Below, in pieces: positions 1-64,000 of a DNA stretch of 64,000 bases. The stretch spans positions 1,544,218-1,608,217 of the forward strand of contig CP075365.1 in assembly GCA_019454125.1 (NCBI GenBank). The letters run 5' to 3'. This DNA is from Fimbriimonadaceae bacterium (GTDB taxonomy: Bacteria > Armatimonadota > Fimbriimonadia > Fimbriimonadales > Fimbriimonadaceae). How positions within the stretch are numbered: the first letter of the stretch is position 1; every line of letters begins with the position of its first letter. Under the pieces are notes generated by a model. The model did not search any database. It worked only from the letters and a program-made list of their open reading frames with translations, and had not been told where the DNA came from. The position numbers and the translations under genes are program-made.

Positions 1-180
1 GTGTGGCGCGAGTTGGACCGCCTCCAAGACGAGCCTCTCGGACAGATCCGCCTGGCCCCTCACTTTGGCAAGGTTCGCCTGGCGCAAAAGGTCTTCGACC
101 CGGAGCCGCTGTTCTTCCGTGAGCTCGCGGGGGGCCTCTGCTACGGCATCAGGTTCGGATCGTTCTGCATCGTCCGCCAT
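1..180 (-). CDS. partial TPR-like protein, N-terminal 60 residues
   Basis: Reading leftwards from an ATG at 180, sixty codons are open to the window edge, so the gene is cut. The first 20 residues are acidic (MADDAERSEPDAVAEAPREL). The rest reads as an amphipathic helical hairpin (RQANLAKVRGQADLSERLV, then LEAVQLAP) that resembles the start of a tetratricopeptide repeat. The start lies inside the last 40 bases of rsfS, on the same strand, so the two are probably co-transcribed and perhaps translationally coupled. The role is unknown; the TPR reading is tentative because only one repeat is visible. Confidence 0.6.
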   Translation of the reverse strand, partial: MADDAERSEPDAVAEAPRELTEEQRLRVEDLLRQANLAKVRGQADLSERLVLEAVQLAPH

Positions 181-491
181 AGCGTCTCCAGATCGTAGAA
201 CTGTCGCTTCTCCTCCAGCATCACGTGCAGGACCACGTCGCCAAAATCGTAAAGGATCCACCCGCCCGCTTTCGGGCCGGTGGTGGAACGGAGGGCACGC
301 TCGCCGATCGCCCTCATCTTTTCCTCCACCTTTTCGGCGATGGAGTTCGCGTGGGTGTCCGATGTGCCCGAGCAGACGACGAAGAAGTCGGCGACAGACG
401 TCTTCGCGCGGACGTCGATGACCTCGATGTCCACCGCCTTGATGTCGTCCGCGAATTCGCGGATGCGGTCGGCTTTCTCTTGCGAGTTCAA
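141..491 (-). CDS. rsfS: ribosomal silencing factor RsfS
   Basis: The 116-residue product matches the RsfS/Iojap family in length and content. The core reads KAVDIEVIDVRAKTSVADFF, followed by VCSGTSDTHANSIAEKVEE and a GGWILYDFGDVVLHVM strand, ending in a YDLETLW helix. RsfS binds uL14 on the 50S subunit and blocks subunit joining when nutrients are short. I chose the TTG at 491 because family similarity begins there; upstream codons overlap nadD in another frame and look like shadow sequence. It follows nadD by 7 bases, the common nadD-rsfS order. Confidence 0.93.
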   Translation of the reverse strand: MNSQEKADRIREFADDIKAVDIEVIDVRAKTSVADFFVVCSGTSDTHANSIAEKVEEKMRAIGERALRSTTGPKAGGWILYDFGDVVLHVMLEEKRQFYDLETLWRTMQNDPNLMP

Positions 492-498
492 TGGTCGT

Positions 499-1089
499 TC
501 AGTCGAGATAGAGTCCCTCTCGCTCAATGTACTCCCGAAGGGCGGCGGTGAGCCACCTATCGGTAGGCCGTCCCCTCGCGACGTCCTCCCTGATCTTAGA
601 CGAGGAAACCGGGTGGTTTGGCATTTCGACGACGTCGACGACCCTGCGCCACTCACGGTCGAGCTCGTTGAGGACGCCTTCTAAGCGCGTCCCGGTGCGG
701 GCGACCACGGCGACTCGGCAGAGCCGCAGGAGCTTGGCCGGCTCTCTCCATTGGGGCAGCGACGCGAGGGCGTCCGCCCCCATAACGAACCAGTAGTCGC
801 CAGGGCGCGAGTAGGTGAGCTCCTCCATCGTTTCTAGAGCGTAGCTCGGCCCCTTGCGGGTGAGTTCGATGTCGCTCACCGCGAGCCAGGGCCGCTCGTG
901 GGCGAGCAATCCGCACATGGCGAAACGCTGGGCGCCCGTGGCTGCAGGCTGCCGCCGTTTCAGCGGGTTCTGGTAACCGGGTACCAGCAACACCTCGTCC
1001 AGCTGCAAGGCATCGTGGGCCGCTTCCGCCAACGCCACGTGCCCCAGGTGGGGCGGGTCGAACGTTCCTCCTAAGACGCCGTAACGCAT
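499..1089 (-). CDS. nadD: nicotinate-nucleotide adenylyltransferase
   Basis: NadD transfers AMP from ATP to nicotinate mononucleotide in NAD synthesis. The 196-residue protein opens MRYGVLGGTFDPPHLGH, containing the nucleotidyltransferase GGTFDPxHxGH motif, and has VSSSKIRED near the C-terminus, equivalent to the family ISSTxIR motif. The ATG at 1089 shares one base with the obgE stop codon (TAATG), which indicates translational coupling; an upstream in-frame ATG at 1095 lies inside obgE and is less likely. Confidence 0.95.
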   Translation of the reverse strand: MRYGVLGGTFDPPHLGHVALAEAAHDALQLDEVLLVPGYQNPLKRRQPAATGAQRFAMCGLLAHERPWLAVSDIELTRKGPSYALETMEELTYSRPGDYWFVMGADALASLPQWREPAKLLRLCRVAVVARTGTRLEGVLNELDREWRRVVDVVEMPNHPVSSSKIREDVARGRPTDRWLTAALREYIEREGLYLD

Positions 1090-2357
1090 TACCAATCCAT
1101 GAAGGCGAACTCGTAGTTGCCGATTTTCACCGTGTCGTTCTCTTCGATACCCATGTCGCGCAGTTTCTGGACGACGCCGATCCGCTCTAGTTTGCGGTGG
1201 AGATACCGGACGGCCTCGCTGTTGCCGAGGTTCGTCATGGCGACGAGCCGCTCGATCCGTTTGCCCGTCACGATGTACTCGCCGTTCTCCACCAGCACGC
1301 CCCAGTCTCCGGGGGTGCGCTCGACCGCGACGGGACGAAGCACGACTTCGGGCTGCTCGCCCTCGCTCTCCTTCAGCAGGGCCAGCGCGCGAAAGAGCAT
1401 CGGTTCGAGGCCTTGGTTCGTCGCCGCCGAGGCCAGGAATGTTTCGACTTCAATGCCTCTGAACGGCTCGGCCGCCGCTTCGACCATCTCGGGCGTTCCC
1501 AAGTCCGTCTTGTTCAAGACAAGCAGACGGGGGCGCTCGGCCAGTGCCGGGGAATACCGTTGCAGCTCGTGTTCCACCGTCTTATAGTTCGTGAAGGGGT
1601 CGGTCTCGTCGATGGGGAAGAGGTCGACGACGTGGATCAGCACCCTGGTGCGCTCGACGTGCTTCAGGAACTGGTGGCCTAGGCCGACGCCCTCGCTGGC
1701 GCCCTCGATGAGGCCGGGCATGTCTGCCATTACGAACGTCTCGTCGCCGACGCTGACCACGCCCAGGTTCGGGACGATGGTGGTGAAGGGGTAGGCGCCG
1801 ATCTTCGGTTTGGCCGCAGAGCAGGCTGAGATCAGCGTGCTCTTGCCCGCATTGGGGAGTCCGACCAAGCCAACGTCCGCGAGGAGTTTCATCTCCAGCT
1901 TGACCTGGACGGCTTCGCCAGGGGCGCCCTTTTCGGCGAAGGTCGGTGCTTGGCGGACGCTGCTCGTATAGTGCAAGTTGCCCCGGCCCCCGCGCCCGCC
2001 CCGGGCGACCACGAACGACATGCCGTGCGCCACAAGGTCCACAAGGGGCTCTTCGTCGCCGACTTCCGTCACCTGGGTGCCGATCGGGACGCGCACCGTA
2101 ATGGACTTTCCGTTCTTGCCCGCCTTGTTGTTGACCGCGTGCGTACCGTGGTCGGCGCGGTAGTGGTCCTTGAGCTTGAACTCGTACAGCGTGCGCATCC
2201 CACGCTCGGCCTTCAGGATGATGTCGCCGCCCTTGCCGCCATCGGCTCCGTTCGGCCCGCCGCGGGGGACGTGCTTCTCCCGGTGGAAGCTGGCGGCCCC
2301 GTTCCCGCCACGTCCGGATTCAAACGTGACGACCGCCTCGTCGATGAAGCCGCTCAT
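1089..2357 (-). CDS. obgE: Obg GTPase
   Basis: Obg is a GTPase of late 50S assembly and stress control. The 422-residue protein has all three expected parts: the glycine-rich Obg domain (opening MSGFIDEAVVTFESGRGGNG), a GTPase domain with P-loop GLPNAGKST, DMPGLIEGA and NKTD, and a C-terminal OCT domain (about 330-422). It overlaps the end of rimM by four bases (ATGA), so the two are likely coupled. Confidence 0.97.
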   Translation of the reverse strand: MSGFIDEAVVTFESGRGGNGAASFHREKHVPRGGPNGADGGKGGDIILKAERGMRTLYEFKLKDHYRADHGTHAVNNKAGKNGKSITVRVPIGTQVTEVGDEEPLVDLVAHGMSFVVARGGRGGRGNLHYTSSVRQAPTFAEKGAPGEAVQVKLEMKLLADVGLVGLPNAGKSTLISACSAAKPKIGAYPFTTIVPNLGVVSVGDETFVMADMPGLIEGASEGVGLGHQFLKHVERTRVLIHVVDLFPIDETDPFTNYKTVEHELQRYSPALAERPRLLVLNKTDLGTPEMVEAAAEPFRGIEVETFLASAATNQGLEPMLFRALALLKESEGEQPEVVLRPVAVERTPGDWGVLVENGEYIVTGKRIERLVAMTNLGNSEAVRYLHRKLERIGVVQKLRDMGIEENDTVKIGNYEFAFMDW

Positions 2358-2878
2358 TTCTCCTGCTTACCCGGTTCTTCCGGCAACATTCCGGGAATCA
2401 CGTGGACGGTGATGCGGCGGGAGTCGAAATCGATGTCGCGGACGAACTCGTTGACGGCGGGGATCATGACCTCGCCGATCCGAAGGACGTCGTGGGCGGG
2501 GAAGGGCATCACCTCGTCCAGCGGCCCGATTTCAAGGCCTTCGGTGGTGACGACGGTCATCCCGACCAAGTCGCGCGCCAGGAACTCGTCTTCGTCAAGT
2601 TCGGGGCGGTCCTCCTCGGGCACGCCAAGATACTTCCACTTGAGGGCCTCGGCCGCCTCCATGTTGTCGACGCCTTCCAGCTTCATGCGGGCTTGGCCTT
2701 TGTGCCAGTTCAGAGAAAGGACTTTGCGCGGCTCGCCGTCGAGGAGCAAGGTCTCTCCCGGCTCGAACCGCTCGGTGAAGTCGGTGAGGACGTTGACGCG
2801 CAGGCCGCCCTTGACGCCGTGGGTGCCGACGATCTGGCCGACGGCTACGATCTCCGGCTCTGGACCGTCCGGTTTCAC
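2354..2878 (-). CDS. rimM: ribosome maturation factor RimM
   Basis: RimM helps mature the 30S subunit head and binds S19. The 174-residue protein has the N-terminal beta-barrel with VGQIVGTHGVKGGLRV and a PRC-barrel-like second half (FLARDLVGMTVVTTEGLEIG), then VNEFVRDIDFDSRRITVHV and the acidic MLPEEPGKQEK tail. Its start overlaps the khpA stop by four bases. The order rpsP-khpA-rimM is widely conserved, which supports all three calls. Confidence 0.95.
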   Translation of the reverse strand: MKPDGPEPEIVAVGQIVGTHGVKGGLRVNVLTDFTERFEPGETLLLDGEPRKVLSLNWHKGQARMKLEGVDNMEAAEALKWKYLGVPEEDRPELDEDEFLARDLVGMTVVTTEGLEIGPLDEVMPFPAHDVLRIGEVMIPAVNEFVRDIDFDSRRITVHVIPGMLPEEPGKQEK

Positions 2879-3114
2879 TCGGTGACGACTTTTACGACCG
2901 TCCGCTGCTTGGCTTTGGCCCCGGCGGCGCTCACCAGTTGGCGGATGCAGGTGATGACCCGGCCGTCCTTCCCGATCACGCGGCCGACGTCGTTCGGCGC
3001 GACGCTGACCAGGTAGATGGTGGCGCCCCGGTCGGCAGACTGCTGCACCGAGACCGAGTCCGGCTCAAGAACGGTGAGTTCGACGAGGCGCTGGACGAAA
3101 TCGCTTAGGCTCAT
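2875..3114 (-). CDS. khpA: KH-domain RNA-binding protein KhpA
   Basis: This is a single KH domain of 79 residues with the RNA-contacting GxxG loop in [14 protein letters not shown]. KhpA (YlqC) proteins bind RNA, often with KhpB, and affect division or translation. It lies between rpsP and rimM and overlaps both by four bases, which is the classical position for this family. No extra domain is present. Confidence 0.93.
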
Positions 3115-3599
3115 TCGGCGGGAGTTTCCTCAGCGGTCTCTTCGGCGGGGGCTTCCGCGGAGGGCTCGGGAGCGGCCTCGGCGGCGGGCTCCGGCGCGGC
3201 TTCGGCGACCGGCTCAGATTCAGGAGCGGCGGTCGGTTCCGGCGCTGCCTCGGCGGCTGGCTCATCGGCCGCCGCGACCGTGGCGGAAGTGGTCGGGGCC
3301 ACGCGCTTGTCCAGGAACTTGTAGTCCTTCTTGGAGTCCGGCCGCTGCTGGAAGAACTCGTCGAGCACGCCCTGCTTCTTGAGCAGGTAGGCGACGGTCT
3401 CCGTCGGCTGGGCACCGGTCATGAGCCAGTGCAGGGCCCGCGGCCCCTTGATTTCGATCTGCTTGGGCTGGGTGATCGGGTTATAGGTGCCCAAGACCTC
3501 GATAAAACTCCCGTTTCTGCCCGCGGTGCTCTTGGCGACCACGATACGGTAGTAGGGCCTGTGTTTGTTGCCCATTCGGCGCAGACGAATCTTGACCAT
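3111..3599 (-). CDS. rpsP: 30S ribosomal protein S16 with long acidic tail
   Basis: The core begins [20 protein letters not shown], standard bS16, and the S16 fold ends near residue 90. I set the start at the ATG at 3599 because the open frame upstream has no S16 similarity. About 60 further residues (roughly 103-162) are almost only Ala, Glu and Pro in repeats of the type AAPEPxAE, making the protein about twice the usual length of 80-90. The tail is probably disordered and surface-exposed. S2, 1 kb upstream, has a similar tail. Confidence 0.95.
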
Positions 3600-3723
3600 A
3601 GCTTCTGTGAGTGACGGACTATACCCGCCCCACGTGGGATTGAAATAGGCTAGGGCATACCTGCCCCAGACAATTGTGGCTCGCGGCCCCGGTTGGGCCG
3701 CCGGTCTGGTGTCGGCGGAATAG

Positions 3724-3754
3724 AAATCCCTCCCTGCCACTGGGGCGGGGAGGG
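3724..3754 (-). terminator. hairpin after tsf
   Basis: On the minus strand, just after tsf, CCCTCCC and GGGAGGG can form a 7-bp stem round a 13-base loop, followed by ATTTCTATT. It may end or attenuate transcription between rpsB-tsf and the rpsP operon. The T run is weak, so partial read-through is possible. Confidence 0.5.
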
Positions 3755-3779
3755 TTTTGCAGTGAGGAAAAAGGCGCGT

Positions 3780-4625
3780 TCAGGCGCTCATCCCGACATA
3801 GATCCGCTCGTAAGAGCGGACGCTGATCGGGCCGCCACCGACCTTGCCCTCTTCCTGGAGGTACTGGGTGACACTCTTCTTCTGGTCCGTGTACATCGGC
3901 TGCTCCAGCAGCACCTGGGACTGGTAGAACTCTTTGTTCACCCGGCCCTGGGCCGCCTTCTCGGCGATGTCCTCGGATTTGCCTTCGTTGATCGCGCGCT
4001 GCTTTTCGATCTCGATTTCCCGTTCGATAACCTCTCGCGGCACGTCGTCTTTCTTCAGGAAGCTGGGGGCAAATGCCACGGTTTGCACCGCAACCTGGTA
4101 GCCCGCGTCCTTGATGTTGCTGGCCGTGCCTTCGAGCTCGACCATGGACGCCTGCTTCCGGTTGTGGTGGTTGTAGACGGCGATGGTGCCTTCGGTCCGG
4201 TGGAACGTCGCTTTCTTCAGGACGATGTTCTCGCGGATAACGGCGACAGCCTGCTCGATCGCGGCGGCGACAGGTTCGCCGTCGACCATCACCTGGGCCG
4301 GGTCGGACGTCTCGGCCTCGAGGAACGCATTCGCGACTTTGGCCACAAGCGCCTTGAAGGTGTCGTTTCCGGAGACGAAGTCGGTCTCGCACTCGATCAC
4401 GACTCCGGCGGCCTTTTTGCCGTCGGCGCTCGTGACGTAGTGGGCGATGCCTTCGCTCGTCGTGCGGTCCGCGCGCTTGGCGGCGGCGGCCTTACCGGTC
4501 TCTCGGAGGATCTGCCGAGCTTGGTCGAAGTCGCCCCCCGCCTTCTCGAGCGCGTTCTTGCACTCCATCATGGGCGCGTCGGTCTCCTCGCGCAGTCGCT
4601 TTACGTCCTTGGGGTCAATGGCCAT
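3780..4625 (-). CDS. tsf: elongation factor Ts
   Basis: EF-Ts recycles GDP-bound EF-Tu. The 281-residue protein opens with the UBA-like domain (DVKRLREETDAPMMECKNAL) including the family signature around the first 30 residues, then two core dimerisation subdomains; ETDFVSGND at about 80 is the conserved EF-Tu-contacting region. It follows rpsB by three bases, the usual rpsB-tsf operon. Confidence 0.97.
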   Translation of the reverse strand: MAIDPKDVKRLREETDAPMMECKNALEKAGGDFDQARQILRETGKAAAAKRADRTTSEGIAHYVTSADGKKAAGVVIECETDFVSGNDTFKALVAKVANAFLEAETSDPAQVMVDGEPVAAAIEQAVAVIRENIVLKKATFHRTEGTIAVYNHHNRKQASMVELEGTASNIKDAGYQVAVQTVAFAPSFLKKDDVPREVIEREIEIEKQRAINEGKSEDIAEKAAQGRVNKEFYQSQVLLEQPMYTDQKKSVTQYLQEEGKVGGGPISVRSYERIYVGMSA

Positions 4626-4628
4626 CTT

Positions 4629-5654
4629 TCAGCTTTCCTCGCCTTCCATTTTGGGCTCGGCGGGGGTTTCGGTCTGGGGCTCGGCGTTCGTTTCGGCAGG
4701 GGCCGCCTCGGCCTTCTCGGATTCATTGAGGCCATGGCCGGCTTCGGCGGCGGCAACGGGTTCCACCGTCTCCTCGGCCTCCGGCGAGCTTGTCGAGGGC
4801 TCGAATTTGGTCCCGGGGACCGGACTGGCGAAGGGCGAGGCCCTCTCGCCGTCGTGCGATTCGCCGAAGGCGCGGAGGAACTCCTCCTCGACCTCGCCGA
4901 AGGCGACCGGCGCGGTCTCTTCTTCCTGCACCGTCTCGCCTTCCGTCATCGTCCCCTCGGTCATCGCTTCGTCATAGGGCTTGACTTCAAGGACTGCGTC
5001 GCTGATCTTGCTCGTCACGAGCCGGATCGCGCGGATGGCGTCGTCGTTGCCGGGGATCACGTAATCGGCCTCGTCAGGGTCGCAGTTCGTGTCCACGATC
5101 GCGACGACGGGGATCTTAAGCCTCTGGGCTTCCTTGACCGCGATCGACTCCTTGTTCAGGTCGACCACGAACATCAGCTTCGGCATCTCGCTCATGTGGC
5201 GGATGCCCTCCAGGTAGCGGTTGAGCTTGTCCCGCTCTTCCTCCCTCTTCAGCTGCTCCTTCTTCGGGAGGCGGCCAAGGTAGCCTTCCTCCTTCATCCG
5301 GTCGAGCTCCTTGAGCCGGGTGATGCGCTGCTGGATCGTGTCCCAGTTGGTCAGCATGCCGCCGAGCCACCGCTCGGTGACCCAGTACTGGCCGCTGCGC
5401 TGGGCCGCTTCGCGGACAGCCGCCTGGGCCTGCTTCTTGGTGCCGACGAAGAGCACGGTACCGCCGTCGGAGACGACGCGCTGGACGTAATTGAGGGCGT
5501 CCTCAAAAAGCTTGATCGTCTGGTGCAGGTCGACGATGTAAATCCCATTGCGGGCACCGTAAATGTAACGCTTCATCTTCGGGTTCCACCTTCGGGTCTG
5601 GTGACCGAAGTGGACGCCCGCCTCCAGAAGCTCTTTCATGCTGAGCTGGGGCAT
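4629..5654 (-). CDS. rpsB: 30S ribosomal protein S2 with long acidic tail
   Basis: The S2 core starts [20 protein letters not shown] and includes [30 protein letters not shown] and [21 protein letters not shown] chose the ATG at 5654, preceded by AGAGAAGAAT; the upstream open frame is not S2-like. The S2 fold ends near residue 230, and about 110 extra residues rich in Glu, Ala, Thr and Pro follow. The protein is 341 residues against a usual 230-260. It heads the rpsB-tsf operon. Confidence 0.96.
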
Positions 5655-5874
5655 ATTCTTCTCTGGGTTTTTTCCGCCGGCCCAGGCAATCCCCGCCAAC
5701 CCTTCCGTAGAAGACCCTTGATAGCGGTACCGGAACCGTGTGAATTGACCCGGTTTCCCGGGCGGAAGTGAGGATACCAGCCGAAAACGAGGGCGGGTCG
5801 GGCCCAAAAAACTTAGGCGCTCGGCCTAACCGTTCCCCCCTTGCTGAACCGAAACTTTATAGGGGCCCCTAAGG

Positions 5875-8334
5875 GTGCCTCGGGTTGCGTGCGTGAAGCA
5901 AGGGTCAAGGAGGTCAGGGATAGCGTCGCTCGCGGACCGGTCGTTCGTCTCGGACGTCCTGCGCTTCGGCGTCGTCGGCGCCCTCATGCTTGGCGCCCTC
6001 ATCGGCTTTATCGTCCTCTTGCCGACCGTCCCTCTCCATACGAAGACCGTCGCCGTCCACGTGCTCATCGGGTTGGGCACGTGCGTCGTGCTCAGCGCTT
6101 TCTATTTCGCCCGGAGCAGGCTGCCGATCGGGGGAGCCTTGGAACCTCGGGGCTTCTCGACCGCGCTTCTCGCCGTCGGCGCCCTTGCGGGGGCGACGGT
6201 TGAGGCCGTTGGCGCGTTCGTGCCCTCCTTCGAAGAGCACGCCCTGAACGGTCGCCTTTTCTGCCACCTCCTGATTGCCCTGGGCGTGGTCTTCGTCCCC
6301 AGACGGCTTGATTCCGGGCTGGCCCAGTTCCGGGCTATCCTGGAAGCGCTCCTCGTCAGCGCGTCGGTGGTCGTCGTCGGGTGGTACTTCCTCATCGGCC
6401 CCGTCTGGTTGAACCCCCCGTTCACGGGGGTCGACCTGTCGCAGCTTCTTCGACTGCTGGCCTGCGACCTTGTCTTGACTTCGGTGGTGCTGGTCTATAT
6501 CCAGCGGGGTGCGATCGATGCCCACCGGGCGCCGATGTGGGTCCTGGCGCAAGTCGCGTTCTTCCTCTTTGGGACCGACCTCGCCTACTTCTATTTCGTG
6601 ACGGGAGGCAAGGTGCCGCCGGTCTCGCTCTTGGACGCAGGTTCGGGCGTAGGTTATGTGCTCACCGGCATGGCTGCCTTTGCCGTCCGGTTCGGACCCT
6701 CCCGGAATGCGGACGCGCCCTTCCGGCTTCCCTCGCTATGGCAAGCCTCATTGCCGTTCCTCTCCTTGCCGGTGGTGCTGGGCATCCTCGTCCGCTCGGT
6801 CGGGAGCGGCGACGACGTGCGGCTCTCGACCGGTGTGGTCATCGGGGCGGTCACGTGCTTCGCCTTGGTGCTGATCCGCCAGGTCGCCTCACTGCACGAG
6901 AGCCGCACGCTTTACGGGAACCTGGTCCGAGCCTTTGACCGGTTGGAAGACCAGACCAACGAGATCGAGGCCCAGAACGAGGAGCTGCGCGAACTTAACG
7001 ACCAGCTGGACCAAACGACAAAGCGGCTGGCCGAGGCCAATGTGTTGCTCCAGCGGATGGCGACAACCGACCCGCTCACCGGACTCGCCAACCGGCGCTC
7101 GCTCCAGCTTGAGTTCAGGCAGGCGGTGGACGAATGCAGGCGGCTCCGGGTGCCGATCGCGGTCGCCATGATCGACGTCGACCACTTTAAGAAGTACAAC
7201 GACGCCCACGGCCACGCCGCGGGCGACGAGGCGCTCAGGCTGGTCGCGGACGCCATTCGCGAAGCCGTCCGCGCGGCCGACATCCCGGCCCGCTATGGAG
7301 GGGAAGAGTTCTCGGTGGTCTTGCCAGGGGCAGACGAGGCGGACGCGGCAACGGTCTCCGAACGGATCCGGATCGCGGTGCGAGACCTTGACCCCCCGCT
7401 CCAGAAGATCACGGCCAGCATTGGCTATGCCGTCATCACTTCCGAATGGGACATGGACCCCTCGAAGCTCTTCGTCCTCGCGGACGAGGCCCTCTATCGA
7501 GCCAAGCGTGAAGGGCGCGACCGCGTGGTCTCCTGGAACGAACCCGAGCGTAAGGGAGCCAAAGTCGAGCCCGCTCCGCCGCCGACCCTTATCCCGGTCT
7601 CCAGCGGAATCCGTCAGGAGATCGCGATCGCGATCGAGGCGGCCGTCTCCTTGGACGAGAACCGCTCAGTCCGCGACCGTGACCGAAGGAGCCTTGAGGC
7701 CCTCCTAGCCACGCTCGAACTCCGCGACACGGAGACGGTGGGCCACGGCGAACGGGTGATGTGGACCACCCTGCTCCTGGCGACCGTGATGCACGACACG
7801 GGGCTCTTCGCCCTCGACGTGAACTGGGCCAGGAAGCTGGCCTTTGGCGCCTTGCTCCACGATATCGGCAAGATAGGCGTCACCGACGTGATCCTCCGCA
7901 AACCGAGCAGCCTCGACGAAGTCGAGACCGGCTTGATGCGGCGACACCCCATGCTCGGCGTGCGCCTGGTCGAACGGTTTGACAACCTGGCCGATGCGCT
8001 CGACATCGTCCGAAGCCACCACGAGCGGTGGGACGGGCGAGGCTATCCGGACGGGCTCTCGAAGGAGGACATTCCCTTGGCGGCCCGGATCTTCGCGGTC
8101 TGCGACGCTTACGACGCAATGGCGAGCGTGCGGGCCTACCAAGGGGCGCAGCCGTATGACCGGATCTGCGAGGAACTGCGTGACTCGTCCGCCATCCAGT
8201 TCGACCCTGAGGTCGTCGAGTGCTTCCTTCGCATCCCGAAGACAGACCTCGACCTCATTGCGGAGGGCAGCGTCCAATGGGTCTTGGACGCGGTGTGGCG
8301 GCGGGTTTCGCCAGATGCCGCGATTTCGGCTTAA
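5875..8334 (+). CDS. membrane GGDEF / HD-GYP c-di-GMP protein
   Basis: The 819-residue protein carries both a cyclase and a phosphodiesterase type domain for c-di-GMP. Residues 20-345 form about eight hydrophobic segments, a putative membrane sensor. A coiled coil (about 350-395) leads to GGDEF with YGGEEF at 474-479. An inhibitory-site motif R466-A-A-D469 sits five residues before it, so product inhibition is likely. The HD-GYP domain has H662-D663 in LLHDIGKIGV, HHERWDGRGYP with GYP at 723-725, and CDAYDAM. Both active sites look intact. The start is a GTG at 5875 preceded by TAAGG; other starts are possible. Confidence 0.92.
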   Translation: MPRVACVKQGSRRSGIASLADRSFVSDVLRFGVVGALMLGALIGFIVLLPTVPLHTKTVAVHVLIGLGTCVVLSAFYFARSRLPIGGALEPRGFSTALLAVGALAGATVEAVGAFVPSFEEHALNGRLFCHLLIALGVVFVPRRLDSGLAQFRAILEALLVSASVVVVGWYFLIGPVWLNPPFTGVDLSQLLRLLACDLVLTSVVLVYIQRGAIDAHRAPMWVLAQVAFFLFGTDLAYFYFVTGGKVPPVSLLDAGSGVGYVLTGMAAFAVRFGPSRNADAPFRLPSLWQASLPFLSLPVVLGILVRSVGSGDDVRLSTGVVIGAVTCFALVLIRQVASLHESRTLYGNLVRAFDRLEDQTNEIEAQNEELRELNDQLDQTTKRLAEANVLLQRMATTDPLTGLANRRSLQLEFRQAVDECRRLRVPIAVAMIDVDHFKKYNDAHGHAAGDEALRLVADAIREAVRAADIPARYGGEEFSVVLPGADEADAATVSERIRIAVRDLDPPLQKITASIGYAVITSEWDMDPSKLFVLADEALYRAKREGRDRVVSWNEPERKGAKVEPAPPPTLIPVSSGIRQEIAIAIEAAVSLDENRSVRDRDRRSLEALLATLELRDTETVGHGERVMWTTLLLATVMHDTGLFALDVNWARKLAFGALLHDIGKIGVTDVILRKPSSLDEVETGLMRRHPMLGVRLVERFDNLADALDIVRSHHERWDGRGYPDGLSKEDIPLAARIFAVCDAYDAMASVRAYQGAQPYDRICEELRDSSAIQFDPEVVECFLRIPKTDLDLIAEGSVQWVLDAVWRRVSPDAAISA

Positions 8335-8351
8335 CGTTCTGGCTTTTCGAC

Positions 8352-8357
8352 TAGAAT
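8352..8357 (+). promoter_or_regulatory. -10-like hexamer six bases before start codon
   Basis: TAGAAT lies exactly six bases before the ATG at 8364, and no ribosome binding site intervenes. If used, transcription would begin at or next to the start codon, giving a leaderless mRNA. Confidence 0.55.
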
Positions 8358-8363
8358 AGACTG

Positions 8364-8765
8364 ATGGGACGAGCCCTCGACACGCGCTCTGGCCCGTGGG
8401 CCGGATTTTGGATCCAAGGCACTGTGCGAGGCACGATGCGGCTCACGCTTCGGTTCAAAGGCGGCCTCATCGCGGGCGACGGCGAAGACCGAAGCGGATC
8501 GTTCGCCATGCGCGGCACCTACGATCCGGACGGGAAGGTCGAGATCGCCAAGCTCTATGACCTGGCGTCGATCGTGGGCAACTGGGCGTGCCCGAAGCTG
8601 GAATACATCGGCACCTGGGACGGCACCCTCATCTCCGGGCTCTGGGAGGACGCGAGCCAGCCCCTCAACTGCGGCGAGTTCGAGATTTGGCCTGAAGTCG
8701 AGGAGACCGCGATAGCCCACGTCCTTGAATCGGAAGCGAGCCTCGAGTCCCTCTCCGCCCGCTAG
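8364..8765 (+). CDS. hypothetical beta-rich protein
   Basis: The 133-residue product is not recognised. It looks soluble and beta-rich, with alternating hydrophobic strands and repeated Gly/Trp turns (YIGTWDGTLISGLWED, CGEFEIWP), somewhat like a small barrel. No signal peptide is evident. It follows the c-di-GMP protein by 29 bases but has its own -10-like TAGAAT, so it may be transcribed separately. Its stop overlaps the end of the convergent DinB gene by four bases. I preferred this strand over the opposite open frame because it has a clean start and balanced composition. Confidence 0.65.
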   Translation: MGRALDTRSGPWAGFWIQGTVRGTMRLTLRFKGGLIAGDGEDRSGSFAMRGTYDPDGKVEIAKLYDLASIVGNWACPKLEYIGTWDGTLISGLWEDASQPLNCGEFEIWPEVEETAIAHVLESEASLESLSAR

Positions 8766-9175
8766 TGGTAGATGGAATAGGGGTCCCAACCGCCCAGCGC
8801 CACCCGCAGCGTCGCCATCTGGCCGACGTGGTAGGTGTCGTGCAAGACGAGGTACTCCTTGGCGTCCATCAAGACGTGCTCCTCGTCCGAGGCGGCCGCC
8901 TCAACGGCCTTGGCCCGGGTGGTCCGCCAGCAGTCCAGGCGTTCGGCCAGGGTCGAGCCCGTGGGCTCCAGCGAGCCCCATTCGTGCTTCCTGCCCTCCA
9001 CGTGGGCGAGAAAGGCGACGTAGGCTTCAGCCAGGTGGTGGAGGGTCTCCATCGGCGAAAGGGCGCTCGGCACGGCTTTGGCGTCCTTCTGAGCTTCCTC
9101 CAGACCCTCAAATACCTTCTCGACCTGGTACCCCGTCTCCTCCAAGAGGTCCGTCATCAATTCGCGGGCAGTCAC
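8762..9175 (-). CDS. DinB-like family protein
   Basis: The 137-residue protein is a predicted four-helix bundle of the DinB/YfiT superfamily, whose members are metal-dependent thiol or bacillithiol transferases or have unknown roles. Candidate metal-binding histidines occur in METLHHLAEAY and in HDTYHVGQM near the C-terminus, as expected. I chose the GTG at 9175 over the GTG at 9211 because TATCCT stands exactly six bases upstream, as for other genes here. It is divergent from aat. Confidence 0.8.
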   Translation of the reverse strand: MTARELMTDLLEETGYQVEKVFEGLEEAQKDAKAVPSALSPMETLHHLAEAYVAFLAHVEGRKHEWGSLEPTGSTLAERLDCWRTTRAKAVEAAASDEEHVLMDAKEYLVLHDTYHVGQMATLRVALGGWDPYSIYH

Positions 9176-9181
9176 CCTGCG

Positions 9182-9187
9182 AGGATA
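9182..9187 (-). promoter_or_regulatory. -10-like hexamer six bases before start codon
   Basis: On the minus strand TATCCT ends six bases before the GTG at 9175. It supports that start for the DinB-like gene and a leaderless transcript. Confidence 0.45.
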
Positions 9188-9219
9188 GCGGATCGGTAAC
9201 CTGACGAACACTCCGTCCC

Positions 9220-9834
9220 ATGCTGGGAGCCGACCTGACCCCGGACATCGTCCTGGACGCCTACCTCGCGGGGATGTTCCCCATGGGCGAGGAAGACGAG
9301 GTGTTCTTCTGCACCCTGCCTCCCCGGGCGGTCGTGCCCCTGGACGGGTTCCGGGTCTCGAGGTCGCTGCGCAGGCGCATCCGCTCTGGGCGGTTCACGG
9401 TCACGTTCGACCAGGCCTTCGCCCAGGTCATGGAGGGCTGCGCCCGTCCGGAAGGCACCTGGATCACCCCGGACATCCACCGGGTCTATGGCGAGATCCA
9501 CCGAATGGGGTGGGGGCACTCGGTCGAGGTTTGGGAAGGCGGGGAACTCGTCGGCGGTTGCTACGGACTCGCCCTCGGCGGGGCCTTCTGCGCGGAGTCC
9601 ATGTTCCACCGCCGTAGCGACGCCTCCAAAGTCGCTCTCTGGGCGCTGGTGGAGTGGTGCCGGGGTCTGGGGTTCGTCCTCTTCGACGCCCAGCAAATGA
9701 GCCCGCACCTGAAGAGTCTCGGGGGCCAGGAAATCGGCCAATTCCGGTATTTACGCAGGTTCTATCAGGCTGCAAGGGTCTGCACCCCTTGGAGCCTGGA
9801 CCTTCGCCGCCTGATCGCGGCGGAAACCCAGTGA
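9220..9834 (+). CDS. aat: leucyl/phenylalanyl-tRNA--protein transferase
   Basis: Aat adds Leu or Phe from tRNA to N-terminal Arg or Lys and so marks proteins for the ClpS/ClpAP N-end rule pathway. The 204-residue protein has the family features AYLAGMFPMGEEDEVFF near the N-terminus, then VEVWEGGELVGGCYGLALGG, FCAESMFHRRSDASK and FDAQQMSPHLKSLGG. The length is normal. It is divergent from the DinB-like gene with 44 bases between the starts. Confidence 0.95.
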   Translation: MLGADLTPDIVLDAYLAGMFPMGEEDEVFFCTLPPRAVVPLDGFRVSRSLRRRIRSGRFTVTFDQAFAQVMEGCARPEGTWITPDIHRVYGEIHRMGWGHSVEVWEGGELVGGCYGLALGGAFCAESMFHRRSDASKVALWALVEWCRGLGFVLFDAQQMSPHLKSLGGQEIGQFRYLRRFYQAARVCTPWSLDLRRLIAAETQ

Positions 9835-9906
9835 AGACTCGGGGATGGCGGCCAAGTCGATCCCCGAAGATCACCTTGTGCCCACGGACTGGGCCAAGGG
9901 TCAGGG

Positions 9907-10110
9907 ATGGCAAAACGTCAGTTGAAAGTGGTCAAGCTCATCGAGCCCGACCTGTGCATGGAATGCCGGTTCGCGCAGATGGCCTCTGTCGAGATGCGGG
10001 ATGGGAGCGTGCAACGGATGATCCACTGCAAGCGCCTGGATTGCGACAACTGGGACTATGCGACCGCGGAAGCGGCGAAGGGCGTCAAGGTCGAAGACGA
10101 CGCCGGCTGA
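9907..10110 (+). CDS. small four-cysteine protein
   Basis: This 67-residue protein is not recognised. It has two cysteine pairs, CMEC (residues 18-21) and CKRLDC (about 42-47), that could bind zinc as a small ribbon. The ATG at 9907 is preceded by TCAGGG. It is soluble, with a basic N-terminus and acidic C-terminus. It lies between aat and the metallophosphoesterase on the same strand. Regulatory or nucleic-acid binding would be a guess. Confidence 0.75.
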   Translation: MAKRQLKVVKLIEPDLCMECRFAQMASVEMRDGSVQRMIHCKRLDCDNWDYATAEAAKGVKVEDDAG

Positions 10111-10114
10111 GTGT

Positions 10115-10120
10115 CACAAT
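10115..10120 (+). promoter_or_regulatory. -10-like hexamer six bases before start codon
   Basis: CACAAT ends six bases before the GTG at 10127. No ribosome binding site is visible between them. Confidence 0.45.
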
Positions 10121-10126
10121 ACAAAA

Positions 10127-10972
10127 GTGGACCAGGCCGGCTCTCGGCGCGACTTCCTAAAAAAAGCGCTTGTGGCGGGCGTGGCCGGTGCCGGTGCTTA
10201 CGCATTCCTGGTCGAACCCGGCTGGCTCGCGTTTGAGCGCCTGACGGTTCCCATCCAAGACCTCCCCAAACCCTTCGAGGGCTACCGCATCGCCGTCCTC
10301 TCGGACATCCACTATCCGATGCGGATCTCGGCGGAGTTCGTCCAGGCGGCTTGCCGCTTGGCGATGAGCTTCGACCCGCACCTGGTGCTGCTGCCCGGCG
10401 ACTTTGTGCACGGCCATTCGCGACCGAAAACGATGCCTTCGTTCCGAGGGCTGCTCGACGACCTGAACCCCCCAGACGGGGTGCTCGCGACCCTGGGCAA
10501 CCACGATATCGCGATCGGTGAGGAGGCGGTGCGCCGGGAGCTCGGCCGCACGACCCCCGCCCGCATCATCGATAACGCGCACGTCCTGATCGAACGCGGT
10601 GGGGAAGCGCTCTGCATCGCTGGCGTCGGCGACATGTGGTACGGAGTCGTGGACCCAGACCGTGCCCTTGCGGGGGTCGACCCGGGGATACCGCGGATCC
10701 TCATGTCCCACAACCCCGACTTTGCCCACGACATGCCCCCGGGCCACCGCGTCGACCTTCAGATTTCGGGGCACACCCATGGCGGCGAGGTTTGGTTCCC
10801 CTTCTTCGGGGACCGCGTGATCCCGAGCAAGTACGGGGACACGTTTCGGCAAGGACTTGTCCAGGGCAGGCGGAACTTGGTCTACGTCACCCGAGGGATC
10901 GGCAGCCCGCGTGGGGCCAGGTTCTTGGAGCGTCCCGAGGTCACGGCGATTACTCTTACGCAGGCAGGATAG
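10127..10972 (+). CDS. exported metallophosphoesterase, YkuE/YaeI type
   Basis: The 281-residue protein begins with a Tat-like leader (SRRDFLKKALVAGVAGAGAY), so it is probably exported folded. The calcineurin-like phosphoesterase motifs appear in order: LSDIHYP, LLPGDFVHGH, TLGNHD, SHNPDFAHD and SGHTHGGE; these supply the two-metal ligands. Relatives include B. subtilis YkuE and the YaeI/LpxG group that acts on lipids or UDP-diacylglucosamine; the substrate cannot be decided here. The GTG start at 10127 puts the twin arginines at residues 7-8. Confidence 0.88.
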   Translation: MDQAGSRRDFLKKALVAGVAGAGAYAFLVEPGWLAFERLTVPIQDLPKPFEGYRIAVLSDIHYPMRISAEFVQAACRLAMSFDPHLVLLPGDFVHGHSRPKTMPSFRGLLDDLNPPDGVLATLGNHDIAIGEEAVRRELGRTTPARIIDNAHVLIERGGEALCIAGVGDMWYGVVDPDRALAGVDPGIPRILMSHNPDFAHDMPPGHRVDLQISGHTHGGEVWFPFFGDRVIPSKYGDTFRQGLVQGRRNLVYVTRGIGSPRGARFLERPEVTAITLTQAG

Positions 10973-10989
10973 AACTTTGCCGGCCAATG

Positions 10990-11436
10990 CTACGGGAGGA
11001 TGAACGCTCCCCACTGTCCCCCGTCGGGGGTCAGAAGATAGAAGCTATAGATGACGTTGCGCTTCACTTCTACGGATGAGACTTGGTCGAAGAAGGCCCT
11101 CGCCTCGGATTCCGAACGGAAGTCTCCGCCCACTGCTCCTACGTCTCGCATAACCGCTTTCATAAACATTTCCTGAAGGCGTGGGCTCACTGAGCCGCGG
11201 ATGTAGTTCTCAGCCTTGGAAAGGTCGGACATGTTCCGGTCGCTTATCGGTAGCAAACTGAAAAGCGCATCTCTTTCCTGGTCCGGCCTCCCAGCATAAG
11301 TGTCCCAGTAAAAGTGCGTGATAGAAGAATCTTTCCTATAGGTATCGGGCTGGCGTGTTGCGACTTGGAACCCGCCAGGCCGGTTCCCGTTGCCGCCGGT
11401 GTTGAACCAAATGCCAGTTAGGGCACTGCCATCCAT
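10990..11436 (-). CDS. hypothetical protein with atypical codon use
   Basis: The 148-residue product is not recognised. It starts at an ATG at 11436, inside the last 19 bases of trmFO, on the same strand. There is no signal peptide or clear membrane segment; the sequence is mixed alpha/beta with many aromatic residues. It uses more AT-rich codons (AGA, ATA, TTC/TTT mix) than its neighbours, suggesting later arrival or relaxed selection. It could be the remnant of a longer gene. Confidence 0.6.
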   Translation of the reverse strand: MDGSALTGIWFNTGGNGNRPGGFQVATRQPDTYRKDSSITHFYWDTYAGRPDQERDALFSLLPISDRNMSDLSKAENYIRGSVSPRLQEMFMKAVMRDVGAVGGDFRSESEARAFFDQVSSVEVKRNVIYSFYLLTPDGGQWGAFILP

Positions 11437-12803
11437 GCTTGTGCGGCATCCCGGGCCAGTCGCACCTTAAGGGCTCGACGACTTGCTTTGTCCTTGACTT
11501 GTGGCTCAAGCTCGGGGAAGAGGCCCCAGTTGATGTTCATCGGCGCGAAGTCGCGCTCGGTCGTGTCCTGCAGGTGCGCCAGCAGCGAACCCAAAGCTGT
11601 GGCGCGGGGCGGAGGCTCAACTTCCTGTCCTTTTGCCCGGGCGGACGCGACCAGACCTGCCCAAATGCCCATCGCGGCGCTTTCTACGTAGCCCTCGACC
11701 CCGGTGAGCTGCCCCGTGACGAGGACCCCAGGGGTCTCGCGCAGCTCCAGCCAGGGAGTCAGGACGCGGGGCGCGTCAATGTAGGTGTTCCGGTGGATCA
11801 CGCCATAGCGGACGAACTCGGCGTTTTCCAGCCCCGGCACCATCTGGAAGACGCGCTTTTGCTCCCCAAAGCGGAGGCGGTTTTGGCAGGCCACGAGCGA
11901 GTAAAGGGTCTTCTCGCGGTTCTCCGGCCGTAGCTGCAGCGCGGCGTACGGCCGTCGTCCTGTGCGCGGGTCGGTGAGACCGACCGGTTTGAAGTTGCCG
12001 AACGCAAGCGATCGCTCTCCTTTCTCCGCGATGACTTCGATGGGCATGCACCCCGCGAAGTACTTCACCTTCTCGATGAATGCCCCCTCTTGGTCTGCCG
12101 GTGAAGGTTCTTGCCCGGTAGGAGCGGTGCGGTTCCCTCCCGCCTCGAAGGCGTGCAGGGGCACCCGCTCGGCTGCCACGAGCGCCCGCACGAACGCGGT
12201 GTACTGGTCCTTGTCGAACGGGCAGTTGAGGTAGTCGTCGCCTTCGCCTTTGTCGTACCGGCTTTGCGCGAAGACGACGTCTCGGTCGAGCGTGGCCGCG
12301 TCCACGGTCGGGCTGACCGCGTCGTAGAAATGAAGGTGCCGCCGGCCGGTCCTCTCCGCCAACCACTGGGATACGTGGTCGGTCGAGAGCGGGCCCGTGG
12401 CCAAGACGAGGACTCCGCTTGGGGCGAGGGTTAGGGAGGGGGGCCGCCATTCCTCGCGCACGACCTCGATGAGAGGGTGTGCCTCGATCGCCTCGGTCAC
12501 CGCTCGCGAGAACTTCTCGCGGTCGACGGCGAGGGCCTGCCCGCCAGGGACCGCATGCTCGGCGGCCTTGGTCAAGACGAGCGAGCCAAGGGCCGCCATC
12601 TCTGTCTTCAGCTGCCCGGCCGGGGAGTCCGGTGCCTTTGACTTCAGGCTGTTCGAGCAAACGAGCTCGGCGAACCACGGCGTGGTGTGTGCGGGCGTGG
12701 TCGCTTGCGGCCGCATTTCGTAAAGTCGGACCGCCACCCCGCGCTCGGCGCAGGCCCAGGCGGCTTCGACCCCTGCGAAGCCTGCCCCGACGATCGTTAC
12801 CAC
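11418..12803 (-). CDS. trmFO: tRNA (m5U54) methyltransferase TrmFO, folate-dependent
   Basis: TrmFO makes m5U54 in the T-loop of tRNA using methylenetetrahydrofolate and FAD. The 461-residue protein has the N-terminal FAD motif GAGFAGVEAAW, then PWFAELVCSNSLKSKAPDSP, PFDKDQYTAFVRAL, YFAGCMPIEVIAEKG and LTGVEGYVESAAMG, all typical of the family. I set the start at the GTG at 12803 because the FAD fold begins within three residues of it; the ORF upstream overlaps leuB. Confidence 0.96.
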   Translation of the reverse strand: MVTIVGAGFAGVEAAWACAERGVAVRLYEMRPQATTPAHTTPWFAELVCSNSLKSKAPDSPAGQLKTEMAALGSLVLTKAAEHAVPGGQALAVDREKFSRAVTEAIEAHPLIEVVREEWRPPSLTLAPSGVLVLATGPLSTDHVSQWLAERTGRRHLHFYDAVSPTVDAATLDRDVVFAQSRYDKGEGDDYLNCPFDKDQYTAFVRALVAAERVPLHAFEAGGNRTAPTGQEPSPADQEGAFIEKVKYFAGCMPIEVIAEKGERSLAFGNFKPVGLTDPRTGRRPYAALQLRPENREKTLYSLVACQNRLRFGEQKRVFQMVPGLENAEFVRYGVIHRNTYIDAPRVLTPWLELRETPGVLVTGQLTGVEGYVESAAMGIWAGLVASARAKGQEVEPPPRATALGSLLAHLQDTTERDFAPMNINWGLFPELEPQVKDKASRRALKVRLARDAAQAWMAVP

Positions 12804-12809
12804 GCCCCT

Positions 12810-12815
12810 ATTGTG
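12810..12815 (-). promoter_or_regulatory. -10-like hexamer six bases before start codon
   Basis: On the minus strand CACAAT ends six bases before the trmFO GTG at 12803. The spacer AGGGGC could instead act as a ribosome binding site very close to the start, so the reading is ambiguous. Confidence 0.4.
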
Positions 12816-12826
12816 ATCCCCTTCGC

Positions 12827-13897
12827 TCAGAGCATCTTTGCGACGACCGCGTCGCCCATCTCGCTCGTGCTCACCAGTCGCGTGTCCTTCTCGAAGATGT
12901 CGGCCGTTCGCAAGCCCTCGGCCAGCGCAGACTCGACCGCGGCCTCGATCCGGTCGGCCAAGGCGGCGTCCCCGAAGGAATAGCGGCACATCATCGCGGC
13001 GCTGAGGATCGCGGCCAGGGGGTTTGCGCGGCCCTGGCCGGCAATGTCCGGTGCGGAACCGTGGACGGGCTCATAGAGACCGAAGACGCGGTCTCCCTTC
13101 GGAGCGCCGAGGCTCGCGCTGGGCAGCAGCCCGAGCGAACCCGTGATCATCGAAGCCTCGTCCGAAAGAATGTCGCCGAACATGTTCTCTGTGAGGATCA
13201 CGTCGAACTGGCCCGGGTCGCGGATGAGCTGCATCGAGCAGTTGTCAACGAGCATGTGGCTGACGCTGACGTCCGGGTTCTTCGCGGCGTACTCGTCCAC
13301 CACTTCGCGCCAGAGGCGGCTGGTCTCAAGGACGTTGGCCTTGTCCACGCTCACGATCTGCCGCTTGCGCGCGCGGGCGATCTCGAACGCAGTCTGGGTG
13401 ATGCGCTCGACCTCGTAGCGGTGGTAGACGCAGGTGTCCACCGCCTTCGTGTTGTCCTCCGAGCGGATGCGCGGCTCGCCGAAATAGATCCCGCCGGTGA
13501 GCTCGCGCACGACCACCAGGTCCATCATGCTGCGGCCTTCTTTCAGCGGCGACGCGTGGACGAGGGCCCTTAGGGTCTTTGCGGGCCGCAGGTTCGCGTA
13601 AAGGTTCAGCTCGCGGCGGAGGGGGAGGAGGGCGCCGATCTCCGGCCGCAGGGAAGGCGGGTCGATCTTGTCCCACTTGGGACCGCCCACCGCGCCCATG
13701 AGGGCCGCGTCCGAGGCTTTGCAGAGGTCGAGCGTGGCTTGGGGCAGGGGGTGACCGGTCTCGTCGTAGGCTGCGCCTCCGAGCAGCGCGTACTCGAACT
13801 CGTAATCCGCGTGTCCTGCCCGCAGGACCTTGACGGCTTCGTCGATGACTTCTGGGCCGATGCCGTCGCCCGGCAGCACCGCGACCTTGTGGGGCAT
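12827..13897 (-). CDS. leuB: 3-isopropylmalate dehydrogenase
   Basis: LeuB oxidises and decarboxylates 3-isopropylmalate in leucine synthesis. The 356-residue protein opens [17 protein letters not shown] and has [13 protein letters not shown], the metal-binding [16 protein letters not shown] region, [16 protein letters not shown] and the NAD-binding [19 protein letters not shown] used the ATG at 13897; upstream codons are not family-like. leuD is encoded 6.4 kb away; leuA and leuC are not in the window. Confidence 0.96.
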
Positions 13898-13904
13898 AGG
13901 GCCG

Positions 13905-13910
13905 ATTATG
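13905..13910 (-). promoter_or_regulatory. -10-like hexamer near leuB start
   Basis: CATAAT lies on the minus strand seven bases before the leuB ATG, one base more than in the other leaderless-type cases. Confidence 0.35.
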
Positions 13911-13998
13911 GCAGTGACGCGCGCGTCCCGGCTTCGCCCCGTGGTTCTCGGCCCGGACTGCCAGCCGGTAACATGCGGCGCGTTCGCCGAGTGAACCG

Positions 13999-14637
13999 AT
14001 GCCGACTGCCTACCTCCTCGACCTCGACGGGACACTCATCGATTCCGAGCCCTACTATAAGCGGGTGGAAGTCGACGTGCTGCAAAAAATGGGCGTCCCC
14101 ATGACCTTCGAGGAGATGGAAGGCTACACCGGGACTCCCCTGGTGGACTGGCTCGCTCGAGTCGAGGAGAAGCACCGCGTCGCCCTCTCTCCGGCCGCCT
14201 TCGTCGAGGCCTACGCGCCCTTGATGATCGACCACGTGCGGCACGATGTGACGCTCTTTCCCGATGCGGAGCGGCTGCTCGAGCGGATCGAGGGCCCTGC
14301 CGCGCTCGTCACATCGTCCATGGGTTGGTACGTGCGGGCGGTCCTGGAGCGCTTTCCCCTCATCGGGGAGAAAGTTGAGGCGGTCGTCACCGCGGACGAC
14401 GTTTCGAAGGGCAAGCCCGACCCGACCCCCTACGCCCAGGCGGCAGAACTCATCGGGGCTTGGCGTAGCGACTGCCTTGCCTTCGAAGACTCCGTGAACG
14501 GAGTGGCCAGCGCGGCGGGGGCGGGGTGCCGCGTGATCGGTGTCGACCGCGACGGCCTCGGCCACTTGACGGGGGCACACCGGGTCGTGCGCTCGCTAGA
14601 CGAGTGCCTCACCGGAAGTCCCGCTTCGGCAAACTGA
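13999..14637 (+). CDS. HAD-superfamily phosphatase, phosphoglucomutase-like
   Basis: The 212-residue protein has HAD motif I in [15 protein letters not shown], a four-helix cap (about 15-85), motif II VTSSMG, motif III lysine in KGKPDPTPY and motif [17 protein letters not shown]. This set is typical of the DL-glycerol-3-phosphatase/beta-phosphoglucomutase subfamily. The substrate cannot be set from sequence. It is divergent from leuB with about 100 bases between and converges on dnaK. Confidence 0.9.
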
Positions 14638-14656
14638 GGAACCTAGGAACAGAAAT

Positions 14657-14681
14657 TGCCAGGGGCGAGTTGCCCCTGGCA
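14657..14681 (-). terminator. intrinsic terminator of dnaK
   Basis: TGCCAGGGGC and GCCCCTGGCA form a perfect 10-bp stem with a 5-base loop. On the minus strand it is followed by ATTTCTGTT, so it most likely ends the dnaK transcript 30 bases after its stop. Confidence 0.8.
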
Positions 14682-14710
14682 GGTGAGGGAAGAGGCGAGA
14701 CCTCGCGGCC

Positions 14711-16621
14711 TTACTTTTCTTCCTTGAACTCGGCGTCGATCACTTCTTCGCCGCTGCCTTTGGCACCGGCTCCGACCCCCGCTTCGACCTTCTCCTCGGC
14801 GCCCGGCTGTCCCGTGTTCGCCGATTCGTAGAGCTTCTGCGAAAGGGCGTGGCTCTCCGTCTCGAGCTCTTGGAGGGCGGTCTTGAGGCCGTCGAAGTCG
14901 TCCCGCTCCTTGGCTTGCTTCACCGCGTCGAGCTTCTCCTGGATGCGTTGGCGGTCGGCGTCGCTCACCTTGTCGCCGAGGTCGCGCATCGATTTCTCGA
15001 CGGTGGCGCTGAGGCGGTCGGCCTCGTTCTTGGTCTCGGCAGCGTCGCGAACGCGCTGGTCGATCTGGGCGTTCTGCTCGGCTTCCTTCACCATGCGCTC
15101 GATCTCCTCCTTTCCGAGGTTGCCGCTGCCGGTGATCGTGATCTTCTGCTGGTTGCCGGTGGCCTTGTCCTGCGCGCTCACGTGGAGGATGCCGTTCGCG
15201 TCGATGTCGAACGTGACCTCGATCTGTGGCACACGGGCCGGGGCGGGAGGGATGCCGCTCAGGTTGAACTGCCCGAGGCTCTTGTTCTGGTTGGCCATCG
15301 GGCGCTCGCCCTGCAAGATGTGGATCGTGACCTCGGTCTGGCTGTCGACCGCGGTCGTGTACGACCGGCTCTTCTTGGTCGGGATCGTCGTGTTGCGGTC
15401 GATGAGCTTGTCCATGACCCCGCCCTGGGTCTCGACACCGAGGCTCAACGGGGTCACGTCCAAGAGGACGACGTCTCGGACGTCGCCGCCGAGGACGCCG
15501 GCTTGGATCGCCGCGCCGACTGCGACCACTTCGTCCGGGTTCACGCCCTTGTGCGGATCCTTGTTGATCATCCGCTTGACCAGGTCTTGCACCATGGGCA
15601 TGCGGGTCGAACCGCCGACGAGGATCACCTCGTCGATCTTGCCGATGTCGACTTTGGCGTCGGCCAGGGCCTGCTTCACCGGGTTCTCGACGCGTGCCAG
15701 GAGGTCGCTGCAAAGCTCCTCGAACTTGGCGCGGCTCAGGTTCATCTCCAGGTGCACCGGCTCGTTCTCGATGGCCGTGATGAAGGGCAGGTTGACGTCC
15801 GTCGTCACCTGGCTGGAGAGCTCGATCTTGGCCTTCTCCGCCGCCTCGCGCAGTCGCTGAAGGGCCTTGGTGTCCTTCCGCAAGTCCACGCCGTGCTGCT
15901 TCATGAACTCGGTGGCGGCATAGTCGACGATCTTCTGGTCGAAGTCGTCACCGCCCAGGTGGCTGTCGCCGGCGGTGGACTTCACTTCGAAGACGCCGTC
16001 GCCCACGTCCAGGATCGAAACGTCGAACGTGCCGCCGCCCAGGTCGAAGACCAGGATGCACTCGTTCGTCTTTTTGTCCAGGCCATAGGCCAGGCTCGCC
16101 GCGGTCGGCTCGTTGATGATGCGGAGCACCTTCAGGCCCGCGATCTCGCCCGCGTTCTTGGTCGCGGTGCGCTGGCTGTCGTTAAAGTACGCCGGGACGG
16201 TGATGACCGCCTGGTCAACCGGCTCCCCGAGGTACGCCTCGGCGTCCGTCTTCAGCTTCTGGAGGATCATCGCCGAGATCTCCTCCGGCGTGAAGTCCTT
16301 CTCGACCGCAGGGATGTGGACGGCAACTTGGCCGTTCTTGCCCTGGACGACCTTGTAGCTCACGCGCTTGGCCTCTTCCGCGACCTCGCTGAGGCTGTGG
16401 CCCATAAAGCGCTTGATGCTCGCCACGGTGTTGCCGGGGTTCGTGACGGCCTGGCGCTTGGCAGTGACGCCGACAAGCCGCTCCCCGTTCGTCTTGAAGG
16501 CGACCACGCTTGGAAGCGTCCGCGTGCCCTCGGCGGTGGCGATGACCTTCGGTTCGCCCCCTTCCATCACGGCGACGACGCTGTTCGTGGTGCCCAAATC
16601 GATTCCGACGACTCTTCCCAT
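14711..16621 (-). CDS. dnaK: chaperone DnaK (Hsp70)
   Basis: The 636-residue protein is full-length Hsp70. It has [18 protein letters not shown] at the start, [32 protein letters not shown], the linker [15 protein letters not shown] and the substrate-binding domain, and ends DAEFKEEK. It folds and protects proteins with DnaJ and GrpE, neither of which is nearby, so it is transcribed alone. A degenerate CIRCE-like site lies just upstream and a strong terminator follows. Confidence 0.98.
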
Positions 16622-16642
16622 AATCTTCCTAGTTCGTTAGCC

Positions 16643-16668
16643 TTAGGCTCAGTTGACTTGAGCGCTAC
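16643..16668. promoter_or_regulatory. degenerate CIRCE-like inverted repeat upstream of dnaK
   Basis: TTAGGCTC, nine bases, GAGCGCTAC resembles the HrcA operator TTAGCACTC-N9-GAGTGCTAA, with one base missing from the left arm and two changes in the right. It sits 22-47 bases before the dnaK start, where an HrcA operator would be expected. Confidence 0.35.
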
Positions 16669-16830
16669 ACGCTCATGTTCTAACGCGGATGATACCAGAT
16701 GGGTTCCAGGAGAGGGGCCGATGACAGTCGCGAGGGTGGGCTGGGCGGGACCGCTGCCCCTGGAAACGGGCGGAAGTCACGATGACCGACTGGGCCGTAA
16801 GGGCCATATCACCGATTACTGATAGGACTT

Positions 16831-16858
16831 GGAACATTCATTAGCGGCCCCCCGTAGT
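16831..16858 (+). promoter_or_regulatory. possible ECF-sigma promoter of first fasciclin gene
   Basis: GGAAC, a 17-base spacer, then CGTAGT resembles the -35 GGAAC and -10 CGT of ECF-sigma promoters. It ends 38 bases before the fasciclin start at 16897. No better sigma-70 promoter was seen. Confidence 0.35.
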
Positions 16859-16896
16859 GTGCCGTGACGGGCGACCGCCCGGTTAAACGGAGAAAA

Positions 16897-17394
16897 ATGA
16901 CTAGCTTCAACAAGCTCGGGGCGACCTTACTCGCCGTCGCCGCCATCTCGATGAGTGCCACCGCGATGGCCCCGAACAAGGACATTGTCGACACCGCCGC
17001 AGGGAACCACGATTTCTCGACGCTCGTGAGCCTGGTCAAGGAGGCCGGCCTCGTCGAGACGCTCAAGGGCAAGGGCCCGTTCACTGTCTTTGCCCCGACC
17101 AATGAAGCCTTCAAGAAGCTGCCGAAGGCCACCCTCGAGGCGGTCAAGAACGACAAGCAGCTTCTGAAGAACGTGCTCCTCTACCATGTGGTGCCGGGCA
17201 AGGTGACTGCCGACCAGGTCGTGAAGACCAAGTCTGCCGGCACGGCGCTGGGTGGCGGCGCGACGCTGAAGTTCACGGTGAAGAACGGCAAGGTCTTCAT
17301 CAACGACAAGACCCGCGTCGTGAAGACGGACGTCATGGCCACGAACGGCGTGATCCACGTGATCGACAGCGTCCTCATCCCGCCGAAGAAGTAA
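16897..17394 (+). CDS. secreted fasciclin-domain protein 1
   Basis: The 165-residue protein has a signal peptide (LGATLLAVAAISMSATAMA) and one FAS1 domain with both conserved boxes: GPFTVFAPTNEAFKKLP and the C-terminal TNGVIHVIDSVLIPP, with YHVVPGKVTADQV between. FAS1 domains mediate adhesion or matrix contacts outside the cell. The ATG at 16897 follows CGGAGAAAA, a good ribosome binding site. A strong terminator follows, so it is a single-gene unit. Confidence 0.93.
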   Translation: MTSFNKLGATLLAVAAISMSATAMAPNKDIVDTAAGNHDFSTLVSLVKEAGLVETLKGKGPFTVFAPTNEAFKKLPKATLEAVKNDKQLLKNVLLYHVVPGKVTADQVVKTKSAGTALGGGATLKFTVKNGKVFINDKTRVVKTDVMATNGVIHVIDSVLIPPKK

Positions 17395-17420
17395 ACCGGC
17401 TTCGAGCGATGATGGTGGTG

Positions 17421-17466
17421 GCCGCCCCGATTTCACACGTTTGAGATCGGGGCGGCCCGACTTTTT
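17421..17466 (+). terminator. intrinsic terminator
   Basis: GCCGCCCCGAT (17421-17431) pairs with ATCGGGGCGGC (17446-17456); five Ts follow shortly after. It ends the first fasciclin gene. Confidence 0.85.
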
Positions 17467-17502
17467 GCACGCCGCTTATGGCCTCGTTCGTAAAAGTCCG
17501 GC

Positions 17503-18033
17503 ATGAGGAACCTCCGAAGATCGGTGCTCAGCGGCGCACTCGTTTTGGTCGCCGCGAACGTGATGGCCCAAGAGGAGACGAACGACGGCACGCTGGCTCA
17601 ATACATCGCCCGCACGCACGAAGTTTCGACGTTTGGCAAGCTTGTCGAGGACGCGGGGTTGCTCCAGCAGCTCACGAGTGCAGGCCCCTACACCCTGTTC
17701 GTTCCCAGCAACGACGCCTTCGAGCGGCTCGAAGCGGGGAAGCTTAACGCCTTGCGTAATGACCGGGAGGGACTGCGCCGGCTCCTCTTGTACCACGGGG
17801 TGCCAAGCTCGGTGGACTCGTCCACCCTTGGCGCCAACCGGGAAATGGAGACTCTGATCGGCCCCACCGGTCCGAAGCTCCACGCGGTGATGAAGGATGG
17901 CAGGATGCTCGTGAACGGCAAGGCCATCGCGACCACGACTAACATTCGGGTCGGGAACGGCACGATCCACATCATTGACACCGTTCTGACGCCCCCGATC
18001 CCCACCACGGGCGCGGACGGTGGCGGCGGGTAG
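17503..18033 (+). CDS. secreted fasciclin-domain protein 2
   Basis: The 176-residue protein has a signal peptide ending at VMAQ (residues 1-23) and one FAS1 domain with GPYTLFVPSNDAFERLE and NGTIHIIDTVLTPP. It is a divergent neighbour of the gene before it and probably arose by tandem duplication. It ends in a short Thr/Gly tail. No ribosome binding site is clear; TAAAAG sits six bases before the ATG at 17503. Confidence 0.92.
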   Translation: MRNLRRSVLSGALVLVAANVMAQEETNDGTLAQYIARTHEVSTFGKLVEDAGLLQQLTSAGPYTLFVPSNDAFERLEAGKLNALRNDREGLRRLLLYHGVPSSVDSSTLGANREMETLIGPTGPKLHAVMKDGRMLVNGKAIATTTNIRVGNGTIHIIDTVLTPPIPTTGADGGGG

Positions 18034-18083
18034 CTCTCTGACCTAGTAACTGAAAGCAAGCGAGCGGATATCATCAGGCGACT

Positions 18084-19604
18084 TTGGCCGAAGATATCCG
18101 CTCACTCCGCTTGGAAAAGCTCGCGCGATTGCGCGAGCTTGGCTTTGACCCGTTCAGGATCGAACGGTGGGAGCGGACCGACACGGCAAAAGGTCTCCAG
18201 GAGCGGTTCGAAGAGCTCGGGGGAGAGGCGGAAGACGTCGCCCAAAAGACGGACGTCTGTTTTGCCGGACGGCTCGTCTCCATGCGCGTGATGGGCAAGG
18301 CGGCCTTCGCTCACCTGAGCGACGGGGACGAGAAGATCCAGGGCTATTTCAAGAAGGACGACCTTGGCGAAGACGCCTGGCAAGCGTTCCAGCTCCTCGA
18401 TATCGGGGACCACGTCGGCGTGAAGGGCTATCTTTTCCGCACGCGGACGGGCGAAGCCTCGATCCACGTTCGCGAGATGGCGCCACTTTCCAAGTCGCTG
18501 CAGGTCTTGCCGCTGGGGAAGGAGAAGGACGGCCAGCAGTGGTATGGCTTAAGCGATGTTGAAGAGCGGTACCGCCACCGGCACCTGGACTTGGTGTGCA
18601 ACGCGGACGCCCGGCAGGTTCTGCTCGTGCGGTCCCGGATCGTCTCGGCCGTAAGGCGGTTCTTCGAATCGCGCGACTTCATCGAAGTCGAGACGCCGAT
18701 GCTTCAGCTCGAGGCGGGCGGCGCAGCCGCGCGCACCTTCAACACGCACTTCAACGCGTACGACATCGACGTCAAGCTCCGCATCTCGCTCGAACTGTAT
18801 CTGAAGCGGATCATCTGCGGTGACGTGCCGAAGGTCTTCGAACTCGGCCGCGTCTTCCGAAATGAGGGCGTGAGCAACCGCCACAACCCGGAGTTCACGC
18901 TGCTCGAATGGTACGAGGCGTACGCGAACCTGGAGGACGTGATGGCCACGGTCGAAGACCTGTTCTCGTTCGTGACAAGCCAGATCGGCATCGACCCCGA
19001 GGCGGGCGGCCCGGACTTCACCAAGCCCTGGCGGCGGGTGCAGTTGCTGGAGGAGATTGAGAAGCATGCGGGCCTGACGCCGGCCGATCTTTCCTCTCTA
19101 GAGTACGCCAAGAAGGCGCTCGGAGAACGGGAGATCGTCAATCCCGCGACGGGGAAGCGGATCCATGTCGGCGAGGAGGCCCACCTTGGCGGGTTGATCG
19201 AAAAGCTGCTCGAAGTCTTCGTCGAACCGACCTTGATCGAACCAACGTTCGTGGTCGGATACCCGATCGAGACTTCGCCCCTCGCGAAGAAGGATCCGGC
19301 CCGGCCCGGGTTCACGCGGCGGTTCGAGGGGTACGTGCTCGGGCGCGAGATCTGCAACGCGTTCAGCGAGATCAACGACCCGATTGACCAGCGCGAGCGG
19401 TTCGAGGCGCAGGTCCGCGAGCGCGCCCGCGGGGACGACGAGGCCCACCCCATGGACGAAGAGTTCCTTTACGCGCTGGAAGGGGGAATGCCCCCCACCG
19501 GCGGCTGCGGCATCGGGATCGACCGCATGGTCATGCTCCTCACCGGGTGCGACCATGTGCGCGAAGTCTTACTCTTCCCGATGATGAAACCGGTGGAGGA
19601 TTAG
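18084..19604 (+). CDS. lysS: lysyl-tRNA synthetase, class II
   Basis: The 506-residue protein has the OB-fold anticodon domain (about 50-150), then the class II core: motif 1 in FIEVETPMLQ, motif 2 in GRVFRNEGVSNRHNPEFTLLEW and motif 3 in GCGIGIDRMVMLLTG. It charges tRNA-Lys. The start is a TTG at 18084; AGG lies seven bases before it. The length is normal for LysS. Confidence 0.96.
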   Translation: MAEDIRSLRLEKLARLRELGFDPFRIERWERTDTAKGLQERFEELGGEAEDVAQKTDVCFAGRLVSMRVMGKAAFAHLSDGDEKIQGYFKKDDLGEDAWQAFQLLDIGDHVGVKGYLFRTRTGEASIHVREMAPLSKSLQVLPLGKEKDGQQWYGLSDVEERYRHRHLDLVCNADARQVLLVRSRIVSAVRRFFESRDFIEVETPMLQLEAGGAAARTFNTHFNAYDIDVKLRISLELYLKRIICGDVPKVFELGRVFRNEGVSNRHNPEFTLLEWYEAYANLEDVMATVEDLFSFVTSQIGIDPEAGGPDFTKPWRRVQLLEEIEKHAGLTPADLSSLEYAKKALGEREIVNPATGKRIHVGEEAHLGGLIEKLLEVFVEPTLIEPTFVVGYPIETSPLAKKDPARPGFTRRFEGYVLGREICNAFSEINDPIDQRERFEAQVRERARGDDEAHPMDEEFLYALEGGMPPTGGCGIGIDRMVMLLTGCDHVREVLLFPMMKPVED

Positions 19605-19632
19605 CGCCTTTCTCTTGATGCTAATTCGGCAA

Positions 19633-20256
19633 TCAGTTTTGCGCGACGACGGTCGCCGGGATGATCCACTTGTCGCCGGCCTGGATGCCGTACTTCTTGA
19701 GCGTGCCCGGTTTGAGCTCGATCACGTACTTACCGGCCCCTTTTGAGGAGTAGTCGGTGGTCGTGTCGAGCGCCTTCATCGTGTATCCGTTTAGCATCTT
19801 GCCGTTCTTGTCGATGTAGGCGATGTCCAAGTCCACCAAAGTGTTCTGCATCCAGAAGCGCAGCGGTTGCTCCTGCAGGAACACGAAGATCATGCCTTCG
19901 TCCGCCTTGTAGTCGCTGTCCTTAAGAAACATCATTCCCTCTTCGCGCTTGCGGCTCGTGTCCATCACCCAGAGGTTGAAGGTCTGGTCCTTGACCTTCA
20001 CCTTCGCGACCGCGAGGTCGTCCAGCTGGAAGAGGCGGTCCTCAACATGGCGGTGCTGCTTCTCGTCCTGACCGGCGCCGGCCGAGGCGGCCTCCTGCTG
20101 TTCGGGAGCCGGGTTTTTGTCCAGCTCGGGGGTTGGGGTCACGATCTTATACTGGGGGGAAGGCGCGGCCGAAGTGGCCTGCTCCTGGTTCGTGCATCCG
20201 ACGGCGAAGAGAGCGGCGGCAAAAAGAATGGGGGCCATGGTTCTGCTCCTGGACAT
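19633..20256 (-). CDS. DUF192 lipoprotein
   Basis: The 207-residue protein begins with a lipoprotein signal whose lipobox is FAVGC, followed by a Pro/Ala/Glu-rich linker to about residue 75. The DUF192 domain shows WVMDTSRKREEGMMFL, MIFVF, LRFWMQNTLVDLDIAYID and a VIELKPGTLKKYGI end. The family function is unknown. I used the ATG at 20256, which gives a normal lipoprotein leader; an ATG at 20238 is also possible. It is last in the yggS-sepF-leuD group. Confidence 0.88.
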   Translation of the reverse strand: MSRSRTMAPILFAAALFAVGCTNQEQATSAAPSPQYKIVTPTPELDKNPAPEQQEAASAGAGQDEKQHRHVEDRLFQLDDLAVAKVKVKDQTFNLWVMDTSRKREEGMMFLKDSDYKADEGMIFVFLQEQPLRFWMQNTLVDLDIAYIDKNGKMLNGYTMKALDTTTDYSSKGAGKYVIELKPGTLKKYGIQAGDKWIIPATVVAQN

Positions 20257-20279
20257 CCGGTCTTTGATTCTGACGACCA

Positions 20280-20885
20280 TCAGGGTGAAACGGCACGGGA
20301 TGCCGGTGCAAATGAGTCCCAACGCTGCTCGAACTGGTCGATCGCCCCGCCGTGGACGAGGGTGGTCCCGATCAGGTCGAGCCCGGCCATCAGCTGTTGC
20401 CGTGTCGTTTCGTTCATCGAGAAGGGGAAGGACTGGCCGGCGAGTCGGACCTCGCGAGCCTGGAGGTCGACCGTCGCCTCAGCGCCGGAACCGGCCGCCA
20501 CCAGCTGGGCGTGGGAAGCAGGGTCGAGCTCCACCAGGCACAGCCCGCAGTTGCCCGCGTTGCTGCGAAAGATGTCGCTGAACCCGGCGGAATCCGAATC
20601 CTTGCGCGCCACCACGGCCTTAAACCCCGCTTGCTGGATCGCCCAGACCGCGTGCTCGCGGCTGGATCCGCAGCCGAAATTGGTACCCGTGACCAGGATC
20701 GTGGCGCCTGCCGCTGCGGGGTGGTCGAGGGGGAAGTCAGATCCGCGGACATCCTTAAAGAGGAGCTCGCCATATCCCGACCGCTCGACTCGGCTGAGGA
20801 AGCGCGCGGGGATGATCCGGTCTGTATCCACCTGGTCGGCGTCATAGACCGCCAAGCGCCCCGTGTGGCTGAGGAAAGCCTGCAC
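20280..20885 (-). CDS. leuD: 3-isopropylmalate dehydratase small subunit
   Basis: LeuD pairs with LeuC to isomerise 2- to 3-isopropylmalate. The 201-residue protein has DADQVDTDRIIPARFL, then the swivel-domain signature GTNFGCGSSREHAVWAI and FRSNAGNCGL, typical of LeuD. leuC is not in the window, and leuB is 6.4 kb away, so the pathway is scattered here. The start is a GTG at 20885. Confidence 0.94.
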   Translation of the reverse strand: MQAFLSHTGRLAVYDADQVDTDRIIPARFLSRVERSGYGELLFKDVRGSDFPLDHPAAAGATILVTGTNFGCGSSREHAVWAIQQAGFKAVVARKDSDSAGFSDIFRSNAGNCGLCLVELDPASHAQLVAAGSGAEATVDLQAREVRLAGQSFPFSMNETTRQQLMAGLDLIGTTLVHGGAIDQFEQRWDSFAPASRAVSP

Positions 20886-20891
20886 ACGCCG

Positions 20892-20897
20892 ATTTTA
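20892..20897 (-). promoter_or_regulatory. -10-like hexamer six bases before start codon
   Basis: TAAAAT on the minus strand lies exactly six bases before the leuD GTG. No ribosome binding site is seen in the spacer, so leuD may have its own leaderless transcript. Confidence 0.55.
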
Positions 20898-20979
20898 CTT
20901 GAGGCGGGCACGACAATTTAGCCCCGTGCGCGACCGCCCTCATTGCCGGTCATCGCGACGGGGCCTTGCTAAGAGAGGT

Positions 20980-21378
20980 TCAATTCCTTTGGGCTTGCAT
21001 CCGGGGGGAAGGCGGGGCGACCTCGACGTTCGCCATGGCGGGAGCGAGCAGGTAGACGTTCTCGCCGATCTCCTCCCAAGTCCCCTCGGCCGCATAGTTG
21101 ACCCCGCACATAAAGTCCTTGATCTTCTCACGGAGCTCGGTGGAGGCCATCGCCAGGTTCAAGACCTGTTGCTCGCCGCGCTTGATGCCGTCGGCCGCGG
21201 CGACCGCGTCCTGGAACGAGACGATCTGCCGGCGCACGGTGATGGAGTAGCGGTGGGTCGTGTGGACCCGGAACGTGTTGCCGGTCGGGGCCTCAATGTC
21301 CTCGAATTCTTCTTCCTCGCGTCGTGCGAAAGCGAACAGCCGCGTGAAAAGGCCGGGCCTTTCAATAGTTTCTTCCAT
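20980..21378 (-). CDS. sepF: cell division protein SepF
   Basis: SepF anchors FtsZ to the membrane. The 132-residue protein has a short N-terminal amphipathic stretch (LFTRLFAFARREEEE), a brief linker and the SepF core: IVSFQDAVAAADGIKRGEQQV, NLAMASTELREKIKDFMCGV and a final GENVYLLAP strand. The ATG at 21378 is preceded by AAGGA. It follows yggS, a common neighbour in Gram-positive and related phyla, consistent with a lineage that uses SepF. Confidence 0.92.
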   Translation of the reverse strand: MEETIERPGLFTRLFAFARREEEEFEDIEAPTGNTFRVHTTHRYSITVRRQIVSFQDAVAAADGIKRGEQQVLNLAMASTELREKIKDFMCGVNYAAEGTWEEIGENVYLLAPAMANVEVAPPSPRMQAQRN

Positions 21379-21402
21379 GATTCCTTTGTCCTTCCTTGGT
21401 CG

Positions 21403-22071
21403 CTACCGTTCGCCAAAGATCGCGGACCCGACTCTCACGTGGGTGGCTCCCTCTTGGATCGCCACGTGAAGATCCGCGCTCATTCCCATGCTCAGCCATT
21501 CAGCGTTGTGGCTCCTGCCCAACCGCGCCAATTCGCGGAACACCTTACGGCTTTGCTCAGCATCGTCTGCCAAAGGACCGATAGTCATTAGGCCACGATA
21601 ACGAACGTCCTTGCATTCTAGAAGACGCTGGACCATCCTGTCAAGAGTTTCAGGCAAAACACCCGCTTTTTGCTCCTCGCGACCTACATTGACTTCGATA
21701 AGACCGTCGATTGTGCGTCCACTTTTCGCCAATTCTCGGAGTTGCGACTCGTTTTCCAGCGTATGGACCGCGGTGAAAACCTGGCCGACTTTCTTCGCCT
21801 TGTTGGACTGAAGGCGGCCAATGAAATGCCACCGCACGTCCGCAGGCAGCCGGTCGATCTTTGTGAGCGCCTCTTGAAGCCGGCTCTCGCCAAAATCGCG
21901 GAGGCCTAGCGCATAGGCAACGCTAATATCCTCCGCGCTGACGGTCTTGGTGACGGCCACTAAAGTCACGGAGTCCCGAGGGCGGCCAGCCGTGCGGCAC
22001 GCATCGGCCACGCGCGCTTCGACCGCTGCGAGCCGTTCCCGGATCTCCTCGAACCGTCCCTCTTCGACCAT
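21403..22071 (-). CDS. yggS: PLP homeostasis protein, YggS/PipY family
   Basis: The 222-residue protein is a PLP-binding single-barrel relative of alanine racemase that buffers vitamin B6. The lysine that holds PLP is in LVAVTKTVSAEDI; other marks are FGESRLQEALTKI, WHFIGRLQSNKAK, RGLMTIGPLA and LSMGMSADLHVAIQEGATHVRVGSAIFG in the C-terminal phosphate-binding region. The ATG is preceded by GGAGCGAATT. It is divergent from trpE with only 11 bases between starts. Confidence 0.94.
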   Translation of the reverse strand: MVEEGRFEEIRERLAAVEARVADACRTAGRPRDSVTLVAVTKTVSAEDISVAYALGLRDFGESRLQEALTKIDRLPADVRWHFIGRLQSNKAKKVGQVFTAVHTLENESQLRELAKSGRTIDGLIEVNVGREEQKAGVLPETLDRMVQRLLECKDVRYRGLMTIGPLADDAEQSRKVFRELARLGRSHNAEWLSMGMSADLHVAIQEGATHVRVGSAIFGER

Positions 22072-22074
22072 AAT
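22069..22074 (+). promoter_or_regulatory. -10-like hexamer near trpE start
   Basis: CATAAT lies eight bases before the trpE GTG and overlaps the ATG of the divergent yggS gene. Confidence 0.35.
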
Positions 22075-22082
22075 TCGCTCCG

Positions 22083-23543
22083 GTGGTCAACCCGAGTCCA
22101 GAAGAGTATCGTCGTCGGGCGCTTGCGGGGTTGCGGGTCCCGGTTTGGATCGATCTTCTGGCCGATGTCGAGACGCCGGTCGGCGCCTATTGGAAGCTTG
22201 CCCAGGGAGAAACCCACAGCTTTCTGCTGGAAAGTGTAACGGGCGGCGAGCAGCTTGGACGTTACAGCATCATTGGCGTCCGCCCGCGTGACGTCGTCCG
22301 CGTGAAAGGTGGAAAGGTCAAGAGTTTCGCGGGTGAAAGGCCGCTTGATGAAAAGGAAGACCCGTTGGGTTGGCTTCGGGGCGAAATTCCAGAAGTCGAG
22401 CTCTTCGGGCTCGGGGCGATGCCGAAACTTATTGGTGGCGCCGTCGGATTTATCGGCTACGACTATGTGCGATCCATCGAGCGATTGCCGCAGAGTGCGA
22501 CCGACGACCTGGACATCGACCTCGTCGCGATGATGCTTGTCGATTGCGTCGTGGTGTTCGACCACGCCAAGAACCGCATCCGTATCGTTTTTCTGGCGGA
22601 TGGAACTGAGCAGGGTTATCAGATTGCGATCAAGGAGATCGCCAGGATCCGAGCGCTTCTTGAGGGCCCGCTTCCGCCCCTCCCACACGAGGGCCAGGCG
22701 CCGAACGAAGTCGTCCAGAACCGCACGCGGGAAGACTACGAGGGCGCAGTGCGCCGAATCGTGCAGTACATAGAAGCGGGCGACTGCATCCAGGTCGTGC
22801 CTTCCTTAAGGTTTAGCACAAAGATCGAAGCGCAGCCGATATCGGTTTACCGAGCGTTGCGGTCCTTGAACCCTTCACCCTATATGTTTCTTATGAGGTT
22901 TGGTGACTTCGATATCGTAGGTGCATCGCCGGAATCCCTCGTCGGCCTGGAGGACGGAGTCGCAAGGGTCCGGCCGATTGCGGGGACGCGTCCGCGCGGA
23001 GAAAGCGAGGCCGAAGACGCGCGCCTGGCCACCGAACTCCTTGCAGACGAGAAGGAGCGTGCCGAGCACGTGATGCTCGTCGATCTAGGGCGTAACGACC
23101 TCGGCAAAGTTTGTGATATCGGAAGTGTCGATGTCGACCAACTTATGGTGATCGAGCGGTATAGCCATGTCATGCACATCGTCAGCAACGTGACGGGCAC
23201 TTTGAGCAGTGGCCTGGACGCGGTCGACTTGGTGCGCGCCGTTTTCCCGGCGGGCACGGTGAGCGGCGCGCCAAAGGTGCGCGCCATGCAGATCATCGAA
23301 GAATTGGAACCGACCCGGCGCGGGCTCTATGCGGGGGCGGCCGGCTACTTTTCGGCGGGTGGCCACATGGACCTTGCCATTGCCATCCGCACAATCCTCA
23401 TCAAGGACGGCACCGCACACGTGCAGGCTGGTGCGGGCATTGTCTACGACTCCATCGCGGAAAGGGAGTACGACGAGTGTGTGAACAAAGCGAGGGCCTC
23501 GCTGGCCGCGCTAGAGCGCGGCCAATCCGGCAATCTCGTCTGA
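22083..23543 (+). CDS. trpE: anthranilate synthase component I
   Basis: TrpE makes anthranilate from chorismate with ammonia from TrpG. The 486-residue protein has the N-terminal Trp-binding region (LLESVTGGEQLGRYSIIG) and the chorismate-binding core: GDCIQVVPSLRF, PSPYMFLMRFGDFDIVGASP, RPIAGTRPRG, DLGRNDLGKV, FPAGTVSGAPKVRAM and GAGIVYDSI. TrpG is not adjacent. The start is a GTG at 22083; a TrpE rather than PabB call rests on overall pattern and is likely but unproven. It converges on secDF with three bases between. Confidence 0.9.
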   Translation: MVNPSPEEYRRRALAGLRVPVWIDLLADVETPVGAYWKLAQGETHSFLLESVTGGEQLGRYSIIGVRPRDVVRVKGGKVKSFAGERPLDEKEDPLGWLRGEIPEVELFGLGAMPKLIGGAVGFIGYDYVRSIERLPQSATDDLDIDLVAMMLVDCVVVFDHAKNRIRIVFLADGTEQGYQIAIKEIARIRALLEGPLPPLPHEGQAPNEVVQNRTREDYEGAVRRIVQYIEAGDCIQVVPSLRFSTKIEAQPISVYRALRSLNPSPYMFLMRFGDFDIVGASPESLVGLEDGVARVRPIAGTRPRGESEAEDARLATELLADEKERAEHVMLVDLGRNDLGKVCDIGSVDVDQLMVIERYSHVMHIVSNVTGTLSSGLDAVDLVRAVFPAGTVSGAPKVRAMQIIEELEPTRRGLYAGAAGYFSAGGHMDLAIAIRTILIKDGTAHVQAGAGIVYDSIAEREYDECVNKARASLAALERGQSGNLV

Positions 23544-23546
23544 GGG

Positions 23547-26102
23547 TCAGTCCTCGTCGTCGTCAAGGATCTGGGTCGACTTGTCGACGACGCCAGAGCG
23601 CCTCTTAATCTGGCCATAAGCGCCGCCGCCAGCGGGCGGAGTGGCCTCGCGCGGTGCCTGTGCCGGTTGAAGCGGGGCCGCGGCCGTGCTGGGCGCGACT
23701 CCGGCTGCGATCTGGGCCTGCAGCTTGTTCTCTCGCGTCGCCTCGGCCATGAGGCCCGCGCTCTCTCCCTTCGCCTTGATCGTCGCCTCGTTCCAAAGGT
23801 AGAGGATCGGTGTGGCGTTCAAGATCGAGGAGTAGGTGCCGATCGCGATGCCCAGGAACATGGTGAGGACCATGAACTTGAGCTCAGGGGTCGGCGTTCC
23901 GATGAAGAGCAGGATCAGCAGCGGGATCAGCGCGGAGGCGCTGGTGTTGATGGACCGGGCCAGCGTCTGGCTCACCGAGACGTTACAGAGGTGCTCGAAG
24001 GTCCAGCCCTTGTGGGGCTTGCGCAGGTTCTCCCGGATGCGGTCGAAGATGATAATGGTGTCGTGGACGGAGAAGCCGATGACGGTCAGCATCGCCGTGA
24101 TGAAGAGGGCGCTGATCTCCCAACCCAAGGCGAAACCGACGATCGCGGCTGTGCCCACCACGAACAGAACGTCGTGAAGGAGCGCGATCACGGCGGAGAG
24201 GCCGAACTTGACGCCGTTCTTGAACCCGCCGACCGAACTGCCGAATCGAATCGCCAGGTAGACCATGATCAGCAGGGAGGCGACGAGGACGCCAGAGATC
24301 GCGTTGCTGACCGTCTCCCTTGAGACCTGCGGGCCGACCGCGTAGAAGCTGCTTCCCTCGGTCGAGAGCCCGGCCGCCTGGGCGATTCTCTCCTTGGCCG
24401 TCGGGTCGGAGGCGGAGAGCCCTTCCGTCGGAGGAATGGTCAGGTAGACCACGCGGCCCTTGGAGGAGTCCGCGAACTTGACGTTCACGTTCTTGACGCC
24501 CAGCGTGGAGAGGCCTTGGCGGATCTGCTCCGCGCTTTTGCCCTCGGGCAGGAAGTACGAGGCCTCGAAGCCGCCTTGGAACTCGACGTTCGGCTTGATG
24601 CCGCCAGCGGCCAGGGCGATGAGGCCGGGCAGAATGAGCGCGGCCGAAATGAGGAAGAACCGCTTGCTGTTCTGGACGACCTTAAGCGGCTTCGTCTCGG
24701 CTTCCCGCTCGATCTTCTCGCCGAACCAGTTGCGGTTCAGGGCGTAATGCTTCAGGTTCGTTCCGATCCCGAGGCTCACGAGGCCTTGGATCATCGCCCG
24801 GGTCACCACGAAGGCGGTGAAGAAGGACAGGGCGACGCCGATCGCGAGGGTGCTCGCGAAGCCTTTCACCTGCCCGGTACCGAAGTAGAACAAGACCAGA
24901 CACGTGATGATGGTCGCGATGTTCGAGTCGATGATGGACGAGAGAGCGCGCTTGAACGCGATCTCGATCGCCCGCATCAGTTCGCGGCCGTTGCGGATTT
25001 CCTCCTTCAACCGCTCGAACACCAGGATGTTCGCGTCGACCGCCATGCCCGTCGAAAGGATGAACGCGGCGATCGCGGCGAGGGAGAAGGTCGCTTTGGT
25101 GAGGATGAGGACGGCCAGCGTGATGACCCCGTAGAGGATCATCGCGGCCGCGGCGACCGCGCCAGGGAAGGCGTAGTAGACGATCAGGAAGATACAGATG
25201 ACGGCCAGCGAGATGAGGCCCGCCGTGACCATCTCGTTCAGGGCCTGGACGCCAATGGTCGGATCGACCTTTTGGCTCTCAAGCTCTATAAGCGGAACCG
25301 GCAGGGAGCCGGCGCGGATCAGCTCCGTGAGCTGCTGGACGTAGCGCGGAGGGAAGTCGCCGTCGATAAAGGCGTTGTCGCTGAGGATCGTCCCGTCTTT
25401 GACAGGGGCGATGCTCAGAACCTTGTTGTCCAGGACGAAGGCGATCTTCTCGCCCCGGTTCATGTACTTGCGGCTCCACGCCTCGAGCTTCCTGGCACCG
25501 GACGAGCTGAAGGTGAAGTAGGGCTGTGTCCGGCTGCCGTTGACCTGGGCCTGGGCGTTGGCGACGTCTTCGCCTTCCAGGATCACCTCCCATGTCTTGA
25601 TCATGTCGACATAGGCGGGGTCGCCCGGGCCGAACACCTCATCGCCAGCGCGGCGGCCGAACGTCACATAGGTGACGTCATTGATCACCTTGTCGCCCGC
25701 TTCCTTATACCGGCGGTTCGGGGCGTCCTCGGTGGAGACCGTCTTGGCCCAATAGCAGACGACCTTCGCCGTGTTGCTAAGGATCGAACGGGCCTCGTCC
25801 TCGTTCGTAAAGCCGGGGAGCTCGATGATGAACTGGTCTTGACCCTTGGCCGAAACGCTCGGCTCAGAGACACCGATCGCGCCCGAGGCACGATTGGTGA
25901 GGATCGTCTTCATCTTCGATTGGAGTTCACCGAGCCGCCCTTTTTGTTCGGCGGAGATCTCGGAAGTGTCCATCTGGTACGTAAAGCGGACACCGCCTTT
26001 GACGTCGAGACCGTAGCTGACCTTTTGGGTAGCTAGGACGAAGCCTGAGGCGACTGCTAGGACGAGGACAACGAGTAGGAAGAGGGCGCCGCGCGACTGC
26101 AA
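23547..26102 (-). CDS. secDF: SecD-SecF fusion protein
   Basis: SecDF uses the proton gradient to help export through SecYEG. The 851-residue protein fuses both subunits. The SecD half has one N-terminal membrane helix, VSYGLDVKGGVRFTYQM, a periplasmic P1 region and five helices with STGMAVDANILVFERLKEE. The SecF half starts near residue 480 (PNVEFQGGFEASYFLPEG) and ends with GFSVHDTIIIFDRIRENL. Both conserved Asp-containing membrane motifs are intact. The tail is Ala/Pro-rich and acidic. It starts at TTG (26102) and lies downstream of the isomerase-like gene. Confidence 0.95.
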   Translation of the reverse strand: MQSRGALFLLVVLVLAVASGFVLATQKVSYGLDVKGGVRFTYQMDTSEISAEQKGRLGELQSKMKTILTNRASGAIGVSEPSVSAKGQDQFIIELPGFTNEDEARSILSNTAKVVCYWAKTVSTEDAPNRRYKEAGDKVINDVTYVTFGRRAGDEVFGPGDPAYVDMIKTWEVILEGEDVANAQAQVNGSRTQPYFTFSSSGARKLEAWSRKYMNRGEKIAFVLDNKVLSIAPVKDGTILSDNAFIDGDFPPRYVQQLTELIRAGSLPVPLIELESQKVDPTIGVQALNEMVTAGLISLAVICIFLIVYYAFPGAVAAAAMILYGVITLAVLILTKATFSLAAIAAFILSTGMAVDANILVFERLKEEIRNGRELMRAIEIAFKRALSSIIDSNIATIITCLVLFYFGTGQVKGFASTLAIGVALSFFTAFVVTRAMIQGLVSLGIGTNLKHYALNRNWFGEKIEREAETKPLKVVQNSKRFFLISAALILPGLIALAAGGIKPNVEFQGGFEASYFLPEGKSAEQIRQGLSTLGVKNVNVKFADSSKGRVVYLTIPPTEGLSASDPTAKERIAQAAGLSTEGSSFYAVGPQVSRETVSNAISGVLVASLLIMVYLAIRFGSSVGGFKNGVKFGLSAVIALLHDVLFVVGTAAIVGFALGWEISALFITAMLTVIGFSVHDTIIIFDRIRENLRKPHKGWTFEHLCNVSVSQTLARSINTSASALIPLLILLFIGTPTPELKFMVLTMFLGIAIGTYSSILNATPILYLWNEATIKAKGESAGLMAEATRENKLQAQIAAGVAPSTAAAPLQPAQAPREATPPAGGGAYGQIKRRSGVVDKSTQILDDDED

Positions 26103-26195
26103 CGAAGGGTCTCCAAAGTTCGCCCAATTTAGGCGAAAGGCGAGTATACCGACGCAAAGCTAAACTTGCGTCCAAGGCCCGTTTGCGGGCCCAGT

Positions 26196-27179
26196 TCAGT
26201 CCCGAGCCCAGAACATCGGCCCGGAGGCTTCCGAGACCACCGCTTGCCGCAAGGTGTCCACCGCTTTCGCAAGGCCCTCGCCGGTCGACATCAGGCTGTC
26301 CTCGTGCTCGATGCTCAGGACGTCGTCGTAACCGACCGTGCGCAGCACGGTGACGAACTCCCGCCACCAGTCCACTCCGTGGCCATAGCCCACGCTCCTG
26401 AAGACCCACGACCGGTTCAGGACGTCGCCGTACGACTTCGTGTCGAGGTTCCCGTTCCTAAGGGCGTTGGCGGGCTCGACCCGGGTGTCCTTCGCGTGCA
26501 CGTGGAAGAGGGCGCCGGCGAGGCCGAGCTCCCGGGCCGCGACCAGGGGGTCGATGCCCTGCCACCAAAGGTGCGAGGGGTCGAAGTTCGCTCCGATCCA
26601 CTTGCCGTGCTCGCCGACCTCGCGGCGCAGCCGGAGCAGGGTCTCGTTGGAATAGACCACAAAACCGGGGTGCATCTCGATGCAGAACCGCACCCTGTGC
26701 TCGGAAAGGAAGGCGGCTTGGTCGCGCCAGTAGGGCACGACCGCTTCCCGCCACTGCCAATCGAGGATGTCGCGAAACTCGTCGGGCCAGGCACAAGTCA
26801 CCCAGTTCGGGTTCTTTGCGTCCGGGCCGTCGCCGGGACAGCCGCTAAACCCGTTCACACGGTCGATGCCGAGGAGGGGGGCGAGCTGGACCGCAGTCCG
26901 GAAGGCATCGTGGTGGGCTTGGGCGATCCCTCGGTCGGGGTGAAGCGGGTTGCCGTGCACGCTGATGGCGCTGAGTGCGAGCCCTCGGGAGGCGATTTCA
27001 TCGAGCCAGACTCGTCGCGCTTCCTCGTCGTTCAGCAGCCTGCCCGCGTCGAGGTGCGACGAGCCGGGATAGGCGCCGGCCCCGATCTCCACCGCCTGGA
27101 CGCCTGCCGCCTTCGCCGCGTCGAGGGCCTCTGGCAACCCGCGGTCGCCGAACAGCGCAAGGAACAGCCCGATCTTCAC
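26196..27179 (-). CDS. sugar phosphate isomerase/epimerase, TIM-barrel
   Basis: The 327-residue protein belongs to the xylose isomerase-like AP endonuclease-2 superfamily. Marks include KIGLFLALFGDRGLPEAL at the start, FCIEMHPGFVVYSNETLL, GANFDPSHLWWQGIDP, ALFHVHAKDT and DVLSIEHEDSLM, which carry the likely Glu, His and Asp metal ligands. Relatives are sugar or inositol isomerases; the substrate is unknown. The GTG at 27179 was chosen because similarity begins there and TATATC lies six bases upstream. Confidence 0.88.
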   Translation of the reverse strand: MKIGLFLALFGDRGLPEALDAAKAAGVQAVEIGAGAYPGSSHLDAGRLLNDEEARRVWLDEIASRGLALSAISVHGNPLHPDRGIAQAHHDAFRTAVQLAPLLGIDRVNGFSGCPGDGPDAKNPNWVTCAWPDEFRDILDWQWREAVVPYWRDQAAFLSEHRVRFCIEMHPGFVVYSNETLLRLRREVGEHGKWIGANFDPSHLWWQGIDPLVAARELGLAGALFHVHAKDTRVEPANALRNGNLDTKSYGDVLNRSWVFRSVGYGHGVDWWREFVTVLRTVGYDDVLSIEHEDSLMSTGEGLAKAVDTLRQAVVSEASGPMFWARD

Positions 27180-27185
27180 CGCACC

Positions 27186-27191
27186 GATATA
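27186..27191 (-). promoter_or_regulatory. -10-like hexamer six bases before start codon
   Basis: TATATC on the minus strand stands six bases before the GTG at 27179, the same geometry as at other genes in the window. Confidence 0.4.
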
Positions 27192-27252
27192 CCCGGGAGG
27201 CGGCCCCCAAGACCTGGCAAAAGAAACTGCCCAAACTGTCCAGCCGGGCCTG

Positions 27253-27258
27253 TAGAAT
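27253..27258 (+). promoter_or_regulatory. -10-like hexamer six bases before start codon
   Basis: TAGAAT stands exactly six bases before the GTG at 27265, with no ribosome binding site between. Confidence 0.55.
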
Positions 27259-27264
27259 CGCACC

Positions 27265-28941
27265 GTGAGGATCTTGGTTTCACTTGTCTTGCTGGCCTCT
27301 TCGGTCGCCTGGGCGCAGCTGGCCGATTGGCCGGTCGCCGTCGGCGGCAATCCGTCCCGGAACGGGCTGTCGGCGGTGGACGGGCCGACCGCTCCGAACC
27401 TCGTCTGGACGGGCGGCCTCTCCGCCGTCATAGCCCAGCAGGGAGTGGCGGAAGGGGACAACTTCGTCGTCGCGCGAATTTTCAACCTGAACGACGTGCT
27501 CCAGGGCACCGCGATCTGTTGCTACCGGGTCAGCGACGGGACCCAGCTCTGGCAGAAGAGCCTCCCCGTCGACAACGCCGCGACCGACTGGAGGAACAAG
27601 GTCAGCGCCGTCCGGAACGGGGTCGTCTACGCCACTCGCGCGGGGAACACGAACGGTTCGCCCCTCTATGCCCTGCGCATCAGCGACGGGAGCGTCATCT
27701 GGAGGTCTGCGGACCTCGTCGACGAGTCATCGACCGAGAGCCTTTCCTTTACGCCGGACGACGACATCATCGCAGGAAACTTCACAAACGTGAAGCGGAT
27801 CCGCGCGAGCGATGGGACGACCGCCTGGACGATAAATCGGGCCTCGCCGACCAGCGACGGGTCCAGCGTGGCCGTCTTCGGCAACCGGGGCTATACGTGG
27901 GAAGCCGGTGCCCAAGGCCCGAGAGTCGTGGCGCTGGACCTGGCCAACGGCACGATCCGCTTCCGCTCGCCCGGGATCGTCGGGGGCATCGTCCAACAGG
28001 TCGGCCTCTTTGTGGGCCGAGACGGAACCGTCTACGCTCCCCGGACGCAGAACAACCCCGTGACCGACTTCCTGGTCGCCTTCCAGGACACGGGCTCTGA
28101 CTTCCTCGAGAAGTGGCGGTTCCCGATGGGCTATGCCCCTTTCGCAAGCCACGCGGTCGGCCCGGACGGGTCGATTTATGCCTATGCCCGGTCGAACCCG
28201 CCGACCATCGTCCGCCTGGACCCGACTTCCGGGGCGGTTCTCTCGGCTTCGCCCGCCATCAACACCGACTTCTTCCAGCCCCGGATCGCGGTCGATGCGG
28301 CCGGCCGTGTCTTCTTCACGAACGGAGGCTTTAGCCAAGGGGCGGTGTACTCGTTCAACCCAGACCTGAGCCTGCGCTGGACCGCAGCGGTCCCGAACGT
28401 GAACCTCGGCGGGCCGGTCATCTGTGCCGATGGCACGCTCATCGTCTGCGGAACTGGGACGAACATCCGCGCTTATCGCGACCCGCAGGACACGCTTCCA
28501 AGCGAGTTCCAGATCTTTCGCGGGGCCTTGGAGTCGGGCGGCCTCCAGGAGCTGTTGCGTAGCGACGACACTTATCTGACCGTTCGGAACGGCCCCGTGC
28601 TGAACTTGCAGGAGGCCCCGATCGCCGTGGACGTCCGCTCGGTCTCGCCGAGCGCCAGCCCCTCGTCCTTTGAGTTCACTCTCGAGACCCGCGTCTCGAC
28701 GACCGGTCTCCTCCAGGAAACCTTGCTCTACGATTGGTCTCAGGGGCGCTTTGTGCTCCTGGACAGCAGGGCGGCAACCGCCGTCGACACCGTCGTGACC
28801 GTTCCGGTCGCGAACCCGGCGCCTTATATCGAGGCAGGGACGAGGCGGATCGCCGCCCGCGTCCAGTTCCGAAAGACGGGCCCGACGCAGGCCAACGCGT
28901 TCCGGGCGTTCTACGACCGCCTTGCGTGGCGCATCCGGTAA
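27265..28941 (+). CDS. secreted beta-propeller protein, PQQ-repeat-like
   Basis: The 558-residue protein has a signal peptide (MRILVSLVLLASSVAWAQ) and about 450 residues of repeated blades such as CCYRVSDGTQLWQKSLP, LRISDGSVIWRS and KRIRASDGTTAWTINR. These match the PQQ-like or outer-membrane BamB-type propeller pattern, where each blade ends in a Trp-centred strand. The last 120 residues form a separate beta region (SPSASPSSFEFTLETRVSTT). No catalytic motif was seen; a binding or structural surface role is inferred. Confidence 0.85.
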   Translation: MRILVSLVLLASSVAWAQLADWPVAVGGNPSRNGLSAVDGPTAPNLVWTGGLSAVIAQQGVAEGDNFVVARIFNLNDVLQGTAICCYRVSDGTQLWQKSLPVDNAATDWRNKVSAVRNGVVYATRAGNTNGSPLYALRISDGSVIWRSADLVDESSTESLSFTPDDDIIAGNFTNVKRIRASDGTTAWTINRASPTSDGSSVAVFGNRGYTWEAGAQGPRVVALDLANGTIRFRSPGIVGGIVQQVGLFVGRDGTVYAPRTQNNPVTDFLVAFQDTGSDFLEKWRFPMGYAPFASHAVGPDGSIYAYARSNPPTIVRLDPTSGAVLSASPAINTDFFQPRIAVDAAGRVFFTNGGFSQGAVYSFNPDLSLRWTAAVPNVNLGGPVICADGTLIVCGTGTNIRAYRDPQDTLPSEFQIFRGALESGGLQELLRSDDTYLTVRNGPVLNLQEAPIAVDVRSVSPSASPSSFEFTLETRVSTTGLLQETLLYDWSQGRFVLLDSRAATAVDTVVTVPVANPAPYIEAGTRRIAARVQFRKTGPTQANAFRAFYDRLAWRIR

Positions 28942-28956
28942 GGGCGGCCCAAATGA

Positions 28957-28990
28957 GAACGGCCCGGCGCTTCTGCCGGGCCGGTTCTTT
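28957..28990. terminator. bidirectional intrinsic terminator
   Basis: GGCCCGGC and GCCGGGCC form an 8-bp stem with a 6-base loop, flanked by AAATGAGAAC and GGTTCTTTG. It lies between two convergent genes and can serve both. Confidence 0.85.
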
Positions 28991-29009
28991 GCTTTGGCGT
29001 TGCGGCGGC

Positions 29010-31202
29010 TTACGGGTTGATAGCTCCGCCGCGCCCACCGCGCTGGCCGGGCCCGCGCCGGTCGCGACGGTCGTTTGACGCCGCACCGTTGTTCCTCTGC
29101 TCCGTCCTCTGCTGGATCCTCTCGCCAGCCATCTTTGAGTACGAATCGACTTCGTTCCGGAAGCTCTCCGGCAAGGAGTCGTAGCCGACAAAGCTCGCCT
29201 TTGCGTCGACGACGACCTCGGAGAGGCTGCGCTCGAGGGTCACGCCCTGCGCGAGTGTCCAGACGAACCTGTACTCGTTCCGCGTGGCGGGCTGGTAGGC
29301 GTCGAGCCGAGGCGGGGACTGCTGTCCTTGGACGGGGTTCGCGGCAAGCGCTTGGGCGAAGCCCAGGCTTCGGGCGTCATAAGCGCGTGGGACGCTTTCG
29401 CCGCCCGCTTTCGCCATGACGATCGGCTGTTCTTGGACGATCAGCGACAACGTTGCGTTGGTCGGCACGCCGTTCGGCAGGATCTCGGTCCGCTCTGTGC
29501 GCATGTCGTTCGCTCGGCCGAAGCGTCCTCCGGGGCCTCCCATGCCGCCTCTGCCTTGGAACCGGCCCTGGGCGCGGGCACCGACGGCGTCTGTAGCCGC
29601 GGTCTGGCCCTGAGTCTGGACCACCACCCGCGGACCGTCGAAGGAGTCATAAACGGCCTTGGCGGTCAGCCCGGTCGCCCACCCGCCGAGACTGCCCACC
29701 GTAAGGGGCCTTCCCGATCGAAGCTGGCCGAGCTGGGGGGCAGAAAGCTTGCCGAGGACTTGGAGGGCGTCACGGTCCGGGCCGTAGACTTGGGCGACGG
29801 ACATGGCCGCCGTCGGGTTCACCAGGGCCAGGTACATCACGTCCAGCGAGCTTCGCGAGAAGCCGCTCGGCGCAGTGAGCGAATAAGCGGCGAGGTCGGC
29901 GAGCCGCGGCTGCCCCTTTGTCTGGACAGCGCCCATGAGCTTCGCGACGGCAAGGCGGTCGACGCGGGCCGCGCGGTTCTTGGCGGTGGAAACGGGTTTC
30001 ACCAGGATCGCGTCATCGGTCTCTTCCACCGTCAGGCCCTGGCTGCGCAGGTTGTTGAGCACCGCCTCGGGTGTGAATTGGCCGGCGACGATGCCGGCGA
30101 GCCGGCCGAACGAATCGTCCGGAACGTTGGCGAAAAGCGCCTTGCCTTTTGCCTTTGCGACTTCGATCAGCGCCGGGCCCACGAAAAGCGACAGGGGCTC
30201 GTTTTTGCTCGGGTCCAGTAGCTCCTTGGGGAAGTCGGCCATGTTGAGGGGCGTTGCCGCGCCGAACGCGCCCGGTCCGCCTGGGCCGCCCGGCCCCCCA
30301 GGGCCGCGCTGCCCGCGCTGGCCGCCGATCGCGGTGGCCGCCTTCAGGGCGTCGCCCTCGAGCCTCAAGCCCGTGCTCGGGGTCCCGGAAGCAACCTGCT
30401 GGGCCTGGGGCCGCACGCGCTGGAAGTCCGAGGTCAACTGGGCGCCGCCCCGGGCGAGCACCTGGCCTTGGGCGTCGATCGCGACCGACTGCACCTGGAT
30501 GCCGAAGTCGCTGGCGTTGACGATCAAGTAAACGTCCGCGATCTTCGCGTTCGCTAGCGTGGTCGCGCGGTCGAGCGGGCTCGGCCGACCGTTCCCGGTG
30601 TTCTGCTCGCCGGTCTGGGGCCTTGCGGCGGCAGCCTCAAGCCGCCGTGTCTGCTCGTCGATCATGCCCTGGGCGATCTTGAACGCCTGCGGGTTCAACT
30701 GGCGCTGCATCTGGGTGGGCGACGTGCTGAAGACCACGCGCTTTCCGTCGGGGATCGCGGCGATGTTCTGGGCGCCGATCAACTTGACGAGTTCGAGCGT
30801 CGCCGGGGAGCCGGGGCCGCCTTGGGGGCCGCGCCGGAAATTTTCGTCCTGCTCGTCCGTGTTCGCGGGATTGGCCTGGGGATCGAGGGCCCGCTGGATC
30901 GCGGCGAGGCGGTCGGCGGAGTCCTTGGCGGCTTCCGCTTGCTGGATCGCGGTGTCGAAGGTGAGGTAGGTGCCTTCGGTCTGCTTGACCCATCGGGCTC
31001 CCACGACTTGCGCGAGCAACTCACGGTTGCGGGCGACGTCCTCGGTGGGGAGGATGATCACCACATCGGAGGCGAACCCGGGGACAGTCCGGGCTTCACT
31101 GCCGAACTCGGCTCCGTGCGCCTTCAGCAAGGCGTCGATGGAACCGGTGAACCCTTCGGGCGCAGGGGCGACAAGGGACAAGAAGGCGGTAATGAGAGTC
31201 AT
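29010..31202 (-). CDS. large secreted Gly/Gln/Arg-rich protein, unknown function
   Basis: The 730-residue protein is not recognised. The start at ATG 31202 has GGGGAAC upstream and gives a short hydrophobic leader (MTLITAFLSLVAPAP). Residues 20-170 look globular and alpha/beta. Low-complexity Gly/Pro/Gln/Arg tracts follow, such as GQRGPGGPGGPGGPGAFG near 310 and RFQGRGGMGGPGGRFGR near 570. A segment TVEETDDAILVKPVST recalls secretin-like STN or repeat domains. The C-terminus is Arg/Gly-rich. It may be an extracytoplasmic structural or sensor protein typical of this phylum; that is a guess. Confidence 0.8.
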   Translation of the reverse strand: MTLITAFLSLVAPAPEGFTGSIDALLKAHGAEFGSEARTVPGFASDVVIILPTEDVARNRELLAQVVGARWVKQTEGTYLTFDTAIQQAEAAKDSADRLAAIQRALDPQANPANTDEQDENFRRGPQGGPGSPATLELVKLIGAQNIAAIPDGKRVVFSTSPTQMQRQLNPQAFKIAQGMIDEQTRRLEAAAARPQTGEQNTGNGRPSPLDRATTLANAKIADVYLIVNASDFGIQVQSVAIDAQGQVLARGGAQLTSDFQRVRPQAQQVASGTPSTGLRLEGDALKAATAIGGQRGQRGPGGPGGPGGPGAFGAATPLNMADFPKELLDPSKNEPLSLFVGPALIEVAKAKGKALFANVPDDSFGRLAGIVAGQFTPEAVLNNLRSQGLTVEETDDAILVKPVSTAKNRAARVDRLAVAKLMGAVQTKGQPRLADLAAYSLTAPSGFSRSSLDVMYLALVNPTAAMSVAQVYGPDRDALQVLGKLSAPQLGQLRSGRPLTVGSLGGWATGLTAKAVYDSFDGPRVVVQTQGQTAATDAVGARAQGRFQGRGGMGGPGGRFGRANDMRTERTEILPNGVPTNATLSLIVQEQPIVMAKAGGESVPRAYDARSLGFAQALAANPVQGQQSPPRLDAYQPATRNEYRFVWTLAQGVTLERSLSEVVVDAKASFVGYDSLPESFRNEVDSYSKMAGERIQQRTEQRNNGAASNDRRDRRGPGQRGGRGGAINP

Positions 31203-31312
31203 GTGCAGGTTCCCCAGTGGTAAGTACGAACCAGAAGTTTGATTGTTCACCTGGTCTTCCCTTGGTCGAGTCGAAGGTTCCCGGCGGTTTAGGCTCCTCT
31301 GGGCGGCGGTGT

Positions 31313-31318
31313 CAGAAT
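31313..31318 (+). promoter_or_regulatory. -10-like hexamer six bases before start codon
   Basis: CAGAAT stands six bases before the greA ATG at 31325. The spacer GGCGGG is not a normal ribosome binding site at this distance. Confidence 0.45.
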
Positions 31319-31324
31319 GGCGGG

Positions 31325-31810
31325 ATGGCGAACGACGTGACCCTCTCCCGGGAAGGCTACGAACGGTTGAAGGCAGAGCTGGAAGAGCTGAAGTCGGTCG
31401 AGCGCGCCCGGATCGCGGACAACATTCGCGAGGCCAAGAGCCACGGGGACCTGCGCGAGAACGCAATGTACCACGAGGCAAAGCTCAACCAAAAGAGGCT
31501 GGAGGGGCGGATCGCCGACCTCGAGCACGTGCTTCAGGTCGCGAAGGTGGTCGATACGGGCGAGCACGACTCAGACGTCGCCCACATGGGTTCGAAGGTG
31601 ACGGTCAAAGACCTTGAATGGGGCGATGAGATCCAGTTCACGCTGGTCGGCGCCTTCGAGGCAGACCCTGCGAACGATCTGATCTCGGTCTCCTCGCCTC
31701 TGGGCGAGGCGCTGGTCGGCCACCCAGTCGGGGCCGAAGTCCAGTTCGAGACCCCTGCCGGCCCCCAGAAGTACAAGATCCTGGCGATCGAGCCCGCCAG
31801 CGCAGGCTGA
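31325..31810 (+). CDS. greA: transcription elongation factor GreA
   Basis: GreA rescues backtracked RNA polymerase by stimulating transcript cleavage. The 161-residue protein has the N-terminal coiled coil with the catalytic acidic tip (KSHGDLRENAMYHEAK) and the C-terminal FKBP-like domain ending KYKILAIEPASAG. I used the ATG at 31325; the longer upstream frame has no Gre similarity. The gene is divergent from the large secreted protein. Confidence 0.96.
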   Translation: MANDVTLSREGYERLKAELEELKSVERARIADNIREAKSHGDLRENAMYHEAKLNQKRLEGRIADLEHVLQVAKVVDTGEHDSDVAHMGSKVTVKDLEWGDEIQFTLVGAFEADPANDLISVSSPLGEALVGHPVGAEVQFETPAGPQKYKILAIEPASAG

Positions 31811-31919
31811 GCGCTCTCCCGGCCCCTGAAAATTGTGCCGGGCTCCCATGACTAGGGAAACCTTTTGTCCGTTCGGACCGTTGGTATCTGTGGCGCGGAA
31901 CCAGTTTTCGCGTCAAATC

Positions 31920-31948
31920 TTAACCGCTAGGAGGTGGTGCCGTAGAAT
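31920..31948 (+). promoter_or_regulatory. sigma-70-type promoter of putative small RNA
   Basis: TTAACC (-35) and TAGAAT (-10) are separated by exactly 17 bases. This is among the best-formed promoters in the window and points to a start near 31954-31957. Confidence 0.65.
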
Positions 31949-31954
31949 GAGTAG

Positions 31955-32077
31955 TACGAAACGCCGCCAGGGAGGAGCGGGGTTTTAGCGACCCTGTCCT
32001 GAGACTAGGTTCGTCATGAACCGCGGTCTCCCTGGTTAGTCCAGTAGCCCCGGCCCCTCCGGCCGGGGTTTAACTTT
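31955..32077 (+). ncRNA. putative intergenic small RNA with three-way junction and own terminator
   Basis: The 317-base space between greA and the transposase-like gene has no convincing reading frame but strong RNA features. CCAGGG (31967-31972) pairs with CCCTGG (32030-32035). Inside, hairpin 1 uses AGGA/TCCT and GGG/CCC (31973-32000), and hairpin 2 uses GAGAC/GTCTC plus GGTTC/GAACC (32001-32030). The two hairpins abut, giving a compact three-way junction. A terminator follows: CCCCGGCC (32048-32055), loop CCTCC, GGCCGGGG (32061-32068), then TTTAACTTT. The size is about 120 bases. It does not match tmRNA, SRP RNA, 6S or riboswitches that I know; family unknown. Upstream, 31811-31919 shows only a weak CCCGGC/GCCGGG hairpin after greA. 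Confidence 0.6.
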
Positions 32078-32115
32078 GTCTGAGGCGTCTCCCCAGGTTT
32101 CGGCCCTGCTCCAGC

Positions 32116-32121
32116 TACAAT
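32116..32121 (+). promoter_or_regulatory. -10-like hexamer six bases before start codon
   Basis: TACAAT stands six bases before the GTG at 32128. The spacer CCCCGT has no ribosome binding site. Confidence 0.5.
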
Positions 32122-32127
32122 CCCCGT

Positions 32128-32595
32128 GTGCCGGCCTGGCGGAATTTCAGCATTTGGCGAGGAAAGCTGCCGCATTGGCGCGCGGACGGCGTGACCTATT
32201 TCGTCACGTTCCGCCACCGCCGGCCCCTCAGCGAGGACGAGCGGCAGGCCCTCTTCCTCCAGCTCCTGAGGGCCAACGGCCGAAAGTGGAACCTAAGCCT
32301 GCTCTGCGTGCTCTCCGAGAAGACCGACCTGCTCGTGACGGTCGGGGAATCCCCGGGGGGTGAGCCCTACGAGCTCAGCGACGTGGTCGAGAAGGCGAAG
32401 ACCAAGGCGGGCAAGGCCATCATCAGGGCCAGTGGCGAGCGTTACCCGCCTTTTTATGGGGAAAGTTACGACCGGATCGTCCGCGACGACGAAGAGTTCG
32501 AGAAGTTTTGGCTTGAGATCGTCGACGGTCCCGAGCGGCACGAGGGCGCAGACGTGGACGAGTACGAGTTTCTTTGGGCCGATGGCGCTCCCTAG
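32128..32595 (+). CDS. REP-associated tyrosine transposase-like protein, HUH motif lost
   Basis: The 155-residue protein resembles Y1/RAYT transposases (IS200-like): LPHWRADGVTYFVTFRHRRPL at 14-34 matches the family opening, and SYDRIVRDDEEFEKFW at about 113-128 matches the helix with the catalytic Tyr (Y114). The metal-binding HUH motif, normally MPNHVHLL, is replaced by LSEKTDLL at 62-69, so both histidines are absent. The frame is otherwise intact, which suggests loss of transposition with retained expression. The GTG start has TACAAT six bases upstream. It lies directly after the putative small RNA. Confidence 0.8.
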   Translation: MPAWRNFSIWRGKLPHWRADGVTYFVTFRHRRPLSEDERQALFLQLLRANGRKWNLSLLCVLSEKTDLLVTVGESPGGEPYELSDVVEKAKTKAGKAIIRASGERYPPFYGESYDRIVRDDEEFEKFWLEIVDGPERHEGADVDEYEFLWADGAP

Positions 32596-32676
32596 AAGCC
32601 TTACCTAACCGATTGCCCCCTGGTGGGTGGAACGCAACACGTGAACGGGTCCGCAAAGCCCGTGGCCAGGTTGCCG

Positions 32677-34233
32677 ATGACGCCCGAAATCATAAACGGA
32701 TTGGCCAAAGGCCTTGAGAGCCTTCACGACTCCTCCGAGTCGCAGGGCGAGATGGGCCGAAGACGACTTTTCTCGATGGGAGCCCTGGCGGTGGGCTCCT
32801 CAATCGCGTCGGCCATGGGCCGCGAGGATCCGGCCCCTGCGCCGGCGCCACCCCCTGGGACGCCGAACCCGGGAGTCTACAAGAACTGGACGGACCCGGC
32901 CCTGCGCCTCGCACGCCGGATCACCCAGGGCATGGACGCGGACACGGCCAGCCAGGCCAAGCAACTTGGCTACGACCGCTTCTTGAGCCAGCAGATCAAC
33001 TTCAGCGCGATCGACGACAGCGCGTGCGAGAACGTGGTGAAGCAGAAGTGGCCGCGGGTCCTCCTGCCGATCGGCGCCCTGAAGAACTTCAACGATGACT
33101 GGGTGACCAGCCAGCAGGTCGCCGAAGCCACGATCTACCGGTCGATCTATTCGAAGCGGCAGCTCTTCCAGCGCATGGTGGAGTTCTGGGTGGACCACTT
33201 CAATGTCTGGATCGACGCGGTGCCCGGCCCGATCTTTGCAACATACAATTACGACCGGATCCGCCGGAACGCGATGGGGAACTTCAAGACCCTGTTGCGC
33301 TCTGTGGCGTTCAGCCCGGCGATGCTGCACTACCTGAACGCGGACCGGAACTTCTGCAGCAATCCCAACGTCAACTTCGCCCGCGAGCTCATGGAGCTGC
33401 ATACGATCAGCTCGAGCGGGGGGTACACGCCCCAGGACATCGTGAGCGTGGCCCTGGCGTTCACCGGCTGGCGCTGGGAGTGGGACAGGAACAAGAAAAC
33501 GTACGGCACGTTCAAGTTCGAAATGGACGCCCACGCGATCGGCGCGAAGGTCGTCCTGGGCGAGGTCATTCCGGGAGGCATGCGCGAGGAAGGCGAGCGC
33601 GTCTTGGACATCCTAGCCGCCCATCCCAACTGCGCCAAGTTCATCACGGCCAAGCTGTGCCGCTGGTTCTTGGGCGAGGACGCGCCACAAACCGTCCTCG
33701 ACGCGGCCGCGGCCGCCTTTACGCGAACCGGCGGGGATATCAAGACCGTGCTGCGAACGATCCTTGCCCAGGACAACGTGGTGAGGTCTGCGCCGCGCTA
33801 TAAACGGCCGTACCACCTCTTCATCAATGGTTTGAGGTCCAGCAAGGCAGCCCTGACAGGCGATATGTGGACGTTCCGGGTCGGCCACCTGGAACGGGCG
33901 GGCCACGCCCCCTTCCAGTGGGAGACGCCCGATGGCTACCCAGACCGCTTTGAGTTCTGGTCGGACGCGGCCCTGCCGAGGATCAACTTCGCCCTGAACC
34001 TTGCGAACAACCGCATCTGGGGCATGACGTGCGACATTCCGGCCATGATCGGCGCCGATCGAGACCCGGACAGGGTCCGCGACATTTTGAACTTCGCCTA
34101 CTTCGGCGGGGAGATGTCGACCGTGGACCGCGACGCTCTCGAGCAGTTCCTGCGAGGCGGGCTGCTCACAGACGAACGGCTTCGAGGCGCCGCCGCGCTC
34201 TGCATGGCGAGCCCGAGTTTCCAGTGGTACTAA
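32677..34233 (+). CDS. DUF1800 family protein
   Basis: The 518-residue protein has a Tat-like leader (RRRLFSMGALAVGSSIAS at about 28-45) and the DUF1800 fold: ATIYRSIYSKRQLFQRMVEF, FWVDHFNVW, NPNVNFARELMELHT, GYTPQDIVSVALAFTGW and LAQDNVVRSAPRYKRPYH. DUF1800 proteins nearly always occur beside DUF1501 proteins, as here; the joint function is unknown and is probably outside the cytoplasm. The ATG at 32677 was preferred over an upstream GTG at 32623 because AGG lies eight bases before it. Confidence 0.9.
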   Translation: MTPEIINGLAKGLESLHDSSESQGEMGRRRLFSMGALAVGSSIASAMGREDPAPAPAPPPGTPNPGVYKNWTDPALRLARRITQGMDADTASQAKQLGYDRFLSQQINFSAIDDSACENVVKQKWPRVLLPIGALKNFNDDWVTSQQVAEATIYRSIYSKRQLFQRMVEFWVDHFNVWIDAVPGPIFATYNYDRIRRNAMGNFKTLLRSVAFSPAMLHYLNADRNFCSNPNVNFARELMELHTISSSGGYTPQDIVSVALAFTGWRWEWDRNKKTYGTFKFEMDAHAIGAKVVLGEVIPGGMREEGERVLDILAAHPNCAKFITAKLCRWFLGEDAPQTVLDAAAAAFTRTGGDIKTVLRTILAQDNVVRSAPRYKRPYHLFINGLRSSKAALTGDMWTFRVGHLERAGHAPFQWETPDGYPDRFEFWSDAALPRINFALNLANNRIWGMTCDIPAMIGADRDPDRVRDILNFAYFGGEMSTVDRDALEQFLRGGLLTDERLRGAAALCMASPSFQWY

Positions 34234-34246
34234 GGAGGCACCCAGA

Positions 34247-35524
34247 TTGAGCCAAGGCTGTCAAGACTATCACCTCACCCGCCGCCAGGTTATTGGCGGC
34301 GCGACGGCCGCGACCGTCGCCTCGATGCTCGGCGTCTCCTGGCTGCCCCAGGTCGCCTATGCCCAAAGTGGCCCGACCCGTGACGTGATCATCTCCGTCT
34401 TCCTGCGCGGCGGGGTGGACGGGCTGTCGATGATCGTGCCGTACGCCGACCCGAACTACTATGTCCTGCGCCCGAACATCGGCGTGCCGCGGCCCGACGC
34501 GAACACGAACCGCAAGGCGGTGGACTTGGACTCCTTCTTTGGGCTGCACCCTGCCCTCGGTGTCCTGCTGCCCGCCTATATGGCGAGCGACCTTCTCTTC
34601 ATCCACGCGATCGGCGCGGCCAACTGGAGCCGGTCCCACTTCGACGCGCAACGCTGGATGGAGGTCGGGTCGCCAAACGACTTCACGTCCATGACAGGAT
34701 GGTTGGGGCGGCACCTCGCCACGACCGCGCCCGTGAAGAGCAGTTCGCCTTTGCGGGGTGTGAGCCTGACCTACGGGCTCCAGCGGACGATGAACGGGGC
34801 GCCGAAGACGCTTCCCATCCGCGACCCAGGAAACTTCGACTTCGGCGGTAATTTCAGCAACGAGGCGGAGATGAGCCTCTGGGTCGGGCGGCAGTACAAC
34901 CGCGTCAACGACGCGACGACGGCCGCGGTGACGAACACGCGGAGCACGATCGCCATGCTGGACCGCATCAATTTCAGCGGGTACCGCCCGGCTGGCGGCG
35001 CGGTCTATAACTCGGACGGGTTCGCGAACTCGCTGAAGGCCACCGCGGCCTTGCTGAAGGCTGATGCAGGCGTGGAGGCGGTCCACATCGACCTTGATGG
35101 CTTCGACACCCACTCCGAACAAGGCGTGGTGAACGGCTACTACGACCAGCTGATGCGGGTCCTCGGGAACGGTTTGTCCGCGTTCTACACGGACATGAAG
35201 GCGAGCAACAAGATGCGGTGGACGCTCGTGGTGCTCAGCGAGTTCGGGCGGACCGCACGGGAGAACGGCGCGCGCGGCACCGACCACGGCACCGGAAACT
35301 GCATGATGGTGCTCGGCGGCGGCGTGAACGGGAAGCGCGTCCTGCGGCAATGGCCCGGCCTTCGGCGCGACCAGCTCTACCAGAACGTGGACCTGGCGGC
35401 GACGATCGACTATCGCGACGTGCTCGCGGAGATCCTTTATAAACGGGCCGCGAACCGCACCCTTTCGACCGTGTTCCCGGGCTACACGCCCCAGTTCCGC
35501 AACGTCGTGAAAGCTGCTGCCTGA
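34247..35524 (+). CDS. DUF1501 family protein
   Basis: The 425-residue protein has a Tat signal (LTRRQVIGGATAATVASMLG) and belongs to the DUF1501 family, related to alkaline phosphatase/sulfatase folds. Marks include FLRGGVDGLSMIVPY, LHPALGVLLPAYMASDLLFIHAIG (near 105), LDGFDTHSEQG, LSEFGRTARENGARGTDHGTG and VFPGYTP at the end. The TTG start at 34247 is fixed by a strong AAGGAGG eight bases before it, right after the DUF1800 stop, so the pair is one operon. Confidence 0.92.
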   Translation: MSQGCQDYHLTRRQVIGGATAATVASMLGVSWLPQVAYAQSGPTRDVIISVFLRGGVDGLSMIVPYADPNYYVLRPNIGVPRPDANTNRKAVDLDSFFGLHPALGVLLPAYMASDLLFIHAIGAANWSRSHFDAQRWMEVGSPNDFTSMTGWLGRHLATTAPVKSSSPLRGVSLTYGLQRTMNGAPKTLPIRDPGNFDFGGNFSNEAEMSLWVGRQYNRVNDATTAAVTNTRSTIAMLDRINFSGYRPAGGAVYNSDGFANSLKATAALLKADAGVEAVHIDLDGFDTHSEQGVVNGYYDQLMRVLGNGLSAFYTDMKASNKMRWTLVVLSEFGRTARENGARGTDHGTGNCMMVLGGGVNGKRVLRQWPGLRRDQLYQNVDLAATIDYRDVLAEILYKRAANRTLSTVFPGYTPQFRNVVKAAA

Positions 35525-35553
35525 TTATCTGTTTCACCGATTCAGGTGCGCTA

Positions 35554-35586
35554 GGAACGTCCCCAAAAAAACGCCGGGGACGTTCC
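35554..35586. repeat. perfect 11-bp inverted repeat
   Basis: GGAACGTCCCC and GGGGACGTTCC flank an 11-base loop holding seven As, 30 bases after the DUF1501 gene. No T run follows, so it is a weak terminator candidate; it may stabilise the 3' end or bind a protein. Confidence 0.6.
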
Positions 35587-35626
35587 GTCACGTCCCTGGA
35601 AATAGACAACTTAGCTCGGTTTTCCC

Positions 35627-35712
35627 AGGGTGTTCCCCCAGGTGCCTCGGAGTGGTAAGCCTGTAAAAAAAGCACCCTTGGGGCGGGCGTTAGGCCCTAA
35701 TTCCACCCCGCC
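35627..35712 (+). promoter_or_regulatory. possible structured 5' leader of the Thr/Lys-rich protein gene
   Basis: The 310-base gap before the gene at 35835 holds nested pairings: AGGGTG (35627-35632) with CACCCT (35673-35678), CAGG with CCTG inside it, and GGCGGG (35682-35687) with CCCGCC (35707-35712). A further AGGTTTT/AAAACCT hairpin lies at 35727-35748. It may be a long regulatory or stabilising leader; no known riboswitch matched by eye. Confidence 0.35.
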
Positions 35713-35834
35713 TCACGCAACTTATCAGGTTTTTTTCCTGGAAAACCTAAAGAAAGAAAATCTGTTCGCCGAATCTTGCCAGTGATAGTCCGGGCGGCAA
35801 CCCCGTCCAGCGACTTTTCATACCGGGGGACACC

Positions 35835-36785
35835 TTGGCGAAAATTAACTTTCCGAAGAACGAGAACACTTTCGACGCTTGGTTCACGAACTTCCAGCAG
35901 GCGTTCAACGCCAACGCTCGCAAGTTCGGGTTCACGACTACTGACGTGAAGACCGTCAACCAGTTCTTCAAGGCCTGGCAGACGTGGACGACCACTGTCC
36001 AGGACTGGAACGAATTCAACACTTCGTTCACGAAGTTCCAGAAGGCGCAGTTCACCAGCTTCCAGAGCTTTGTGATGGGCTACTGGAACGAGATCGTGAC
36101 CAACCCTGCCTTCAACGGCAACGCTAAGGCCTGGTTTGGCAACGGCGCCCCGAACAAGTCCTTCGCTCCTAAGACGCGAAAGACCACGGGTCGCAATACC
36201 ACGACCGCGAAGGCCACGACCACCAAGTCGACGACTCGCAAGTCGACCACGGTGAAGTCGACCGTTAAGCCGACGACCCGCAAGTCGACCATCAAGGCGA
36301 CGACCGGCACCCGCAAGACCACTTCGCGCGGCATCACGGCGACCCGCGGTACGACCACTTCGATCTACTCCAACGGTCGCAGCACCAACGGCGTTTACAC
36401 GAACGGCAGGGCCACGACCAACAAGACCACGAACAAGACCACCCGCGGTCGCACGACCGCCAAGAAGACGGTCAACGTGCCGACTTCGGTCCCGTTCGTC
36501 TGGTTCAGCAGCTACAAGAACGGCAGCGTCAACGTTTACGTCGGCAGCACCGTGAACGGTGGCTTCCAGCTCCCGGCCGGCGCCAGCGGCGCCGCCATCC
36601 AGTACCGCTACGGCCGCCAGTCCTGGCGCAAGCTGACGCAGGGCGCGACCTTCCCGTTCGTCCACAACACCAACAGCATCGACGCGAAGAAGATCACTTA
36701 TCGCGCCTGCTGGGTCTACGGGAACAAGAAGGGCCCCTGGAGCGCGACCTTCAACTACAACATCAACACGCTGAAGGCTGCCTAA
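35835..36785 (+). CDS. tripartite Thr/Lys-rich protein, unknown
   Basis: The 316-residue protein is not recognised. Residues 1-95 are rich in Phe, Trp, Asn and Thr ([16 protein letters not shown]) and look helical. Residues 115-220 are a very basic low-complexity segment built from KSTT, RKST and TTK units, like histone H1 or PRM-type tails. Residues 225-316 form a beta-rich domain ([20 protein letters not shown]). There is no signal peptide. Codons are nearly all the C-ending or G-ending preferred type (TTC, AAC, AAG), which suggests high expression. The TTG start follows GGGGGAC; a strong terminator follows the gene. Confidence 0.85.
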
Positions 36786-36811
36786 GCCTCCAGAGACAGA
36801 CTCAAAAACAT

Positions 36812-36839
36812 GGGGCCGGCGGATCTTTCCGCCGGCCCC
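36812..36839 (+). terminator. strong intrinsic terminator
   Basis: GGGGCCGGCGGA and TCCGCCGGCCCC form a perfect 12-bp stem with a 4-base loop, followed by AGTCGTTCTT. Confidence 0.85.
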
Positions 36840-36912
36840 AGTCGTTCTTGTGAGCCGGTTCTTTGGGGCCCGACAAGGACGTCCGCGCCGCCGGGTGCCC
36901 TTTGACGTAAGA

Positions 36913-38355
<1,443 letters not shown>

Positions 38356-38410
38356 TATGAGCTTTCTGAGCCGTTGGTAATACCAGAGTCCGTTCGGCCG
38401 CTGAAAGATT

Positions 38411-38442
38411 TTGCCGGTCGGGGTGGACTCTGCGTGTATATT
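38411..38442 (+). promoter_or_regulatory. possible promoter of carboxypeptidase gene
   Basis: TTGCCG at 38411-38416 and TGTATATT from 38435 lie 25 bases before the start at 38467. Spacing is 18-20 bases depending on the hexamer chosen. Confidence 0.35.
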
Positions 38443-38466
38443 AGGGGCTTGCGGAGGCAACCCTTC

Positions 38467-39690
38467 ATGAAAGTGTCGAGAATCCCTATACTGCTTGCCG
38501 GCTTGCTGGTCGGGGGCTTAGCGTCAGCCCAGGACGCCTGGTACCGAGTGAAAATTTCCGTTCCGGACGAGGCCACCATGAGCCGCGTCCTGGACTCGGA
38601 CCTGAGAATCTTGGACTGCGTCCCCGCTCGCGACCATGTGGACGCCGTGATCGGCCCGGGCGAGGCGTTCAAGCTTGTCCGGCTCGGCCTTCGCTATGAG
38701 TACGAGCGGCAAATCCCGCCGCCCACCCCTGGCGTCCCCGGTCTCGCGGCCAGCGGTACCGCCAACTTCCAGGCCGAGGACTATCGCACCCGGTACTTCA
38801 ACGCCGACGAGATCATCGCCTTCTTCGAGACCCTGCGCTCGCAACACCCGACCTACGTCACGCGAAGGACGATCGGGACCTCGATCAACGGGGAGACGAT
38901 GTACGCCTATCGCCTTGGCCGACCTATCCGCACCGGCGCAAAGCCGGAGGCCAGCTTCGTCATCCTTGGCCTGCAGCACGCCCGCGAATGGGTGAGCGGC
39001 TCGGTCATCATGCACGTCGCCAAGAAGACGGTCGAAGGCTTGACGACCCCGCAGTCGACGCCCTTCCTTACGAACCAGTTGGTCTGGATCGTGCCGATCA
39101 CCAACCCGGACGGTTATCGGTACACCTGGACGAACGACCGCTATTGGCGAAAGAACCGCCGGAACACGGGCAGTGGCTTCTTTGGCGTCGACCTGAACCG
39201 AAACTGGTCGGTGGGCTGGGGTGGGAACAACGGCAGCAGCGGGAGTCGCGGCTCCGAGACTTACCGCGGCACGGCCGCATTCAGCGAGCCCGAGACCGCG
39301 AACGTCCGCGACTTCGTGGCGACGCTTGAGCGCGTTCGTGGCATGATCGATTTCCACAGCTATTCGCAGCTCGTGCTCTGGCCGTGGGGCTACCAAACCT
39401 CCCAGCCCCCCACGCGGAACGTGCTTGAGCCGCTCGCGGTGAAGATGGTCAATTCGATGAACTTCGGCGCCCGCTATTCCCAGGGACAGACGGCGACGAC
39501 GCTCTACATCGCGTCGGGCGTCGCACCGGACTTTATGTATGAGACGTACAACCGCGCGCCTTCCTATACGATCGAGCTGCGTGACGAGGGACAGTTCGGC
39601 TTTGAACTGCCGCCGAGCCAGATCAGCCCGACGCAGGACGAAGCGTGGGCCGCCTTCAAGGTGATGCTCACTGAGCTTCCGGGCTACTAA
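38467..39690 (+). CDS. secreted M14 zinc carboxypeptidase
   Basis: The 407-residue protein has a signal peptide ending LASAQ (about residue 21), an N-terminal propeptide-like region to about 110, and an M14 domain. Zinc ligands are H and E in QHAREW and the later H in DFHSYSQL; the NPDGYRYTW and YWRKNRR segments bind substrate; the catalytic Glu is in ELRDEGQFGF. It should remove C-terminal residues from peptides outside the cell. The ATG is preceded by GGAGG at nine bases. Confidence 0.93.
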   Translation: MKVSRIPILLAGLLVGGLASAQDAWYRVKISVPDEATMSRVLDSDLRILDCVPARDHVDAVIGPGEAFKLVRLGLRYEYERQIPPPTPGVPGLAASGTANFQAEDYRTRYFNADEIIAFFETLRSQHPTYVTRRTIGTSINGETMYAYRLGRPIRTGAKPEASFVILGLQHAREWVSGSVIMHVAKKTVEGLTTPQSTPFLTNQLVWIVPITNPDGYRYTWTNDRYWRKNRRNTGSGFFGVDLNRNWSVGWGGNNGSSGSRGSETYRGTAAFSEPETANVRDFVATLERVRGMIDFHSYSQLVLWPWGYQTSQPPTRNVLEPLAVKMVNSMNFGARYSQGQTATTLYIASGVAPDFMYETYNRAPSYTIELRDEGQFGFELPPSQISPTQDEAWAAFKVMLTELPGY

Positions 39691-39708
39691 GTCCGGCTTC
39701 TCGCGATA

Positions 39709-39746
39709 AAGCGGCCTGGCTCCTTTCGAGCCGGGCCGCTTCTCTT
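39709..39746. terminator. intrinsic terminator between convergent genes
   Basis: AAGCGGCCTGGCTC pairs with GAGCCGGGCCGCTT (one mismatch) round a 5-base loop, followed by CTCTTT. It probably serves the carboxypeptidase and perhaps the convergent glycosyltransferase. Confidence 0.8.
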
Positions 39747-39753
39747 TGCGATG

Positions 39754-40860
39754 CTAACGGGCCTGGCGATAGGTCGAGAGGACGGCCCGGTAGACGTCGA
39801 TCGTGCGCGTCGTCATTCGCTGGACCGAGTACTCCGAAGCGGCGCGATCCAGCGCGGCCTGGCTCATTGCCAGCATCCGCGTGCGGTTCAAGAGCAGTTC
39901 CAGGATGGCGTCGGCCAGCGAGACCGGGTCAGCCGGCGGGACGAGGACGCCGGTCTCGGGCGTGACCACCTCTGGCACGCCCCCGGTCCTCGAGGCGACC
40001 GTGGGCAGTCCCACCGCCATCGCTTCGATAAGCGAGATGCCCATGGCCTCGCGCAGGGTCGGAAAAACGAAGAGGTCCATACCTGCGAGGATCGGGAAAA
40101 CGTCGTTCCGGTAGCCCAGGAAGTGGGTCTGGTGCTCGATCTCGAGCTCCTTTGCCAGAGTCCGCAGGTTTTGCTCCAGCTCCCCGTCGCCCGCGATCAC
40201 GAAATGGATGTCAGGTCGCTCGTCCAGCACGCGCCGGAAAGCGCGAAGGGCGTGCTGGACCCCCTTGAGCGGCGTCAGCCGCGCGACCGTCCCAAAGACG
40301 AGACTGTTCTCCCCGATGCCCAGTGCCCGCCGCGTGGCGCCGCGCCATTCCGGCTCGATGCGGGGAAGGGGGATGCCGTTCGGCACGATCGAAACGCGCG
40401 AACCGTCGATCCCTTGCTGGATCATGTGGTCGCGGACCGACTCCGAGACCGCGATCAAGTGGGTCGAGGCGAGGTAAGAGAGCTTGCCGCTGAGGCCGTG
40501 GACGGTCGCAACGGACGGCTTCTTCGCCAGCCTCGCGGCCAGCGACCCGTTCACAGTGGAAGTCGACAGGTGGGTGTGGACGAGGTCCACCGAAGAACGG
40601 CGCAAGAAGCTCGCGATCTGCAGCACCGCCAGGGGGTCGACCTTCGTGCGGATTTTGAACGAGACCGTTTCGAAACCGCTCTCCAGCGTCGCCGTTTCGA
40701 GCCCACGCCCTTGGAAGGTGCCAAAGACGACGTCTTGACCCTGCAAGCGGAGTTCTCCGGACAGGTTCATCATGCTGGCGACGGCGCCATAAACGGCCCG
40801 CCGCGCGGAGCAGAACTGCAGGACTCTCAGCGCGGGGCGGCGTCGATCTTGGCCTGCCGC
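39754..40860 (-). CDS. GT4-type glycosyltransferase
   Basis: The protein is a GT-B glycosyltransferase: an N-terminal domain with LRVLQFCSARRAVYGAVAS and LVHTHLSTS, and a C-terminal domain with VARLTPLKGVQHALRAFR, FLGYRNDVFPIL, FVFPTLREAMGISLIEAMA (nucleotide-sugar and catalytic EX7E region) and GGVPEVVTPETGVLVPP. It probably builds a surface glycan. The start is unclear: no ATG or GTG is well placed; I list TTG 40860, while CTG 40830, overlapping the deacetylase stop as CTGA, matches the family N-terminus better. The two genes are coupled. Confidence 0.88.
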   Translation of the reverse strand, partial: AAGQDRRRPALRVLQFCSARRAVYGAVASMMNLSGELRLQGQDVVFGTFQGRGLETATLESGFETVSFKIRTKVDPLAVLQIASFLRRSSVDLVHTHLSTSTVNGSLAARLAKKPSVATVHGLSGKLSYLASTHLIAVSESVRDHMIQQGIDGSRVSIVPNGIPLPRIEPEWRGATRRALGIGENSLVFGTVARLTPLKGVQHALRAFRRVLDERPDIHFVIAGDGELEQNLRTLAKELEIEHQTHFLGYRNDVFPILAGMDLFVFPTLREAMGISLIEAMAVGLPTVASRTGGVPEVVTPETGVLVPPADPVSLADAILELLLNRTRMLAMSQAALDRAASEYSVQRMTTRTIDVYRAVLSTYRQAR

Positions 40861-41564
40861 CAAAGCTTCCAGATCAAAATCGCGCTCGAAGTGTCGCTCC
40901 GAACGTTGATTCGTTTCAGTCGGTACGGGTCCGTCCAAGGGTGGTTCCAGCCTTTGTCAACGCTACAAGCTGCCGTGTACCCCGCATTCGCAACCGCCCC
41001 ACGGACCGTCTCATCGTTGGCCCCATAGGGATAGCAGAAAATGTCGGCCTTCTGACCAAGGACGGCCTCAAGCCGGGCTTTGGCTTCGCTGACTTCGTGG
41101 TTCAAGGCCGCGGGATCTAACTCGGTCAGGCGGGCATGGGTCATCGAGTGGGAGCCCACCTCATGGCCAGCCTTTGCCAGGTTCGAAAGGCTAGGGCCAT
41201 CGAGCAAGGGCTCGGGCGAGTCGCCGAGCTGCGCGTCCCATTCGTTGGTCTTCCCGAGCAGGCCCGCGACGGCGAAAATGGTGCCCCGCATGCCATGTCG
41301 CTCGAGGATCGGCGCTGCGTGGTCAAGAAAATCCTGGTAGCCGTCATCGAAAGTCAGGCAAATATACTTGCCAAGGCTCGCGCCCGTCGAAAGGGCTCGC
41401 ACGAGACCAGCCACGCTCACGCTGGAAAGGCCCAGCCGCCGCAGGGTCTTGACCTGCGCCTCGAACTTTCGGGGCGCGACGTAGTGGCCCGGCACGTGAG
41501 TCCGCTCTGGGCGCAGGGCGACCTTGTGGTACATGAGGATCGGGATCCTCGGGGTTTGGCTCAT
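40827..41564 (-). CDS. polysaccharide deacetylase, NodB-like
   Basis: The 245-residue protein has the NodB motifs in order: LTFDDGYQDF (catalytic Asp and first metal ligand), SHSMTHARL (metal-binding HxxxH), FCYPYGAND and the C-terminal PYRLKRINV. It would remove acetyl groups from a polysaccharide or peptidoglycan. No signal peptide is evident. Its gene overlaps the glycosyltransferase start, so both probably act on one cell-surface polymer. Confidence 0.92.
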   Translation of the reverse strand: MSQTPRIPILMYHKVALRPERTHVPGHYVAPRKFEAQVKTLRRLGLSSVSVAGLVRALSTGASLGKYICLTFDDGYQDFLDHAAPILERHGMRGTIFAVAGLLGKTNEWDAQLGDSPEPLLDGPSLSNLAKAGHEVGSHSMTHARLTELDPAALNHEVSEAKARLEAVLGQKADIFCYPYGANDETVRGAVANAGYTAACSVDKGWNHPWTDPYRLKRINVRSDTSSAILIWKLWRQAKIDAAPR

Positions 41565-41599
41565 CGTCGGCCTGGCTGGCGAATCCCAATCTACCCGGG

Positions 41600-41605
41600 T
41601 AGATT
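41600..41605 (+). promoter_or_regulatory. -10-like hexamer six bases before start codon
   Basis: TAGATT stands six bases before the GTG at 41612, with no ribosome binding site in the spacer. Confidence 0.45.
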
Positions 41606-41611
41606 TCGCAC

Positions 41612-42574
41612 GTGCCCTTTCCCCATCCGCGCGGCTATGTTTGTCCTATGTGCCCGGAGCCGCCGACCTTCGGCCTGGGACTCGAGGATGGGGCTTGGGC
41701 GGATGCGCCGTGGAGCGAAGACTTTCTCGACATCGAAGGGCCAGAAAAGTCCAAACCTCGCTACAGAACACGGGTAAAGATGCTTTGGGACGACGCATAC
41801 TTCTACGTCGGGGCCGAGTTGGAAGAACCACACTTGTGGGCTACGTTTACGGAACATGACTCCGTAATCTTTCAAGACAATGACTTTGAGGTCTTCATTG
41901 ATCCGGACGGTGACAACCACCAATACTATGAGTATGAGATTAATGCTTTAGGGACGGATTGGGACTTGAGGTTGGTCAAGCCGTACCGGGACGGGGGGCC
42001 GGCCTTGAACCCATGGGAGATCCCCGGCCTGAAAAAACGAGTCACCCTGCACGGCACCTTGAACGACCCGCGTGACACTGACGAGGGTTGGACGGTGGAG
42101 CTCGCCTTTCCGTGGGAAGTTCTGGCCGAATATGCGGGGCGTCCGGCGCCGCCCGTGGTGGGGGACCAGTGGCGGGTGAACTTCTCGCGGGTGCAGTGGC
42201 AACTGGCCGAGACGGAGCACGGCTATGAGAAAATCCCGGGCATCCCCGAGGACAACTGGGTCTGGTCACCGCAATGGGCGGTAGATATGCACCGGCCGGA
42301 ACTCTGGGGATATGTCCAGTTCGAAAGAGGCCATAAGCCATTTAGAAATGATGAAGACTGGGGCGTAAAGTGCGAGCTTATGGAACTCTATTATGAGCAA
42401 AAGAGGTTCCACAAGCTGCACCGCACTTGGGCTGAAATCACCGAATTAACGAATACGATGAATGGGTCTGTTCGCCTAGCGGTGGACGGCGCAGGGTTTC
42501 GGGCGTCGTTAATAGGGAAGCATGGGGTCTATACGGTGGGCCAAGATTCGCGGCTTGCCTTCCGGCGACACTAG
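41612..42574 (+). CDS. CBM9-like carbohydrate-binding protein
   Basis: The 320-residue protein is a family-9-like carbohydrate-binding/DOMON domain: DGAWADAPWSEDFLDIEG, RVKMLWDDAYFYVGAELEE, DNDFEVFIDPDGDNHQYYEY, DEGWTVELAFPWEVL and WRVNFSRVQW. There is no signal peptide. The GTG at 41612 is supported by the YVCP stretch before residue 13, which is typical of relatives, and by TAGATT upstream. Its ligand and cellular location are not shown by the sequence. Confidence 0.85.
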   Translation: MPFPHPRGYVCPMCPEPPTFGLGLEDGAWADAPWSEDFLDIEGPEKSKPRYRTRVKMLWDDAYFYVGAELEEPHLWATFTEHDSVIFQDNDFEVFIDPDGDNHQYYEYEINALGTDWDLRLVKPYRDGGPALNPWEIPGLKKRVTLHGTLNDPRDTDEGWTVELAFPWEVLAEYAGRPAPPVVGDQWRVNFSRVQWQLAETEHGYEKIPGIPEDNWVWSPQWAVDMHRPELWGYVQFERGHKPFRNDEDWGVKCELMELYYEQKRFHKLHRTWAEITELTNTMNGSVRLAVDGAGFRASLIGKHGVYTVGQDSRLAFRRH

Positions 42575-42625
42575 TATTCGGCGATGGTCTGGAAAAACGG
42601 CGCAGAAATCCCATAATGAAGGAGC

Positions 42626-43369
42626 GTGGTGAAGGCAATTTGGATAGTCGTCGGCGTGGTGCCGACCTGGGCTTATGGAGACGATCAACCGGCCCTAGAC
42701 GCGGTCACGTTCTACGGTCGTCCGGGCAACCTCTACGTGAGCCTGCGGCCGGCGGCGAAGGCGCTCGGCCTCGACGTCTCGTGGTACGACGACACCCAAG
42801 AAGTCGGCCTGGGCGAAACGCGCTTTTCGAAGAAGGACTTTGTCACCCTTTTCGACGGGACAAAGCTTCTGAGCTTCCAGCAACTAAAGCGGCTTGGTGT
42901 AAACGTTGAGTTCGACGCGACGACCAACACGGCGAAGGCGGTCCTGAAAGACAAGTCTTTTGTGGCCCGTCCCGGCGAAAAGCGGGTCGAAGTGAGCATC
43001 CGTGAGCAGAAGCTAAAGGCTTGGCAGGGCGAGACGCTGGTGATGGAGACCAACATCAGCAGCGGCCGGCGAGGAAACGCTACGCCGCAAGGGAAGTTTA
43101 ACGCTGGGCCGTACCGCTCCCGCATGCACTATTCACGGCTTTACGACAACGCCCCGATGCCCTATTCGGTGCAGATCAACGGGCACGTCTTCATCCACGG
43201 ATATTCGAGCGTGCCTCGCTACCCGGCCTCTCACGGCTGCATCCGCATGCCCCTCTATGGGCGCAACGCGGCAAGGTACTTCTACGAATGGGTGGACGCC
43301 GGAACGCCAGTGGCCGTGCAACCGAAATTCAGCGATTACACGGCGAAGAAGACCGAAGCGACGGACTAG
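42626..43369 (+). CDS. L,D-transpeptidase (YkuD) with N-terminal stalk-like domain
   Basis: The 247-residue protein has an N-terminal leader (MVKAIWIVVGVVPTWAYGDD), a copper-amine-oxidase-like beta domain (about 25-110; VSLRPAAKALGLDVSWYDD) and a YkuD catalytic domain with ISSGRRGNATPQGKF, FIHGYSS and SHGCIRMP, holding the catalytic His and Cys. It would cross-link or modify peptidoglycan in the envelope. GTG 42626 or 42629 follows AAGGAG. Confidence 0.9.
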   Translation: MVKAIWIVVGVVPTWAYGDDQPALDAVTFYGRPGNLYVSLRPAAKALGLDVSWYDDTQEVGLGETRFSKKDFVTLFDGTKLLSFQQLKRLGVNVEFDATTNTAKAVLKDKSFVARPGEKRVEVSIREQKLKAWQGETLVMETNISSGRRGNATPQGKFNAGPYRSRMHYSRLYDNAPMPYSVQINGHVFIHGYSSVPRYPASHGCIRMPLYGRNAARYFYEWVDAGTPVAVQPKFSDYTAKKTEATD

Positions 43370-43527
43370 CAGAGAACGGTCGCGAAGCCGCCCGCGAACT
43401 GCCGGGTCTGGATCAACCGGAGGATCAACGCCCATGCGAACCGGGCCAGCCGGATTATCGCCTCGACCGAGGCGATGATCGCCGCAAGGCTTGTCAGGAA
43501 GCTGACGATTTTGGCGATGAGAGCCAT
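43366..43527 (-). CDS. possible small membrane protein, 53 residues
   Basis: On the minus strand an ATG at 43527 opens 53 codons with a very hydrophobic product, MALIAKIVSFLTSLAAIIAS at the start and FAWALILRLIQ later, with a few Arg and Glu. It could be one or two membrane helices, like small toxin or stress peptides. It converges on the L,D-transpeptidase with a 4-base overlap. No ribosome binding site is visible, so it may be chance. Confidence 0.25.
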   Translation of the reverse strand: MALIAKIVSFLTSLAAIIASVEAIIRLARFAWALILRLIQTRQFAGGFATVLC

Positions 43528-43637
43528 TATCAGTTAGACACCGGATCCTTCACTTGAGTTGCGTTTCTCGCATGACTCGGGCCCTTCTACCGGGGTGCGA
43601 GGGGCAGAAATTCTCGATCGAACCATAATAAGAGATC

Positions 43638-44108
43638 GTGACGGGTCGGCGGGCATTCCTCCTAAGTACTTGGATTTTGGTACTTTGTGGCGCGTTGATT
43701 GGGGGTTGCGAGAGGCCAAGTCCCGTCGCCTCCAAAGAGGTCTTGATGCCTGCGCCGCCGCGCCCTGCCTTGCCCGCTCCGCGCAACGCGACCGAGCTTC
43801 TCGCCTTAGGCGTCACCATTTTTCCGGGCACGGAGATCAATCTAGAGAAGGCCAATTCTCAAGTGGAAGAGATGACGTTCCACCGCATCTATTCCCTTAA
43901 GATGTACTCGCCTGGGACGGTCGAACAAGTGTCCCTCCACTACGCCAACTCCTTACGGAACTCGAAGGTTCATGGCAGCCTTGACGAGCGGCAGGTGACG
44001 GGCAACACGGAGGACGGCAACAGTGTCGACGTGCGGATGAGCCCTGCGGCCGATCCTAAGAAGACGATGGTCTTGATGTGGATCTCGCAATCCAAGTCGG
44101 ACTACTAA
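43638..44108 (+). CDS. hypothetical lipoprotein
   Basis: The 156-residue protein has a lipoprotein signal with lipobox LIGGC at about residue 24, then a Pro/Ala-rich linker and a small domain (FPGTEINLEKANSQVEEMTF, MYSPGTVEQVSLHYANSL). The domain is not recognised. It starts at GTG 43638, with CATAAT eight bases upstream. Its last 53 bases overlap the convergent nitrilase gene. Confidence 0.75.
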   Translation: MTGRRAFLLSTWILVLCGALIGGCERPSPVASKEVLMPAPPRPALPAPRNATELLALGVTIFPGTEINLEKANSQVEEMTFHRIYSLKMYSPGTVEQVSLHYANSLRNSKVHGSLDERQVTGNTEDGNSVDVRMSPAADPKKTMVLMWISQSKSDY

Positions 44109-44943
44109 CCCGCCAGTCGCCGCGATCGCGGTCGTCCCAGTTCCTCACATCTCCGCTGCTTCGCGCCTCGTGCAAGGCATCGAAGTCCAGGTCGGCCAGG
44201 GCCACCGCCTCCTCGCCCATCGGCGTCTCCGCCAAGATCGCGGACTCGTGGAAGGGTTCGACGCTTGGGCAGAGAATCGCGCTCGAACCGAACGTGGTGG
44301 GAACGGGCTCCCGCCCCAGCGAGCCGACCAGTGAGGCGTGTGCCACAAAGATCTGGTTCTCGACCGCGCGGGCGTGGCAAGACCACCGCACGCGTTGGAA
44401 CCCTCGCCGGGTTTCGGTGAAGGCGGGCACAAGTTGGAGGAGGACGCCGGCCTCGGCCAGAGTCCGGCCCGATGGCGGAAACTCGGCGTCATAGCAGACC
44501 GTGAGGCCGACGCGCCGGTCGGGAAGGGCCCGTAAGCCTGCGCCGGCGCTGACGCCCCACTCGACAGATTCGAACTGGGTCATCACCACCTTCGGCAGGT
44601 CCAGGCTCGTCTGACCGCCCGGTGTGACGAGGTGGGCCGTGTTCAGCACCCGGTCGCCCTTCCGGACGAAGGTCGTCCCGAAGACGATGTGCTGATTCCG
44701 CTCAACGGCCAACTCCGCGAAGGCATCGAGACGGTCGGCGACGAAGTCGGCCAAGAGCCCGGGCGCCTCTTGACTCGTGGCTTGGGTAAAGCGGGGAGCG
44801 GAGAGCAGCTCGAGCGAAAGGCACTCGGGGAACAGCACCCAATCCGCCCCATCGGCTCGGTCCAGGCACTCGGCCAGGTGGCTAAAGTGGTCGTCAGGGC
44901 GGCCCAGCGGACGAATCGCGTAGTTCACGACGGCGAGCCTCAC
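44056..44943 (-). CDS. carbon-nitrogen hydrolase (nitrilase superfamily)
   Basis: The 295-residue protein has the nitrilase Glu-Lys-Cys triad: LFPECLSLE, LDLPKVVMTQFE and LTVCYDAEFPPS, with ENQIFVAHASLVG near the end. Relatives are amidases or carbamoylases; the substrate is unknown. The GTG at 44943 overlaps the stop of the acetyltransferase gene (GTGA), so the two are coupled and may act in one pathway. The last 20 residues are Ser/Thr/Arg-rich and overlap the convergent lipoprotein gene. Confidence 0.9.
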   Translation of the reverse strand: MRLAVVNYAIRPLGRPDDHFSHLAECLDRADGADWVLFPECLSLELLSAPRFTQATSQEAPGLLADFVADRLDAFAELAVERNQHIVFGTTFVRKGDRVLNTAHLVTPGGQTSLDLPKVVMTQFESVEWGVSAGAGLRALPDRRVGLTVCYDAEFPPSGRTLAEAGVLLQLVPAFTETRRGFQRVRWSCHARAVENQIFVAHASLVGSLGREPVPTTFGSSAILCPSVEPFHESAILAETPMGEEAVALADLDFDALHEARSSGDVRNWDDRDRGDWRVSSPTWIARSTSRPSSS

Positions 44944-45578
44944 GGGTTCCACTCCAGAAGCGCGGCGGCGTTGCCCGATTCGTCGTCGTCCATGTAGTCC
45001 TCGATCACGCCGCGATAGGCCATGCCCATACGCAGCAGAGGGGTGAGCGTCCGGTCGCGGGCGTCGCCGCGGACCACGGCCAGGCAATAAGCCTGCTTCA
45101 GAGTATCGCGGTTCGCCACCGACCATTCGCGCCAATCCGGGATGCGGCACGCCGTTCCAAAGCGCCTGAGGCCGTTCGCCTTTACGAGGTTAAAGCGGGC
45201 TTGGTAAAGGGCGCGGCCGACCCCCTGGCCCCGGGTTTCGGGATGGACGCTGATGTCCGCGCCGTAGAGCGTCGAGCCTTGCGGATCGTGGTTTTGGAAC
45301 TCGGTCCCGCCCGTGGTCTCCATCCAGTCCGCGTGGGATTCCCACCCCTCCTCGGAGACGATGAGGTTGCTGGCGCTTCCGATGACCAGCCCTGCGCGCT
45401 CCGCGACGAACTGCCCCTCGGGAAAGACCGTGAGGTGGGCGCGGATGTGCCCCTCAAGCCAGTGATAGTCCTGCGGGAAGGGAGGGGGGAAGCAGGCTTT
45501 CTGCAGGGCCACGACTCCGGAGACGTCGGCGAGCGCCATCGGTCGAACGATGAAGCTTTCGTCGGTGCGGTGAGGCAC
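44940..45578 (-). CDS. GNAT-family N-acetyltransferase
   Basis: The 212-residue protein has a GNAT fold: FIVRPMALADVSGVVALQKA at the start, a central VIGSASNLIVS strand, and the acetyl-CoA loop ETRGQGVGRALYQARF. It is coupled to the nitrilase-family gene downstream. The combination resembles bifunctional acetyltransferase/nitrilase proteins split into two genes. The start is a GTG at 45578. The substrate is unknown. Confidence 0.9.
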   Translation of the reverse strand: MPHRTDESFIVRPMALADVSGVVALQKACFPPPFPQDYHWLEGHIRAHLTVFPEGQFVAERAGLVIGSASNLIVSEEGWESHADWMETTGGTEFQNHDPQGSTLYGADISVHPETRGQGVGRALYQARFNLVKANGLRRFGTACRIPDWREWSVANRDTLKQAYCLAVVRGDARDRTLTPLLRMGMAYRGVIEDYMDDDESGNAAALLEWNP

Positions 45579-45627
45579 GGCGCGAAGGTACCTGGCCGGC
45601 AGGGGCCGCTCGGCGGGAAAATGAGTC

Positions 45628-46191
45628 GTGCCGACACTCCGTCTGTGGAAGCCTTTTGGCGTCCTTTGCCAGTTCCGCGAGGGATCGGGACGCCCGACGC
45701 TGGCGGATCTCGTGGACGTCCCCGACGTCTATCCGGCCGGCCGACTGGACTTCGACAGCGAGGGTTTGGTCGTGCTGACCGACCAGGGTTGGCTGCAGGC
45801 GCGGCTCACGGAGCCCAAGTTCCACCACGAGAAGGAATATTGGGTGCAGGTGGAAGGCGTGCCGGGAGAGCAGCAGCTTGCCGCCCTTCGCACGGGGGTG
45901 GAGCTGAACGACGGCATGACTCGCCCGGCGCGGGCCGAGGTCTTCGCCTCACCGCCTTTGCTTCCGCCCGGGGCGCCGGTCCGAGAACGCGCGGACGCCC
46001 CGACGTCTTGGCTCAAGATCGTCTTGACCGAAGGTCGGAACCGGCAGGTGCGACGGATGACCGCGGCTATCGGCCACCCTACGGTGCGGCTCGTCCGCTG
46101 GGCGATCGGGAATTTGGACCTGCGCGGATTGGAGCCGGGAAGGTGGGAGGAGGTGCCGCCCGCGCTCATGAAGCGGTTGATGGGCGGTTAG
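45628..46191 (+). CDS. rluE: rRNA pseudouridine synthase, RluE/RsuA family
   Basis: The 187-residue protein lacks an S4 domain and matches the short RluE form. It opens LRLWKPFGVLCQF and has the catalytic Asp in AGRLDFDSEGLVVLTDQG, then KEYWVQVEG, LTEGRNRQVRRMTAAIGHP and LVRWAIGNLDL. RluE makes the pseudouridine at position 2457 in E. coli 23S rRNA; the exact site here is inferred. The start is GTG 45628. It converges on the DUF4230 gene with a 4-base overlap. Confidence 0.85.
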   Translation: MPTLRLWKPFGVLCQFREGSGRPTLADLVDVPDVYPAGRLDFDSEGLVVLTDQGWLQARLTEPKFHHEKEYWVQVEGVPGEQQLAALRTGVELNDGMTRPARAEVFASPPLLPPGAPVRERADAPTSWLKIVLTEGRNRQVRRMTAAIGHPTVRLVRWAIGNLDLRGLEPGRWEEVPPALMKRLMGG

Positions 46192-46784
46192 CGCACGACG
46201 ACTTTCTTGTCGGTCAGCTTCGTGAGGAGCGAACCGACGACCCGGCGAGCCTCGGCCGTCGCTTCGTCTTCGACCCCGGCCGAGCGGGCCGCCTGGACAA
46301 ACCGCGCGCCTGCTTCCTGCTGCGCCCGGAGGCCGAGGTTCGCATCGTTCCAAAGGAGTCCAGACGTGCTTGTGTGGACTTTGGCGGTGACCACCGGTTC
46401 ATAAACGCGCGGCTTCGGCAGGGTGACGACGATCGTGCCCTCGACCACCTCGATCTGAGCCTTGCGCAGGTCGATGCCTGCGTCGACCGTGCCGGTCGCG
46501 GTCACGAGCGCCTTGTTCCGGGTCAAGCTGCCGACGAAGTCGTCGGAAGCCGGGATCCACGCCGCCCAATCGGCCGCCCGTCTCTGAGTGCCGTATTCGA
46601 AGACCTGCTCGTACTGGTGGCGCACCGTTCGGAGTTCACCAAGCGCCTGCACTCGCTGAAGTAACACTGGAGTCGGGACGACCTTCGTCTGGACTGCGGG
46701 GACCGCTACAAAAAAGACGTAGACGGCCGCGGCGCCTAGCGCGGCGGCGAGGATAAGGGTCAGGGGCCCGCGGTCGTTCCGCAC
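46188..46784 (-). CDS. DUF4230 membrane-anchored protein
   Basis: The 198-residue protein has one N-terminal membrane helix (LTLILAAALGAAAVYVFF, about 7-25) and an outer domain typical of DUF4230: LGELRTVRHQYEQVFEYG, LVTATGTVDAGIDL and VVTLPKPRVYEPVV. The function of the family is unknown. I chose the GTG at 46784 because it puts the helix at the N-terminus; the longer frame extends towards the divergent desaturase gene. Confidence 0.82.
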   Translation of the reverse strand: MRNDRGPLTLILAAALGAAAVYVFFVAVPAVQTKVVPTPVLLQRVQALGELRTVRHQYEQVFEYGTQRRAADWAAWIPASDDFVGSLTRNKALVTATGTVDAGIDLRKAQIEVVEGTIVVTLPKPRVYEPVVTAKVHTSTSGLLWNDANLGLRAQQEAGARFVQAARSAGVEDEATAEARRVVGSLLTKLTDKKVVVR

Positions 46785-46936
46785 ATGGCATTCGACGCTT
46801 TTCAGACCCTGGGCACTCCAAGTCCTAGGTACGAATGTCCACCAGTCCCCGGCGTGAATCACTTGACCCCTTTCAGTAGTAAAGTAAGAGTGTCGGGTAC
46901 TGCTTTCGCAACGCTCGGCCCAGGACGGTCTCAAAG

Positions 46937-47620
46937 ATGCCCACAGTTCTCGTCGTCGCTTTGGTGGTGTTGGGTTGCGTCGTTTTTGCGAGCGTCATCG
47001 AGGGGCTCTTCCACCGCTACATCCTGCACACGCCTCAGAAGAAACTCCTGCGAGGGCTGCTCATCCCTTCGTACATTTCGCACTCCGTGGAGCACCACCC
47101 CGCCTATAGGGGCGAGGACTACCACCGAGACGCACCCGAAACGGAGCAGCCGATCAGCCTTGGCCCCATGATGTGGCCCGCGACGATGCTCGTCACCTCG
47201 CCGATCACGATCGCGGTCTGGCTCACTCTCGGCCCCGCCGCGGGAATCGCCGTGCCCGCTACGTTCACGCTCTACTACATCGCGTACGAGTTCCTGCACT
47301 GGCACATGCACTTCACGCGGCCGGACGGCGAGCCGCGTTGGTACCACTCTTGGCCGCCCTCGCGCCAGCTCTTCCAGTGGTTCGACAAGCGGCACTATAT
47401 CCACCACATGGACGACAGTCGCAACTACAACGTGGTGCTGCCTTTCTACGACATTTTCACGGGCCACTATTCGCTAAGCGAGGAGTCCGTGCCGTGGGGG
47501 ATCCGCCGCCGCAAGGCGAAGGCGATGGCGAAGGCGGCCAAGATCCGGGCGGAGCGCGCTGCCCGCGCGATCGTGGAAATGGCCCAGCCGGAAGAGCGCC
47601 AGCCCGTCGCCAAGAACTGA
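46937..47620 (+). CDS. fatty acid hydroxylase / sterol desaturase family protein
   Basis: The 227-residue membrane protein has the histidine clusters of di-iron lipid hydroxylases: HRYILH (about 27), HSVEHH (about 49), HWHMHF (about 120) and HYIHHMDDSRNYN (about 154). Hydrophobic segments lie at 3-22 and 75-115. The C-terminal 45 residues are basic and coiled (RRRKAKAMAKAAKIRAERAA). It probably hydroxylates or desaturates a membrane lipid; the substrate is unknown. Confidence 0.88.
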   Translation: MPTVLVVALVVLGCVVFASVIEGLFHRYILHTPQKKLLRGLLIPSYISHSVEHHPAYRGEDYHRDAPETEQPISLGPMMWPATMLVTSPITIAVWLTLGPAAGIAVPATFTLYYIAYEFLHWHMHFTRPDGEPRWYHSWPPSRQLFQWFDKRHYIHHMDDSRNYNVVLPFYDIFTGHYSLSEESVPWGIRRRKAKAMAKAAKIRAERAARAIVEMAQPEERQPVAKN

Positions 47621-47670
47621 ATTCAAGAGGACTGGCGAGCGAGCCGGTCGCGCATAATTCGGGGTCAACC

Positions 47671-49311
47671 ATGGGCATCGACCCCGTCCTCACGCGGCAG
47701 GCGCTCCTGCGAGCCGGCCTCAGCCTGCCGTTCCTCCCCGCTTTGGCCCGTGCCCAGCAGATCCAAGCGGAGCCTGCGGCGACCGGCGTGATCTCCGAGG
47801 CGGACCTCGCCGTGGCTGACCGTCTCGGCGGGGTCTCGTTCTCCCCGGCGCAGCACAAGCTCGCATTGGGCAGCGTTCGAGAGCGGGCCGCCTCTTACTC
47901 TGCGGTCCGTGAGATGGACCTCGCCAACAGCGTCGAGCCCGACCTCGTTTTCCAGCCTTACGGGCGCAAGCCCGAACGCGAGCCGGTCGTGGCCGCGAGC
48001 CCGGTCTTTCCCATGGAGGTGCCCTCCGGCCGGGAACTCCTGAGCAAGCCGGTGGCCGAACTCGCGTTCCTCTTGCGGAGCGGCGCGCTGACCTCAGAGC
48101 GGCTGACCGGTGAAGCCATCGCCTGCTTGAAGCGGCTGGACCCCGTGTTGAAATGCGTGGTCACGCTGCTCGAGGAGCAGGCCATGGACGAGGCGCGGCA
48201 GGCCGATGCCGAGCTCAAGGCGGGCGGGTCGGAGAAGCCGCTGCTCGGCATCCCCTATGGCGTGAAAGACCTCTTTGCGACCAAGGCGGGCAAGACGACA
48301 TGGGGCGCGGAAGCGTTCCGCGACCAAGAGTTCGACTTCGACGCGACGGTCGTGCGAAGGCTGCGCGAGGCGGGGGCAGTCTGCACGGCCAAGCTCACAT
48401 GCGGGGCGCTCGCCTATGACGACGTCTGGTTCGGCGGACAGACGAAGAACCCCTGGAACCTGAAGCAAGGTTCGAGCGGGTCTTCTGCAGGTTCGGCGAG
48501 TGCGGTCTCGGCCGGCATCCTGCCCTTCGCGATCGGGACGGAGACGCTCGGCTCTATCATGTCGCCCTCTTTCCGGTGCCGCGTGACCGGGTTACGGCCT
48601 ACCTACGGCCGCGTCAGCCGGCACGGCTGCATGCAGCTCAGCTGGACGAACGACAAAGTCGGGCCGATCGTGCGGCACGCCTCGGACGCTTTGCTGGTCC
48701 TGCGAGCCATCGCCGGCCACGACCCCGAAGACCGGGCGACGCTCGCGCAGCCGATGGAAGAACCCTTCGCCACGGGGGCTCGCGGCGGCAAGATCGGCTG
48801 GTTCTCGGACGAGGAGGGGGCGGAACCCGTTTTCGTTGGCCATCTTAGGGAACTCGGCTACCAGGTCGACAGGATCAAACTGACGCCTCCGCCGGACGCG
48901 GTGCTCACCTGCCTCTTGGTGGAAGCTTCGGCCGCCTTCGACAAGGTGACGCGCGGAGCGGACATCGAGAAGATCGGGAAGTTGTGGCCGCCGGAGTTCT
49001 TGGCCGCCCGCTACGTGCCCGCGGTCGAGTATGTCCAAGCGCTGCGCGTGCGTGCGGTCGTCGCCCGGCGGTTCGAGGAAGAACTCGGCGACTTCGACGC
49101 GGTGGTCGCCGAGGATACGGGCGGCTCGCTCCTTATCACGACGAACAACACCGGTCACCCGCAGATGATCATTCCCTGGGGGACAAATGAGAAGGGGGCG
49201 CCGAAGGCGGTCAGCATCGTGGGCCGGCTCTACGACGAAGCCAAGGTTTGCGAGATCGCGGGTGCGCTCCAATCGAAGGCGCACTTCCACGAGATGTTGC
49301 CCCCTCTCTAG
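47671..49311 (+). CDS. exported amidase-signature family protein
   Basis: The 546-residue protein has an export leader (TRQALLRAGLSLPFLPALAR, then AQQ) and a 75-residue spacer before the amidase domain. Catalytic elements are the Lys in GIPYGVKDLF, the cis-Ser in QGSSGSSAGSASAVSAG and the nucleophile Ser in GTETLGSI, followed by GLRPTYGRVS. Two glycines normal in this region (GGSSGGSA, TGGSI) are changed. It would hydrolyse an amide outside the cytoplasm. The ATG at 47671 fits the leader best. Confidence 0.88.
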   Translation: MGIDPVLTRQALLRAGLSLPFLPALARAQQIQAEPAATGVISEADLAVADRLGGVSFSPAQHKLALGSVRERAASYSAVREMDLANSVEPDLVFQPYGRKPEREPVVAASPVFPMEVPSGRELLSKPVAELAFLLRSGALTSERLTGEAIACLKRLDPVLKCVVTLLEEQAMDEARQADAELKAGGSEKPLLGIPYGVKDLFATKAGKTTWGAEAFRDQEFDFDATVVRRLREAGAVCTAKLTCGALAYDDVWFGGQTKNPWNLKQGSSGSSAGSASAVSAGILPFAIGTETLGSIMSPSFRCRVTGLRPTYGRVSRHGCMQLSWTNDKVGPIVRHASDALLVLRAIAGHDPEDRATLAQPMEEPFATGARGGKIGWFSDEEGAEPVFVGHLRELGYQVDRIKLTPPPDAVLTCLLVEASAAFDKVTRGADIEKIGKLWPPEFLAARYVPAVEYVQALRVRAVVARRFEEELGDFDAVVAEDTGGSLLITTNNTGHPQMIIPWGTNEKGAPKAVSIVGRLYDEAKVCEIAGALQSKAHFHEMLPPL

Positions 49312-49364
49312 AGGCACAGGGCCAAAGGGGCAAGCGACCGCCTCAAGGGGCGTATTGCTCCCTT

Positions 49365-49679
49365 ATGGAAAACCTACAGGCTTGCGTCGAGGCTTGCCGG
49401 ACGTGTGCGCAGGCGTGCGAGAACTGTGCCGAGCAATGCCGAGGGCAGCAGGGCATGGAAGAGTGCGTGCGGACCTGCGAGCAGTGCGCCGCAACGTGTC
49501 GGTCCTGCGTCGATGCCATGCAGAACGGCTCGACGAGCCAGTGCCAGACGTGCGCGGAGACCTGCGAGCGTTGCGCGGCAGAATGCGACAAGCACGACAA
49601 CGACCATTGCCGCGAGTGCGCCCAGACTTGCCGAGATTGCGCGGACGGGTGTCGCGAGGTCGCGACCGTCAACGTCTAG
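49365..49679 (+). CDS. four-helix Cys-rich copper storage protein (Csp/DUF326)
   Basis: The 104-residue protein has 21 cysteines in CxxxC and CxxCxxxC steps along four predicted helices (VEACRTCAQACENCAEQC, VRTCEQCAATCRSC, CQTCAETCERCAAEC and CRECAQTCRDCADGC). This is the Csp pattern, in which the bundle core binds many Cu(I) ions. No signal peptide is present, so it resembles cytosolic Csp3. No copper ATPase or regulator is adjacent. Confidence 0.9.
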   Translation: MENLQACVEACRTCAQACENCAEQCRGQQGMEECVRTCEQCAATCRSCVDAMQNGSTSQCQTCAETCERCAAECDKHDNDHCRECAQTCRDCADGCREVATVNV

Positions 49680-49777
49680 TCTCGACCAGGACAATTTTCC
49701 GGCGTCGCAACCTGGTTCTCCGTCATTGGGCTGGGCAGGTTGCGGCGCCGCTTTTTTCATGTAGGTTGCGCTCTTCG

Positions 49778-50152
49778 TCAAGATTGCCAGATCGCGAAGA
49801 ATGCCCCGGCCGGATCGCGGAAGAAAGCGACCCCGCCTTCTTCGAAGCGGCGGTCCTCGATGAGCTCGCCCCCGTTCTCCAGGGCCGCCGCGATGCTGGC
49901 GTCCAAGTCGGCGACGATGAAGTAGGGCATCCAGAACGGGGGAATGCCCACGTTCGGGCCGCGGCTGTGGCAGATCCCCGCCACCCCGTCGTCGGAACCG
50001 GGCGGCATCATTGAGTAGTCGGCATAGTCCTCCACCGGGACTTCCTCTGACTGCCACCCCACGACTTTGGAGTAGAAGTCGCGGAGCGCCGAAGCGTCTG
50101 GGACGGTGAGATCGAGCCAGGCCAGGCTACCGGGTGCCGGGGCGTCTTCCAT
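49778..50152 (-). CDS. VOC (glyoxalase-like) protein
   Basis: The 124-residue protein is a two-repeat vicinal-oxygen-chelate fold: LAWLDLTVPDASALRDFYSK in the first half, then PYFIVADLDASIAAALENGG and FFRDPAGAFFAIWQ in the second. Metal ligands are not fully conserved, so it could be an enzyme or a binding protein. The role is unknown. Confidence 0.85.
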   Translation of the reverse strand: MEDAPAPGSLAWLDLTVPDASALRDFYSKVVGWQSEEVPVEDYADYSMMPPGSDDGVAGICHSRGPNVGIPPFWMPYFIVADLDASIAAALENGGELIEDRRFEEGGVAFFRDPAGAFFAIWQS

Positions 50153-50222
50153 GGCCGATTATTGTAGTCCCGATTCTTTCTTGGTGAGCAACGAAAATGG
50201 GGGGCTGGGACGTAGCGAAAGC

Positions 50223-50669
50223 ATGCGCAGGATCACCGCCGCACTCACGCTGGCCGTCGCCAGCCTGGCCCTGGCCCAGCAAGCCTCCGTCGTCGGCACT
50301 TGGAACGGCAAAGTCGAACTCAAGGTCCCGGACGAGATGAAGGCTCAGATGAAACAGGCGCCGCCCATGCCGAGCCTGAAGCTCGTCTTTGACAAGGCCG
50401 GCACCTACGTCGCCACCCAGAAAATGCCTAACGAAAACACGGAGCACAAGACCGAGGGGACCTGGAGGGCTTCTGGCAACAAGGTCGTCCTGACCCCCAA
50501 GAAACGCGACGGCAAAGCGGTGAGCGGGGAAGGAGCAAAGGAGCGGACTTACATCCTGGCTAAGGACGGCAAGACCATGACCATGGATTTGACGAGCCAA
50601 ATGGCGAAGAATGCCGGCGGCCAGGCGCCCAAGGGGATGAAGGTCACCGTTATTCTAAAGAAGGCATAA
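50223..50669 (+). CDS. small secreted lipocalin-like protein
   Basis: The 148-residue protein has a signal peptide (RRITAALTLAVASLALAQ) and a beta-rich domain opening VVGTWNGKVELKVPDEM, with repeated TxxGTWRxSGNKVVLTP strands. The pattern suggests a lipocalin-type or META-like barrel. The function is unknown. Confidence 0.8.
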   Translation: MRRITAALTLAVASLALAQQASVVGTWNGKVELKVPDEMKAQMKQAPPMPSLKLVFDKAGTYVATQKMPNENTEHKTEGTWRASGNKVVLTPKKRDGKAVSGEGAKERTYILAKDGKTMTMDLTSQMAKNAGGQAPKGMKVTVILKKA

Positions 50670-50724
50670 GGCGGGCCGTCTTTCCGGCCAATGGTGGAGA
50701 TCTTTGCCGGGTGGGCTCGGCGCA

Positions 50725-50946
50725 ATGCGGCGCTTACTCCAGCAGTTTTACGAGCTTTTCGCCGCGATGCGGAAGTCCACCGTAGTCGCCGTCAAGACGC
50801 CGAAAGCCGACTTCGCGATGTACGTGGACGGGGTCGAGTCGGTCGTGGAAATCTCGGACACGGCGTTTGAACCGCTGCCTGAGATCCTACGGCACGACGT
50901 CTCAAAGGTGGTGACGCACGTCGCACACGCGGTGAAACCCTCTTGA
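50725..50946 (+). CDS. hypothetical protein, 73 residues
   Basis: The small product (MRRLLQQFYELFAAMRKSTV at the start) is not recognised. It has a short helical N-terminus and an alpha/beta remainder (ADFAMYVDGVESVVEIS). I used the ATG at 50725 rather than TTG 50704. It sits between two better-defined genes on the same strand. Confidence 0.5.
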   Translation: MRRLLQQFYELFAAMRKSTVVAVKTPKADFAMYVDGVESVVEISDTAFEPLPEILRHDVSKVVTHVAHAVKPS

Positions 50947-51027
50947 TCCGCCTCGACCCCCTTGCGCTAGTGGTCGAACTTGGCCTTGCCGCAATCGACG
51001 GCGAAGCAGCGGCCTAAGGCTTCGGGG

Positions 51028-51033
51028 CAGAAT
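51028..51033 (+). promoter_or_regulatory. -10-like hexamer six bases before start codon
   Basis: CAGAAT stands exactly six bases before the PPK2 ATG at 51040. Confidence 0.45.
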
Positions 51034-51039
51034 CGGGGC

Positions 51040-51876
51040 ATGCCCTATGCCCACTTGGTCGACGGCAGCGCCAGCATTGACCTGAAAGCGGTGAACACCC
51101 GCGACGATTTCGGGCTCGAGAAGAAGCAGGGCGAGGAAGAGGCAGACCGCCTCGGAAAGGAGTTGGGCGAACTCGAAGACCTCCTTTATTACGCGAACCA
51201 GAACTCGTTGCTGATCGTTTTGCAGGGCATGGACACGTCCGGGAAGGACGGCCTGATCCGCTTTCTTCTAAATTCGATGAACGCCTTGGGAACGGACGTG
51301 GTGCCGTTCAAGGTGCCGACCGAGGAGGAACTTTCCCACGACTTCTTGTGGCGGGTCCATTCCAAGGCGCCCCGCCTGGGGCACGTCGCCGTCTTTAACC
51401 GCTCGCACTATGAGGACGTCCTCGTTGTTCGGGTGCACTCGCTGGTCGCGGAGCCGATTTGGCGCCAGCGCTACGAGCACATCCGGGCGTTCGAGCGGTT
51501 GCTTCTGGAGTCCAACACCATCGTGATCAAGCTCTTCCTGCACATCAGCAAGGAGGAGCAGGAGACCCGCCTTCTGCAGCGAGAGGCCGCGATCGAGAAG
51601 GCTTGGAAGCTGAGCGTCGGCGACTGGAAGGAGCGCGCCCATTGGGACGAATACCAGGCGGCCTACCAAGAGGCTATCGACCGTACCGCGACCGAGGAGG
51701 CGCCTTGGCACGTGGTTCCCGCCGACCATAAGTGGGCGCGGAACCTGGCTGCCGCCGAGGCGATCGTCAACGCTCTCCGACCTTACCGGCACGCGTGGCT
51801 GGAATCCCTCCGCGCCTATGGCGAGAGGGCGAAGGCGGACCTGGTCGCCTACCGCGCGGCGGCGGAGAAGGGCTAG
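51040..51876 (+). CDS. polyphosphate kinase 2 family protein
   Basis: The 278-residue protein is a PPK2: Walker A GMDTSGKDG (63-71), VFNRSHYEDVLVVRVH with the lid and Walker B region, and NTIVIKLFLHISKEEQ. PPK2 enzymes transfer phosphate between polyphosphate and nucleotides; the class (GDP, ADP or AMP type) cannot be fixed by eye. Its stop overlaps the end of the convergent dehydrogenase by four bases. Confidence 0.9.
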   Translation: MPYAHLVDGSASIDLKAVNTRDDFGLEKKQGEEEADRLGKELGELEDLLYYANQNSLLIVLQGMDTSGKDGLIRFLLNSMNALGTDVVPFKVPTEEELSHDFLWRVHSKAPRLGHVAVFNRSHYEDVLVVRVHSLVAEPIWRQRYEHIRAFERLLLESNTIVIKLFLHISKEEQETRLLQREAAIEKAWKLSVGDWKERAHWDEYQAAYQEAIDRTATEEAPWHVVPADHKWARNLAAAEAIVNALRPYRHAWLESLRAYGERAKADLVAYRAAAEKG

Positions 51877-53108
51877 CCCCCGAGCTCGCGTGCGTCCCAC
51901 TTCGGCAGTGTGTGCTTGAGGGGCTTGTCCGTGCGGTAACCCAGCTCGTACTCGGCTTGCATGAGGGTGTGGATCTCGTGGGTGCCCTCGTAGATCATTG
52001 CCCCGCGGCTGTTGCGGAAGTAGCGCTCGACGGGGAACTCGTCGCAATAGCCGTAGGCGCCGTGGATCTCGACCGCTTTGTTGGCGGCGTCGAAGGCGGC
52101 GGCGCAATTCGTCCACTTCGCCATGCTGCACTCCCGGGTGTGGCGGAGGCCCACGTTCTTCATCCAGCCCACCTTCTGGTAGAGCAGTCGACCAATCTCC
52201 CGACCCTGGACCATTGAGGCGATCATCTGTTGCACCAGCTGCTTTTTGCCGATCGGCTCGCCACCGACCATGCGCTCGTTCGCATACTTTACGCTGGCAT
52301 CGAGGCAGGCCTGGATGAGGCCGACCGCGCCGGCCGCCACTGTGTAACGGCCATGGTCGATCGCGCTCATCGCGACCCGGAAGCCGTCGCCTTCCTCGCC
52401 AATAAGGCAGTCTGCCGGCACGCGGACGTCCTCAAAGAAGAGCTCGCCCGTGTTCCCGGCGCGGACGCCGAGCTTGCCCTTGATCGGCCTGCTGCTGAAG
52501 CCGGGCAGGGTGCGCTCGATGATGAAAGCGGCATAGGACGGTCGCGTGTCCGAAGTGTCGCCAGTGGTGGACGCCTTGTCCGCCGGGGGCACGAGGCGGG
52601 CCACCACCAAGAACTGGTCGGCGTAGTCGCTCAGGCTGATCCACGCTTTCTGGCCGTTCAGCACATAGTGGTCGCCGTCGCGTCGGGCGGTGGTCTTCAG
52701 GTTCGCGGCGTCGCTTCCCGCGCCGGGTTCCGTGAGCCCGAAGCCAGCGATGGCTTCGCCCGTCGCGAGCTTGGGCAACCACCGTCGCTTTTGTTCCTCC
52801 GTGCCCCATTGCAGAAGGGTCATCGAGTGGAGGCCTGCATGGACGCTCATGACCACCCGGGCGGTGGAGTCCGCCCGCTCGAGTTCTTCGCACACGATGC
52901 CGAGCGCGATATAGTCGGCGCCCATTCCGCCGTACTCTTGCGGGATGGAAACCCCTAGGAGACCAGCCTCGCCCATCTTTTTCAGCACGCCGGGGTCGCT
53001 CGCGTGGGCGCGGTCCCGTTCCGCCAGGCCGGGCAGGTACACGTTTTGGCCGAACTTATAGGCGCTCTCGCGGATCAGGTCGTGTTCAGGGGTCAGGGCG
53101 AAGTCCAT
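51873..53108 (-). CDS. acyl-CoA dehydrogenase
   Basis: The 411-residue protein has the family domains: N-terminal helices (FALTPEHDLIRESAYKFG), the FAD/substrate signature FGLTEPGAGSDAANLKT and KAWISLSDYAD, and the catalytic Glu in MIYEGTHEIH near the end. It carries out alpha,beta-dehydrogenation of an acyl-CoA, probably in fatty or branched-chain acid breakdown. I used the ATG at 53108, preceded by GGACAGGA. Confidence 0.95.
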   Translation of the reverse strand: MDFALTPEHDLIRESAYKFGQNVYLPGLAERDRAHASDPGVLKKMGEAGLLGVSIPQEYGGMGADYIALGIVCEELERADSTARVVMSVHAGLHSMTLLQWGTEEQKRRWLPKLATGEAIAGFGLTEPGAGSDAANLKTTARRDGDHYVLNGQKAWISLSDYADQFLVVARLVPPADKASTTGDTSDTRPSYAAFIIERTLPGFSSRPIKGKLGVRAGNTGELFFEDVRVPADCLIGEEGDGFRVAMSAIDHGRYTVAAGAVGLIQACLDASVKYANERMVGGEPIGKKQLVQQMIASMVQGREIGRLLYQKVGWMKNVGLRHTRECSMAKWTNCAAAFDAANKAVEIHGAYGYCDEFPVERYFRNSRGAMIYEGTHEIHTLMQAEYELGYRTDKPLKHTLPKWDARELGG

Positions 53109-53356
53109 TCCTGTCCCAATTCTGCCTGAGTCGCCTCGGTTGGAACCGTGACGATCCAACAAGGAGCGGTCCTTAATCCTTAACGAGGCCCAACCGACAG
53201 CAACGATCTTGCTTCAACGACGGATTTCATCTGGCTGTCGCAGACCTTCTGGGAAGAGATAGAACGATATATCAGTGATAGCGCTCGAAATAGCTCGTGA
53301 AACGCAGAGGGCCCGCTTCGTTACCGGGTATCAATAAACTCTATCAGGTTTAACGT
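53109..53356. other. intergenic region between divergent genes
   Basis: This 248-base space holds promoters for both divergent genes but no clear reading frame. GATATATC at about 53268 is a short palindrome. It is richer in A and T than its flanks. I see no known motif. Confidence 0.4.
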
Positions 53357-54262
53357 ATGGCGTCCCGTAAGTTTTTAGAAGTCTCCCGCCTCTTTGATGC
53401 AACCCCGAAAGAAGTTTACGAAGCGTTCTTAGATCCCGCCCGGGCCCAGTTTTGGTTCGCGTGGAACCCGAACGACGAGCGGACGCTCGCATCGTTCGAG
53501 CCTCGCGCGGGGGGCCGCTTCGCCGTCCAGGCCAACGGCTCGTCGAACGGAGCTTGGGGTGTGTTCCGCGAGCTCGAGTACTCGACCAGGATTTTGTTCG
53601 ACCATGCCGAAATCGTCGGGGCCGACCCAAACGAAGTCACTGTCCACTTTGAGGGGGCGGGGCCCGCTACCCGGCTCCTTTTAAACCAGGTTTGGACAGG
53701 GGACGCTTTGGCGCTGAACCGGGCCAGGGAGACTTGGCTGGCGCGCCTCGACCATCTGGCAAGCTTTGTGAACAAGAGCGAGCCGATTATCGCGATCGAG
53801 GAGATCGCAACCGGCGTAGAACGCGTCTTCGCGGCTTTGGCTGACCCGCGCGCCATGGAGTACTGCCTGGCGGCGGACGAGACACGCGCCGTGAATTGTG
53901 AGCTCGACTTTCGCGAGGGCGGGCTGATCGATTACCTAGTCAAGATGCAGGACGGCACCTTCGTGCGCTATTCGGGAACGTTCGAGTCGATTGTGCGGCC
54001 CTGGCGGGTTTCCATGACGAAGGCCTTGGTCGGACCAGACGGCGAGGATGCGAAGCACATCGTCGTGGAAGACTGGCCCCGGACGACGCTCGTCATCGCC
54101 ACAATAGAGGGTGACGAGGCAAGATCCAAGCTGACGATCCGACAGGAGCCGGTCGCCCCGACAAACGAGGCACGAGAGGGGTTCGACGTCGGCCGCGAAG
54201 GAGCGACCGAGTACTGGCGGCTCGTCGCTCGGCGGCTTGGATTCTTCCTAACCGACTTCTAA
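53357..54262 (+). CDS. tandem SRPBCC / AHSA1-domain protein
   Basis: The 301-residue protein is two START/AHSA1-like halves: the first opens SRLFDATPKEVYEAFLDPAR with FEPRAGGRFAVQ, the second opens IEEIATGVERVFAALADPRA with LDFREGGLIDYLV. Each half fits one ligand-binding beta-grasp cavity. Such tandem proteins are seen but less common than single ones. The ligand is unknown; toxin-resistance and polyketide roles have both been proposed for relatives. Confidence 0.85.
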   Translation: MASRKFLEVSRLFDATPKEVYEAFLDPARAQFWFAWNPNDERTLASFEPRAGGRFAVQANGSSNGAWGVFRELEYSTRILFDHAEIVGADPNEVTVHFEGAGPATRLLLNQVWTGDALALNRARETWLARLDHLASFVNKSEPIIAIEEIATGVERVFAALADPRAMEYCLAADETRAVNCELDFREGGLIDYLVKMQDGTFVRYSGTFESIVRPWRVSMTKALVGPDGEDAKHIVVEDWPRTTLVIATIEGDEARSKLTIRQEPVAPTNEAREGFDVGREGATEYWRLVARRLGFFLTDF

Positions 54263-54288
54263 GAGGTGTTTCATCGGTACCTTTACTG

Positions 54289-54318
54289 TTGCCTGGCTGG
54301 ACAATTAAGGGTGATAAT
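54289..54318 (+). promoter_or_regulatory. sigma-70-type promoter
   Basis: TTGCCT and GATAAT are separated by 18 bases, with the ATG 18 bases after the -10. It serves the secreted-protein gene at 54337. Confidence 0.55.
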
Positions 54319-54336
54319 GCACCGTCAGAGGACACT

Positions 54337-55518
54337 ATGACCACTCGAATTTTTCACGTGCTGCTTTTCGGCGCTTGCTTGGTTCCGGCTTCTGCCCTCC
54401 CGGCCCGCGTCTACGTCATGTCTAGCGGCTACAACGTGCAGGACCAGATCGTCCTGAGCTCGCTTGCTGCGGCAGGCCACTCCGGCGTGATCGGAGTCTC
54501 GCACGTGCAGTTTGACTCGAGCGTCAATCTTGTCGGGTTTGACGCCGTCATCATGCAGGCGAACTACAACTGGACTGCGGGCGACATGCCTCCGGACGGC
54601 CAGTTCCTGCTCACTTCCTACGTCTCTGGTGGCGGCGGGTTTGTCACCTTCGAGTGGACGCTCTGGCTCGCGTCGGCAAGTCAGGCCTTCACGACGTTGA
54701 AGAACATTTTCCCTGCCGTACCCACCACGAGCTTTAACGGCGATGCCTTCCACCACCTTGTGCGGGAAACGCCCGACCCGACCATCAATTCCGGCCTTCC
54801 GAACGAGTTCGACATCCCCGGCGACAACGTGGCCGGCAGTGAGACGAACGTTCTGGATGTGCAGCCCGGTGCGATCGTCTTCTACCGCACGACGAACCAG
54901 GGTAATTTCGTCGGCCTTTGCGGTTGGAACGTGGGCCAGGGACGTGTCGCCCAGTTCTCCCAGACCGTGGGCGAGCAGCACATGACCGACCCCTTTGGGT
55001 TCCGACTCCTCGGTAACGTTGTCGAGTGGGTCTCGCAAGGCGCGGGCGCCCAGCAGATCAACCCGAACCTGGTGACGATCCGCGTCGGCCGTGCGAACGG
55101 AGGCGGCCTCGCCCAGATCGCGGACATCGACGGCAACGTGATGCAAGTCTGCAAGTTCATCGTGCCGAACCAACAGGTCGCGCCGATCACGGTGGAGATC
55201 GAGGGGACGAGCCCGATCAACAACCCCTCGTCGATGCAATTCCGCACATACTCCAAGATGGAGAACGCGGGCGCCTTCTCGACGACCCTAGACCTCTTCG
55301 ATTGGAACCTGAACAACTTCAGCCCAACCGCAGTCTCGACGACGACGATCAGCACGAGCTACAAGCCGGTTGGGGTCGCCGCCAATGCCCCGGTGGGACG
55401 CTTTGTCGGCGCCGCAAACAAGGTGCGAGCCCGCTACCGCATTCGCCAGACGGGCCCATCGAGCGGTGCGATCTGGTGCAACAGCCTCGACCAGGCTGTT
55501 TGGTTTGTCCGCCCGTAA
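54337..55518 (+). CDS. secreted protein, unknown function
   Basis: The 393-residue protein has a signal peptide (IFHVLLFGACLVPASALPAR). Residues 20-235 look like a flavodoxin or glutamine-amidotransferase-like alpha/beta domain (VYVMSSGYNVQDQIVLSSL, VSGGGGFVTFEWTLW), recalling ThuA-type proteins. The rest is beta-rich (VTIRVGRANGGGLAQIADI). I do not recognise the family. A terminator follows. Confidence 0.78.
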   Translation: MTTRIFHVLLFGACLVPASALPARVYVMSSGYNVQDQIVLSSLAAAGHSGVIGVSHVQFDSSVNLVGFDAVIMQANYNWTAGDMPPDGQFLLTSYVSGGGGFVTFEWTLWLASASQAFTTLKNIFPAVPTTSFNGDAFHHLVRETPDPTINSGLPNEFDIPGDNVAGSETNVLDVQPGAIVFYRTTNQGNFVGLCGWNVGQGRVAQFSQTVGEQHMTDPFGFRLLGNVVEWVSQGAGAQQINPNLVTIRVGRANGGGLAQIADIDGNVMQVCKFIVPNQQVAPITVEIEGTSPINNPSSMQFRTYSKMENAGAFSTTLDLFDWNLNNFSPTAVSTTTISTSYKPVGVAANAPVGRFVGAANKVRARYRIRQTGPSSGAIWCNSLDQAVWFVRP

Positions 55519-55537
55519 ACCAGAGGCGGATCCAGAA

Positions 55538-55576
55538 AGAGCCCCTCCTTCTCATGAGAGGGAGGGGCTCTCTTTT
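55538..55576 (+). terminator. intrinsic terminator
   Basis: AGAGCCCCTCC pairs with GGAGGGGCTCT, extended by TCT/AGA, then CTTTTCC follows. It ends the secreted-protein gene 20 bases after its stop. Confidence 0.85.
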
Positions 55577-55607
55577 CCGACTAACGGACGGCACTCGAGC
55601 TCGGATC

Positions 55608-55676
55608 TCCTCCCCCAACCCCCCTCCTCAGTTTCCGGGCACAAGGCATCCCGAAAACCGAGGAGGGGGCTTGGGA
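55608..55676 (-). repeat. palindromic repeat copy C, intergenic
   Basis: The arms 55617-55639 and 55650-55672 pair round a 10-base loop; mismatches become G-U pairs on the minus strand, as in copy B. It shares CTCAGTTTC, GGGCACAAGGCATCCC, GAAAACCGAGGAGG and the flank CGGATCTCC with the ispG copies. It ends just before the HPPD stop codon. Confidence 0.85.
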
Positions 55677-55677
55677 C

Positions 55678-56766
55678 TCAGAGCGTGCCGCGGAGGGCTT
55701 GCTCGCGTTCGATCGACTCGAACAGCGCTTTGAAATTGCCCTTGCCGAAGCTCTTCGCACCCTTGCGGTGGATGATCTCGTAAAAGAGGGTCGGGCGATC
55801 CGTGATCGGTTTTGTGAAGATCTGGAGGAGATAGCCTTCGTCGTCACGGTCGACCAGGATGCCGAGGTCGGCGAGGACATCGATATCCTCATCGATCTGC
55901 CCTACGCGGTCCGTCAGCATGTCGTAATAAGTGCGCGGCACGGCAAGGAAGTCCACGCCGCGAGCCTTGAGCCGGCTGACGGTGTAGACGATGTCGTCCG
56001 TCCGCATGGCGACGTGCTGGACGCCGGGGCCGCCGAAGAATTCCAGGTACTCGTCGATCTGGCTCTTCTTCTTGCCTTCCGCCGGCTCATTGATCGGGAA
56101 CTTCACGCGGCCGTTGCCGCTCGCCATGACCTTCGACATCAGCGCGGTGTAGTCCGTCGAGATGTCTTTATCGTCGAAGCTGATGAGGTTTGCGAAGCCG
56201 AGCACGTTCTCGTACCACCTCACCCATTCGTTCATCTTGCCGAGCTCGACGTTGCCCACGCAGTGGTCGACCTCGATGATGCCGATGCCGTCACCGGGCT
56301 GGTTCTCGGCCCGGAAGCCGGGCAAGAACGGGCCGCTGTACTTGTCGCGGTTAAGCAGCGAGTGCACTGTGTTGCCATAGATCTTTATGGCCGCATGGCG
56401 GACTTGGCCATGGTCGTCCTGGAGGGTGCGCGGCTCGACTGCGCCCTCTGCGCCTCTTTCCAGCGCAGTCTTGTAAGCCCAGTCCACGTCGTCCACTTCG
56501 AACGCGATATCCTGGACAAAGTCGCCGTGGTTGGCGATCAGCGGGGCCATCGGGTGTCCGGGGCGGATCGGAGCGGTGAAGCAGAGCGTCAGCTCGTTCT
56601 GGTTGAGGACGTAGCTCGCCTCGTCGCGCAACCCGGTCTCGAGACCGGCATAACCGGTGATCGAAAAGCCGAACGTGTGCTGGTAGAAGAAGGACGCCTG
56701 GCGGGCGTTGTTGACGTAGTGACGGATGTGGTCGATCCTGCGGATCGGAAAGGAATCGGCGCTCAT
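55678..56766 (-). CDS. hppD: 4-hydroxyphenylpyruvate dioxygenase
   Basis: HPPD turns 4-hydroxyphenylpyruvate into homogentisate in tyrosine breakdown. The 362-residue protein has two VOC halves; iron ligands are the His in IEVDHCVGNV, the His in PGVQHVAM and the Glu in LFYEIIHR. C-terminal LQIFTKPITDRPTLFYEI and GKGNFKALFESIEREQ are typical. The ATG at 56766 is the family-like start. No homogentisate dioxygenase is in the window. Confidence 0.95.
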   Translation of the reverse strand: MSADSFPIRRIDHIRHYVNNARQASFFYQHTFGFSITGYAGLETGLRDEASYVLNQNELTLCFTAPIRPGHPMAPLIANHGDFVQDIAFEVDDVDWAYKTALERGAEGAVEPRTLQDDHGQVRHAAIKIYGNTVHSLLNRDKYSGPFLPGFRAENQPGDGIGIIEVDHCVGNVELGKMNEWVRWYENVLGFANLISFDDKDISTDYTALMSKVMASGNGRVKFPINEPAEGKKKSQIDEYLEFFGGPGVQHVAMRTDDIVYTVSRLKARGVDFLAVPRTYYDMLTDRVGQIDEDIDVLADLGILVDRDDEGYLLQIFTKPITDRPTLFYEIIHRKGAKSFGKGNFKALFESIEREQALRGTL

Positions 56767-56896
56767 CGTTGGTTCCTCTAGGTTCTTACGTCGCTCGCCC
56801 CAATTTCCGCCGAGCGGAATACGGTCGATCGGGCAACGAAGAGCGAACGCAAGTATGGCACGACAAACCGAGCCGAAAAAAGCCGGTGAGACCGTT

Positions 56897-56912
56897 GATG
56901 TCTGTTGACATC
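56897..56912. promoter_or_regulatory. perfect inverted repeat, possible operator
   Basis: GATGTC, TGTT, GACATC is a perfect palindrome with a 4-base centre, 22 bases before the DUF1579 start. It overlaps the likely promoter region and could bind a dimeric regulator. Confidence 0.35.
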
Positions 56913-56933
56913 TGTCTGGTAAAGTCGCCTGGA

Positions 56934-57452
56934 ATGAAATCAACCCTTCGACTCCTGACGGTCGCTGCACTGGCGACCGCCTCGTTCGTCGCCCGAGCCC
57001 AAGACTTCGAGCCGCCAGCCGAGCTGAAGAAGCTCGACTGGATGATCGGCAGCTGGTCCGGCAGCGGCAAGATGGCCATGCAGGGCATGGAGATGGACTT
57101 CACTGCCAAGGTCGCCTGTAGCTGGGAGGGCCAATTCATGAAGCTGGTCTCGGAGACGGATTTCGGCATGCTGAAGATGACGGAGACGATGTTCCTTGGC
57201 TGGAGCCCAACGGACTCGCAGTACATCGCCTATTCCTTCACGAACATCTCCCCGGAGGCGCGGATCGAGACCGGCTCACTGGAGGGCGACACCATGACAA
57301 TGGTGAGCCAGCCCTGGAACGTGATGGGCGATTCCTCGGTCGCTCGGACGAAGGTGGGCAAGAAGTCTGCCACCAAGCTGCTGTTTAAGCTGGAGTTTAA
57401 GGAGGGGGACGACTGGGTGCCTGCCTCTGAATATGAAATGACCAAGGGTTGA
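56934..57452 (+). CDS. DUF1579 family secreted protein
   Basis: The 172-residue protein has a signal peptide (LRLLTVAALATASFVARAQ) and a DUF1579 domain: ELKKLDWMIGSWSGSGKM, WEGQFMKLVSETDF and MFLGWSPTDSQYIAYSF. The domain is a lipocalin-like barrel of unknown role. TAAAGT is eight bases before the ATG. Confidence 0.85.
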   Translation: MKSTLRLLTVAALATASFVARAQDFEPPAELKKLDWMIGSWSGSGKMAMQGMEMDFTAKVACSWEGQFMKLVSETDFGMLKMTETMFLGWSPTDSQYIAYSFTNISPEARIETGSLEGDTMTMVSQPWNVMGDSSVARTKVGKKSATKLLFKLEFKEGDDWVPASEYEMTKG

Positions 57453-57566
57453 TGCCCTGTAGCCGAGCGGGCTGCCTCTGGCGAGAAGGCCCGCTCGCAA
57501 GCCTTGCGCCTTCGTCCCAGCTGGTCTCTTAAGCTTTAGGGTTGTGGGTGCCAAGATCGTGGGACC

Positions 57567-58541
57567 GTGAGCCCGCCGATCGCCGTCGTCCTTGTCCTCG
57601 CCGGCTTGGGGCTGCTCGGCGTGGGCGGGGAACTGCTGGTCCGGGGCGCGACGACTCTGGCGAAGCTGGCCGGGCTGACGCCGGCCGTCATCGGCCTGAC
57701 CGTGGTCGCGATGGGGACTTCGCTACCGGAGCTTGTGGTCTCGCTCACGGCGTCCTTCCAAAACTCGCCGGACATCGCGGTCGGGAACGTAGTCGGGTCG
57801 AACATTTTCAACGTCCTGCTCATCCTCGGGCCGACAGCTCTCCTTTGCACGCTTCCGGTCCGCGGGCAGGTCGTCCAGATCGAATGGCCCTTCATGTTCT
57901 TCGCGACCATCCTGGCGATGATTGCCATGCACGACGGTGTCGTGGACCGGTTCGAAGGGACGGCATTGGTCGTCCTGCTGGTCGGTTTCACCTGGGTCAT
58001 GTTGCAGCGCGCACGAAACGAGGTGAAGCGTGACGAGGAGCAGACACTGGCCGAAGAGCAGGCGGCGCACGAGGCCCCGGCAAAAGGGCCTCCCTGGCTC
58101 GCGGCCGGGCTCCTTCTGGGCGGATTCCTCCTACTGGTCGGCGGGGGGCGGGCGTTGGTGGTGGGCTCGGTCGAACTCGCCCGGCTCTTCGGGATGTCGG
58201 AACGGGTGATCGGCTTGACGGTGGTGGCTTTTGGGACAAGCGCCCCAGAGCTCGCCGCATCGCTGATCGCAGCCCGCAAAGGCCACGCCGACGTCGCCGT
58301 CGGCAACCTCATCGGCTCGAACATCTTCAACCTGCTCGGCATTCTCGGCCTCTCCGCCGCGATCCTGCCGCTAAAGGTCGCGCGGGAGATCGTGGACTCC
58401 GACATGTGGTGGATGGCGGGGTCGTCGCTCTTGCTTTTGCCGCTGATGGTGCGCGGACGCGTCATCAACCGCCTTGAAGGCGGATTGCTCTTCGTTTGCG
58501 GCGTGGTCTATATCACGTTGCTGGTCCTGAAACCGACCTGA
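57567..58541 (+). CDS. sodium/calcium exchanger (CaCA family)
   Basis: The 324-residue protein has about ten membrane helices and two inverted alpha repeats: MGTSLPEL (49-56) with GNVVGSNIFN (73-82), and FGTSAPEL with GNLIGSNIFN in the second half. These bind Na+ and Ca2+ in YrbG-like exchangers. The GTG at 57567 gives the first helix directly. Confidence 0.93.
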   Translation: MSPPIAVVLVLAGLGLLGVGGELLVRGATTLAKLAGLTPAVIGLTVVAMGTSLPELVVSLTASFQNSPDIAVGNVVGSNIFNVLLILGPTALLCTLPVRGQVVQIEWPFMFFATILAMIAMHDGVVDRFEGTALVVLLVGFTWVMLQRARNEVKRDEEQTLAEEQAAHEAPAKGPPWLAAGLLLGGFLLLVGGGRALVVGSVELARLFGMSERVIGLTVVAFGTSAPELAASLIAARKGHADVAVGNLIGSNIFNLLGILGLSAAILPLKVAREIVDSDMWWMAGSSLLLLPLMVRGRVINRLEGGLLFVCGVVYITLLVLKPT

Positions 58542-58594
58542 TTCGGACAGCCGGGGACGCGACGTGTGCGGTCCGGTGAGTATCCTTGCTCCCG

Positions 58595-60232
58595 ATGCCG
58601 ACCGCCGCATCCACCTCCGTTTCCCTCGGTCGCGATACCAACCAAGCCCTGGGGATCGGGCGGTTCGCGATCGATTTCGTCAATGGGCGCCTTGGCGAAG
58701 GGCCGAGCCAGGCTGTCCTTGCGCGGACGAAGCTGTTCCATACGGACGCCGTCCTCTGCGGGCTTTCCGCGCTCGCCTTAGGCACCAACGCGCCGACCGT
58801 TCTGCGCGAAGAGGCCCTGCAATACCGTTGCGACGACCCTTCGCTGGCCGCTTTCGTCTTCGGCAGCAACCAGGGCGTCTTCGCCGAAAAGGCCATCTTG
58901 GCCAACTGCTCTGCGGTTCGCGAGTGGGACAGTAACGGCACCAACTTTGGCTACCGCCCGGAGCTGGGGAACACCGCCGGTGAGTTCGGCCATAACGACT
59001 TTTATCCCGTGGTGGTCGCGGCCTGCCAACAGCGGGAGTTGGACGGGGCCACCGCCTTGCGCGCAATGGTCGCGCTGGACGAGATCCGCGGCCGGCTTGC
59101 TGAAGTCTTTAGTCTGAAGACGCACAAGATCGACCACGTCGTGCACGGCGCCATCGCTTCGGCAGCGGTCTACGGCGCCCTGCTCGGGGCGACGGCGGAG
59201 CAGATCGAAAGCGCTATCGGTATGTTTGTCGCGCATTTCATTCCATGGCGGGCCATCCGCGCGGGCAAGCAGCTGAGCGACAGCAAAGGAGCGAGCGCGG
59301 CGATCAGCACCGAGGCCGCCGTCACCTGTCTGAAACGGTCGATGGCGGGCTTCCGCGGCCCGCGCGACATCTTTCGGAACCCGGAGGCGGTCTGGCGGTT
59401 CTTCGAACCCACCACGGAGGGCGCCGAGCGCTGGAAAGAAACGGGCGACAGCCCCTTCGACCTCGAACTCAGCCATAGCGGGGACGACTTCGCCGTTATG
59501 GGAATGCACTTCAAGCTCGGGCTCTACGAGCACCAAAGCGCGGGCGCACTGCAGGCGGTGATCGACATGGTCGCCGCAAACCCGGCGATAGTCGCGGACC
59601 AGTGCGCGGGCATCGAAAAGATCACCATCCTTGCCTATGAGCCCGCGTTCGGGATCATAGGCAACCCCGCCAAGAAGGATCCGCGAACGCGCCAGAGCGC
59701 GGACCATTCGATGGCCTACATCGTCGCCACGCTCCTCAGGAAGGCTTCTGAAGCCTCGCCCGCGGCCTTGGGTGCCAAGGGTTCGGCGGGTAATGCCCAC
59801 CTTTGGAAGAGCCTTATGCTGCTCCCTCAGGATTACGAGCTCTCCGAAAAGGCCATCTTCAACCCGGTGACGCGGGCCCTGATGCAGAAGATCGAGTTCC
59901 GCCACGGCGGCGCGGACTACGATGCGAAGTACCCGGACGGCATCCCCACCTCGCTTTCGGTCACGATGGCCGGCGGCGCGCAGCACGAGAGTGGACTGGT
60001 CATGTATCCGGGCGGCCACGCCAGAAACGAGACGGTCTCGCTTACGGACGTCCTTGGACGAAAGTTTGGGGCCTTGGCCGAACTGGCCTTCGCCGACCAA
60101 AGCGAGGGAAGGGCGATGGTCGAGCGGCTGGAAGCTATCGACCAAGCTGCGGCCCACGACTTGGCCGCCCTCTTCGACGTCGAAATCGCGAACCGCGACT
60201 ATGCTGATGATCCGGCTGCCTTAACAAATTAG
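58595..60232 (+). CDS. MmgE/PrpD family protein
   Basis: The 545-residue protein matches the PrpD fold (2-methylcitrate dehydratase and cis-aconitate decarboxylase family): FHTDAVLCGLSALALGTNAP, the helical domain with HVVHGAIASAAVYGALLGAT, then LKLGLYEHQSAGALQAVIDM and the swapped domain with DYDAKYPDGIPTSLSV. The substrate is not decided by motifs I can see. I used the ATG at 58595 rather than TTG 58586. Confidence 0.88.
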   Translation: MPTAASTSVSLGRDTNQALGIGRFAIDFVNGRLGEGPSQAVLARTKLFHTDAVLCGLSALALGTNAPTVLREEALQYRCDDPSLAAFVFGSNQGVFAEKAILANCSAVREWDSNGTNFGYRPELGNTAGEFGHNDFYPVVVAACQQRELDGATALRAMVALDEIRGRLAEVFSLKTHKIDHVVHGAIASAAVYGALLGATAEQIESAIGMFVAHFIPWRAIRAGKQLSDSKGASAAISTEAAVTCLKRSMAGFRGPRDIFRNPEAVWRFFEPTTEGAERWKETGDSPFDLELSHSGDDFAVMGMHFKLGLYEHQSAGALQAVIDMVAANPAIVADQCAGIEKITILAYEPAFGIIGNPAKKDPRTRQSADHSMAYIVATLLRKASEASPAALGAKGSAGNAHLWKSLMLLPQDYELSEKAIFNPVTRALMQKIEFRHGGADYDAKYPDGIPTSLSVTMAGGAQHESGLVMYPGGHARNETVSLTDVLGRKFGALAELAFADQSEGRAMVERLEAIDQAAAHDLAALFDVEIANRDYADDPAALTN

Positions 60233-60255
60233 GAACAGTGGCTGAACAAAACTGT

Positions 60256-60284
60256 TTCAATTTAGCCGCGGGCGCGGTTATAAT
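60256..60284 (+). promoter_or_regulatory. promoter with perfect TATAAT
   Basis: TTCAAT and TATAAT are 17 bases apart. TGAACA-AAAC-TGTTTCA, an imperfect palindrome at about 60243-60259, overlaps the -35 and may be an operator, as expected for a carbohydrate gene. Confidence 0.6.
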
Positions 60285-60289
60285 AGGGC

Positions 60290-60442
60290 AGTATGCCGCT
60301 GAAACCTTTCAGCAGGGGCTCTGGCAGGGCTCGGGACGGTCTGCAAACCGTTCATCAAGCAACGCGGTGTACAGCAACTTCTCCTGAAAAGCCTGCACTC
60401 TCGACGCCCCGGTCACGAGCCGGGGCCGTCTCTCTTCACCCT
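60290..60442 (+). promoter_or_regulatory. structured 5' leader of the glucanase gene
   Basis: The likely transcript has a 150-base leader with hairpins GCTGAAACCTTTCAGC (60298-60313) and ACGGT-CTGCAA-ACCGT, and a CCCCGG/CCGGGG stem followed by TCTCTT just before the start. The last may attenuate transcription. It does not match a riboswitch class that I recognise. Confidence 0.4.
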
Positions 60443-61726
60443 ATGACCGCCCGGCTCGTTCCAATCTTGGCCTTGGCGGCCGTGGCCGCAAACGCGGCTG
60501 CGTTCCAGGATCCGCTCTTGGACTCTCTGTCCATGCGGGCCTTCCAGTTCTTTTGGAACGAGTCGAATTCCTCTACTGGCTTCACGAAGGACCGCGCCGC
60601 TAACCAGGCGCCCTATGACAACTACACAGTTTCCAGCGTAGCTTCGACCGGTTTTGCGCTCGCGGCCTATGGTGTCGGCGCCCAGCGCGGCTGGGTCGAT
60701 CGCGAAGCTGCCGTCCAGCGGGCCACGAGCGTGGTCTATACCTTGCGCACTCGGAGCGCGCGGAAGAACGGTTGGTTCTACCACTTCGTCGATTGGAGGA
60801 ACGGTTCGCGAGTCTGGCAAAGCGAGGTCTCCTCGATCGATACCTGCTGGCTCCTTATGGGAGCTTTACTCGCAGAACGTGCACTGGACGACGCCGCACT
60901 TACCGCACAACTCAATGCCCTCTTTTCAGAGATCGATTGGCACTGGATGTTAACGAATGGCGGACTCTTACCGCAATCGCTGACCTTTAGCCACGGGTGG
61001 AAGCCGGAGGGTGGCTTCTTGCCCTATCGCTGGGACAGCTACTCAGAAATGATGGCGCTCTACGTACTCGGCGCCGGTGCCTGGCCAGGCATGCCGGTGC
61101 GGTCGTGGACTGCTTGGTCCAGGCCGGTCGTAAACTACAATGGATATCGTTTTCTGGTGGGAGGCCCACTGTTCCTTCACCAGATGTCCCACGCCTTTAT
61201 TGACTTTTCAAACAGCAGAGACACGCTGAATTGGGACTATTTCGACGAAGCAAGACAGGCAACTCTTGCCAACCGACTTTACTGCTTAAGTAACCCGGGG
61301 CGTTTTACCGGATACGGCCCCTCGTTCTGGGGGCTTTCTGCGGGTGACACGCCCGACGGCTATCGCGCGAACGGCGCCCCTGGATGGATATCGGACAACG
61401 GCACTGTGAACCCCGCGGCAACCGTCGCCAGCGTTATGTTCACTCCTCTGGAATCGACGGAAGTTGCAAACTACGTCCGAGTCGCGTTTCCATCTGCGTA
61501 TGGCCGATATGGGTTTGCCAATGGCATAAACCCAACACGGAACTGGATCGGTCCAGACGTCATCGGCATCGACCTCGGCATGATGATGCTGGCGATCGAG
61601 AACGCAAGGGACGGCCTCCCGCAGCGACTGACGATGTCTCATCCGATCATCCAGGAAGGAATGCGCCGGACTGGATTCCGGCGCATTCCAATCCGGAGTG
61701 GGATCTCGAACACCACAAGGGAATAG
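60443..61726 (+). CDS. secreted glucoamylase-like protein, GH144 type
   Basis: The 427-residue protein has a signal peptide (ILALAAVAANAAAFQ) and the glucoamylase-like helical barrel of pfam10091: LSMRAFQFFWNESNSSTGF, STGFALAAYGVGAQRGWVDR, NGWFYHFVDWRNGSRVWQSE, GWKPEGGFLPYRWDSYSEM and GPDVIGIDLGMMMLAIEN. GH144 members are endo-beta-1,2-glucanases; the exact activity here is inferred. The first 130 codons are GC-rich and later ones less so. Confidence 0.85.
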   Translation: MTARLVPILALAAVAANAAAFQDPLLDSLSMRAFQFFWNESNSSTGFTKDRAANQAPYDNYTVSSVASTGFALAAYGVGAQRGWVDREAAVQRATSVVYTLRTRSARKNGWFYHFVDWRNGSRVWQSEVSSIDTCWLLMGALLAERALDDAALTAQLNALFSEIDWHWMLTNGGLLPQSLTFSHGWKPEGGFLPYRWDSYSEMMALYVLGAGAWPGMPVRSWTAWSRPVVNYNGYRFLVGGPLFLHQMSHAFIDFSNSRDTLNWDYFDEARQATLANRLYCLSNPGRFTGYGPSFWGLSAGDTPDGYRANGAPGWISDNGTVNPAATVASVMFTPLESTEVANYVRVAFPSAYGRYGFANGINPTRNWIGPDVIGIDLGMMMLAIENARDGLPQRLTMSHPIIQEGMRRTGFRRIPIRSGISNTTRE

Positions 61727-61733
61727 TCCGCCG

Positions 61734-63104
61734 TTAAGCGAACAATGATCCGCCATTGGAGCGAATCACTTCTCGGTACCAATAGCCGCTGTCTTTAACA
61801 GTTCTCTTGTGGGTCTCGTAATCAATGTGGATGAGGCCAAAACGGTGCTTATAGCCTTGTGTCCACTCGAAGTTATCCATGAGCGACCAGTGCATGTACC
61901 CATCAACTCTGTACCCGTCGCCAATCGCACGGTTCAGTTGCTGAAGATATCGCGTAAGGAAGTCGATCCTCTGTGGATCATGGCACTTGCCGTCCACCGA
62001 GATCCAATCCATGTTGCTGAGCCCGTTCTCCGTAATGATAATCGGCAGGTTATACCGTTCCGCATGCAACCTCACGGTCCAGTAAAGACCCTCTGGCCGG
62101 ATCGCCCAGTCGAATAAGGTTCGCGGCATACCAACTGCGTCCGAAACAATGACAGGCTTGCCGTCTTCATCCGCGGTCACGACTTCTGCACTGTAAAAGT
62201 TGAGGCCGAGGAAGTCGACCTTTGGCGACATGGTCTTGAGCTCGTCTTGGGTGACGCTGATGACACGGCCGCTATAAGCCTTCTCACCGTCCTCTGGCCA
62301 CTGTCCGAGCAAGACGGGGTCGCAGAAAAAGCGCTGCTGCCACGGTCCACGCATGTTGCACCAAGAACCAAACGTCGCCTCGTGCGCCGCTGCGACATCG
62401 GCCTCAGAATCTTCCGACTTTGGAATCGAAATGACGCAATGCGGGGCGAAGGAGACTTTCACGGGCCTAGGTGCCGCGCTCCTAATCGCATCCACCGCCA
62501 ATCCGTGCCCCAGGCAAACGTTCTTCAGGACCTGAAAGAAGTCGCTCTTTCCGAGTTTCCAGCCCGGTGCATGATGACCGTCCAGGTATCCAAGGATGAT
62601 GAAGATCCCTGGCTCGTTAAGCGTTATCCAGTGCTCGACCCGGTCACCGTATCGCTTCGCCGCTTGGTACGCGTAGTCAGCGAACCACTTGGGGCTGTCC
62701 GGGTGCAGCCATCCCCCGAGCTCTTGCAACGCTTGCGGATAGTCCCAATGGAAAAGTGTAACGAGCGGCGCGATCCCGGAATCTTGAAGCTTGCCGAAAA
62801 GCTTGTCGTATAAGCGCGCACCACGCTCTGAGACCTCACCGACTCCCTGAGGCATGAAGCGCGCCCAACTCATGCTCAGGCGGTATGCCATAAGGTTCAA
62901 GTCTCGCATGATATCGACGTCGCTCGCCCAATGAGTGTAGTGGTCCGGACCGGACTTGCCCGTATGACCCTGGAAGATCGTCCCAGGTTGTTCGGTGAAG
63001 ACATCCCAGTTACTTAGTCCTTTGTCGTCCGCGTCCCAGCCACCTTCGATCTGATAGGCCGCAGTCGCAGCTCCCCACATGAATCCGTTCGGAAAGTTGT
63101 TCAT
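61734..63104 (-). CDS. GH1 beta-glucosidase
   Basis: The 456-residue protein is a complete GH1 (alpha/beta)8 barrel: FMWGAATAAYQIEGGWDADD at the start, acid/base E164 in TLNEP, nucleophile E358 in ITENG, and WSLMDNFEWTQGYKHRFGL. No signal peptide, so it is cytoplasmic and acts on imported beta-glucosides. It overlaps the ABC permease by four bases, which indicates one operon. Confidence 0.95.
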   Translation of the reverse strand: MNNFPNGFMWGAATAAYQIEGGWDADDKGLSNWDVFTEQPGTIFQGHTGKSGPDHYTHWASDVDIMRDLNLMAYRLSMSWARFMPQGVGEVSERGARLYDKLFGKLQDSGIAPLVTLFHWDYPQALQELGGWLHPDSPKWFADYAYQAAKRYGDRVEHWITLNEPGIFIILGYLDGHHAPGWKLGKSDFFQVLKNVCLGHGLAVDAIRSAAPRPVKVSFAPHCVISIPKSEDSEADVAAAHEATFGSWCNMRGPWQQRFFCDPVLLGQWPEDGEKAYSGRVISVTQDELKTMSPKVDFLGLNFYSAEVVTADEDGKPVIVSDAVGMPRTLFDWAIRPEGLYWTVRLHAERYNLPIIITENGLSNMDWISVDGKCHDPQRIDFLTRYLQQLNRAIGDGYRVDGYMHWSLMDNFEWTQGYKHRFGLIHIDYETHKRTVKDSGYWYREVIRSNGGSLFA

Positions 63105-63925
63105 TTGATACCTGTCATTGTAATGCCTTTAACGAAGAAACGTTGTCCGACAAAGAAGAGGACGATAAGCGGAATCGTGACGAGGACGCTTCCGGCCATA
63201 AGGAGGTGCCATTGAACGTTCACTAAAGAGTTGTACGTTTGGAGGCCCAGCTCCAGCGTTTGCTTGTCGACGTCGTTAAGGTAAAGCAAGGGACCAAGGA
63301 AGTCCCGCCAAGAACCGATGAACGTCAGGATCGCGACCGTTGCAAGTGCTGGCTTTGCAAGGGGCAATAGGATACGCGAGAATATGGTGAAGTGACTTGC
63401 GCCGTCGAGGATCGCGGCTTCGTCAAGTTCCTTTGGTATGCCAAGAAAGAACTGGCGAAGAAGGAAGATGTTAAACGCGCCTCCACCAAGGAAGGCGGGT
63501 ACGACCAAAGGGAGAAACGTATCGATCCAATGGAGATACTTGTAGAGCACATAAGTTGGGATCATCGTCACGACGCCCGGGAGCATCATTGTCGCCAACA
63601 TGAGGGCAAAGAGCCGGTTTCTAGCGGGGAAGGTGAGGCGCGCAAAAGGATAAGCAACGGCGGCGGCAGAAAGCGTCACTCCAAGCGTCGTGAGCGTCGA
63701 AATAATGGCGCTATTGATAAAGAACCGGAAGAAACTCACATTCGGGTTGGTTAAGACTTCGCGGAAGTTGTCGAACGTCGGGGCCACCGGAAATGCCCAT
63801 GCCGAAGTCGTTGCGATTTCGCTAGGTGTCTTCAGGGCAATGCATAGGGCCGTCCAGAAGGGTGCAGCAAAGACGATCGAGCCCAGCAGGAGAACGACGA
63901 CGGCGGGGAGCTTCCTGATGCTCAC
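63101..63925 (-). CDS. ABC sugar transporter permease, MalG/CUT1 type
   Basis: The 274-residue protein has six membrane helices and the EAA loop ELDEAAILDGASHFTIFSRI, which contacts the ATPase. It is the second permease of a CUT1 importer. The start GTG at 63925 overlaps the stop of the upstream permease (GTGA). With GH1 downstream, import of a beta-linked oligosaccharide is likely. Confidence 0.93.
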   Translation of the reverse strand: MSIRKLPAVVVLLLGSIVFAAPFWTALCIALKTPSEIATTSAWAFPVAPTFDNFREVLTNPNVSFFRFFINSAIISTLTTLGVTLSAAAVAYPFARLTFPARNRLFALMLATMMLPGVVTMIPTYVLYKYLHWIDTFLPLVVPAFLGGGAFNIFLLRQFFLGIPKELDEAAILDGASHFTIFSRILLPLAKPALATVAILTFIGSWRDFLGPLLYLNDVDKQTLELGLQTYNSLVNVQWHLLMAGSVLVTIPLIVLFFVGQRFFVKGITMTGIK

Positions 63926-64000
63926 TTATCGCCTCCTTCGTAATAGACGTATTTGTTGAGCTGGAACTGAAGGATCGTGAACGCCACGATGATTGCAAAT
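63922..64000 (-). CDS. partial ABC sugar transporter permease, MalF-like
   Basis: The right edge cuts this gene. Its last 25 codons read FAIIVAFTILQFQLNKYVYY and end EGGDK. The hydrophobic helix and short basic/acidic tail are typical of the C-terminus of the first CUT1 permease, which normally precedes the MalG-type gene. Confidence 0.75.
   Translation of the reverse strand, partial: FAIIVAFTILQFQLNKYVYYEGGDK

Follow-up and report, generated by a model that had tools for sequence, protein, structure and literature searches.

The locus between greA and a RAYT-like gene in the genome of a Fimbriimonadaceae bacterium is a real small RNA gene, present as one conserved copy in many genomes of the Armatimonadota, and almost certainly a translated one, in which a micro-ORF behind a strong Shine-Dalgarno (SD) sequence ends inside a structured core. 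The whole stretch of DNA that was analysed, called the window here, comprises 64,000 nucleotides (positions 1,544,218-1,608,217 of the single-contig 2.65-Mb genome). A preliminary description of its positions 31920-32077 had proposed a candidate small RNA with a strong terminator and a compact fold of no recognised class. An undescribed structured RNA with this fold and terminator was confirmed, whereas the proposed promoter, transcript start and 5' boundary, and the view that the region holds no convincing protein, had to be given up, since the RNA contains a conserved, SD-driven micro-ORF with its stop codon in the structured core. The element represents an unlisted RNA family with clear gene borders, occurring in several classes of a phylum that has been little studied, and it is unusual in that the open frame, the strong SD and the structure-embedded stop persist while the peptide varies. 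If our reading is correct, it would be a regulatory RNA whose function is being translated, not the product of translation.

When 61 genomes were searched at the DNA level, similar sequences turned up in many genera of the window's family. A covariance model (R1) built from 14 of them detected a single copy in each of 50 of the 85 genomes of the family, 53 of 113 of the class Fimbriimonadia and 76 of 291 of the phylum. A second model (R2) was built from 20 sequences, all of other classes. It matched 70 genomes outside the window's family, recovered the window copy with E = 8e-5 although it had no Fimbriimonadia input, and matched five Fimbriimonadia copies at coordinates identical to those given by R1; its RNAalifold structure looks wrong in the outer pairs, and R2 was used as a search model only. 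Taken together, the two models found the element in about 123 of the 291 genomes of the phylum. A covariance search for homologues in relatives had been suggested in the preliminary description, and single-copy homologues with paired changes were indeed obtained. Near-complete genomes of several genera of the window's family (g9, g18, g24, g27, g29 and many of g19) contain no detectable copy; here loss and divergence cannot be told apart. In a pattern scan of one genome per species (84,980 species), convincing matches were restricted to the Armatimonadota, and five matches outside the phylum, all without ORF, promoter or hairpin, were rejected as chance.

The statement that the fold belongs to no recognised class agrees with Rfam 15, which gave no match in the window, chance-level matches only in the 351-base region and, up to E = 0.1, none in 16 homologous loci. 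The covariance model of 6S RNA (RF00013) did not match at the locus, and in two relatives 6S RNA maps elsewhere; one of the two (G038) possesses the element as well. Likewise, a separate tmRNA (RF00023) is present in 13 of 13 genomes tested, including that of the window (C1:787398-787748). In the portions of text searched, two papers on RNA discovery in genomes (PMC11109978, PMC8632094) do not mention Armatimonadota, and the RNA is not described in the parts of the literature that we searched, which also included PMC6429828, although an unnamed listing in supplementary tables is possible.

The surroundings of the gene differ between the classes. In nearly all Fimbriimonadia loci with enough flanking sequence greA lies upstream, either directly adjacent or separated by one lipoprotein-like gene; a good number of the class's genomes have kdsB on the downstream side. 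In other classes the neighbours differ, and greA, where present, sits downstream. Convergent downstream genes code for ferrochelatase (L100), lysyl-tRNA synthetase (L007) and a metallophosphoesterase (L004). The lipoprotein-like gene, present in most Fimbriimonadia (e.g. L013:727-1398), evolves fast and has no Pfam or NCBIfam match. In the window, a GC-rich inverted repeat (CCCGGC...GCCGGG, 31818-31842) without a T run lies just past greA and is possibly the end of the greA transcript. The RAYT-like gene at 32128-32595 is degenerate (22.4 bits, below the cut-off of 80, and E = 8.7e-5 for NF047646, REP-associated tyrosine transposase; Pfam gave no match). It is an incidental neighbour: of the two flanking genes, only greA is conserved next to the element in the class. 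Further downstream, a DUF1800 gene and then a DUF1501 gene occupy 32665-35524.

Table 1. Features of the small RNA gene and its upstream neighbour in the window
Feature	Position	Strand	Evidence or remark
greA	31325..31810	+	Pfam GreA_GreB; conserved upstream neighbour in the class
-35 element GAAAC of the predicted ECF-type sigma promoter	31857..31861	+	class-wide motif enrichment
-10 element CGTT of the same predicted promoter	31879..31882	+	class-wide motif enrichment
5'-terminal stem-loop, 10 bp, 5-nt loop	31891..31915	+	directly past the predicted start
Shine-Dalgarno sequence AGGAGGTGGTG	31929..31939	+	nearly invariant across the phylum
Micro-ORF ATG...TAG, 13 codons, MSSTKRRQGGAGF*	31947..31988	+	conserved open frame
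Outer stem P1, 5' strand CCAGGGAG	31967..31974	+	compensatory changes
Internal SD-like GGGAGG, within the 5' strand region of the outer stem	31970..31975	+	6-7 nt between its end and the last sense codon
Hairpin H1, CGGGGUU-UUAGC-GACCCUG, UAG stop (31986-31988) in the loop	31978..31996	+	covariation, fold
Hairpin H2, GGUUC-GUCAU-GAACC, conserved AUGAA	32008..32022	+	fold comparison
Outer stem P1, 3' strand CTCCCTGG, CU-rich	32028..32035	+	compensatory changes
Intrinsic terminator, 9-bp stem, 5-nt loop, T-rich tail (hairpin 32047-32069)	32047..32077	+	homologue comparison

The promoter had been placed at 31920-31948 (TTAACC-17-TAGAAT). This match was indeed listed by the promoter tool, yet its 'TAGAAT' falls in the spacer that separates the SD from the start codon, running into the ATG (31947-31949). 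It is also not conserved, since sigma70-type matches within the window's class occur at the rate of shuffled sequences (4.2% versus 3.3%). Instead, an ECF-type motif, GAAAC/GCAAC-N15-18-CGTH, nearly always with N17 and with CGTT or CGTC as the -10 form, was found in half of the homologues from the class (23 of 46), where shuffles gave 0.5 expected and at most 3 (200 shuffles). Relatives near Fimbriimonas have a GAACC-N17-CGTA variant nearer to the SD. In the other classes, TTGACA-N16-18-TATAAT promoters, matching at 9 or more of 12 positions, are present in 22 of 27 loci against 4% of shuffles, and mostly end 10-20 nt upstream of the SD; four loci from outside Fimbriimonadia (L103, L104, L106, L113) have no sigma70 promoter and may use another sigma factor. 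Copies of the window's class with the ECF-type motif may be transcribed by an ECF sigma factor. A scan of the window genome gave two exact matches to the motif, too rare to define a regulon; the single other match adjoins unrelated genes.

Because the conserved promoter lies upstream, at 31857-31882, transcription of the window copy probably begins at about 31888-31890, and not near 31955 as had been assumed. The predicted transcript would thus extend from about 31888 to 32077, about 185 nt. A short stem-loop lies just downstream of the ECF promoter in 23 of 23 such loci (mean z = -3.8), although the sequences that form it are unrelated; a stable RNA would be expected to begin with such a structure. 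At the other end, the terminator proved as strong as had been claimed, with a terminator-like hairpin at the corresponding place in 60 of 75 distinct homologues, against 4.8 expected.

The SD of every homologue is GGAGGTGGTG or a close variant, followed mostly by 7-8 nt to the start codon. A start codon and an in-frame stop delimiting 10-14 codons were found in 75 of 75 distinct loci; 74 begin with ATG, and the sole copy without it (L080) starts at an in-frame TTG and ends at the same stop. The absence of a convincing protein, noted before, is therefore contradicted by a 13-codon frame with a perfect SD that is open in every homologue. The distance from ATG to stop changes only by threes, that from SD to ATG by single bases. 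The stop is TAG in 62, TAA in 10 and TGA in 1, yet TGA is common in the long ORFs of these loci. The residues themselves are not maintained in the same way: in close pairs, residues 2-7 show 18 synonymous versus 61 non-synonymous changes, and compensated small frame changes inside the ORF (CAACGGAGG, CAACCGGAG and CAACGAGGT) alter the residues and keep the stop. The outer stem and UUUUAG give rise to the C-terminal xGGxGF of the class, and CGAGGUGA to the RGDxxG of the others. Frame and length are conserved and the peptide sequence is not. Since the peptide varies while the frame, the SD and the placement of the stop are kept, we infer that the micro-ORF is translated and that selection evidently keeps translation itself, not its product. 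The conserved AUG of 'AUGAAC' was rejected as the start of a second ORF because the frame that it opens is not conserved; readthrough or +1 frameshifting at UUUUAG was likewise rejected, as the downstream frames, read by eye, are not conserved and yield no conserved product.

Most copies also contain an internal SD-like sequence, the end of which is separated from the last sense codon by 6 nt in the class and by 7-9 nt in the others, close to normal initiation spacing. In L057, L059, L069 and L072 no internal SD is recognisable, and the outer stem is changed in members lacking it. Holding of a ribosome by the internal SD cannot be universal because of these few members.

The region 31954-32076 folds with -62 kcal/mol, compared with -45.2 +/- 3.8 kcal/mol in shuffles (z = -4.4), and compensatory changes are found in the outer stem and the first hairpin, in support of the compact three-way fold that had been noted. 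Among 48 distinct Fimbriimonadia sequences, two-sided compensatory changes affect 8 of 10 pairs of P1, and compensatory changes in all 18 pairs fill 65 cells versus 18 in shuffles, counts that lean towards the model because the alignment was fitted to it. The covariation score of the same 48 sequences is 0.340, against at most 0.112 with the partners slid. H1 forms 8.00 pairs within its own sequence and 7.21 with other sequences (permutation maximum 7.67); this better pairing within than between sequences supports the three-way junction.

The junction is rivalled, however, by an alternative fold, a single long hairpin with UUUUAGC and NAUGAAC on opposite sides of an internal loop. The long hairpin is favoured by RNAalifold and, in most members, by energy, usually by 1-5 kcal/mol (median 2.8); the window sequence has -38.2 kcal/mol as the junction and -39.6 kcal/mol as the long hairpin. 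In the other classes the long-hairpin stem beside UUUUAGC/NAUGAAC covaries (6.68 versus 5.49, permutation maximum 6.20). The evidence is thus split, with free energy speaking for the long hairpin and covariation in the class for the first hairpin, and the core is treated here as able to adopt both folds. UUUUA and AUGRA are nearly invariant. UUUUAGC/AUGAAC as a genome-wide protein-binding site was rejected, with no other genomic copies and one chance match, and so was a switch in which the first SD pairs with the 3' strand, since such pairing is above 0.5 in just 18 of 75 and is not conserved.

The reading that we tentatively favour, and would place just short of probable, is that of a translation-gated regulatory RNA in which the terminating ribosome remodels the hairpin. 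The transcript, from the ECF-type promoter to the terminator at 32077, would carry a protective 5' stem-loop, the strong SD, the micro-ORF, the structured core and the terminator. A ribosome would load at the SD, read 10-14 codons and terminate at the stop inside the structured core, where the internal SD-like sequence, with its initiation-like spacing, could hold it. The held ribosome would melt the 5' strand of the outer stem together with the first hairpin, so that in the occupied state the core is open, which frees the AUGAA motif as well as the CU-rich 3' strand, and in the unoccupied state it is closed. The RNA may thereby report ribosome loading and termination and act in trans from one of the two states, and the copies of the class would be switched on by ECF-controlled stress. 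Candidate outputs of the open or closed state are pairing with mRNA, binding of a protein via UUUUAGC/AUGAAC and ribosome parking. A bolder form of this model, possible but distinctly more doubtful, would be a free-standing RNA switch, present phylum-wide, with the ribosome as its input: termination on the peptide-independent micro-ORF, with the ribosome held by the internal SD at its initiation-like spacing, would flip the RNA between two conserved folds, and a trans-acting or ribosome-parking state would track translation capacity.

Several other explanations have to be considered. A functional micropeptide of 10-14 residues, the expression of which is merely tuned by the RNA structure, would agree with the strong SD, the invariant open frame and the Gly-rich C-terminus (GGxGF in the class, RGDxxG in the others), but seems unlikely: residues 2-7 vary freely (the 18 versus 61 changes given above), the compensated frame changes alter the peptide, the outer stem, the internal SD and UUUUAG account for the C-terminal residues that are conserved, and no clear motif is common to the peptides of the two groups. 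We give no more credence to a classical base-pairing regulatory RNA, possibly an ECF/sigmaE-type stress RNA of the class, in which the ORF is secondary. Its own promoter, 5' hairpin and terminator and its variable neighbours suit such an RNA, as does the CU-rich 3' strand of the outer stem, which resembles SD-targeting seeds; this strand, however, co-varies with its partner and hence does not qualify as a conserved seed, conservation among single-stranded stretches is highest in the G-rich SD, apart from which no conserved unpaired seed was seen, and a purely non-coding RNA would not need a frame that is kept in 75 of 75 loci. Less probable still is an RNA that binds ribosomes and, by means of two stretches complementary to the anti-SD and a structured stop, parks or titrates them under stress. 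Two SD-like elements per RNA, a near-invariant first SD, the strong promoters of the other classes and the stop within structure could be understood in this way, but a single gene would need very high RNA abundance, and the internal SD is missing in some members.

Two readings tie the element to its neighbours, and both are very improbable. The SD, micro-ORF, hairpins and terminator follow the layout of a peptide-based attenuator, and kdsB is a frequent downstream neighbour in the class, as a leader (uORF) for a downstream gene would have it; however, because downstream genes are variable and often convergent (as in L100, L007 and L004), a leader function is excluded for lineages with a convergent neighbour and unlikely overall, and there is no run of regulatory codons. 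The position between greA and a degenerate RAYT gene might also point to a REP-like palindrome of the latter or to the 3' end of greA, the least credible of the explanations: every genome with the element has one copy, there are homologues that lack a RAYT neighbour, and in other classes the element is upstream of greA or not next to it and has its own promoters.

Individual features of the favoured translation-gated RNA are known from other systems. The programmed frameshift site of RF2 (prfB) features an SD-like sequence shortly before a stop codon, at a spacing of about 3 nt. The element resembles it in having an internal SD-like sequence just before its stop, and differs in the 6-9 nt to the last codon, in the stop (UAG/UAA) and in having no conserved downstream frame or protein. 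MicA, RybB and MicL, the sigmaE-dependent small RNAs of enterobacteria, have an ECF-type promoter and an intrinsic terminator, are non-coding and pair with mRNAs. A predicted ECF-type promoter and a terminator are shared with them, whereas the conserved ORF and the sigma70-type promoter outside the class are not. Dual-function small RNAs such as VcdRP of Vibrio cholerae (PMC8672173) are similar as short autonomous RNAs with their own terminator and an SD-driven small ORF, and the element accordingly has an autonomous transcription unit, by its predicted promoter and terminator, and an ORF conserved in 75 of 75 loci. VcdRP, however, works through both a small protein of 29 residues and a stretch that base-pairs (PMC8672173), whereas here the ORF has 10-14 codons, its stop lies inside the structured core, and the peptide is not conserved, its substitutions showing no selection for a functional product. 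The uORF attenuators of the ilvB and fthC motifs (PMC11109978) share the order of SD, AUG, short ORF and terminator and, in fthC, a stop within a hairpin, but the element has no consistent or co-directional downstream gene and no regulatory codons.

Two further structural observations were made outside the window copy. In many copies of other classes (L085-L107), GACUA precedes the SD and UAGUC follows the start codon, possibly forming a hairpin that encloses the SD, and copies that miss one half often miss the other half too. In HRbin16-like members (L116, L117, L114, L124, L126), the UUUUAGC/AUGAAC internal loop occurs twice in one hairpin, the second time with the order of its two strands reversed, and this doubling in HRbin16 and its relatives suggests a modular recognition motif.
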